Source of the DNA: Candidatus Eremiobacterota bacterium
Lineage (GTDB): Bacteria > Vulcanimicrobiota > Vulcanimicrobiia > Vulcanimicrobiales > Vulcanimicrobiaceae
Direction of reading: 5' to 3'
Length of the DNA: 33,397 bases
NCBI GenBank assembly: GCA_019235885.1
Contig: JAFAKB010000050.1
Coordinates: 1 to 33,397 of the forward strand
The stretch's first letter is position 1; each line of letters opens with the position of its first letter. The notes below the pieces were generated by a model, which was given only the letters and a program-made list of their open reading frames with translations, was not told the origin of the DNA and did no database searches. Below are positions 1 to 33,397 of this stretch, piece after piece. The translations under genes and the position numbers were made by a program.

Positions 1-302
1 ACGCGACGGAACGCCTGCTGCGCGAGATCGTCGAACGCAACGGCTTCGTCCCGGACGACGTCGCCTCGGCGCTCTTCACCGTCACCCCGGACCTCGTCTC
101 GGAGTTCCCGGCGGCGGCCGCGCGGCGGATGGGTTGGACGCTCGTCCCGCTGTTGAACTTCACGGAAATCGGGGTACCGGGGAGGCTGGAGCGCTGTATC
201 CGAGTCCTCGTCCACGTGAACACCGAGCAGTCCCAGGACCGGATCCAGCACGTCTACCTGGAGGGCGCGACGGTCTTGCGGCCCGACCTCACCGGTCGCT
301 AG
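1..302 (+). CDS. aroH: Chorismate mutase, AroH type (3' part; 5' end outside window)
   Basis: The reading frame enters from the window edge (first whole codon at 3) and stops at 300-302, leaving 99 residues of a protein usually about 120-130 long. AroH-type chorismate mutases convert chorismate to prephenate in phenylalanine and tyrosine synthesis. The match to the Bacillus AroH pattern is close: TPDL followed by an FPA...R segment, then MGW, VPLL, a conserved Glu in NFTEIGV, CIRVLVHVNT (active-site Arg), HVYLEGA (active-site Tyr) and the terminal VLRPDL. The position that is Cys75 in Bacillus is Asn here. Missing are the N-terminal RGATT segment and its Arg. The gene ends 158 bases before the next start, so it probably belongs to an upstream unit. 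Identification is from motif order seen by eye; confidence is high. Confidence 0.93.
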   Translation, partial: ATERLLREIVERNGFVPDDVASALFTVTPDLVSEFPAAAARRMGWTLVPLLNFTEIGVPGRLERCIRVLVHVNTEQSQDRIQHVYLEGATVLRPDLTGR

Positions 303-303
303 C

Positions 304-363
304 GGGCGAGCGACGGCAGGTCGGCGGCACTTCAGCCAGGAGGTGCCGTCGGTCGCTCGGCCC
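304..363 (+). terminator. Imperfect long hairpin after aroH
   Basis: Nested inverted repeats start two bases after the aroH stop: GGGC (304-307) with GCCC (360-363), GAGCGAC (308-314) with GTCGCTC (352-358), and GGCAC (326-330) with GTGCC (343-347). No T-run follows, so it is at best a terminator-like or 3'-end protecting structure. Confidence 0.45.
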
Positions 364-427
364 AATCGCCCTCGGTCCGTTTCCGGAACTGACGGTCGTC
401 GGGATACGTTCGTTCCCGTACCCCTGA

Positions 428-444
428 ATCGCCGCAGCGGCGAT
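428..444. promoter_or_regulatory. Palindrome upstream of the TPR gene (candidate operator)
   Basis: ATCGCCGC, one A, then GCGGCGAT form a perfect 8+1+8 palindrome ending 16 bases before the ATG at 461. Its place in the leader of the first gene of the Ton operon makes an operator or leader hairpin possible. No clear sigma-70 boxes were found between 303 and 460. Confidence 0.3.
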
Positions 445-460
445 CGTGCCACGAGGTACC

Positions 461-1762
461 ATGGTCCAACGAATCAACCGTTCGCTCGCCGCGGCCGCAG
501 CCGGCGCGTTCGCGTTCGCGGCGCTCCCGCTCGCCGCCGCCGCGCAGACCGGGACGTACTACACCCCGCCCAAGCTGGTGAAGCAGGCGCAGCCGACCTC
601 GCCGATCGCCGGCTCCGGATCGGTCACCGTCCAGGTGTTCGTGAAGAAGAGCGGGCAGATCGGCCAAGTGAAGGTCGAGAAATCGACCAACCACGCCGAC
701 GACGCCGTCGCGCTCGAGATCGCGCGCAACTCGACCTACAAGCCGGGGATGCGCGACGCGAAGCCGGTCGACGCGTTCTACACGATGGCCTTGAAGTTCA
801 GCGGGACGACCGTCGTGAACGACACCGGGACCAGCTCGGGCGACCTGATCGCGGCGAACGCGCTGATCCGCGCCGGCAAGTACGCGGAGGCGAAGAGCCA
901 GCTCGACAGCTATCTCGCCGCCCACCCGGGCGACAAGGACGCGAGCGCGCTGCTCGGCGTCGCCGACGCGTTCCAGAACGACAACGCGGGCGCCGCGGCC
1001 GCGTTCGACGCCGCCGGGACGATCCCGGACCGCTTCAAGAACGTCGCGGCGAAGGCGTATTCCGACGCCGCCGTCGACGCGCTCAAGGCGAAGAACAACG
1101 ACCAGGCGATCGCGCTCTCCGACAAGGCCCTGGCCCTGCAGCAGAACGTGAACACGCTCTTCATCCGCGGGACCGCCTACGGCAACGCGCAGCGGTACCC
1201 GCAGGCGATCGCCGACCTCGAGAAGGCCAAGGCGTTGGCGACCGCCGGGCACGCGGACGCGCCGACGCTGAACGCGATCGACGCCTCGCTCGCGACTTCG
1301 TACGTCTTCGGCGGGCACGTCGACCAGGGCGTCGCGCTCGCGAAGGCGCTCAAGCAGCGCGATCCCTCGAACACGCGCGTCGACGACACGCTGGCGTCGT
1401 ACTACAACCAGCAGGCCGTCGCCGCGATGCAGGCCGGCAAGAAAGACGAGGCGGTCGCCGACCTCGAGAACGCGGCGCGGGCGGTCCCCTCGCGCGCCCT
1501 CGTGCTCTACACGCAGGCGGCGAACGTCCTCGCGCAAGGGACGACGGTCGACTGGAAGCGCGTGAAGGCGGAGGCCGACAAGGCGCTCGCCGTCGACGGG
1601 AACGACGCGCGCGCCAACTACGTCGCCGGCATCGCGCTGGCGAACGGCGGCGACCAGAAAGGCGCGCTACCGTACCTGCAAAAGGCGAAGGCGAACGCCG
1701 GGTCGGACGCCTCGCTGAACGCCGACATCGACGCGGCGCTCAAGAAGCTCGGACAGAAGTAG
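461..1762 (+). CDS. Secreted TonB-C-like domain plus TPR repeat protein
   Basis: The protein opens with a Sec signal peptide (MVQRINRS, then an Ala-rich hydrophobic stretch ending AAAQ). Residues about 40-95 resemble a TonB C-terminal/energy-transducer fold (GSVTVQVFVKKSGQIG, a VEKS strand, then the STYKPGM segment). The remaining 330 or so residues are helical TPR-like repeats (for example GKYAEAKSQLDSYLAAHP, AQRYPQAIADLEKAKAL, GKKDEAVADLENA). It should be periplasmic. It directly precedes exbB-exbD-exbD-tonB, so a role with the Ton machinery is inferred, but no defined function is known to me. The start at ATG 461 was chosen because GAGG lies just upstream. An in-frame GTG at 446 is possible but lacks a ribosome site. 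Possible hairpins follow the stop. Confidence 0.8.
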   Translation: MVQRINRSLAAAAAGAFAFAALPLAAAAQTGTYYTPPKLVKQAQPTSPIAGSGSVTVQVFVKKSGQIGQVKVEKSTNHADDAVALEIARNSTYKPGMRDAKPVDAFYTMALKFSGTTVVNDTGTSSGDLIAANALIRAGKYAEAKSQLDSYLAAHPGDKDASALLGVADAFQNDNAGAAAAFDAAGTIPDRFKNVAAKAYSDAAVDALKAKNNDQAIALSDKALALQQNVNTLFIRGTAYGNAQRYPQAIADLEKAKALATAGHADAPTLNAIDASLATSYVFGGHVDQGVALAKALKQRDPSNTRVDDTLASYYNQQAVAAMQAGKKDEAVADLENAARAVPSRALVLYTQAANVLAQGTTVDWKRVKAEADKALAVDGNDARANYVAGIALANGGDQKGALPYLQKAKANAGSDASLNADIDAALKKLGQK

Positions 1763-1805
1763 TAGGAATGGACGAGGGGAGCGCCAACACCTAGGCCCGC
1801 GCCGG

Positions 1806-1849
1806 GGGGGCGCCCCCGTTCTCCTTCGTATTGCCCGGCGGATGCCGGG
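1806..1849 (+). other. Two hairpin-forming palindromes between TPR gene and exbB
   Basis: A perfect palindrome of five G, CG, five C lies at 1806-1817. A 6-bp hairpin follows, CCCGGC (1834-1839), loop GGAT, GCCGGG (1844-1849). Neither has a T-run. They could attenuate readthrough into exbB or end the upstream transcript. Confidence 0.35.
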
Positions 1850-1891
1850 ACTCTCATACCGCTCGAAGACTCGGAGGCTATACCAGAGCTC

Positions 1892-2572
1892 GTGGATTTC
1901 AAAGGCTTTTTCACCATGATCGAGCAGGGCGGCCCTGCGATGTGGATGCTCCTCATCCTGTCCGTCGCCGCGGTGGCCATCGTCATCGAGCGACTGCTCT
2001 TCTTCGCGAGCCAGCACTCCGACTCGAAGGGGCTGCTGCGCTCGATCGGCGCGCGGATCGCCGCCGACGACCTGCCCGGCGCGATCAAGATCTGCCGGCA
2101 GAACAAGGGGATGCTCCCCAAGATCCTGGAGTTCGGGCTCCAGCGCGGCGACAAGAACCGCGCCGACATCACCGACGCCCTCTCGATCGCGCTGATGGAG
2201 AACCTGAACACGCTGGAGCGGAACCTCGGCGTCATCGGGACGATCGCGGTCATCGCGCCGTTCGTCGGTCTGTTCGGGACCGTGCTCGGCATCATCCGAG
2301 CCTTCCAGGACATCGCCCTCAACGGCAACTCGACCCCGGCCGTCGTCGCGGCGGGCGTCTCCGAAGCGCTGATCACGACCGCGGCCGGCCTGTTCGTCGC
2401 CGTCGTCGCCGTCATCCTCTTCAACTACTTCAAGACCCGCATCAAGGCGTACAACCAGGAGATGATCGTCGCGGCCAACCAGCTCGCCGAGATGCTCCAC
2501 TTCCACAACACCGGCGCCGCGATCCCGACCGACCTCTACCAGCCGGGCACGACGACCGTTCCGCAAAAGTAG
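1892..2572 (+). CDS. exbB: MotA/TolQ/ExbB proton channel family protein
   Basis: ExbB forms the inner-membrane proton channel that powers TonB together with ExbD. The 226-residue protein has an N-terminal membrane helix (MWMLLILSVAAVAIVIERLL, residues about 17-36), a cytoplasmic loop with the NLNTLERNLGVIGTIAVIAP segment, and the two C-terminal helices typical of the family (FVGLFGTVLGIIRAF and EALITTAAGLFVAVVAVILF, the latter with the conserved Thr pair). GTG 1892 begins MDFKGFF. GGAGG at 1874-1878 lies about 13 bases upstream, rather far, but no better start is visible. An in-frame ATG at 1916 would still keep helix 1. It is followed by exbD after 36 bases, so the genes are probably co-transcribed. 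Confidence 0.93.
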   Translation: MDFKGFFTMIEQGGPAMWMLLILSVAAVAIVIERLLFFASQHSDSKGLLRSIGARIAADDLPGAIKICRQNKGMLPKILEFGLQRGDKNRADITDALSIALMENLNTLERNLGVIGTIAVIAPFVGLFGTVLGIIRAFQDIALNGNSTPAVVAAGVSEALITTAAGLFVAVVAVILFNYFKTRIKAYNQEMIVAANQLAEMLHFHNTGAAIPTDLYQPGTTTVPQK

Positions 2573-2608
2573 GGCCGGCTTGAACCTCGTGACCGGAGGG
2601 CTCGACTC

Positions 2609-3022
2609 ATGAGCATGATCTCCGCCAAGCAGGACGAGGAAGTGATGGCCGAGATCAACATCACGCCCTTCACCGACGTGCTGCTGGTCCTGCTCATCAT
2701 CTTCATGATCCTCGCCGCCCTCGTCGCCCCGCCGGGCTTCGAGAAGCAGCTGCCTGACAAGAACGACAACACGCCCCAGCAGCAGCAGAAGAAGACCGAC
2801 AACATCGAGGTGCTGGTCAACGAGACCGGCAAGATCTACGTCGACGGCAAGCCGTCGGACGAGCAGCATATCTACGCCGACCTGCAAGACGTGCGGGCGC
2901 GCCGCGGCAACAAGCACGTCTCGCTGACCGCGGACGTGAAAGCGCCCTACGGCATCATCATCCGGATCCTCGACGCGGCGAAGATCGCCGGCCTGCAAGA
3001 CGTCGGTTTCGTCACCTCGTAA
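2609..3022 (+). CDS. exbD: ExbD/TolR family protein, first paralog
   Basis: ExbD is the periplasm-facing partner of ExbB with a single membrane helix. The 137-residue protein has the diagnostic INITPFTDVLLVLLIIFMIL segment. Asp23 in TPFTD corresponds to the proton-carrying Asp25 of E. coli ExbD. A periplasmic domain follows (IEVLVNETGKIYVDG, then the ILDAAKIAGLQDVGFVT ending). GGAGGG at 2595-2600 gives a good ribosome site for ATG 2609. A Gln-rich linker (PQQQQKK, about residue 54) joins the helix and the periplasmic domain. Confidence 0.94.
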   Translation: MSMISAKQDEEVMAEINITPFTDVLLVLLIIFMILAALVAPPGFEKQLPDKNDNTPQQQQKKTDNIEVLVNETGKIYVDGKPSDEQHIYADLQDVRARRGNKHVSLTADVKAPYGIIIRILDAAKIAGLQDVGFVTS

Positions 3023-3049
3023 GAAGTAAGAAGAAGGAAATCCCGCTTC

Positions 3050-3478
3050 GTGGCCGTCTCCACCGGACAAGGCGAAGAAGATGTGATGTCGACGATCAAC
3101 ATCACGCCGTTCACCGACGTGCTGTTGGTCCTCCTGATCATCTTCATCATCCTCGCCTCGCTCACCAAAGAGCCTAAGCTTCCCGATGCCAAGAACAGGG
3201 ACAAGGTCCATCCCTCGCAGATCGTGGTGATCGTCGACGACAAGAACCAAGTCCAGATTGGTTCGCACGTCGTGAACGAGATGCAGTCGAAAGAGCAGTT
3301 CGCGGAGCTCGTCAAGTCGACGGGAAGCGGCCTGAAGACCGTCATCATCAAGGCGAATCCGAAGGCCAGCTTCGGGACGATTTTGCGCGTGATGGACGCG
3401 GCGAAGTCCGCGAACCTGACCACGTTCGGATTGGCGAACCACGTCGAGGGTCAGCCGGAAGGTTCGACGGGGGGCTAG
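3050..3478 (+). CDS. exbD: ExbD/TolR family protein, second paralog
   Basis: A second ExbD of 142 residues follows the first after 27 bases. Its helix (INITPFTDVLLVLLIIFIIL) is nearly identical to that of the first paralog and keeps Asp23. The periplasmic domain is clearly diverged (QIVVIVDDKNQVQIG, RVMDAAKSANLTTFGLA). The start is GTG 3050, with AGAAGGA about 12 bases upstream. Two ExbD-type subunits beside one ExbB suggest a heteromeric ExbD pair or two alternative complexes (inference). The stop at 3476-3478 abuts the ATG of tonB. Confidence 0.93.
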   Translation: MAVSTGQGEEDVMSTINITPFTDVLLVLLIIFIILASLTKEPKLPDAKNRDKVHPSQIVVIVDDKNQVQIGSHVVNEMQSKEQFAELVKSTGSGLKTVIIKANPKASFGTILRVMDAAKSANLTTFGLANHVEGQPEGSTGG

Positions 3479-4249
3479 ATGGCGACCAACAACGCGCCGC
3501 AGTCGCCGGTTCCGCCGGCCGAGCGCGCGAAGAACTTTCTGCTCTACGGATTCGCGATCTCGCTCGTGCTGCACGGGGTGTTCGGGCCGCTGATCAAGCT
3601 CAACAACACCCAAGCGCAAGAAGAGGCCCCGCAGAAGGTGACGGTGGTGCGCGTGCCCACCCCGCCGCCGACGCCGCCGCCGACGCCGACGCCGCATCCG
3701 ACCCTCCCGCCGACGCCGCCGCCGAAGGCGACGCCGCCGCCGCAGCAGACGCCGGCGCCGGTGCAGCCCAAGATCAAGATCAACACGCAGAAGACCGAGT
3801 CCAAGTCGAACACCGGTCCGACCGAGAACACCAACAAGTACACGACCGGCAACACGCAAGGCGTCCCGCAGGGGCAGGGCACCTCGGCCCCGTCGACGGC
3901 CGCTCCGGCGCCGCCCGCGCCGCCGACCCAGCCGCCGCCCACGCCGAAGCCGACGCCCACGCCGCTCTCGTGCGCGCGCCCGAACGTCCCCGCGACGACG
4001 CTGCGCGCGGTCGAGCCGGACACGCCGCCGATGGCGCAGCAGCAGGGCATCTCCGGTCAGGTTCAGGTTATCGTCGCGCTCGATGAGGGAAGCCACATCA
4101 CCTCGGTTTCGATCGGGAGCTCGCCGTCCGCCGTCCTCAATCAGGCCGCGCTCTCGGCCGCGCGCCAGTCGACGTTCCAGACCGAGATCAAGGACTGCAA
4201 GCCGATCGCGGCGCGCTACCTCTTCACCGTCGACTTCACATCGCAATGA
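3479..4249 (+). CDS. tonB: TonB-like energy transducer
   Basis: TonB carries energy from ExbB/ExbD to outer-membrane transporters. The 256-residue protein has a short cytoplasmic N-terminus, one membrane helix (about 20-40) that contains Ser28-x-x-x-His32, equal to the SxxxH motif needed for coupling in E. coli TonB, and then a Pro/Thr-rich periplasmic spacer (about 58-95 and 135-165, many PTPPP units). A C-terminal TonB domain follows: ISGQVQVIVALDEGSHITSV, then AALSAARQSTF and the final RYLFTVDF strand. Two Cys (in SCARPN and KDCKP) may form a disulfide. It starts immediately after the exbD2 stop and ends the operon at a strong terminator. Confidence 0.92.
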   Translation: MATNNAPQSPVPPAERAKNFLLYGFAISLVLHGVFGPLIKLNNTQAQEEAPQKVTVVRVPTPPPTPPPTPTPHPTLPPTPPPKATPPPQQTPAPVQPKIKINTQKTESKSNTGPTENTNKYTTGNTQGVPQGQGTSAPSTAAPAPPAPPTQPPPTPKPTPTPLSCARPNVPATTLRAVEPDTPPMAQQQGISGQVQVIVALDEGSHITSVSIGSSPSAVLNQAALSAARQSTFQTEIKDCKPIAARYLFTVDFTSQ

Positions 4250-4250
4250 G

Positions 4251-4308
4251 TGGGTTCGGCGCTCTCGACGAGCGCCGAACCCATCGCGTTTGCGGGCTGC
4301 GCCCGCAA
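4251..4308. terminator. Tandem hairpins, bidirectional terminator between tonB and pilZ-like gene
   Basis: A perfect 14-bp stem (TGGGTTCGGCGCTC at 4251-4264 with its complement at 4270-4283, loop TCGAC) starts one base after the tonB stop. A second perfect 8-bp stem follows (TTGCGGGC 4290-4297, loop TGC, GCCCGCAA 4301-4308). They lie between genes that face each other, so they can end transcripts from both sides. There is no long T-run on either strand. Confidence 0.75.
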
Positions 4309-4327
4309 GCCGCAGACACTTAGCGGT

Positions 4328-4687
4328 CTAAATGACGCCGAGGTCGCGGAGTTTGTACATCATGTCGATGTAGCCGCGGAGCTGCGCTTCCTGCGCGGCG
4401 GTGCGGTCGGTGAACTCGATCCCGGTGCGGTACTTGCCGAGCGCCGGATCGAGGCGGCACCAGCGCACCTCGCCGGTCAGGTGCAGCGTCGGGCGCGGAT
4501 CGCCGCGCAGCTCCAGCTCAAGCCCGAGCGCCTGTCCCGGCCGCAGCTCGGTCTCGGCGAACATCGCGAGGCCGCCGAGGCCGATGTCGTACGTCTCCGT
4601 CCGCTCCGGCTCGAACTCGTCGCCGATCGTGTACGCGACCAGCATCGGTGCGTCGGAAAGCCTGCGGTGCGAGCGTGCATCACCCAC
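4328..4687 (-). CDS. PilZ domain protein (candidate cyclic-di-GMP sensor)
   Basis: PilZ domains bind cyclic-di-GMP. The 119-residue protein has the expected layout: an N-terminal RxxxR (Arg5 to Arg9), a strand, then DIGLGG (34-39) where the family has D/N-x-S-x-x-G, a GQALGLELEL strand, the TLHLTGEVRWCRLDP segment and a GIEF strand. The Ser of the second motif is Gly here, so ligand binding may be weakened. The GTG start at 4687 is preferred because it keeps RxxxR. It converges on tonB at one end and diverges from uppP at the other, 56 bases apart. An HD-GYP phosphodiesterase at 16084-17970 shows that cyclic-di-GMP signalling exists in this genome. Confidence 0.82.
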   Translation of the reverse strand: MGDARSHRRLSDAPMLVAYTIGDEFEPERTETYDIGLGGLAMFAETELRPGQALGLELELRGDPRPTLHLTGEVRWCRLDPALGKYRTGIEFTDRTAAQEAQLRGYIDMMYKLRDLGVI

Positions 4688-4721
4688 ACCAGCGCCTTCC
4701 GCGCGAGCGGGAAAGCCTCCC

Positions 4722-4741
4722 CCGCGTGCGAACGCACGCGG
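4722..4741. promoter_or_regulatory. Palindrome in the pilZ/uppP divergent spacer
   Basis: CCGCGTGCG, AA, CGCACGCGG form a perfect 9+2+9 palindrome that ends two bases before the proposed uppP start. It could be an operator for one or both divergent genes, or a leader hairpin that covers the uppP start. No convincing promoter boxes were found in this short spacer. Confidence 0.35.
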
Positions 4742-4743
4742 AC

Positions 4744-5601
4744 GTGACGTTCGTGCAAGCGATGGTGCTCGCGGTGCTGCAGGGCGTCAGCGAACTCTTT
4801 CCGGTCAGCAGCCTCGGGCACACCGTGCTCCTGCCCGCGCTGCTGCGCTGGCACATCGACGAGGGTTCCGAATCGTTCCTCGCCTTCGTCGTCGTCCTGC
4901 ACCTCGGCACGGCGCTGGCGCTGATCGTGTTCTACCGCGAGGACTGGGTGCGCATCGTGCGCGCGCTCGTCACGACGATCGTGCGCGGGAAGATCACCGA
5001 CGACCGCGACGAGCGGACCGCGTGGCTGCTCGTCGTCGCGACGATCCCGGTCGGCGTCCTCGGCGTGCTGCTGCAGTCGCCGGTGAAGCAGCTGTTCGCC
5101 TCGCCGCTGCCGGTCTCGGCGTTCCTCTTCTTCAACGGGTTCGTGATGCTGCTGGGAGAGTGGTTGCGGCGCCGGCAGCATGCGCGCGCCGGGCATCCCT
5201 ACAAACGGCTCGAGGGTCTGGCGTTTAGGGACGGCGTGTTCGTCGGGTTCGCGCAGGCGCTGGCGCTGCTGCCGGGGATCTCGCGCTCGGGGTCGGCGAT
5301 CGTCGCGGGGCTGCTGCGGGATCTGAGGCACGAGGACGCGGCGCGGTACTCCTTTCTGCTGGCGACGCCGGTGATTCTGGCGGCGGGGGTGCTGGAGTTT
5401 CCCAAACTGTTCACGCCGGCGGCGCACGACGTGCTGCTAGAAGCGTGCGCGGGCGGGGTGCTCGCGGGCGTCACGGCGTATGCGTCGGTGGCATTCCTCA
5501 CCCGCTGGTTCCGGCACAACGATCTCACGCCGTTCGCCTGGTACTGCATCGTCGCCGGCGCCGGCTCGTTCATCCTCTTCGCTACGAAAGTGATCGCATG
5601 A
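4744..5601 (+). CDS. uppP: Undecaprenyl-diphosphate phosphatase
   Basis: UppP (BacA) removes a phosphate from undecaprenyl diphosphate to recycle the lipid carrier for peptidoglycan and other envelope polymers. The 285-residue protein is highly hydrophobic. It carries the first signature as LQGVSELFPVSSLGH and the second as LLPGISRSGSAIVAGLLRDL, followed by YSFLLATPVILAAGVLE. The start GTG 4744 gives an N-terminus (VTFVQAMVLAVLQGVSE) that matches the usual family start. A longer frame from 4648 would add about 32 unmatched residues and overlap the pilZ-like gene. It overlaps the next gene by ATGA. A peptidoglycan synthase (PBP1A) lies further right in the window. Confidence 0.93.
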   Translation: MTFVQAMVLAVLQGVSELFPVSSLGHTVLLPALLRWHIDEGSESFLAFVVVLHLGTALALIVFYREDWVRIVRALVTTIVRGKITDDRDERTAWLLVVATIPVGVLGVLLQSPVKQLFASPLPVSAFLFFNGFVMLLGEWLRRRQHARAGHPYKRLEGLAFRDGVFVGFAQALALLPGISRSGSAIVAGLLRDLRHEDAARYSFLLATPVILAAGVLEFPKLFTPAAHDVLLEACAGGVLAGVTAYASVAFLTRWFRHNDLTPFAWYCIVAGAGSFILFATKVIA

Positions 5602-5771
5602 AACAGCTTGCGCTCGTCCTGGCCGTCGTGTTCCTCATCATCGCCGTGCTGTACTGGACGGGGCATTTCTATCCGGCCGGGGTGCACACGAAGCACGGGA
5701 TCGTGGCGATCGTCCTCGCCTTGCTGTGCATCGTTTGGTACCGGTTTCAGAGCGCTGCCAACGTTCGCTGA
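5598..5771 (+). CDS. Small two-helix membrane protein, unknown function
   Basis: The ATG at 5598 overlaps the uppP stop (ATGA), which suggests translational coupling. The 57-residue product begins MKQLALVLAVVFLIIAVLYW and has a second hydrophobic stretch, HGIVAIVLALLCIVWY, with a short GHFYPAGVHTK loop between them and a basic tail. It is probably an inner-membrane protein that works with or stabilises UppP, but that rests only on position. I do not recognise a family. The large inverted-repeat element begins four bases after its stop. Confidence 0.7.
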   Translation: MKQLALVLAVVFLIIAVLYWTGHFYPAGVHTKHGIVAIVLALLCIVWYRFQSAANVR

Positions 5772-5774
5772 ACG

Positions 5775-5955
5775 GGATCGGGGCAGGCGGGGAGTCGTGC
5801 AGTGTTGCGGCGGGCACGCTCCCTGCGCGCATCCTGCGCTCCGGTCGCTACCTCTCCGTTCGCTCCCGGCCCTCCAGGCCTCCGCGAACTCCGAGAGTAC
5901 CCGCCGCAACACTGCACGACTCCCCGCATCGGCACGATGAGGAGCTGCCCCATCC
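5775..5955. repeat. Large structured inverted-repeat element, copy 1
   Basis: A perfect 26-bp inverted repeat (5789-5814 with 5900-5925), extended by two more pairs (5787-5788 with 5926-5927), encloses an 85-base centre. An outer stem with one bulged base pairs 5775-5786 with 5945-5955. Within the centre, GTTCGC (5858-5863) pairs with GCGAAC (5884-5889) and GGCC (5868-5871) with GGCC (5877-5880). The 11-mer TCGGCACGATG follows the main stem at 5929-5939. The element fills the whole gap between two convergent genes. Copy 2 lies at 13693-13857. No protein-coding role is credible. A terminator, an RNA-stabilising structure or a REP/MITE-like mobile repeat are the options. Confidence 0.85.
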
Positions 5956-5967
5956 TCTTAGCCGTTC

Positions 5968-6882
5968 CTATCGTTTGCCGATGATGTAGTGCTCGTCTTC
6001 GTTCGGAATGACGAGTTCGACTTGTGGGCGTAGCGCGCGCATGATGCGTTCGAAACGAAGGGCTTCGCGGGCGTTCGACTGGAGAATGACGTACGGGGCT
6101 TTTGCGGCGGCTTCGATCACTTCGGCGACGGCGCGGTCGTAGCTGGCGTCGTCGTGCGTTCTGGCGCCGAAGACGGTGTCGCGGTAGAGGCGCTCGACGT
6201 TCAAGTAGGGATCGCCTTGCAGCCACGCTTCCCACATCCAGACGCGCGCGTCGATGCGCCGTGCACCGCTGCGGCCGGGGGGCGTGAGATAGACGGCGTC
6301 CGCGTTGACGGCGCCGAGCGTGGTCGCGAAATCGCCGCGGCGCACGGTGTTTCGCTTTCCGTTCTCGACCACCCAGCGCTCCGTTTCGCGGATGTAGAGC
6401 CACGCCAGCTCGCTCGGCGGGACGTCGACCATCTCGTCGGGGTGCCGTACCTTCAAGAGCCAGTGGCAGAGGACGTGCCAGAGGCCGAGCACCGCGAGGC
6501 CGGTTTGGCCGTCGCTGCGCAGCGCGTGCACGTTGGCGTGCCAGACGCCGAGATAACGGCACTGCTCCTCGCTGAAGAAGACGCCTTCCCAGGCGCGAAA
6601 CAGATCCGTCGGATAGATGCGGCCGGGGAGCATCTCGACGACTTCGGCGACCTCGGCTTCGCGCAGCAGCGTGAAGTCGTTGACCACCAATCCTTCACCG
6701 GCGCGGACGAACCAGTCGAGCAAGTCGCCGCCGTGGACGGCGAGGCCGTGGCGCTTCAGGACGTTCAAGTGCATCGGGACGCCCATGAACGGGTCGGCGA
6801 GGCTGGTGATCCCGCGCTCTTCGCAGAGGTCCAGCAAGCGCGTTCCCGAGACGCGGCGGGTCTTGGCAGGGAGGTCGATCAC
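5968..6882 (-). CDS. D12-class DNA adenine methyltransferase-like protein, degenerate motifs
   Basis: The 304-residue protein follows the layout of D12 (Dam-like) N6-adenine methyltransferases. It has an N-terminal cofactor-type motif ADPFMGVPMHLNVLKRHG (family FxGxG) with a following GGDLLDWF, then a helical middle (FFSEEQCRYLGVWHANVHAL), NTVRRGDF and finally AVYLTPPG (197-203) at the place of the catalytic DPPY. Two key positions differ: the glycine-rich loop reads PFMGVP, and DPPY reads TPPG. Methylation activity is therefore doubtful; binding of SAM, DNA or a protein partner could remain. GTG 6882 overlaps the upstream gene's stop (GTGA), which fixes the start; the frame runs open further upstream only as low-complexity sequence. 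The family call rests on motif order and is moderately sure. Confidence 0.62.
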   Translation of the reverse strand: MIDLPAKTRRVSGTRLLDLCEERGITSLADPFMGVPMHLNVLKRHGLAVHGGDLLDWFVRAGEGLVVNDFTLLREAEVAEVVEMLPGRIYPTDLFRAWEGVFFSEEQCRYLGVWHANVHALRSDGQTGLAVLGLWHVLCHWLLKVRHPDEMVDVPPSELAWLYIRETERWVVENGKRNTVRRGDFATTLGAVNADAVYLTPPGRSGARRIDARVWMWEAWLQGDPYLNVERLYRDTVFGARTHDDASYDRAVAEVIEAAAKAPYVILQSNAREALRFERIMRALRPQVELVIPNEDEHYIIGKR

Positions 6883-7994
6883 GTCGCGGCTCCGAGGCCG
6901 GCGAGGTACGCGCGGGTAATCGCGGGATCGAATTGGGAGCCCGCGGCGGCGCTGAGGCGGCGCGGTGCGTCGAGCGGGTCGAGCGCGTCGGCAGCGACGG
7001 CCAGCGCGAGGATCGCCGCGAGCGGGTCGGTCGGGCCGTCCTCGTACCAGGCCGCCGAAGCTTCCAGATACGGAGCGTCGGGGGCGTAGGCCGGCACCGA
7101 GCCGGCGATCGTGGCGGCGCGGCGGGCGTGGTCGGTGCGGCGCTCGCGCGCGAAGCGGGAGAGCGGGTCGAAGTCGTCGTGCGGGGCGTCTTCCGTAGCG
7201 CGGCCGAGCGCGAGCAGGCGCGCCAGGCGGGCGGCGCGGCCGCGGTCGAGGTCGAGGCGGGCGGCGAGGGCGTCGGCGAGGCCGGCGAGGCGCTCGCTGC
7301 GGCGGTCGTTGCGCGGCTCGCGGGCGTCGATGCGCGCGGCCAGGGCGGCTAGGGCGACGTCGGCGTCGACCGGCTCGAGGCGGACGTCGTCGACGGAGGC
7401 GTCCCAATTGTGCGCCGCGCCGACGAACTCGCGGAACGCGCGGACCAGCTCGACACGGAACTTGCGGCCGGCGTCGGCCAGGATCGCGAAGAGCGCTTCG
7501 GCGGGGTCGCGCGGCTCCGCGGGGTCTTCGACGGCCTCCAGGTAGGCGTGGACGATGCCCAGGGCGGCCGCGTCGGCGGGGATGCCGTCCCAGCGCAGGC
7601 GGTCGGGGACGCCGGTGCCGTCGTCGTGCTCGCGGTGCCAGCGGACGATGTCGGCGGCGTGGGGCGGCGCGCCGGGGATGGCGGCGACGATGCGCGCTCC
7701 CAGCAGCGGTGCGTCGGCGTAGGCGAGAAGGCGCGCGCGCTCGCCGGCGCCGGGCGGGAGCACGACGTCGAGCAGGCCGATTTCGGCTAGGGCGCCGGCG
7801 ACCCAGCTGGCGGCGACGGCGCCGTCGCCGGCGCCGCGGAAGCGGGCGAAGCGGGCTGCCGCGGCGGCGCGGCGGCGGCCGAAGCCCAGGCGGCGGCCGG
7901 CAAATGCGTCGCCGACCGCGCTGTACAACCCGAAAGCGCCGTCCGCCGGAGAATCAGTCAACAGGAACCGCCATCCTCGCCGGACGACGTTCAC
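6879..7994 (-). CDS. Degenerate tandem HD-GYP-like protein
   Basis: The 371-residue, Ala- and Arg-rich protein keeps the frame of an HD-GYP domain. LGARIVAAIPGAP is followed by IVRWHREHDDGTGVPDRLRW (family HHE..DG.GYP), then GIPADAAALGIVHAYLEAVED. The segment that should read LLHDIGK is ALAEIGL, so the metal-binding His-Asp is gone. The C-terminal half repeats the pattern in weaker form (LARLLALGRA, ASAAWYEDGPTDPLAAILALAVAADALD, then GSQFDPAITRAYL). Cyclic-di-GMP hydrolysis is therefore unlikely; a scaffold or signal-binding role is inferred. It is translationally coupled to the D12-like gene. Its proposed GTG start lies only 6 bases from the start of the divergent cysK-like gene, so the true start may be further in. 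Confidence 0.6.
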   Translation of the reverse strand: MNVVRRGWRFLLTDSPADGAFGLYSAVGDAFAGRRLGFGRRRAAAAARFARFRGAGDGAVAASWVAGALAEIGLLDVVLPPGAGERARLLAYADAPLLGARIVAAIPGAPPHAADIVRWHREHDDGTGVPDRLRWDGIPADAAALGIVHAYLEAVEDPAEPRDPAEALFAILADAGRKFRVELVRAFREFVGAAHNWDASVDDVRLEPVDADVALAALAARIDAREPRNDRRSERLAGLADALAARLDLDRGRAARLARLLALGRATEDAPHDDFDPLSRFARERRTDHARRAATIAGSVPAYAPDAPYLEASAAWYEDGPTDPLAAILALAVAADALDPLDAPRRLSAAAGSQFDPAITRAYLAGLGAAT

Positions 7995-8000
7995 CGCACC

Positions 8001-9023
8001 GTGCCGAAACCCTCACCCACCATCGCCGCCGGAACGCGCGACGGCTTCGGCGGCGCGATCGGGAACACGCCGCTCGTCGCGCTACCGAAGCTCTCGGCCG
8101 CGATCGGCCGGACGATCCTCGGCAAGGCGGAGTTTCTCAATCCCGGCGGGTCGGTGAAGGACCGCGCGGCGCGCGGGATCGTCGAGGACTTCGAGCGGCG
8201 CGGCCTGCTGGCACGCGGCGGGACCGTCGTCGAAGGGACGGCGGGGAACACCGGGATCGGGCTCGCGCTGATCGGGAACGCGCGCGGGTACCGCACGATC
8301 ATCGTGATGCCCGACGACCAGGCGCCGGAGAAGTACGCGTTGCTGCGCGCGTTCGGCGCGGAACTGCACGTCGTCGAGGCCGCGCCGTACACGAACCCGG
8401 CCAACTACTATCACGAAGCGCGGCGCATCGCCGAGGCGACGCCCGGCGCGGTGTGGGCGAACCAGTTCGAGAACACCGCGAACCGCGACGCGCACGAGGC
8501 GACGACGGGACCGGAGATCATCGCGCAGACCGGCGGCGAGCTCGACGCGTTCGTCACGGCGGCGGGGACGGGCGGGACGATCGCCGGCGTCGGGCGCGCG
8601 CTGAAAGCGCACGATCCGCGCATTCGCGTCGTGCTGGCCGATCCGTACGGGTCGGCGCTGTTCAGCTACGTGAAGACCGGCGCGCTCGCGACCGAAGGCG
8701 ACTCGAACGCCGAAGGGATCGGGATCAAGCGGATCGTCGCCAACTTCGAGGGCGCGCCGGTCGACGACGCACTCCGCGTCGACGACCGCACGATGGTGGA
8801 GACGGCGCACTGGCTGCTGCGCGAGGAAGGTTTCTTCGTCGGCGGCTCGGCGGGGCTGAACGTCGCGGCCGCGGCGCGCTACGCGCGCACGCTGCCCGCG
8901 GGGAGCAGCGTCGTGACCGTGCTGTGCGACGGCGGCGAGCGCTATCGGTCGCGAATCTACGACGACGGCTGGCTGCGCGAGAACGATCTCGTCCCGTCGG
9001 CGACGGGCCTTTCGTTCCTGTGA
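8001..9023 (+). CDS. cysK: Cysteine synthase A family PLP enzyme
   Basis: This O-acetylserine sulfhydrylase-type enzyme makes cysteine from O-acetylserine and sulfide. The 340-residue protein has IGNTPLV near the N-terminus, the PLP lysine Lys53 in NPGGSVKDRA, EGTAGNTGIGLALIG (substrate loop), the phosphate-binding GTGGTIAGVGR and the C-terminal GGSAGLNVAAA. A GSALFSYVKTGALATEGDSN insert and EGIGIKRIVANF segment are typical of one CysK subgroup. Cystathionine beta-synthase or another OASS paralog cannot be excluded. GTG 8001 places GNTPL at residue 21, as usual for the family. Its stop overlaps moaC by GTGA. It heads a row of eight coupled genes, and cysteine sulfur is also needed for molybdopterin. 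Confidence 0.9.
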   Translation: MPKPSPTIAAGTRDGFGGAIGNTPLVALPKLSAAIGRTILGKAEFLNPGGSVKDRAARGIVEDFERRGLLARGGTVVEGTAGNTGIGLALIGNARGYRTIIVMPDDQAPEKYALLRAFGAELHVVEAAPYTNPANYYHEARRIAEATPGAVWANQFENTANRDAHEATTGPEIIAQTGGELDAFVTAAGTGGTIAGVGRALKAHDPRIRVVLADPYGSALFSYVKTGALATEGDSNAEGIGIKRIVANFEGAPVDDALRVDDRTMVETAHWLLREEGFFVGGSAGLNVAAAARYARTLPAGSSVVTVLCDGGERYRSRIYDDGWLRENDLVPSATGLSFL

Positions 9024-9514
9024 GCGAGGAGAACGCGACGCCCAAGCTCTCGCATGTGCGCGAGGACGGTTCGCTCACAATGGTCGACGTCGCGGCGAAA
9101 GCGGCGACCGTGCGAACCGCGCGGGCCGAGGCGCGCGTTCGGATGAATGCGGCGGCGGCCGATGCGCTGCGCGGCGCGGCGCTCGCGAAGGGCGATGCGT
9201 TCGCGGCCGCGCAACTGGCGGGGATCATGGCGGCGAAGCGCACCGGCGAGCTCATCCCGCTCGCGCATCCGATCCCGCTCGGGGCAGTCGACGTTTCGTT
9301 CGGGTGGGACGACGCGAGCACGCTACGGATCGAGACGCGCGCGACCACCGTCGGGCAGACCGGCGTCGAGATGGAAGCGATGGTCGCCGCGAGCGTCGCG
9401 GCGCTGACGATCTATGACATGTGCAAGGCGGCCGACAAAGGGATCGTCGTCGAGCGCGTGCGGCTTTTGCACAAGACCGGCGGCAAGTCCGGCGACTGGA
9501 GCGCATCCGAATGA
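9020..9514 (+). CDS. moaC: Cyclic pyranopterin monophosphate synthase MoaC
   Basis: MoaC completes formation of cyclic pyranopterin monophosphate in molybdenum cofactor synthesis. The 164-residue protein has the family order: LSHVREDGSLTMVDVAAK at the start, KRTGELIPLAHPIPL, TGVEMEAMVAASVAALTIYDMCKA with the catalytic Asp and Lys, and a KTGGKSGDW ending. Length is normal. GTG 9020 overlaps the cysK stop, and the MoaC stop overlaps the ATG of the next gene, so translation is probably coupled. MoaA, the partner enzyme, is not in this window. Confidence 0.95.
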   Translation: MSEENATPKLSHVREDGSLTMVDVAAKAATVRTARAEARVRMNAAAADALRGAALAKGDAFAAAQLAGIMAAKRTGELIPLAHPIPLGAVDVSFGWDDASTLRIETRATTVGQTGVEMEAMVAASVAALTIYDMCKAADKGIVVERVRLLHKTGGKSGDWSASE

Positions 9515-10038
9515 GCCCGCACGCGGCCGAGACGATCTATCCCGTCGCGATCATCATCCTCTCCGACCGCGCGCATGCGGGCGAGCGGCCGGACGCGTGC
9601 ATCCCGGTCATCCGCGACGCCTTGCTCGGAAATCCGCTCGACGTCGACGACGAGCGCGTGCTGCCGGACGATCCGGCGGCGCTGCAAGCGGCGTTGATCG
9701 AGCTGTGCGAGGGCGGGACGCGGCTCGTGCTCACCTCAGGCGGGACGGGGCTGAGCGAGCGCGACCGCACGCCGCAGGCGACCGCGGCGGTGCTCGACTA
9801 CGAAGTTCCGGGGATCGCCGAAGCGATGCGCGCGGCGGGGATTCGCGCGACCCGCACGGCGATGCTCTCGCGCGCGGTCGCCGGCGTGCGGAACCGCTCG
9901 CTGATCGTCAACTTGCCCGGCTCGCCGAAGGCGGTGCGCGAGACGCTTGACGTCATCGTCGCGGCGCTTCCGCACGCGCTCGACCAGCTGGCAGGCCTCG
10001 TAACCGACGCGCATCCGGTCGGGTATCACGAAGGGTGA
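9511..10038 (+). CDS. mogA: MogA/MoaB-type molybdopterin adenylyltransferase
   Basis: MogA/MoaB proteins adenylate molybdopterin before metal insertion. The 175-residue protein shows VAIIILSDRAHAGERPDACI, the DDERVLPDD segment, the ligand-binding TSGGTGLSERDRTPQAT, PGIAEAMRAAG and the C-terminal NLPGSPKAVRETLDVI, all typical of the family. Whether it acts as MogA or MoaB cannot be told from sequence alone. It overlaps moaC by ATGA and folC by GTGA. Confidence 0.92.
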   Translation: MSPHAAETIYPVAIIILSDRAHAGERPDACIPVIRDALLGNPLDVDDERVLPDDPAALQAALIELCEGGTRLVLTSGGTGLSERDRTPQATAAVLDYEVPGIAEAMRAAGIRATRTAMLSRAVAGVRNRSLIVNLPGSPKAVRETLDVIVAALPHALDQLAGLVTDAHPVGYHEG

Positions 10039-11357
10039 CCTTCGAGTCGGCGCAGTCGCATCTGCTGGGGCTGATCAACGAGAACGCGTCGCGGCGGATG
10101 CCCAACCGCCTTGACCGCATGCACGCGTTCCTCGACGTGCTCGGCAACCCGCACGACCGCTATCCGACCCTGCACGTCGCGGGGACGAGCGGGAAAGGCT
10201 CGACCTCGACGATGCTGGCCGCGGTGCTGCAAGCAGCGGGGAAACGCACCGGCTTGCACACGAAGCCGCACCTCGCCAGCGTCACCGAGCGCGCGCGCGT
10301 CGACGGGATCACGATCCCCGAAGAAGCGTTCGGGGAGCTGGTCGGCGAGCTGCAAGAAGCGGCGGAGCGTGTTGCCTACGATCACGGCCGGCCGACGTAC
10401 TACGAGACGCTGCTCGCGCTCGCGTTCGTCTGGTTCGCGCGCAGCGCCGTCGACGTCGCGGTGATCGAAGCCGGCGTCGGCGGGACGCTCGACGGCACGA
10501 ACGTCCTGCATCCGTCCGTCTCGCTCATCACCAACGTCGCGCTCGACCACACCGAGATCCTCGGCGACACGGTGGAGGACATCGCGCGCGACAAAGCGGG
10601 GATCGCCAAAGCCGGCGTGCCGCTGGTGACCGGAACGCGCGATCCGAGCGCGCGCGCGATCATCGAGCGCGCGTGCGCCGAGGCCGGCGCGCCGTTCGTC
10701 GCGGTTTTCGACACGACGGCGATCGAGCCGCGGCGCGGCGAGCTGTACGGCCAGTCGTTCGCGGTGATCACGCCGGAGGACCGCTACGAGGTTTCGCTCC
10801 CGCTGCTCGGCGATTTTCAGCAGGAGAACGCGGCCGTCGCGATTCGCGCGCTCGAGCAGCTTCCGGCGTCGCTGCGCCCGGCGCGCGCGCACGTGGAGAG
10901 CGGTCTTTCGCGCACCGTCATCCCGGGACGGATGGAGTTCTTCCCTTCGCATCCCGGCGTCGTGTTCGACATCGCGCACAACCCCGACAAGGCGACGCGG
11001 TTGGCGCACGCGCTCGCGCAGACGTTTCCCGAGCGGCGCTTCACCTTCGTCATGGCGATCGGCGAGTCGAAGGACGCCGCCGAAGTGATTCGGCCGTTTC
11101 TGCCGCTGAACGGGTCGTTCGTGTTCACGACCTTCGAGGCGGCGGGGCGCACCGCGGCGCGGCCGCAGAAGCTGGCGTCGATCACCGAGGAGATGGGCGG
11201 CTGGAGCCGCGCCGTGACCGATCCGGTCGACGCGTTCGCGAGCGCGCGCCGGAACGCCGAGACCGACGGCATCGTGGTCGTCACCGGCTCGACCTTCGTC
11301 GTCGCCGAGCTGCGCGCGTGGTGGATGACGAACGTGCAGTCCAACTCGAATGTCTGA
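10035..11357 (+). CDS. folC: Folylpolyglutamate synthase / dihydrofolate synthase
   Basis: FolC adds glutamate to dihydropteroate and to folates. The 440-residue protein has an ATP-binding loop HVAGTSGKGSTSTMLAAVLQ, KPHLASVTERARVDG, EAGVGGTLDGTNVLHP, ITNVALDHTEILGDTVEDIA with KAGIAK, and the C-terminal domain with PGRMEFF and FDIAHNPDKATRLAHAL. These match the Mur-ligase-like FolC family in order and spacing. The GTG start at 10035 overlaps the mogA stop. Its 3' end overlaps folP by eight bases. The next three genes are also in folate synthesis, so the assignment is well supported by context. Confidence 0.95.
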   Translation: MTFESAQSHLLGLINENASRRMPNRLDRMHAFLDVLGNPHDRYPTLHVAGTSGKGSTSTMLAAVLQAAGKRTGLHTKPHLASVTERARVDGITIPEEAFGELVGELQEAAERVAYDHGRPTYYETLLALAFVWFARSAVDVAVIEAGVGGTLDGTNVLHPSVSLITNVALDHTEILGDTVEDIARDKAGIAKAGVPLVTGTRDPSARAIIERACAEAGAPFVAVFDTTAIEPRRGELYGQSFAVITPEDRYEVSLPLLGDFQQENAAVAIRALEQLPASLRPARAHVESGLSRTVIPGRMEFFPSHPGVVFDIAHNPDKATRLAHALAQTFPERRFTFVMAIGESKDAAEVIRPFLPLNGSFVFTTFEAAGRTAARPQKLASITEEMGGWSRAVTDPVDAFASARRNAETDGIVVVTGSTFVVAELRAWWMTNVQSNSNV

Positions 11358-12219
11358 GGCCGCCGTCGGCGCGCGGGGCGCGCTGCGGCTGCGCGGGCGC
11401 GTGCTGCCGTGGGGCGCGCGCACCTACGTGATGGGGATCGTGAACGTCTCGCCGGACTCGTTCTCGGGCGACGGCGATCCCGACGCGTCGGTGGCGGCGG
11501 CGCGCGCGATGGGGCAGCTCGCGAGCGGCGCCGACCTGGTCGACGTCGGCGCCGAGTCGACCCGTCCCGGCCATCGGCCGATCGACGCGGTGAGCGAGCG
11601 CGCGGGCCTGCTCCCCGCGATCGCCGCGATTCGCCGCGCGGCACCCGACGCGTTGATCTCGGTCGACACGTTCAAGCCCGGGGTCTTCGACGACGCGCAT
11701 GCCGCCGGCGGCGACTTGCTCAACTCGATTTGGGGTGCGTCGGACGAGTTGATCGAGGCATGCGTCCGCACCGGTTCGCCGATCGTCGTCATGCACAACA
11801 AAGCGGTCGCGGTCTACGAGCGCGACGTCGTCGACGAGATGCTGGCGTTTCTCGACGGCGCGGCGGCGCGTTGCGTGCGGGCGGGGATACCCGCCGAGCA
11901 CGTGATCCTCGATCCCGGGATCGGGTTCGGCAAGTTGCCGGAGCACAACATCGCGGTGCTGCGCTCGCTCGACCGCTTCGTCGCGCTCGGCTTTCCGACG
12001 CTGATCGGAACCTCACGCAAGTCGACGATCGGCAAGCTGACCGGGCGCGCCGTCGGTGCGCGCGAGCTCGGCACTGCGGCGACCGTCGCGCTGGCGATCG
12101 CGGCCGGAATCGACGCGGTGCGCGTCCACGACGTCGCCGAGCAGCGTGACGCCGTGCGCGTCGCGGACGCGATCGTGCGCGGCTGGCGGCCCGAGGGCTG
12201 GAGCGAACGGTTGCCGTGA
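11350..12219 (+). CDS. folP: Dihydropteroate synthase
   Basis: FolP joins 6-hydroxymethyl-dihydropterin diphosphate with p-aminobenzoate and is the sulfonamide target. The 289-residue protein carries both family signatures: MGIVNVSPDSFSGDGD and LVDVGAESTRPGHRPID. Further motifs are ISVDTFKPGVFDDA, the DPGIGFGKLPEHN loop and IGTSRKSTIGKLTG, followed by RVHDVAEQRDAVRVADAI. It starts inside the end of folC (eight-base overlap) and its stop overlaps folB by GTGA. Confidence 0.96.
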   Translation: MSEAAVGARGALRLRGRVLPWGARTYVMGIVNVSPDSFSGDGDPDASVAAARAMGQLASGADLVDVGAESTRPGHRPIDAVSERAGLLPAIAAIRRAAPDALISVDTFKPGVFDDAHAAGGDLLNSIWGASDELIEACVRTGSPIVVMHNKAVAVYERDVVDEMLAFLDGAAARCVRAGIPAEHVILDPGIGFGKLPEHNIAVLRSLDRFVALGFPTLIGTSRKSTIGKLTGRAVGARELGTAATVALAIAAGIDAVRVHDVAEQRDAVRVADAIVRGWRPEGWSERLP

Positions 12220-12572
12220 CGCCGTCCGACCGGCTCGAGGTGCGCGCAATCCGCGTCTGGGCGCACGTCGGAGCCGATCCCGGCGAACAGGACGTCCCGC
12301 AGCCGCTCGACATCGATCTTGCCGTGGAGCTCGACCTTTCCGGGCCGCGCGCGAACGACGATCTGAGCGGCGCGCTGAGCTATCGCACGCTGTACGAGCT
12401 CGTACGGGACGTCGTGCGGCGCGAGCGCGTCGCGACGCTCGAGCGGCTGGGCGACGTCGTCCTGGCGGTGCTGATGAACGATCCCCGGATCACCGGCGCG
12501 CGCATCGCGCTGGCCAAGCCGCGGCTGTTCGACGGCGCGACGCCGGTCGTCGTTCTGCACGCCGGGCGCTGA
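12216..12572 (+). CDS. folB: Dihydroneopterin aldolase
   Basis: FolB cleaves dihydroneopterin to 6-hydroxymethyl-dihydropterin. The 118-residue protein fits the family length and layout: an IRVWAHVGADPGEQDVPQPL opening with the conserved Glu, a DIDLAVELDL strand, LSYRTLYELVRDVV, a RERVATLERLGDVV helix and the C-terminal KPRLFDGATPVVV with the catalytic-type Lys. It sits between folP and folK, the usual neighbours. It starts at GTG 12216 in overlap with the folP stop, and its stop directly abuts the ATG of folK. Confidence 0.93.
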   Translation: MTPSDRLEVRAIRVWAHVGADPGEQDVPQPLDIDLAVELDLSGPRANDDLSGALSYRTLYELVRDVVRRERVATLERLGDVVLAVLMNDPRITGARIALAKPRLFDGATPVVVLHAGR

Positions 12573-13037
12573 ATGGCGCGCGCCGCGATCGGGATCGGTT
12601 CGAACGCCGGCGATCCCGTCGCGGTGGTGCGGCGCGCGTTCGAGCGGCTGGGCGAAGTCGGGACGGTCGTCGCGCGGTCGGCCTTGTACCGCACGGCGCC
12701 GTGGGGGGTCCGTGGGCAAGCGCCGTTCGTCAACGCGGCGGCGCTGGTCGAGACCGGGCTCGAGCCGCGCGCGCTGCTCGAAGCCCTGAAGCGGATCGAA
12801 GGCGAGGAGGGGCGGGTCACGACCTTCCGCTGGGGGCCGCGCGTCCTGGACCTCGACATCCTCGCCTATGACGGCGTGCGGCTCGACGAGCCGGAGCTCA
12901 CCCTGCCGCATCCGCGGCTGCACGAACGGGCGTTCGCGCTCGTCCCGCTCGCCGAGATCGACCCTTGCTACGCGGCCCTGCGCGACGCGCTTCCGCCCGG
13001 AGAGCGCGCGGGCGTCGTCGAACTGCGACCTCAATGA
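12573..13037 (+). CDS. folK: 6-hydroxymethyl-dihydropterin pyrophosphokinase
   Basis: FolK transfers diphosphate from ATP to 6-hydroxymethyl-dihydropterin and so feeds FolP. The 154-residue protein shows AIGIGSNAGDPVAVVRRAFE at the start, SALYRTAPWGVRGQAPFVNA, RIEGEEGR, then RWGPRVLDLDILAYDG with the metal-binding DxD, and LPHPRLHERAFALVPLAEI. These are the standard HPPK signatures. It overlaps the next gene by ATGA. Confidence 0.95.
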   Translation: MARAAIGIGSNAGDPVAVVRRAFERLGEVGTVVARSALYRTAPWGVRGQAPFVNAAALVETGLEPRALLEALKRIEGEEGRVTTFRWGPRVLDLDILAYDGVRLDEPELTLPHPRLHERAFALVPLAEIDPCYAALRDALPPGERAGVVELRPQ

Positions 13038-13684
13038 GAAGGTTTGCCGCCGCGGCGTTCGCTCTCGCGCTCGCCGCCGTCCCGGCCGCCGCGCGCGCCG
13101 ACCTCTTCTCCGCCGTCTCGTACGGCGTCCACGTGAGCACGATCGGCGACGGCATCACGCTGGAGAAGCCGCTGCTCTACGACTTCAGCGTGCGCGTGAA
13201 CACAGGCACGATGAGCGTCTCGCAGCAGCTCAGCTACGACAACAACCGCTATACCAGCACGAACCACTACTCGAACTTCGCGGTGATCGGCGACTACCGG
13301 CCGTCGGCGGGGCGGTATCGGATCAGCGCCGGGCTCGTCTTCGGCAGCGACCGGATCGACAACGTCTCGCGCGAGGAAGGCGCGCAGATTCGCGTCGGCA
13401 ACGGAATCTATCCGTCGAGCGGCACCGGTCAAGTGCTCGCGCGCGTGAGCTTCGACCGGCCGTCGATCTACGCCGGCGTCGGAACGGGGACCGGGATCAT
13501 CAAAGGGTTCGCGCTGGCGTTTGACGGCGGCGTGCTGGTCCGGAACGGGACGACAACGGTGAGCGCGAGCGGGCCGCTGGCGAGCAATCCGGCGTTTCAG
13601 AGCGATATGCGGCGGCTGCAGAGCGAGTTTCGGACGCATATCGTGGTGCCCGTGATTAGCGTCGGGTTGGTGTATCGGCCGTAG
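13034..13684 (+). CDS. Outer-membrane beta-barrel family protein, unknown role
   Basis: The 216-residue product has a clean signal peptide (MRRF, an Ala/Leu core, then AAARADLF). The mature part alternates polar and hydrophobic residues as in short barrel strands (YDFSVRVNTGTMSVSQQLSY, GRYRISAGLVFGSD, VLARVSFDRPSIYAGVGTGT) and ends in VVPVISVGLVYRP, close to a barrel C-terminus. The GFALAFDGGVLVRNGTTTVS and SNPAFQSDMRRLQSEF segments resemble uncharacterised outer-membrane proteins of Proteobacteria, from memory and not verified. It overlaps the folK stop by ATGA, so it is co-translated with folate genes although no functional link is evident. It is followed by the second large inverted-repeat element. 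Confidence 0.75.
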   Translation: MRRFAAAAFALALAAVPAAARADLFSAVSYGVHVSTIGDGITLEKPLLYDFSVRVNTGTMSVSQQLSYDNNRYTSTNHYSNFAVIGDYRPSAGRYRISAGLVFGSDRIDNVSREEGAQIRVGNGIYPSSGTGQVLARVSFDRPSIYAGVGTGTGIIKGFALAFDGGVLVRNGTTTVSASGPLASNPAFQSDMRRLQSEFRTHIVVPVISVGLVYRP

Positions 13685-13692
13685 CTTTTGTG

Positions 13693-13857
13693 ATCGTGGC
13701 AGCGGTGCGGGCGCGACGTTGCTGCGCGGGGCACGCTCTCCGCGCGCTTCCTGCGCGCGGAGAGCTACCGCTCCGTTCGCTCCCGGCCATCCTGGCCTCC
13801 GCGAACTCCGCGAGTACCCCGCGCAGCAACGTCGCGCCCGCACCGCTCGGCACGATG
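13693..13857. repeat. Large structured inverted-repeat element, copy 2
   Basis: A perfect 31-bp inverted repeat (13701-13731 with 13817-13847) encloses an 85-base centre, the same length as in copy 1. ATCGTG (13693-13698) pairs with CACGAT (13851-13856) outside it. Inside are a perfect 13-bp hairpin (13735-13747 with 13753-13765, loop TTCCT) and a second hairpin (GTTCGC 13775-13780 with GCGAAC 13801-13806, and GGCCA 13785-13789 with TGGCC 13793-13797). The centre is closely similar to copy 1, while the long stem differs in sequence but stays fully paired. TCGGCACGATG recurs at 13847-13857. The element lies between convergent genes, as does copy 1. Confidence 0.88.
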
Positions 13858-13865
13858 GTGCGTAC

Positions 13866-14831
13866 TTATCGCGCGCGGACTTGCTCGCAGAGATCGCGGG
13901 CCGCGGTGGGCCAGGTCGGATAGGTGAAGCTGAAGCCGCTCTGGGTCAACACAGCTGGGACGACGCGGCGGCTCTTTAGGATCAGCTCGGTTTCGGTTTG
14001 CATCAGGGCTGCGCCGATATTCAAGAGCGGGGCTGGTGAGGGCAGGCCGAACGGCGCGCCCCAGGCTAGGCGGAGGTCGGCCATGAAGAGCTCGTTGGGC
14101 AGCGGGGTCGGCGCGGCGACGTTGATGGCGCCGGCGAGTGACTCGTGCTCGATGATGTGGTCTAGGGCGCGGATGAAGTCGGCGCCGTGAATCCAGGAAA
14201 CGTACTGACGGCCGTCGCCCGCCGTTCCGCCGAGTCCTAGGCGCACAAGCCGCAGCAGAACGTCGAACGGGCCGCCGCGCAGCGGCGACATCACGATTGC
14301 GGCACGCAGCTTCACCGGGCGGACGTTCGGGACGTGTGCTTCGTCGAGCGCCGCTTCCCAGCGCTTCGCGACGTCGATGCTGAAACGCCAGGCGTCGGGC
14401 GCGTCCGGTTCGCTGCCGCCGATGATGCCGGTGCGCTCGTCGTTCGGGGCGTCGTAGCGGTGCGCGTAGATCGTTGCGGTGCTCATCTGGAGCCAGAGCT
14501 TCGGCGGCGCGGCGGCTTGCATCAGCGCTTCGCCGATGATGCGCGTCGACTCGATGCGCGAAGAGAGAATTGCTTCGCGATTGGCGGGAGTGTAGCGGCA
14601 GCTGACGCTGCAGCCTGCGAGGTTGAGAACGACGTCGGCGTTTTCCAGCTCGGCCGCCCAAGGACCGAGCGTTTTCGCGTCCCAGCGAACGACGCGCCAG
14701 GGTGCTTCGTGCGGGGTGCGGCTGAGGACGACGATCTCGTCGCCGGCGGCCTTGTGTGCGGTTGCGAACAGCGTGCCGAGGTGTCCGGTTCCTCCGGCGA
14801 GGACGAGCTTCACGGTGGAGCGATGCGGCAA
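13866..14831 (-). CDS. TIGR01777/YfcH-type NAD(P)-dependent epimerase-like protein
   Basis: This is an extended short-chain dehydrogenase with an N-terminal Rossmann motif (KLVLAGGTGHLGTLFA). Following segments are typical of the YfcH/TIGR01777 group: VVRWDAKTLGPWAAELENAD, VVLNLAGCSVSCRYTPANR, SRIESTRIIGEAL, a YVSWIHGADFIRALDHII segment and the C-terminal DUF1731-like ELILKSRRVVPAVLTQSGFSF. The substrate of this family is not established. The start is uncertain. TTG 14831 has an AGG about nine bases upstream, while GTG 14813 gives the canonical MKLVLAGGTG start without a ribosome site. It converges on copy 2 of the inverted-repeat element. Confidence 0.85.
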   Translation of the reverse strand: MPHRSTVKLVLAGGTGHLGTLFATAHKAAGDEIVVLSRTPHEAPWRVVRWDAKTLGPWAAELENADVVLNLAGCSVSCRYTPANREAILSSRIESTRIIGEALMQAAAPPKLWLQMSTATIYAHRYDAPNDERTGIIGGSEPDAPDAWRFSIDVAKRWEAALDEAHVPNVRPVKLRAAIVMSPLRGGPFDVLLRLVRLGLGGTAGDGRQYVSWIHGADFIRALDHIIEHESLAGAINVAAPTPLPNELFMADLRLAWGAPFGLPSPAPLLNIGAALMQTETELILKSRRVVPAVLTQSGFSFTYPTWPTAARDLCEQVRAR

Positions 14832-15114
14832 AGCAGTACACCTGTCCCGCTAGCGGCGGAGATCAGAAATACTGCGTGATACCGCTTGGGGCACGGTGCA
14901 AAAAAAGTGCCGTGACGCTCTTGCGAGCGTCGTGGGCGCGTGGTACCCTTGGTCCACTCATCACGCGCGGATTGCGGGTCGTGTTCGCGTCACCGATCCT
15001 CTCGTTCCGTATTGCGAACGCCTGCACGCTCCCGGGGTGCGTGTGATCGAGCGACCGATCCGATCGGCGCGTGCGTTCGTGCGCGCTCGTCGGTGAACTC
15101 GAGAGGAGACAGCC
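14832..15114. other. Divergent intergenic region with two adjacent hairpins
   Basis: This 283-base gap lies between the epimerase-like gene (minus) and the lipoprotein gene (plus). It holds CACGG (14892-14896) with CCGTG (14910-14914) around an A7 run, directly followed by a perfect 7-bp hairpin GACGCTC (14914-14920), loop TTGC, GAGCGTC (14925-14931). The boxes TTGCGA (14921-14926) and TACCCT (14944-14949), 17 bases apart, are a weak candidate promoter for the lipoprotein gene. AGAGGAG at 15102-15108 is a strong ribosome site for TTG 15115. No coding frame is supported here. Confidence 0.4.
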
Positions 15115-16059
15115 TTGAAGGTTTCGCGAAAGAGCGCATTGCTCGGAATGCTCGCGGCCGGGGTAACTGGCTGTGCGGGCGCGACGTCTCGTTCGATTCC
15201 GGGGCTCTTCAATTCGTCGACGCCGAGCGGCACAGCGCCGTCCGACGTCTTCGTCGTGAAGAAAGGACGCGGCGCGCCGAAGTTCTCGACCCGGAAGATT
15301 GAGGCCGCCAGCGCCTCGGCGACCGCGTCCGTCTACAACTACTCGGACGGGGGTTCGGGGTATTCGACACAAGCGAACAAAGCGACGGGCGCGGCGAACC
15401 TGTACGCGCCGAGCGGCGCGTTCGCTGCCCAGGTCACCGGCGCCGCGGTCAGCGGCGGCTATTCGATGACGCTCGCGCAAGCCAGCGGAAACACGTACAC
15501 GTGCTCGATGCCCGACCCGAACAACGTCCCGAACGGAACGTCGACGTACAACGGTGTCACGTTCAACATCGACGGGAACGGCGGCCAGTCGAGCGCGAGC
15601 TATAGGGGCATGACGGTGACCGCGATCTACGACTCGGCGTCCGACACGGTCACCGCGAACCTGCCCGACGGCGGCGTCGCGAAGTTCCCGAACGTCACCT
15701 ACAACGCGCCGTCCTCGTCGTCTTCGGCGTCCGGTGCGGCGCGCCACACCGATCAGAACAGAAACGCGGCCGGGGCGGTATTGTGCGCCGTGCGCATCCT
15801 CGTCGCGATCATCGTCACGATCATGACGATCTTGGTGATTTATGCGGCGGCCGCGATCTGCCTGGCCGTTTCGTGGACGATCCTCGGGATTATCGGTTGC
15901 GTCTTAGCGATCGTCGTGGCGATCGTCTTCGTGATCTGGACGGTCTTTATGTGGATATTTGCCTGGGTCGCCTGTAACTCGATCCCGCCCCCGCCGCCGG
16001 TGGGCGCCGTACCGGCGCAGCAGGCGCAGCCGGTTCCGGTTGCCGCTGCTGCTGCGTAA
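15115..16059 (+). CDS. Lipoprotein-like protein with hydrophobic C-terminus, unknown function
   Basis: TTG 15115 follows a strong AGAGGAG site. The 314-residue protein has a basic n-region (KVSRK), a short hydrophobic core and a lipobox-like VTGC with Cys20, so lipid attachment is likely. Residues about 80-200 are rich in Ser, Thr, Asn and Gly and look like beta repeats (GYSMTLAQASGNTYTCSM, STYNGVTFNIDGNGG, MTVTAIYDSASDTVTANL). A Ser-rich linker leads to about 65 very hydrophobic residues (222-288), enough for two or three membrane helices, and a Pro/Gln/Ala tail ends the protein. A lipid anchor plus C-terminal helices is an odd mix. I do not recognise a family. It may be a cell-surface or membrane-anchored protein. 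Confidence 0.7.
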   Translation: MKVSRKSALLGMLAAGVTGCAGATSRSIPGLFNSSTPSGTAPSDVFVVKKGRGAPKFSTRKIEAASASATASVYNYSDGGSGYSTQANKATGAANLYAPSGAFAAQVTGAAVSGGYSMTLAQASGNTYTCSMPDPNNVPNGTSTYNGVTFNIDGNGGQSSASYRGMTVTAIYDSASDTVTANLPDGGVAKFPNVTYNAPSSSSSASGAARHTDQNRNAAGAVLCAVRILVAIIVTIMTILVIYAAAAICLAVSWTILGIIGCVLAIVVAIVFVIWTVFMWIFAWVACNSIPPPPPVGAVPAQQAQPVPVAAAAA

Positions 16060-16068
16060 GACTGCGTT

Positions 16069-16098
16069 GCCGCGCGGGCCGGTTCAGGCCCGCGCGGC
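16069..16098. terminator. Bidirectional hairpin overlapping the HD-GYP stop codon
   Basis: GCCGCGCGGGCC (16069-16080) and its exact complement (16087-16098) form a 12-bp stem with loop GGTTCA. It lies between two convergent genes 24 bases apart. The stop codon of the minus-strand gene is in the loop (16084-16086), and its last codons form one arm. Confidence 0.75.
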
Positions 16099-17970
16099 GA
16101 CGACCGGTTCGTAGACTCGCTTGGCGATGAAGAGGTCGAGCAGGTCGCGGTCCACTTTGCCGCGGTCGGCGAACTCGCGCACGAGGATGTCGAGTGCGCG
16201 TTCGGCGGACATCGCCGGCTTGTAGGGGCGATCGTTCGCGGTGAGCGCGTCGAACACGTCGCTGATCGTCATCATCCGGACTTGCGGGACGATCTCGTTT
16301 CCTTTCAGGCCGCGCGGGTAGCCGGTGCCGTCGAGGTGCTCGTGGTGGCCGTACGCCATCTCGGGGACGTGCTGCCACGGCGTTTTCGTCCACGGGATCT
16401 CGCGCAAGAAGTAGAACGACTGGGTGACGTGCTGTTCCATCGTGCGGCGCTCCTCGGCCGAGAGCGAGCCGCGCGGGATGCGCAGGAAGTCGATCTCCGA
16501 GGCGTCCAGCAGCGGGCGCTCGCCGTCGAGGTCGCGGTACGTCATGCGGGCCAGCGCGTCCAGCGCGTCGCCGATCTCGGCGGCGACGATCTGCGGCTCG
16601 TTGGCGTTCCGGACGTGGTCGAGCAGGGCGCGCAGCTCGGCGCGGCGGCGCTCGTCGCGTGTTTGCTCGATCGCGAGCAGGAAGCGCAGGCGAATCGCGT
16701 CGATGCGGCCTTCCGGAAGTTTTTTCGCCTTGCCGAAGATGTACTCGGGGACCGCGACTTTTCCGAAGTCGTGGAGCAAGGCCGCGTAGCGCATCTCGCG
16801 CAGCTGGTCGGCGTCGAAGTGCAGGCCGGCGAACCGGCCCGTCTCGACGGAGTTGACCGCTTCGGCTTGCATGATCGTCAGGTCGGCGACGCGCTCGGAG
16901 TGGCCTTGCGTCGACTTGTCGCGGACCTCGATCGCTTTCACCGAGGCGCGGACGAACTGCTCGAAGAGCTCTTGGATCGAGTCGAGCAGGGCGCGGTTCT
17001 CGAGCGCGACGCCGCCTTGCGAGGCGAGCGAGAGCAGCACGTGCTCGTCGCGCGCGCTGAACGGCTGCACGACCTCTTCGGTGTGCGCGGTCGACGTCAG
17101 CTCCAGGTCGAAGTCGGGCTTGCGGTTGATCAGCATGATCACGCCGACGATCGTGTCGACGTGGTCGCGCATCGGGACGGCGAGCACCGACATCGTGCGG
17201 TAGCCGTTGGCTTGGTCGAAGCTGCGGTTGACGCGGTACTCCGCGTCCGCCGCAAGCGCGTACGCGTCGTCGATGCGGACGGTCTCGCCGCTCACCGCGA
17301 CGTAGCCGGAGATCGAGGTGCGCGAGAGCGGCAGAACCGCGCCGAGATACGTCCCGGCGTCGCCGGGCCCGGTCTGCGCGACCGCGAACCGCAGGACGCG
17401 CTCGCCGTCGTCGCCGTCCTCGAGCAGGTAGAGCGAGCCGGAGTCGGCGCGGGTGAGCTCGCGGGCGCTGCGGACGATCGTCTGCTGGAGCCGGGTCACG
17501 TCGCGCTCGGCGGAGAGCGCCAGCCCGATCTGGATCAGCTGCTCGCTCTCGCCCCGAGCGGCGTGCAGCGCTTCGCGCGCGGCCAGGGTCGCGGCCGCGG
17601 CGCGCACCGTCGCCACGAGGGCGGCGCCGTCCGGCGGCGCGACGATCCAGCCGCCGACGTGCGGGTTCGAGGCGAGCCAGGCGGCCTGCGAGTCCCGTTC
17701 GGCCAGGACGACCGTGGTGGCGGGCTGGCTGCTGCCGATCAGCTCCAGGGCGTGCTCGACCGTCGTGCGCGGGCCCAGCGCGAGGAGGCGCCGCTCGTCG
17801 ATGAGGTAGACGACGGCCGCGTGCGGTTCGTCCGGCGCATAGGGAAAGCTGCCCGCGTGATGATAGATTCCCGCCGCGTCGAGCGCTGCGGCGGCGATTG
17901 CGCCGAGCTCGAGGCCGTGCGGGTACACGAGGACGAACGCCGGGTCCGTGGCGAGTGTGCTGGGGATCAC
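16084..17970 (-). CDS. GAF plus HD-GYP cyclic-di-GMP phosphodiesterase
   Basis: HD-GYP proteins hydrolyse cyclic-di-GMP. The 628-residue protein has three parts. Residues 1 to about 145 resemble a worn receiver-like domain without clear phospho-acceptor. A GAF sensor domain follows (GLALSAERDVTRLQQTIVRS, SGSLYLLED, MSVLAVPMRD, GVIMLINRK). The C-terminal HD-GYP domain has intact motifs: AIEVRDKSTQGHSERVADL, LLHDFGKVAVPEYIFGKAKK and HHEHLDGTGYPRGLKGNEIV, then ISDVFDALTANDRPYK. An insert of about 100 residues separates the HD and GYP parts. GTG 17970 is fixed by an excellent AGGAGGAGG ribosome site. It diverges from the accB-like gene. The PilZ protein at 4328-4687 is a possible effector in the same signalling network. 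Confidence 0.92.
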   Translation of the reverse strand: MIPSTLATDPAFVLVYPHGLELGAIAAAALDAAGIYHHAGSFPYAPDEPHAAVVYLIDERRLLALGPRTTVEHALELIGSSQPATTVVLAERDSQAAWLASNPHVGGWIVAPPDGAALVATVRAAAATLAAREALHAARGESEQLIQIGLALSAERDVTRLQQTIVRSARELTRADSGSLYLLEDGDDGERVLRFAVAQTGPGDAGTYLGAVLPLSRTSISGYVAVSGETVRIDDAYALAADAEYRVNRSFDQANGYRTMSVLAVPMRDHVDTIVGVIMLINRKPDFDLELTSTAHTEEVVQPFSARDEHVLLSLASQGGVALENRALLDSIQELFEQFVRASVKAIEVRDKSTQGHSERVADLTIMQAEAVNSVETGRFAGLHFDADQLREMRYAALLHDFGKVAVPEYIFGKAKKLPEGRIDAIRLRFLLAIEQTRDERRRAELRALLDHVRNANEPQIVAAEIGDALDALARMTYRDLDGERPLLDASEIDFLRIPRGSLSAEERRTMEQHVTQSFYFLREIPWTKTPWQHVPEMAYGHHEHLDGTGYPRGLKGNEIVPQVRMMTISDVFDALTANDRPYKPAMSAERALDILVREFADRGKVDRDLLDLFIAKRVYEPVVAARA

Positions 17971-18067
17971 GCAACCTCCTCCTGAGGTATCGTCTTCGAA
18001 CATACCCCGAAATAGGGTGACTACCGCTCCCGGGGGCCGTTCGAGCGCGCGTCGAACCGGCGGCGGG
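17971..18067. promoter_or_regulatory. Divergent spacer between HD-GYP and accB-like genes
   Basis: This 97-base gap must hold promoters for both directions. On the minus strand a very strong AGGAGGAGG site sits four bases before GTG 17970. On the plus strand no clear ribosome site precedes ATG 18068 beyond a GGCGGG stretch. A TACCGC/ACCCCGAAATAGGGTG stretch (around 18003-18020) is the only AT-containing part. No promoter boxes can be assigned with confidence. Confidence 0.35.
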
Positions 18068-18489
18068 ATGACCGAAGACCTGATCGCGGCGCGCGCCCGC
18101 GCGCTCGCCGGTGCGCTCGCCGAGTGCGGGTTCGCCCGGTTGCGCGTCCGCGACGGGGAAACCGAGATCGAGCTGCGCCGCACGCCCCGCAACGGGGCCG
18201 GCGCCGGCAGCGTCCCGACCTTCGCGCCGGCCGAGGCCGCCGCGCCCGCGGTCGCGCCGGAGCGTCGGGCGGACCTCGTCACCAGCGACGTCGTCGGCGT
18301 GGTGCGGCTGTTGCGGCCGGCGGTCACCGAAGGCCAGGAGCTCGACGGCGACCGCGAGCTGGCCTACGTCGAGACGCTCGGCATCCGCAACCCGGTGCGC
18401 TCGCGAGGCGCCGGCCGCGTCAGCTCCGTCTTCGTCACCGAAGGCCAGCCCGTCGAGTACGGCCAGCCGCTGTTCGCGATCGAACGGTG

Positions 18490-18490
<1 letters not shown>
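18068..18490 (+). CDS. accB: AccB-like biotin carboxyl carrier homolog lacking the biotinylated lysine
   Basis: The 140-residue protein has the whole AccB layout. A helical N-terminus (IAARARALAGALAECGFARL, then RVRDGETEIELRR) matches the start of biotin carboxyl carrier proteins. A Pro/Ala linker follows, and then a biotinyl-type domain (DVVGVVRLLRPAVTEGQEL, RELAYVETLGIRNPV, GRVSSVFVTEGQPVEYGQPL). In the family the hairpin turn reads EAMKM, whose Lys carries biotin. Here it reads ETLGI, with Gly105 in the Lys position. The protein therefore should not carry biotin. It overlaps accC by one base. It may be a regulatory or structural subunit, comparable to the non-biotinylated BADC proteins of plastid acetyl-CoA carboxylase, with a true carrier elsewhere (inference). 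The start ATG 18068 matches the family start. Confidence 0.82.
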
Positions 18491-19845
<1,355 letters not shown>

Positions 19846-19848
19846 CCG

Positions 19849-20286
19849 ATGCCTTCCTCTTCACGGCGGCACGGGCGCGAGGTCGCGCTGCAGGCGCTCT
19901 ACGGCACCGAGGTCGGACGGCGTCCGGCAGGCGAGATCTTGACCGAGCTGCTGGCGCGCAACGAGTCCTCGGAAGGGCGCGCGTTCGTGCGCGACCTCGT
20001 GATGGGGACGCTCGAGAACAGCGCCGAGTCGGACGCGCTGATCGGGCCGCTGCTCGAAGGCTGGACGCTCGACCGCCTCCCGACGATCGATCGCATCATC
20101 TTGCGGATGAGCGCGTTCGAGCTCAACCACCGTAAGGAGATCGATCCCGCCGTCGTGATCAACGAAGCGGTCGAGCTGGCGAAGAAGTTCTCGACCGAAG
20201 ACTCGGGCCGCTACGTGAACGGCGTCCTCGCGCGCGCGCTCGGCAAGGTCGCCGCCGTGCCGCAGCTCAACGGGACGGACCGGTGA
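19849..20286 (+). CDS. nusB: Transcription antitermination factor NusB
   Basis: NusB binds boxA RNA with NusE (ribosomal protein S10) in rRNA antitermination. The 145-residue protein has an Arg-rich start (SSRRHGREVALQALYG), FVRDLVMGTLEN, LEGWTLDRLPTIDRIILRMS and the signature region AVVINEAVELAKKFSTEDSG, followed by RYVNGVLARALGK. Length and motif order are standard. It starts three bases after the accC stop. Its own stop overlaps the PBP1A start by GTGA. Confidence 0.95.
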   Translation: MPSSSRRHGREVALQALYGTEVGRRPAGEILTELLARNESSEGRAFVRDLVMGTLENSAESDALIGPLLEGWTLDRLPTIDRIILRMSAFELNHRKEIDPAVVINEAVELAKKFSTEDSGRYVNGVLARALGKVAAVPQLNGTDR

Positions 20287-22502
20287 GCCGGGCGCTCGCG
20301 CGGCCGCGCGCCGCTGCACGCCGCAAAGCGGCGAAGCGCGGGAGCGGTGGAGGCGGCGCCTGGCGCCTGATCGGGCGGATCGTCAAGACGCTCGCCGTGC
20401 TGATGGTCTTCGCGGTGCTGCTCTTCGCGGGGATCGTCGCAGGGCTGGTCGCCTCGTACTCGCGCAACCTGCCCGACATCAACCGCATGGCGGACTTTCA
20501 GCCCTCGCGCTCGACCCGCGTCTACGCGCGCAACGGGATGCTGCTCGCGAACCTCTACCGCGAGAACCGCACCTGGGTCCCGATCGACCGGATTCCGGTG
20601 CGGGTGCGCAACGCGTTCATCGCTACCGAGGACAAGAACTTCTACCAGCACCACGGCGTCGACTTCGGTGGGATCGCGCGCGCCGCGCTGGCCGACTACC
20701 GCCACCAGCACCTGCAGGGCGCCTCGACGATCACCCAGCAGCTTGCGCGCGCGCTCTTCCTCTCGAACGAGGTCTCGTACTCGCGCAAGATTCAAGAGGC
20801 GCTGCTCTCGATGGAGATCGAGCGCTTCTACACCAAGAACGAGATCTTGGAGCGCTACCTGAACCTGATCTACCTCGGCGCGGGCGCGTACGGCGTCGAA
20901 GCGGCGGCACACACCTACTTCGGGACCGACCTCGGCCACCTTACGCTGGGGCAGACGGCGATGATCGCGGGGATCAACGCGGCGCCGTCCGACTATTCGC
21001 CGTACGTGAGCCTCGAGCGCGCGAAGGAACGGCAGCACCACGTGCTGGACCGCATGGTGGAGTCCGGCTACATTACACGCGCGCAGGCGAACGCCGCCGA
21101 GAACGCGCCGCTGCACCTGATCGGCGAGCGGCCGCAGGGGCTGCAGTCGTACCGCTATCCGTACTTCACGACCTACGTCACGCATCTGCTCGAGCAGCAG
21201 TTCGGCTCGCAGGCGACGTTCGAGGGCGGGCTGCAGGTCAACACGACGCTCGATCCCGCGATGCAGGACGCCGCGCAGGAAGCGGTGAGCTGGGGGATCG
21301 GGCGCGCGATCGCCGAGGGGATCGGCGCGCACCAAGGCGCGCTGGTCGCGATCCGCCCGTCGACCGGCGAGATCCTCGCGATGGTCGGCGGCGCGACCCC
21401 GTTCTCGTTGACGAACCAGTTCAACCGCGCGTGGCAGTCGCACCGCCAGCCGGGCTCCTCGTTCAAAGCGTACGTCTACACCGCGGAGGTCGACGCGGGG
21501 CATCCGCCGACGACGATCGTCGAGGACACGCCGGTCAGCTACCCGATGGGCGACGGAACGCGCTGGGCGCCGCAGGACGACGACATGCGGTACCTCGGCT
21601 CGATGACGCTGCGCTACGCGCTCGCGCAGTCGCGCAACGTCGTCGCGGTGAAGCTCGCGCAGGATCTCGGGATCGACCGCGTCGTCGAGTACGCGCACCG
21701 CATGGGCGTCACCGCGCCGCTCGATCCGACGCTCTCGCTCGCGCTCGGCTCGTCCGGCGTCTCGCCGCTCGATCAAGCCGCGGGTTACGCGACGCTCGCG
21801 AACCAGGGCGTGCACATTCCACCTTCGCCGATCCGGATCGTGCGCGACTCGCTGGGGACGCCGGTGCTCGACAACACCTATCCGCAGCAGACCGAAGTGG
21901 TCAGTGCCGGCGTCGCCTACGTCATGACCTCGATGCTGGAGTCGGTGATCAAAGAAGGGACGGGCTATCCGAACGCGGAGATCGGGCGCCCCGCCGCCGG
22001 CAAGACCGGCACGACGTCGAGCTTCCGCGACGCGTGGTTCGTCGGCTACACGCCGGACTTGGTCGCCGCGGTGTGGATCGGGAACGACGACTACTCGCGC
22101 ATGAACGAGTCGTATGGCGGCAACATCCCGGCGCGCATCTGGGCGCGCTTCATGAAGCAAGCCTTGGCGAAGGTGAAGCCGCACGACTTCGTGCTGCCGG
22201 TCGGCGAGGTGCACAAAGTGCGGCTGTGCGGCACCGGCAAGGACGAAGTCTTTTTGGCCGGCACCGAGCCGGAGCGCACCTGCGGGACGCCCGACGACGG
22301 AACGCCGTCGGCGACGCGGCGGCGCAACGCGTACGAACCGCCGCCGCTCGCGCCGGTGCCGATCGCGAAAGCGGTCATGCCGCGCACGCCGCCCTCGATC
22401 GCACCGCTCACCCCGCCGCCGGACACGATCGGCGACGGCCAGACGTTCGTGCGGCTCGACTCGGAAGCGACGAGCGCGCCGGCCGCGCCGAACCCGCCGT
22501 GA
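20283..22502 (+). CDS. mrcA: Class A penicillin-binding protein (PBP1A type)
   Basis: This bifunctional enzyme polymerises and cross-links peptidoglycan at the outer face of the inner membrane. The 739-residue protein has a basic cytoplasmic N-terminus and one membrane helix (about 35-57). A family-51 glycosyltransferase domain follows, with Glu116 in IATEDKNFYQHHGVD, GASTITQQLARALFLSNE and RKIQEALLSMEIE. The transpeptidase domain has Ser392-x-x-Lys395 (PGSSFKAYVY), Ser450-Arg-Asn (QSRNVVAVK) and Lys574-Thr-Gly (KTGTTSSFRDAWFVGYTPD). A Pro-rich tail of about 80 residues ends the protein and contains a Cys pair (LCGTGK, RTCGTP). GTG 20283 overlaps nusB. It works in the same pathway as UppP. 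Confidence 0.95.
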   Translation: MSRALARPRAAARRKAAKRGSGGGGAWRLIGRIVKTLAVLMVFAVLLFAGIVAGLVASYSRNLPDINRMADFQPSRSTRVYARNGMLLANLYRENRTWVPIDRIPVRVRNAFIATEDKNFYQHHGVDFGGIARAALADYRHQHLQGASTITQQLARALFLSNEVSYSRKIQEALLSMEIERFYTKNEILERYLNLIYLGAGAYGVEAAAHTYFGTDLGHLTLGQTAMIAGINAAPSDYSPYVSLERAKERQHHVLDRMVESGYITRAQANAAENAPLHLIGERPQGLQSYRYPYFTTYVTHLLEQQFGSQATFEGGLQVNTTLDPAMQDAAQEAVSWGIGRAIAEGIGAHQGALVAIRPSTGEILAMVGGATPFSLTNQFNRAWQSHRQPGSSFKAYVYTAEVDAGHPPTTIVEDTPVSYPMGDGTRWAPQDDDMRYLGSMTLRYALAQSRNVVAVKLAQDLGIDRVVEYAHRMGVTAPLDPTLSLALGSSGVSPLDQAAGYATLANQGVHIPPSPIRIVRDSLGTPVLDNTYPQQTEVVSAGVAYVMTSMLESVIKEGTGYPNAEIGRPAAGKTGTTSSFRDAWFVGYTPDLVAAVWIGNDDYSRMNESYGGNIPARIWARFMKQALAKVKPHDFVLPVGEVHKVRLCGTGKDEVFLAGTEPERTCGTPDDGTPSATRRRNAYEPPPLAPVPIAKAVMPRTPPSIAPLTPPPDTIGDGQTFVRLDSEATSAPAAPNPP

Positions 22503-23944
22503 CGAGCGCCGAGCGCGCGGCCGTGCGCGTCGTCGGCGTCTCGCGCTTGGCGAACTACGTCGCCGGGCTGTTCGCGCGCGAGAAGGCGTTCGCGCGGCTC
22601 GGCGTGCGCGGCGAGGTCTCGAACTACCGCGAGCAGGGCAACGGCAACCTGTACTTCTCGCTCAAGGACCGCGACGCGCTGCTCGAGTGCGTCGCGTTCA
22701 GCGAGGCGGCGGCGACGTTTCCGCCGTTCGCGAACGGCGACGAGGTCGTCGCGTACGGCGCGGTGCAGACCTATGCCAAGGCGTCGCGCTATCAGCTGCG
22801 CGTGTTCGACGTCGCGCCCGAAGGCGGAACCGGCGCGCTGCACCGGCGCTACGAAGCGCTGAAGGCGCGACTCGAGGGCGAAGGGCTCTTCGCGGCCGAG
22901 CGCAAGCGCCCGCTGCCGCGCTATCCTTTCCGCGTCGCGCTCGTCACCTCGGAAGCGGCCGACGGCGCGCGCGACTTCATCACCCAGGCGCGCGCGCGCG
23001 CGCCGCACGTCACGGTCGTCGTGATCCCGACGGCGGTGCAAGGCGAGCGCGCGGCGCCCGAGATCGTCCGCGCCATCGCGCGCGCCAACGCGCAGGAGTT
23101 CGACCTGCTCGTCGTCGCGCGCGGCGGTGGCTCGTTCGAAGATCTGTTCGCGTTCAGCGACGAGCGCGTGGTGCGCGCGCTCGCCGGCTCACGGATTCCG
23201 ACCGTCTCGGCGATCGGTCACGAAGCCGACGTTCCGCTGACCGATTTCGCCGCCGACTTCCGCGCGCCGACGCCGTCGGCGGCGGCGCAGACGGTGCTGC
23301 CGCGGCGCGACGAACTGCTCGCGCAGGTGGCGGAGCGCAGCCGCGCGCTGCAGCGCGACGCCGACCGCGCGTTAGCGGTGCGGCGGCAGCACGCCGACGT
23401 CGCGGCGCGGCACCTGGCGTCGGCGGCGCGCGAGCGCTTACGGCGCTACGGCGACCGGCTCTACGCGCTGGAGCGCCGGCTCGCCGGCGCGGCGCCGGCG
23501 GCGCGGCTGGCGCAGCGGCGCGAGCGCTTCGAGCACCTGCGCGACCGGCTCGAGCGCGACGTTCGGGCACTGCTTCGCCGCCGCGCCGAGCGCGCGGCCG
23601 AATGCACGGGGCGGCTGCGGCTCGCCGATCCGATGCAGCGCGTCGCGCGCGAGATGAATGCATGCTCGCGGCGCGCCGAGCGGCTCGACGCGGCGGCGCA
23701 GCGTTTCGTCGAGCGCCGCCGGGCGCGCTTCGAAAAGATCGCCGCATCGCTCTCCGGACACAATCCGGACGCGATCCTGGAGCGCGGATATGCGATCGTA
23801 ACGGCGGAGGACGGGCGCCCGCTGACCGATGCGGGGCTGGTCCCGCCCGGATCGCTGATTCGGGCGCGGCTGGCTCGCGGAAGCTTGGCGGCGCGCGTCG
23901 AACGCGAAGGGACGCATGGCGGACGACAGATCAGCCTCTTTTGA
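22499..23944 (+). CDS. xseA: Exodeoxyribonuclease VII large subunit
   Basis: XseA with XseB degrades single-stranded DNA to acid-soluble pieces. The 481-residue protein begins with the OB-fold segment (VVGVSRLANYVAGLF, VRGEVSNYREQGNGNLYFSL). Then come VALVTSEAADGARDF, VVIPTAVQGERAAPEI, the catalytic-domain signatures LLVVARGGGSFEDLFAFSDE and IGHEADVPLTDFAADFRAPT with PSAAAQ, a long Arg-rich coiled-coil region, and the C-terminal HNPDAILERGYAIV. GTG 22499 overlaps the PBP1A stop (GTGA) and fits the family start. Its last 29 bases overlap xseB. Confidence 0.95.
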   Translation: MTSAERAAVRVVGVSRLANYVAGLFAREKAFARLGVRGEVSNYREQGNGNLYFSLKDRDALLECVAFSEAAATFPPFANGDEVVAYGAVQTYAKASRYQLRVFDVAPEGGTGALHRRYEALKARLEGEGLFAAERKRPLPRYPFRVALVTSEAADGARDFITQARARAPHVTVVVIPTAVQGERAAPEIVRAIARANAQEFDLLVVARGGGSFEDLFAFSDERVVRALAGSRIPTVSAIGHEADVPLTDFAADFRAPTPSAAAQTVLPRRDELLAQVAERSRALQRDADRALAVRRQHADVAARHLASAARERLRRYGDRLYALERRLAGAAPAARLAQRRERFEHLRDRLERDVRALLRRRAERAAECTGRLRLADPMQRVAREMNACSRRAERLDAAAQRFVERRRARFEKIAASLSGHNPDAILERGYAIVTAEDGRPLTDAGLVPPGSLIRARLARGSLAARVEREGTHGGRQISLF

Positions 23945-24161
23945 AGGCTCGCTCCAGCGTTTGGAGCAGATCGTGAAAGCGCTCGAGACCGAAGAGCCGG
24001 ACCTCGAGCGCGCGGTGCTCCTCTACAAAGAGGGACGCGAGCTCGTCGCGCGCTGCGAGGGATTGCTGAAAACCGCGCAGCAGGCGATCGACGCGGTGAA
24101 CGCGCCGCCCACGCCTTCGCGTCCGACCGAGGACGCGTTGGATGACGAGCTCGAGATCTGA
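23916..24161 (+). CDS. xseB: Exodeoxyribonuclease VII small subunit
   Basis: XseB is the small helical subunit that binds the XseA coiled coil. The 81-residue protein has the family signature SFEGSLQRLEQIVKALETEE, then PDLERAVLLYKEGRELVARC and LLKTAQQAI. The ATG at 23916 lies inside the end of xseA, with GAAGGG about seven bases upstream as ribosome site. Its end overlaps tlyA by 20 bases. An acidic C-terminal tail (EDALDDELEI) is also typical. Confidence 0.95.
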   Translation: MADDRSASFEGSLQRLEQIVKALETEEPDLERAVLLYKEGRELVARCEGLLKTAQQAIDAVNAPPTPSRPTEDALDDELEI

Positions 24162-24939
24162 AGCGAAGCGTTTGGACGCGGTGGTGGCGGCCGAGACCGG
24201 GCTGACGCGTTCGCAGGCGCGCGGGTTGATCCTCGCGGGGAAGGTGCGCGTCGACGGCGTTTCGGTCACGAAGCCTGGGACGAACGTGCGCGCGGGCGCG
24301 CGCGTCGCCGTCGAAGAACCGCCGCGCTACGTCAGCCGCGGCGGCGAGAAGCTCGCGGCGGCATTGCACGCGTTCGCGCTCGACGTCGCCGGGCTCGAGG
24401 TGCTCGACGTGGGCGCGTCGACCGGCGGGTTCACCGACGCGCTGCTGCAGCACGGCGCGGCGCACGTCACCGCGCTCGACGTCGGTTACGGCCAGCTCGC
24501 CTGGAAGCTGCGCGGCGACCCGCGCGTGACGGTCGTCGAGCGCACGAACTTTCGCACGCTCGGTGAGGACGCGTTTCCGGCCGGCTTCGATCTGATCGTC
24601 GTCGACGCGTCGTTCATCTCGCTGCGCACGATCGTCGCCCGCGCGGTGCGTTATCTGCGCGAGCACGGCGTGGTCGTCGCGCTGGTGAAGCCGCAGTTCG
24701 AAGCCGGCCGCGCGCGGCTGGGCGGCGGCGGGGTCGTGCGCGACCCGGCGGTTCATGCGGCGGTGTTGTGCGAGGTGCGCGACGCGCTGCGCGCGGCCGG
24801 CGTGCGCGTCGTGCGGGCGGCCGTCTCGCCGCTCAAAGGCCCGGCCGGCAACGTGGAGTTCTTCTACGAGCTGCGCCGCACAGGCGCCGAAGTGTCGGAC
24901 GCGCAGCTCGACGCGCTGGTGGCCGAGGCGCACGCGTGA
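24142..24939 (+). CDS. tlyA: TlyA family rRNA 2'-O-methyltransferase
   Basis: TlyA proteins methylate 2'-hydroxyls of rRNA; some also act as hemolysins. The 265-residue protein has an N-terminal S4 RNA-binding domain (KRLDAVVAAETGLTRSQARG, LILAGKVRVDG) and an FtsJ-like domain: YVSRGGEKLAAAL, the SAM loop VLDVGASTGGFTDALLQHGA, DVGYGQLAW, VVDASFISLRTIV, ALVKPQFEAGR and GPAGNVEFF. Together these supply the K-D-K-E catalytic set. The start ATG lies within xseB, and the stop overlaps nadK by GTGA. The order xseA-xseB-tlyA-nadK-recN is a known cluster, common also in Firmicutes and Actinobacteria, although the gene between often differs. Confidence 0.93.
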   Translation: MTSSRSEAKRLDAVVAAETGLTRSQARGLILAGKVRVDGVSVTKPGTNVRAGARVAVEEPPRYVSRGGEKLAAALHAFALDVAGLEVLDVGASTGGFTDALLQHGAAHVTALDVGYGQLAWKLRGDPRVTVVERTNFRTLGEDAFPAGFDLIVVDASFISLRTIVARAVRYLREHGVVVALVKPQFEAGRARLGGGGVVRDPAVHAAVLCEVRDALRAAGVRVVRAAVSPLKGPAGNVEFFYELRRTGAEVSDAQLDALVAEAHA

Positions 24940-25784
24940 AGAACATCGCGCTGTACGTGAACACCGAGCGCCCGCGCGCGGAGGAGGTCGCGCGGCGCGT
25001 CGTCGAGCTGGCGAAGCAGCACGGCGTGAAAGTCGGCGTCTGCGAGGGCGACGGCCGGGGGATCGGCTATCCGAGCGAGTGCAGGTTCGAAGAGGCGGAG
25101 CTGCTGGTCACCGTCGGCGGCGACGGAACGCTGCTGCGCGCGGCGCGACTCGCGCACCCGCTCGACATTCCGATCCTCGGCGTCAACACCGGGCGGCTCG
25201 GTTTTCTGACCGAGGTCGAGGCGAACGACGAAGGGTTCGCCGCCCTCGAGCGCGTCTTCGAAGGACCGCTCGAGGTGGACGAGCGCGTTGCGCTGCACGC
25301 GCAAGTCGCCGGTTCGGGCGAAGTGTACTTCGCGCTGAACGAGGTGACGGTGCGGCGCGTCACCTCGGCGCGGCTCGCGCCGTTCGGGTTGATCCTGGAC
25401 GGCGAGATGATCGTCCACCTGCCTTCCGACGGCGTCATCGTCGCGACGCCGACCGGTTCGACCGCGTACTTCCTGAGCGCCGGCGGTCCGATCATCCATC
25501 CGTCCGTCGACGCGCTCGGCGTCGCGGGCCTGATGCCGCACACGCTCTTCGCGCGCCCGCTGATCGTGCCGACCAGCGCGACGATCGAGATCACCTGCGA
25601 CGGCGAGCTCACCGAGGCAAACCTCGAGAACGACGGCTTCACCGCGCGCTCGCTGCACGCCGGCGACCGCGTCGTGGTTCACAAGGCGGAAGAGCCGGTG
25701 CGCTTCGCCCGCGTCCGCCCGCGCGCGTTCTTCGCCCGCCTCGAAGACAAATTGCAATGGGGCGTGCCGATCAAGTCTCGATGA
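24936..25784 (+). CDS. nadK: NAD kinase
   Basis: NadK phosphorylates NAD to NADP. The 282-residue protein starts at GTG 24936 (KNIALYVNTERPRAEEV) in overlap with the tlyA stop. It has the signature GGDGTLLRAAR (GGDGT at 61-65), PILGVNTGRLGFLTEV, ALNEVTVRR, DGVIVATPTGSTAYFLSAGG with PIIHPSV, and the C-terminal ITCDGE segment. Length is normal for the family. A 111-base spacer with structured sequence separates it from recN. Confidence 0.95.
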   Translation: MKNIALYVNTERPRAEEVARRVVELAKQHGVKVGVCEGDGRGIGYPSECRFEEAELLVTVGGDGTLLRAARLAHPLDIPILGVNTGRLGFLTEVEANDEGFAALERVFEGPLEVDERVALHAQVAGSGEVYFALNEVTVRRVTSARLAPFGLILDGEMIVHLPSDGVIVATPTGSTAYFLSAGGPIIHPSVDALGVAGLMPHTLFARPLIVPTSATIEITCDGELTEANLENDGFTARSLHAGDRVVVHKAEEPVRFARVRPRAFFARLEDKLQWGVPIKSR

Positions 25785-25895
25785 TTGAGATGGACTTCGG
25801 CACGATGATGCCGACTGCGGAGGCGCGCGGGAGCGCGCTACATCCATGTTGCGGCCGGAACGGACGCAACCATCGATGACCGAGATGGTGCCGGG
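25785..25895 (+). other. Structured nadK-recN spacer sharing an 11-mer with the large repeats
   Basis: CGGCAC (25798-25803) can pair with GTGCCG (25888-25893) around two inner hairpins. One is GCGCGC (25823-25828), loop GGGA, GCGCGC (25833-25838). The other is GTTGCG (25848-25853) with CGCAAC (25865-25870). The 11-mer TCGGCACGATG (25797-25807) is identical to the one flanking both large inverted-repeat elements. A short direct repeat (TCGATGA..GAGATGG) is present near both ends (from about 25778 and 25874). It may be an eroded relative of those elements or simply a leader of recN. No gene is supported here. Confidence 0.4.
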
Positions 25896-27566
25896 ATGAG
25901 CGAGCTGCTGCGGTTGACGATCGAGAACGTCGGGCTGATCGAGCGCGCGGAGCTCGAGCTGGCCGGCGGGCTGACGGTCGTCACCGGCGAGACCGGGTCG
26001 GGAAAGACGATGCTGATCGGCGGGCTCGCGCTCGCGCTCGGCGAGCGCGCCGAGGCGGACACCGTGCGCGCCGGCGCGGCGCGCGCGCGTGTGAGCTTGG
26101 AGATCGCGCCCGACGAAGCGCTGCGCGCACGGCTCGCCGCCAGCGGGTTCGCGCTCGAGGACGGCGACGATCTGATCGTGCAGCGCGAGGTGCTCGCCTC
26201 GGGCCGCTCGCAGGCGCGGATCAACGGCGTTCCGGCGAGCGCGAGTCAAGTGCGCGAGCTGGCCGGTGCGGTGGTCGACGTCGTCTCGCAGCACGAAGCG
26301 CAGCGGCTCCTCGCGCCCTCGTACGCGCTCGAGATCCTCGACCGCTTCGGCGGTGCCGAAAGCCTGGCGCTGCGCGAAGAGGTGCGCCGGCTGCACGACG
26401 ATCTGCGCGCCGCGCGCGAGCGGTTCGAGGCGCTGCGCGACGACGACGGGCGCAAGCTCGCGCGTGCCGAGTTCGCGCGCTTCGCGCTCGGCGAGATCGA
26501 CGCCGCCGGGGTCGAAGACGACGCCGAAGACGAGCGCCTGCGCGCGCGGCGCGACCTTTTGGCGAACGCGGAGCGCATCGCGGGCTCGCTCGCGACGGCG
26601 AGCGCGGCGCTCGAAGACGACGCCGGCGCGGTCGACGCGCTCGGTGCGGCCGAAACCGCGCTGCTCGGCCTGGCGCGCTACGGCGAGCGGTTCGCCGAGC
26701 TCGCGGGTGCCGCCGGGGCGCTGCAGTCGGACGCGAACGAGCTGGCGGCGCGGATCGCGCGCGAGCGCGACGCGGTCGACTTGGACCCCGCCGAGCTCGA
26801 AGCCGTCGGCGAGCGGCTCGACGCGCTCGACTCGCTCAAGCGCAAGTACGGCGGATCGCTGGCCGCGGTGCGCGCGCAGCGCGAAGCGTTCGCCGCCGAG
26901 ATCGCCGAGGTCGACGAGCGCGACGAGCGCCTCGCCGCCGCGCAGCGCGAGCTCAAGGCGCTCGAAACCGGGCTGCGCGACCGCGCCGCGGCGCTCGGCG
27001 CACGCCGCCGCCAAGCCGCCGAGGCGATCGCGGAAGAGGTCGCCGGCGAGCTGGCCGCGCTGGCGATGCCGGCCGGGCGTTTGCGGATCGCGCTGGAGCC
27101 GCTCGAGGCGATCGGTCCGCACGGCGGGGAGCGCGCCGAGCTGCGCTTCACGGCGAATCCGGGCGAGCCCGAGCGCCCGCTGGCGCGCGTCGCGTCGGGC
27201 GGCGAGCTCTCGCGGGTGCTGCTGGCGCTCGTCGTCGTCCTCGCCGACCGCCGCGAGCGCACGGCACTGGTCTTCGACGAGATCGACGCGGGGATCGGCG
27301 GCGCGACGGCCTCGGCGGTCGGGGCCCGGCTGGCGCGGCTGGCGCGCAACGCCCAGGTCGTCTGCGTCACCCACCTCGCCCAGATCGCGTCGTACGGGGA
27401 GGCGCACGTCGCCCTGCGCAAGACGGAGCGGCGCGGCGCGACCACGATCGCCGCGTTCGCGCTCGAGGGCGACACCCGGCGCGCCGAGATCGCGCGGATG
27501 CTCTCCGGCGAGGAGCGCGGCGTCGCGCTGGAGCACGCGGCGGAGCTGCTCGCCCGCGGCCGGTGA
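25896..27566 (+). CDS. recN: DNA repair protein RecN
   Basis: RecN is an SMC-like ATPase in double-strand-break repair. The 556-residue protein begins MSELLRLTIENVGLIERAEL and has Walker A GETGSGKT (31-38), DVVSQHEAQRLLAPSYALEI, two long Ala/Arg/Glu-rich coiled-coil arms (about 150-420), the signature VASGGELSRVLLALVVVLAD, Walker B LVFDEIDAGIGGATAS and VVCVTHLAQIASYGEAHVAL. ATG 25896 matches the family start, although its ribosome site is weak. In some bacteria recN is SOS-controlled; no LexA box could be identified. Confidence 0.95.
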   Translation: MSELLRLTIENVGLIERAELELAGGLTVVTGETGSGKTMLIGGLALALGERAEADTVRAGAARARVSLEIAPDEALRARLAASGFALEDGDDLIVQREVLASGRSQARINGVPASASQVRELAGAVVDVVSQHEAQRLLAPSYALEILDRFGGAESLALREEVRRLHDDLRAARERFEALRDDDGRKLARAEFARFALGEIDAAGVEDDAEDERLRARRDLLANAERIAGSLATASAALEDDAGAVDALGAAETALLGLARYGERFAELAGAAGALQSDANELAARIARERDAVDLDPAELEAVGERLDALDSLKRKYGGSLAAVRAQREAFAAEIAEVDERDERLAAAQRELKALETGLRDRAAALGARRRQAAEAIAEEVAGELAALAMPAGRLRIALEPLEAIGPHGGERAELRFTANPGEPERPLARVASGGELSRVLLALVVVLADRRERTALVFDEIDAGIGGATASAVGARLARLARNAQVVCVTHLAQIASYGEAHVALRKTERRGATTIAAFALEGDTRRAEIARMLSGEERGVALEHAAELLARGR

Positions 27567-27669
27567 GGGTTCGGACGGGGTGACCGCTCGCACATGCTCG
27601 GGACCCCGCGTGCCCGAAGTCGTTAACCAGGGGTGAGGAACCGCTCATTTCCCAGGGACGGCTAAACCG
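27567..27669. other. recN to LolA-like gene spacer
   Basis: The 103 bases hold nested inverted repeats just after recN: GGGGT with ACCCC, enclosed by TTCGG with CCGAA, at about 27569-27619. They may act as a weak terminator without T-run. No promoter with recognisable boxes was found, although the following gene probably has its own. Confidence 0.3.
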
Positions 27670-28323
27670 ATGAAGGGTACGATGAGCTCGATGCGGGCGG
27701 TGCTTCCGGTCGTGGTGGCCGCGCTTCTCGTTCTGACCCCGCTCACGGCGCCCGCCCAGGACGCGCCGACGGTCCCCGGCGTGCTCGCCGCGCTCGCGGC
27801 CTCCCCCGAGCAGCCCGAAGAGTACAAGGCCTCCGTCGCGCTGCACGTGCGGATGCGCGTCTTCCCGTTCATTCGCCTGACGCTCCACGGCGACTCGTGG
27901 TACAAGCGCCCCGGCTTGTACCGGTTCGTCTTCCGCGGCGTCCCGCTGATCGCGCGCGCGTTCTCCGATATGAAGTACGACCTGGGCGATCCGGCGCACT
28001 GGCCGGACCGCTACGAGATCGCCTTCGCGCCGGAGTCGACCGCGGCCGTGCCGGTGCTGCGGCTGACGCCGAAATCGCCGGTGCTGGTGAAGACGCTGGA
28101 CGTCGCGCTCGATCCGGCGCGTGGGCGGATCCTCAAAGCCGTTTGGTCGCGCAGCGACGGCGGCGTGATCACGCTGGTGCAGACGTATGCGCCGGTCGCC
28201 GGGCACGCGTTCGTCTCGAAGCAGACCGCGACGATCAATCTGCCGCGGATGAAGGCGGACCTCGAAGCCCAGTACGCCGACTTCAACACGGCCGAAGCGT
28301 CGGTCGGCGCGGTTCACCAGTAG
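27670..28323 (+). CDS. Secreted LolA-like outer-membrane lipoprotein carrier-fold protein
   Basis: The 217-residue protein has a signal peptide (MRAVLPVVVAALLVLTPLTA, cleavage near AQDAP). The mature part consists of amphipathic strands with a KASVALHVRMRVFPFIRLTL, HGDSWYKRPGLYRFVFRG and YEIAFAPE pattern, similar to LolA/LppX-fold proteins that carry lipids or lipoproteins in the periplasm. A true LolA has a conserved Arg and hydrophobic pocket that cannot be checked by eye here, so the transport role is uncertain. The start could be ATG 27670 or 27682 (AAGGG precedes the latter). It is followed 53 bases later by the threonine-aldolase-like gene. Confidence 0.65.
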   Translation: MKGTMSSMRAVLPVVVAALLVLTPLTAPAQDAPTVPGVLAALAASPEQPEEYKASVALHVRMRVFPFIRLTLHGDSWYKRPGLYRFVFRGVPLIARAFSDMKYDLGDPAHWPDRYEIAFAPESTAAVPVLRLTPKSPVLVKTLDVALDPARGRILKAVWSRSDGGVITLVQTYAPVAGHAFVSKQTATINLPRMKADLEAQYADFNTAEASVGAVHQ

Positions 28324-28376
28324 CGAAGAGCACAGCGGCGCGGGTCATCGGCGTTCGCGCGCCGTACGAGACCGCG

Positions 28377-29483
28377 ATGGCTCAGGTACATTTCGCCAGC
28401 GACAACAACGCCGCCGTCCATCCCGCCGTGCTCGCCGCACTCGCGGCGGTGAACGAGGGCCACGCGACCGCATACGGCGACGACGAGCACACCGCGCGCG
28501 CCGAGGCCGCGTTCCGCGCGCTGCTCGGTGAGGACGCGCACGTCTTCTTCGCGTTCAACGGGACCGGCGCGAACGTCGTCGCGCTGGCGTCCGCGCTGCG
28601 GCCGTACCAGGGCGTGATCTGTCCCGCCGGCGCGCACCTCAACGTTGACGAGTGCGCGGCGTTCGAGCGGTTCGCCGGCGCAAAGCTGATCGACGTCCCG
28701 GTCGAGAACGGCAAGCTCACGCCGGAGATCGTCGAGCGCAACGTGCGCGGCGTCGGCGACCAGCACCACGTGCAGCCCGGCGCGATCTCGGTCTCGCAGT
28801 CGACCGAGGTCGGGACGGTCTACACCGTCGACGAGCTGCGCGCGCTCGGCCAGGTCGCGCGCAAGCACGGGCTGTTCTTTCACGTCGACGGCGCGCGCAT
28901 CGCGAACGCGGTCGCGGCGCTCGGGACCGACCTGCGCACGATGCTCGTCGAGACCGGCGTCGACGCGTGCACGTTCGGCGGGACGAAGAACGGGCTCGTC
29001 TTCGGCGAGGCGATCGTTTTCCCGAAGCGCCATCCCGCCCTCGACGCGCTGCCGTTCACCCGCAAGCAGGGGATGCAGCTCGCCTCGAAGATGCGCTACG
29101 TCGGCGTGCAGTACGAAGCGCTGCTGCGCGACGGCCTCTGGCTGAAGAACGCCGCGCACGCGAACGCGATGGCGAAGCTGCTCGCCGCGCGCCTGCGCGA
29201 CCTCGACGATGTCGTCACCATCGCGTACCCGGTCGAAGCGAACGCCGTCTTTCCGATCCTGCCGCCGCACGCGGTCGAGCCCCTGATGCGCGAACGCCGC
29301 TTCTACATGTGGGACGCGGACAACAGCGTCGCCCGCTGGATGACGGCCTGGGACACGACGGCCGAGGACGTCCACGCGTTCGCCGACGCCGTGTGGCGCA
29401 TCGCGCCCCGGCGAAAACCTGCGCCGTCAAACGGAGACGCCGCCCGCGAGGTCACCCTGAGCCCGTCGAAGGGTGAGAGCTGA
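28377..29483 (+). CDS. ltaE: Low-specificity L-threonine aldolase-like PLP enzyme
   Basis: Enzymes of this beta-eliminating lyase family cleave threonine or allo-threonine to glycine and acetaldehyde. The 368-residue protein has FASDNNAAVHPAVLAALAA, GDDEHTARAE, FAFNGTGANVVAL, CPAGAHLNVDECAA, VSQSTEVGTVYTVDELRAL, the PLP-contact HVDGARIANAV (Asp171) and the Schiff-base Lys204 in CTFGGTKNGLVFGEA. ATG 28377 is the only reasonable start, and MAQVHFASDN matches the family start. The last 15 residues (about GDAAREVTLSPSKGES) are encoded by a palindromic repeat and look like an added tail. Other PLP lyases of this fold are an alternative. Confidence 0.9.
   Translation: MAQVHFASDNNAAVHPAVLAALAAVNEGHATAYGDDEHTARAEAAFRALLGEDAHVFFAFNGTGANVVALASALRPYQGVICPAGAHLNVDECAAFERFAGAKLIDVPVENGKLTPEIVERNVRGVGDQHHVQPGAISVSQSTEVGTVYTVDELRALGQVARKHGLFFHVDGARIANAVAALGTDLRTMLVETGVDACTFGGTKNGLVFGEAIVFPKRHPALDALPFTRKQGMQLASKMRYVGVQYEALLRDGLWLKNAAHANAMAKLLAARLRDLDDVVTIAYPVEANAVFPILPPHAVEPLMRERRFYMWDADNSVARWMTAWDTTAEDVHAFADAVWRIAPRRKPAPSNGDAAREVTLSPSKGES
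29452..29476. repeat. REP-like palindrome inside the aldolase 3' end
   Basis: TCACCCT (29452-29458) pairs with AGGGTGA (29470-29476). The centre GAGCCCGTCGA makes the whole unit nearly the same as the CCCTGAGC..GTCGAAGGG palindrome that I recall as widespread in intergenic regions of many GC-rich bacteria (memory, not checked). Here it lies within the last codons of the gene and ends seven bases before its last base. Confidence 0.6.
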
Positions 29484-29485
29484 TC

Positions 29486-29956
29486 GTGCCGTTGGAGGAC
29501 TTTCGCTACCGGCTCCCCGTGCGTGTCGTCTTCCGCGACATCGACTACTACCGGCACGTCAACAACGCCGTCTACATCACCTGGATGGAGAGCGCGCGGA
29601 TCGACTACTGCAAGGTCGCCTTCGACCGCCCCCTCGGCGCGAAAACGAACGTCATCATGGCCTCGCAGTCGTTCAACTACGGAAAGCAGGTCGAGTACGA
29701 CGACCGCCTCGTCGTCGGCTGCCGCTGCTCGCGCATCGGCAACAAGTCCCTCGACCTGACCTACGAAATCTACCGCGGCGAGGAGCGCGTGGGCCACGGC
29801 GTCTCGGTCTTAGTCGCATTCGACTACGCAGCCAACATATCCACTGTAGTACCGGAAGAATGGCGCCGCAAGCTATGCGAATACGAATATATTATGCCGC
29901 AAGTAATGCAAAAGATTGGGGAAGGGACAAGCACCGCAGCGCCGAAGGAAAACTAA
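29486..29956 (+). CDS. Hotdog-fold acyl-CoA thioesterase (4HBT family)
   Basis: The 156-residue protein belongs to the 4-hydroxybenzoyl-CoA thioesterase/YbgC-type hotdog family. RVVFRDIDYYRHVNNAVYIT has Asp20 as the likely catalytic residue and the typical HVNN, followed by WMESARIDYC, and later VVGCRCSRIGNKSLDLTYEI and GHGVSVLVAFDYA. It should hydrolyse an acyl-CoA or act on a related thioester; the substrate is unknown. GTG 29486 lies two bases after the aldolase stop. From about 29820 the codons become AT-rich (ATA, GTA, CTA, AAT), although the encoded VPEEWRRKL still fits the family. The shift marks the left edge of a lower-GC patch. Confidence 0.88.
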   Translation: MPLEDFRYRLPVRVVFRDIDYYRHVNNAVYITWMESARIDYCKVAFDRPLGAKTNVIMASQSFNYGKQVEYDDRLVVGCRCSRIGNKSLDLTYEIYRGEERVGHGVSVLVAFDYAANISTVVPEEWRRKLCEYEYIMPQVMQKIGEGTSTAAPKEN

Positions 29957-29977
29957 AACCACAACGCAGGGAGGGTA

Positions 29978-30229
29978 ATGAGCGATATGGTGAACCGGAA
30001 AACGCACGACCAGCTCGTTGAGATGATGAACGTCGCACTGACTCCCCTCAATCTGCGGTTCGCAAGGATCAGCCCGTATCGCGTCCCGAGCGTTCTCCTT
30101 CTCTCGCGTCAGCCCGGCTTCGACGAGGCCAAGAGCGACGTCGAGCTCGCCATGCTGATTCGTAGTCGGCTCAACGCCCAGCCGGAGCTTGCGGAGGCGA
30201 TCAAGAACCTTGATATATCACTCGTATAG
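29978..30229 (+). CDS. Small protein of unknown function in lower-GC patch
   Basis: A very good ribosome site (AGGGAGGG) precedes ATG 29978. The 83-residue product starts MSDMVNRKTHDQLVEMMN and contains FARISPYRVPSVLLLSRQPG and a helical AMLIRSRLNAQPELAEAIKN end. No signal or membrane helix is visible. I do not recognise a family. Codon use is less GC-biased than in all genes to the left, which fits recent acquisition. Its end overlaps the possible start of the next gene. Confidence 0.65.
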   Translation: MSDMVNRKTHDQLVEMMNVALTPLNLRFARISPYRVPSVLLLSRQPGFDEAKSDVELAMLIRSRLNAQPELAEAIKNLDISLV

Positions 30230-30971
30230 CATCAGTCGAGTGGTCGCTTTGTGGACCGTGGCCTTGGCCGCGGTCCTCTTTATTTTATGCGGATTCGGTT
30301 ATTACGGACCGCATACATTCGGCACGCTCTCTGCTTGTCTCTACTCACGACCTGATTGCTCGCTCGCAGTGGCCAACTGGACACTGACAGCGATCGCGGC
30401 GCTCACGCTGGTCGCGGCGGCAGCCGCCTACTTCATTGAAGTGGAGCCATTGCTTACGTGTCGGCAGCAACTTTTGGGTGATGAGCCTAATCCGCGCAGT
30501 GTCGTGAACGTTTATATTGAAAGCGTCAACGCGGACGGAGTTGTCATCCTCGTCGGCCGGCAGCCGGTTGACTTCAAGCCCGCTCGGTTCGAAATCGCAA
30601 CGTGCCGCTTTGCGAATGCAGGGCGATCGCCGCTTCTCACATTTGCTGCTACGCTCGCCGTTGCGCGGACGACCCGCGTCATGCGATTGGATCCCTGGGA
30701 CGGGTCTCCGGTGGAAGTCACGCGGTCACGGCGAACGACGCGCGACATCGCTTTGGACCACCTTACGGCGTCGGACAACGAGTCCCAACGCGTGCTCTAC
30801 GTCACCGTGTTTCGCGATGTTGCCCTTCGATTTGACACGGATGTGCGCTGGACGGGCGCGGCGACCGCCGCAGGACGGCGGCTGCGATTTGACGCGCCGC
30901 CGGCGTTGTCGTTCGAGCCGCCGGAGCGGCCGCTGCCACGGGTCAGCGTTCCGGGAGGCGGTGGATTTTGA
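30210..30971 (+). CDS. Two-helix membrane protein of unknown function
   Basis: The product (about 253 residues from TTG 30210) has two membrane helices, VVALWTVALAAVLFILCGFG and LTAIAALTLVAAAAAYFI, joined by a Cys-containing loop (LSACLYSRPDCSL). A soluble domain with beta-type strands follows (VVNVYIESVNADGVVILVG, RVLYVTVFRDVALRFD). Starts at TTG 30189, TTG 30210 (CGGAGG 12 bases upstream) or GTG 30240 are all possible; 30210 is a compromise. Sequence up to about 30830 is less GC-rich than its surroundings. The last part is GC-rich, encodes a Pro/Arg tail and overlaps the 3' end of the convergent pyruvate kinase gene by 29 bases. No family recognised. Confidence 0.6.
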   Translation: MIYHSYSISRVVALWTVALAAVLFILCGFGYYGPHTFGTLSACLYSRPDCSLAVANWTLTAIAALTLVAAAAAYFIEVEPLLTCRQQLLGDEPNPRSVVNVYIESVNADGVVILVGRQPVDFKPARFEIATCRFANAGRSPLLTFAATLAVARTTRVMRLDPWDGSPVEVTRSRRTTRDIALDHLTASDNESQRVLYVTVFRDVALRFDTDVRWTGAATAAGRRLRFDAPPALSFEPPERPLPRVSVPGGGGF

Positions 30972-32448
30972 GGACGTTGGTGCCGCCGGCGCCGACCGGC
31001 ATACCGGAGGTGATGGCGATCGTTTCCCCGGGCGCGGCGTAGCCTTCGGCGACGATCCGCGCTTCGGCGATCTCGATCAGCGTCTCGATGTAGCGGTAGG
31101 TCTGCACGACCGACGATTCGACGCCCCACACGACCGCCATCCGGCGCGCTACTTCTTCCAGCGGCGTGAGCGCGACGATGCTGGCGCGCGGGCGGAACGA
31201 GCTGATGTGGCGCGCGGTGTTGCCGGTCGTCGTCCCGGTGACGACCAGGCGCAGGCCGAGCGAGTCTGAGGCGCCGACGGCGGCTTCGGCGATCGCCATG
31301 CCGATGTCTTCGTCGGCCTCGATCCCGCCGTAGTCGGTCGCGCGGCGCTTGCGGATCTCCTTGTACGGATATTTCCGCTCCACTTCGAGTGCGATCGTCG
31401 CCATGACGCGCACGGCCTCCAACGGGTACGTGCCGCGCGCCGTCTCGCCCGAGAGCATCACCGCGTCGGTGCCGTCGAGGATCGCGTTGGCGACGTCGGT
31501 CGCTTCGGCGCGCGTCGGGCGCGGCGATGAGATCATCGACTCCAGCATCTGCGTCGCGGTGATCACCGGCTTCGAACACTTGTTGGCGCGCTGGATCAGG
31601 TCTTTCTGCGCCATCGGAACCTCTTCGAGCGGGATCTCGATGCCGAGATCGCCGCGCGCGACCATGATGCCGTCGGCGACCTGCAAAATATCGTCGATGT
31701 GATCGAGCGCTTCGTGCTTCTCGATCTTCGCCATCACCGGGATCGACGCGCCGGCTTCCTCGATTCGTGATTTCACCCGCCGCACGTCCTCGGCGGTGCG
31801 CACGAACGAGACGGCGACCCAGTCGACGCCGTGCGCGACGCCGAAGTCCAAGTGCTCGAGATCGCGTTCGGTCACCGCGTCTAGGTCGAGCGTTCCGTCG
31901 GGGTAGTTGATCCCTTGCCGCTCGCGCAGCTCACCGCCGGTCTCGATCACGGTGCGCACGCGCGGCCCGTCGATGCCGGTGACGCGCAGCGCGATCGCGC
32001 CGTCGGCGAGGTAGACACGCTTGCCGACCTCAACGTCGCGCGCGAGGCCGGCGTACGAGACGCTGACCTGGTCGGCGTCGCCGGGAATCTGGTCGGTGGT
32101 CAGCGTGAACGGCCGGCCGGGCTGCAGCCGCACCGAGCCGGTTCCGTTGCTGAAGCTTCCGGTGCGCACTTTGGGGCCGGGAAGATCCTGCAGCACCGCG
32201 ACGTGCACGTTCAGCTCGTCGGCGATGCGGCGCACGTCGGCGATCGTCGCGGCGTGCTCGTCGTGCGTGCCGTGCGAGAAGTTCAGCCGCACCACGTTGA
32301 CGCCCGCCAAGAACAGCGCGCGCAGGATCTCCGGCTCGCGCGAGGCGGGCCCGACGGTCGCCACGATCTTCGTGCGCTTCGGCGGCGGATGCACCGGCGC
32401 GCGGGGTTCAGCGATTCCCGCCGGAAGCCTTTCGTCGGCACGCGGCAT
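30943..32448 (-). CDS. pyk: Pyruvate kinase
   Basis: Pyruvate kinase makes pyruvate and ATP from phosphoenolpyruvate. The 501-residue protein has a 25-residue Pro-rich N-terminal extension, then TKIVATVGPASREPEILRAL, VVRLNFSHGTHDEH, LQDLPGPKVRTGSF, the DWVAVSFVRTAEDV segment and the signature IPVMAKIEKHEALDHIDDIL with the catalytic Lys. It continues with GIMVARGDLGIEIPLEEVP, KPVITATQMLESMI and LDGTDAVMLSGETARGTYPL, followed by a normal regulatory C-terminal domain (VVTGTTTGNTARHISSFRP). The start ATG 32448 is 34 bases from the divergent TonB-like gene. The 3' end overlaps the convergent gene. Confidence 0.96.
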   Translation of the reverse strand: MPRADERLPAGIAEPRAPVHPPPKRTKIVATVGPASREPEILRALFLAGVNVVRLNFSHGTHDEHAATIADVRRIADELNVHVAVLQDLPGPKVRTGSFSNGTGSVRLQPGRPFTLTTDQIPGDADQVSVSYAGLARDVEVGKRVYLADGAIALRVTGIDGPRVRTVIETGGELRERQGINYPDGTLDLDAVTERDLEHLDFGVAHGVDWVAVSFVRTAEDVRRVKSRIEEAGASIPVMAKIEKHEALDHIDDILQVADGIMVARGDLGIEIPLEEVPMAQKDLIQRANKCSKPVITATQMLESMISSPRPTRAEATDVANAILDGTDAVMLSGETARGTYPLEAVRVMATIALEVERKYPYKEIRKRRATDYGGIEADEDIGMAIAEAAVGASDSLGLRLVVTGTTTGNTARHISSFRPRASIVALTPLEEVARRMAVVWGVESSVVQTYRYIETLIEIAEARIVAEGYAAPGETIAITSGMPVGAGGTNVLKIHRLPER

Positions 32449-32482
32449 GGAGCGGCGCGCGATTCAGGAAAGAACCGCTCGC

Positions 32483-33397
32483 ATGCGTGACGCGCGCGGT
32501 CGGGTGGGAAGGCCTCATGTCGATCGGCCGTCGTCGCGGCGCGACGCGCTCGCGCTCGGGCTCTCGTTCCTCGTCCACGGCTTGGTGTTCGCGCTGGTCG
32601 CGTTCTTCTGGAACAGCGCGCCCGGCGGGGCGCCGCGCGAGTCGGACGTCACCGCCGACGTGATCCTCGAAGAAGCCGCTCGGGCGCTTCCGCCCCCTCC
32701 GCCGGCGCCCGCGCGCGTCCCGGTCCCGACGCAGCGCCCGCGGACGCCGCGGCCGGTCGCGGTCCGCCCGGTGCCGCGCCGCCGCCTCGTCCCGCCGACG
32801 CCGCCCCCGCCGCGGCACCACGAGCTGGCCCGGATCCGCCCCTCGGCGCCGCCGCAGCCGACGGTCCCGCCGACCACGCGGCCCACCACGCCGCCGACGT
32901 TGCGGCCGACCGTTCCGCCGACGGTACGGCCGACCCGCGTCCCGACCGCGGAGCCGTCGGCAGTGGTCGCGGTCGAGACGTTGGAGCCGACCGTCGCGCC
33001 GACCGTGCGGCCGACGCGCCAGCCGACGATCCCGCCCACCGCGCCGCCGACGCTCGCTCCGACCGCGCCGCCGACCGCTGTGCCGACGGTTCGGCCGACC
33101 CGTCAGCCGACGGTCCCACCGACCGCCCCACCGACGCGGGTCCCGACCGCTCCGCCGACGGAGCGTCCGACGGCTGCCCCAACGGAGGCGCCGACAGCGC
33201 GGCCCACGGCGCGCCCGACCGCCGCGCCGACGACCGCGCCCGTCATCGCCGCGGCGACGGTGGCGCCGGTTCTCGCCACCGGGACGCCGCGCCCGCTCGC
33301 GACCGCGGCCGCGCTCGGCTCGCCGCGCCCGCTCGGCACGAGCGCGCCGCGACCCGCTGGGACGACCGCGGCCCGGCCGGCCGTCTCCGGTCCCGCC
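32483..33397 (+). CDS. TonB-like protein with long Pro-Thr repeat (3' end outside window)
   Basis: AGGAAAG at 32466-32472 precedes ATG 32483, and the frame stays open for 305 codons to the window edge. After a basic start comes one membrane helix (ALALGLSFLVHGLVFALVAF) with Ser28-x-x-x-His32, the SxxxH motif of TonB proteins. An acidic segment (SDVTADVILEEA) follows, then a Pro-rich stretch (RALPPPPPAPARVPVPTQRP) and about 130 residues of a PT-x-x repeat. The C-terminal TonB domain, if present, lies beyond the window. It resembles the TonB at 3479-4249 in plan but has a much longer spacer. The family call rests on the helix motif and Pro spacer. Confidence 0.72.
   Translation, partial: MRDARGRVGRPHVDRPSSRRDALALGLSFLVHGLVFALVAFFWNSAPGGAPRESDVTADVILEEAARALPPPPPAPARVPVPTQRPRTPRPVAVRPVPRRRLVPPTPPPPRHHELARIRPSAPPQPTVPPTTRPTTPPTLRPTVPPTVRPTRVPTAEPSAVVAVETLEPTVAPTVRPTRQPTIPPTAPPTLAPTAPPTAVPTVRPTRQPTVPPTAPPTRVPTAPPTERPTAAPTEAPTARPTARPTAAPTTAPVIAAATVAPVLATGTPRPLATAAALGSPRPLGTSAPRPAGTTAARPAVSGPA
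32860..33230 (+). repeat. Pro-Thr codon repeat inside the TonB-like gene
   Basis: The gene here repeats a 12-base unit around CCGAC(G/C) that encodes xPTx (PTVP, PTAP, PTRQ, PTER and so on), some 25-30 times. Codon positions vary among units, so the repeat is kept at protein level. It would form a stiff extended periplasmic rod. It is coding and is not a CRISPR array or satellite. Confidence 0.75.

Follow-up and report, generated by a model that had tools for sequence, protein, structure and literature searches.

Copy 2, at positions 13692–13856 of the window (the whole stretch of 33,397 nucleotides analysed here), belongs to a previously unlisted family of hairpin elements of ~165 bases, which resemble extragenic palindromes and integron attC sites but lack the defining features of both. 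The elements have a paired stem of ~31 bp with free sequence, a conserved two-hairpin crown and a fixed orientation behind stop codons, and they stay at orthologous sites. Our best reading, to which we assign a probability of roughly one in three, is that of a strand-specific structural element of gene 3' ends that acts on polymerases entering the gene from downstream, by a mechanism that we infer.

Structure of the two copies in the window

The features of the two copies and their neighbours are as follows.

13692–13856, minus strand (the strand of selected pairing): whole element, copy 2; covariance model match G000:C50:13703-13845 minus, 128.9 bits, E = 9e-22
13692–13700, unstranded: outer end GATCGTGGC, one half of an outer imperfect inverted repeat that is conserved in the genus (positional profile); minus-strand reading GCCACNATC
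13702–13732, unstranded: stem arm 1 (31 bp)
13735–13765, unstranded: crown hairpin B, a perfect 13-bp hairpin in copy 2 (derived state) with minus-strand loop AGGAA
13766–13812, unstranded: crown hairpin A, GCGGAGGCCAGGATGGCCGGGAGC on the minus strand, with a conserved purine internal loop and a GGA loop
13816–13846, unstranded: stem arm 2 (31 bp)
13849–13856, unstranded: outer end GGCACGAT, partner of the 13692–13700 end in the outer inverted repeat; minus-strand reading ATCGTGCC, present in 84 of 112 copies
13034–13684, plus strand: gene bearing copy 2 at its 3' end, encoding a 216-aa protein with no Pfam match; its stop lies ~8 nt before the outer end
13866–14813, minus strand: convergent neighbour of copy 2, NAD-dependent epimerase with DUF1731
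5775–5936 (approximate ends), minus strand: copy 1; covariance model match 5786-5928 minus, 143.2 bits; behind a 57-aa ORF at 5598–5771

The first-pass annotation of this DNA had described a perfectly paired 31-bp stem, differing from that of copy 1 by joint changes in both arms, beneath a largely shared centre of two hairpins, the whole resembling a three-way junction, and this description holds. The stem at 13702–13732 pairs without interruption with 13816–13846, within arms (13701–13734 and 13814–13847) that are 97% complementary across a spacer of 79 nt, and the differences from copy 1 are paired. Pairing reaches slightly beyond the stem, between the two halves of the outer repeat. The centre is 83% identical to that of copy 1 over the 109 nt compared, and the predicted fold places two hairpins on top of the long stem. 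The fold energy of copy 2 is -139.6 kcal/mol, compared to -83.6 ± 4.1 in 200 dinucleotide shuffles (z = -13.6), none of which was as low. Copy 1 shares the same plan (arms 5787–5821 and 5893–5927, 94% complementary), and both copies occupy gaps between convergent genes. A search for tRNA and tmRNA in the window found none.

Distribution of the element

The host belongs to Candidatus Eremiobacterota (WPS-2), a protein of the window having its closest relatives exclusively in Eremiobacterota MAGs, and a covariance model search found ~20 copies in its own genome. BLAST with copy 2 recovered ~10 further loci there, together with copies in congeneric species; in all of these the centre could be aligned and the stems were different yet paired. 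With the covariance model the element was detected in 11/11 genomes (species) of the genus and 71/99 of the family, and with a broader model in 83/117 genomes of the class Eremiobacteriia, including all three represented families. It was found in one of 32 genomes from the rest of the phylum and in none of 10 searched outside it. Stricter filters were applied in the large searches, so that copy counts are lower bounds. No Rfam family matched at gathering or relaxed thresholds, the one hit being a chance miRNA-like match to a stem (E = 0.017, below the cut-off), and a limited, non-exhaustive literature search found no published description of the element.

Some individual cases stand out. Genus g32 (10 genomes, within the family) has no detectable copy throughout, which suggests that the genus has lost either the element or what makes use of it. 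Across two genera, G001:C3:4223-4323 (L094) and G013:C32:1242-1383 (L181) are near-identical in element and flanks, with a crown deletion in one, reflecting either recent transfer or a binning error. A small palindrome, CCCTTCGACAAGCTCAGGGTGACA, recurs beside elements (flanks of G008:C4:1875734, G004:C103:10918, G002:C19:48333 and G000:C79:40494) and inside one (L102:2501-2649), and part of it, CCTTCGACAAGCTCAGG, substitutes for hairpin A within the copy at G002:C11:34324.

Position behind genes

Rather than a free intergenic repeat, the element is a feature of the 3' end of the gene upstream. Behind a plus-strand gene (the sense orientation, as drawn in the first-pass annotation) lie 108 of 116 copies; for 78 of these 108 the stop codon is no more than 30 nt away, the usual distance being 10–30 nt. 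All 15 adjacent pairs of elements are head-to-head, one for each convergent gene. Of the 116 copies, 73 have a convergent gene downstream and 33 a codirectional one. Placement is also orthologous: the element follows rpsI in eight species, infB in six, nusG in three and ffh in two, and infB is again followed by an element in another genus. Genes were called with a custom script rather than a published gene finder, and we take these four to be the genes named from a reading of their C-termini rather than from a database match.

The orthologue of the 216-aa gene also precedes an element in G001 and G002, whereas the corresponding site in L195 is empty. At the copy 1 site, neither G001 nor L195 has an element, while G002 has two. 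Vacant orthologous sites are numerous across the species compared, and the element is therefore not essential. In G007 the gene preceding copy 2 is duplicated, with the element behind the second paralogue (L194:5372-6690).

Turnover of stem sequence under conserved pairing

In an alignment of 119 matches, which was fitted to the model and in which three rows repeat, read in reverse, copies present elsewhere in it, 96.9% of pair cells were standard pairs, compared to 63.4% after shuffling. Two-sided changes occurred at 44 of 45 pairs, with 1563 double-change cells observed against 433 in shuffled data. None of 500 shuffles reached the observed covariation, and the score of 0.78 compares with at most 0.13 in slid registers. 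A MAFFT seed alignment that was not fitted to the model still had two-sided change in 37 of 45 pairs. The paired changes between copies 1 and 2 that had first drawn attention to this structure are thus part of a strongly positive covariation signal, with pairing kept in nearly all copies.

The sequence of the stem has little such constancy. Two copies taken at random have on average 13.2 of 29 stem pairs in common and orthologues ~54%, so that a single gene in different species may carry the element with a different stem, while stem lengths remain centred on 30–32 bp. Two loci of one genome, G002:C27:47341 and G002:C4:121402, have 28 of 29 stem pairs in common despite about a dozen differences between their centres, which looks like stem exchange or convergence.

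The selected strand

Both strands of an inverted repeat can fold, and a mutation from G-C to A-T gives one strand a G.T mismatch and the opposite strand an A.C. Among stem mismatches in 112 copies, read on the minus strand, G-U outnumbers A.C by 100:33 (binomial p = 5e-9), or by 58 copies to 13 when counted by copy. The same direction is seen in the seeds found by BLAST (24:5, counted manually before any covariance model search), in other genera (15:2) and among single changes between orthologues (85:13), and the ratio is similar for convergent (55:19) and codirectional (31:11) neighbours; with one representative per orthologue or locus group the bias drops to ~67:27. The minus strand also gives the more stable fold in 106 copies compared to five, in part through purine-rich internal loops. 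A mutational strand bias was rejected as the source of the G-U excess, since four-fold degenerate sites are almost symmetric between strands (T/(A+T) 0.53, G/(G+C) 0.48).

These patterns indicate that pairing is probably selected on one strand, as RNA or single-stranded DNA, and that this is the strand opposite to the given coordinates, antisense to the preceding gene. Selection on RNA or cruciform structure had been proposed from the two copies in the window; the structural part of that proposal is upheld by covariation and G-U asymmetry, but a cruciform alone is disfavoured, since A.C on one strand is G.T on the other and no asymmetry could arise, and it is the opposite strand that appears to be selected. 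To judge from covariation above controls and strand-specific tolerance of G-U, the element is a candidate structured RNA motif. In being recognised by covariation and having conserved core nucleotides it is like candidate motifs from comparative genomics (e.g. PMC2864571), although it has no Rfam match at the gathering threshold.

A positional profile contained no promoter-like motif at a constant spacing upstream of the 5' end on the minus strand, no U-tract after the minus-strand 3' arm and no T-rich positions beyond either outer end; hence neither an independent small RNA nor a classical antisense terminator is seen. An independent minus-strand promoter was rejected on this ground and because some head-to-head pairs are just 42–62 nt apart.

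Hairpin B and probable template switching

In copies near copy 2, hairpin B is mostly broken by an internal loop of GGA/GGA type. The orthologues of copy 2, in G001 and in G002, have this interrupted form where copy 2 has a perfect 13-bp hairpin. Compared with G001, one arm of copy 2 differs throughout a block of 7 nt, GACTGAA having become TCTCCGC (minus strand), and this block now complements the other arm. The C96 copy has a similar one-arm rewrite of hairpin B relative to three orthologues. By rewrites of this kind, template switching is known to create and preserve RNA hairpin stems (PMC8794818). Comparison with the orthologues therefore indicates that the perfect hairpin B of copy 2 was probably derived by template switching from arm to arm; the arm-to-arm gene conversion suggested in the first-pass annotation thus seems to act as well. 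A perfect hairpin B is common among more distant copies and is therefore a permitted state. Double changes between orthologues include an excess of the transversion type (430 compared to 276), but this is reversed in the closest pairs (23 transition-type to 12, manual tally), and we dropped the excess as proof of template switching.

Comparison with known elements and alternative explanations

The element might instead be a hairpin in the sense-strand 3' UTR that ends or protects the mRNA of the preceding gene, for example as the barrier up to which Rho-terminated transcripts would be trimmed back. This is possible, with the odds clearly against it. It agrees with the placement 10–30 nt past stops, the fixed orientation, the often highly expressed genes and the rarity of canonical U-tract terminators at gene ends that have no element (9/101), and the element is like bidirectional or intrinsic terminators in being a GC-rich hairpin close after stops, often between convergent genes. 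However, on the sense strand the mismatches are mostly A.C rather than G-U, and unlike those terminators the element has no U-tract on either strand (one follows it in 3/86 cases), a stem as long as 31 bp, a conserved branched crown and selection on one strand. Canonical terminators are neither replaced nor excluded by it, occurring at 12/86 gene ends with the element and 9/101 without (p = 0.35); terminator replacement was rejected on these counts, and an intrinsic terminator on the missing U-tract. In at least 10 copies a U-tract terminator precedes the element, which places it outside the sense mRNA, and the bias is retained (12:3); membership in the sense mRNA is thus not required. A sense 3' UTR accounts for the position of the element, not for its strand. 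A non-autonomous mobile palindrome of REP or MITE type, inserting behind genes and owing its structure to mobility rather than host function, is rather unlikely. Like REP/REPIN sequences and other extragenic palindromes, including ERIC and the GTAG- and CGTC-tagged repeats (PMC3116915, PMC3733652), the element is multi-copy, extragenic, palindromic and frequently placed where transcription units end; its copy number, its presence or absence between species and the near-identical stems at some loci of one genome (28/29 pairs in G002) would all suit mobility. REPs, however, have sequence-conserved arms, a length of 20–40 bp and a RAYT transposase, whereas here the arms are sequence-free and the centre is conserved, and Y1/RAYT is absent from 10/11 genomes of the genus; membership of REP/REPIN was rejected on the missing transposase and the unconserved arms. 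Aligned empty sites were inspected for clean insertion or target duplication and neither was seen, orthologous copies are kept in up to eight species with stems that have changed but stay paired, and elements in other genera have no sequence-conserved ends. A mobile repeat would explain the spread of the element, not its maintenance in place.

Strand asymmetry is compatible with single-stranded DNA too, and a site folded on the bottom strand, used in recombination as integron attC sites are or exerting a polar effect on forks, deserves mention, although we consider it improbable. Sites of the attC type likewise lie behind genes, vary in sequence and are structured on the strand opposite the gene (PMC2727003), but they conserve their ends and stand in cassette arrays, whereas the present element conserves its crown, has ends that are free outside the genus, and is found at fixed chromosomal host genes such as rpsI and infB. 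The end motif of the element, ATCGTGCC/GCCACNATC, is conserved only within the genus and is not RYYYAAC/GTTRRRY, and membership of attC was rejected. The consensus core sites of attC are RYYYAAC/GTTRRRY. Still less probable is a sponge like CsrB or RsmZ, in which a non-coding RNA from the minus strand would bind CsrA by its GGA loops. The minus-strand loop of hairpin A is almost always NGGAN and that of hairpin B often AGGAN, and CsrA was found in 11/11 genomes of the genus; but in about one third of counted copies the hairpin B loop has CGA (ACGAN) in place of GGA, so that GGA is not in all major loops, and no promoter at a fixed place was found. Nor is the occurrence of the element bound to that of CsrA: genus g32 lacks the element with CsrA present in 7/10 of its genomes, genus g9 has the element in 2/2 genomes and no CsrA, and 12/24 genomes of the class without CsrA carry the element; the sponge was rejected on loops and co-occurrence. 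We give least credence to the idea of a long palindrome that evolves neutrally and owes its perfection solely to template switching at replication. The one-arm rewrites in copy 2 and C96, and the established capacity of this process to make and maintain such stems (PMC8794818), favour it, yet it predicts the absence of a G-U bias, of conserved unpaired bases in the crown and of a fixed place behind genes, all three of which are observed, and the neutral account is already disfavoured.

Proposed function and implications

Under our preferred reading, of a 3'-end element acting on polymerases from downstream, the entry of such a polymerase would produce or expose a folded nucleic acid. The folding molecule would be an antisense read-through RNA or, less likely, the lagging-strand template where it is single-stranded at a head-on replication fork, and the hairpin may then shield the gene from downstream traffic by acting at its 3' end as a polar barrier or a processing site. 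The stem may act by its length and double-strandedness, which would explain why its sequence is free, and it would be renewed both by compensatory changes via G-U and by template switching between arms, while the crown may be a recognition or capping structure. Antisense read-through is less to be expected where the downstream gene is codirectional, as it is for 33 of the 116 copies, and this speaks against an antisense barrier. The more speculative proposal, possible though not probable, is that these elements are polar insulators of gene 3' ends and make up a class of their own that is new: branched hairpins that, read in antisense, would stop or cut transcripts coming into a gene from downstream, or stall such forks, and whose stems would act through length alone and be replenished by template switching. 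To our knowledge, no known bacterial element joins a conserved crown, a sequence-free stem and selection on the antisense strand.

With more than 100 natural copies, including orthologues behind the same gene, in which stem sequence is nearly free and pairing is held, the element allows direct measurement of the way in which long perfect RNA stems evolve, be it step by step via G-U or through template switching. Should the antisense reading prove true, these uncultured soil bacteria would possess a dedicated means of defending gene 3' ends from antisense transcription or head-on replication.
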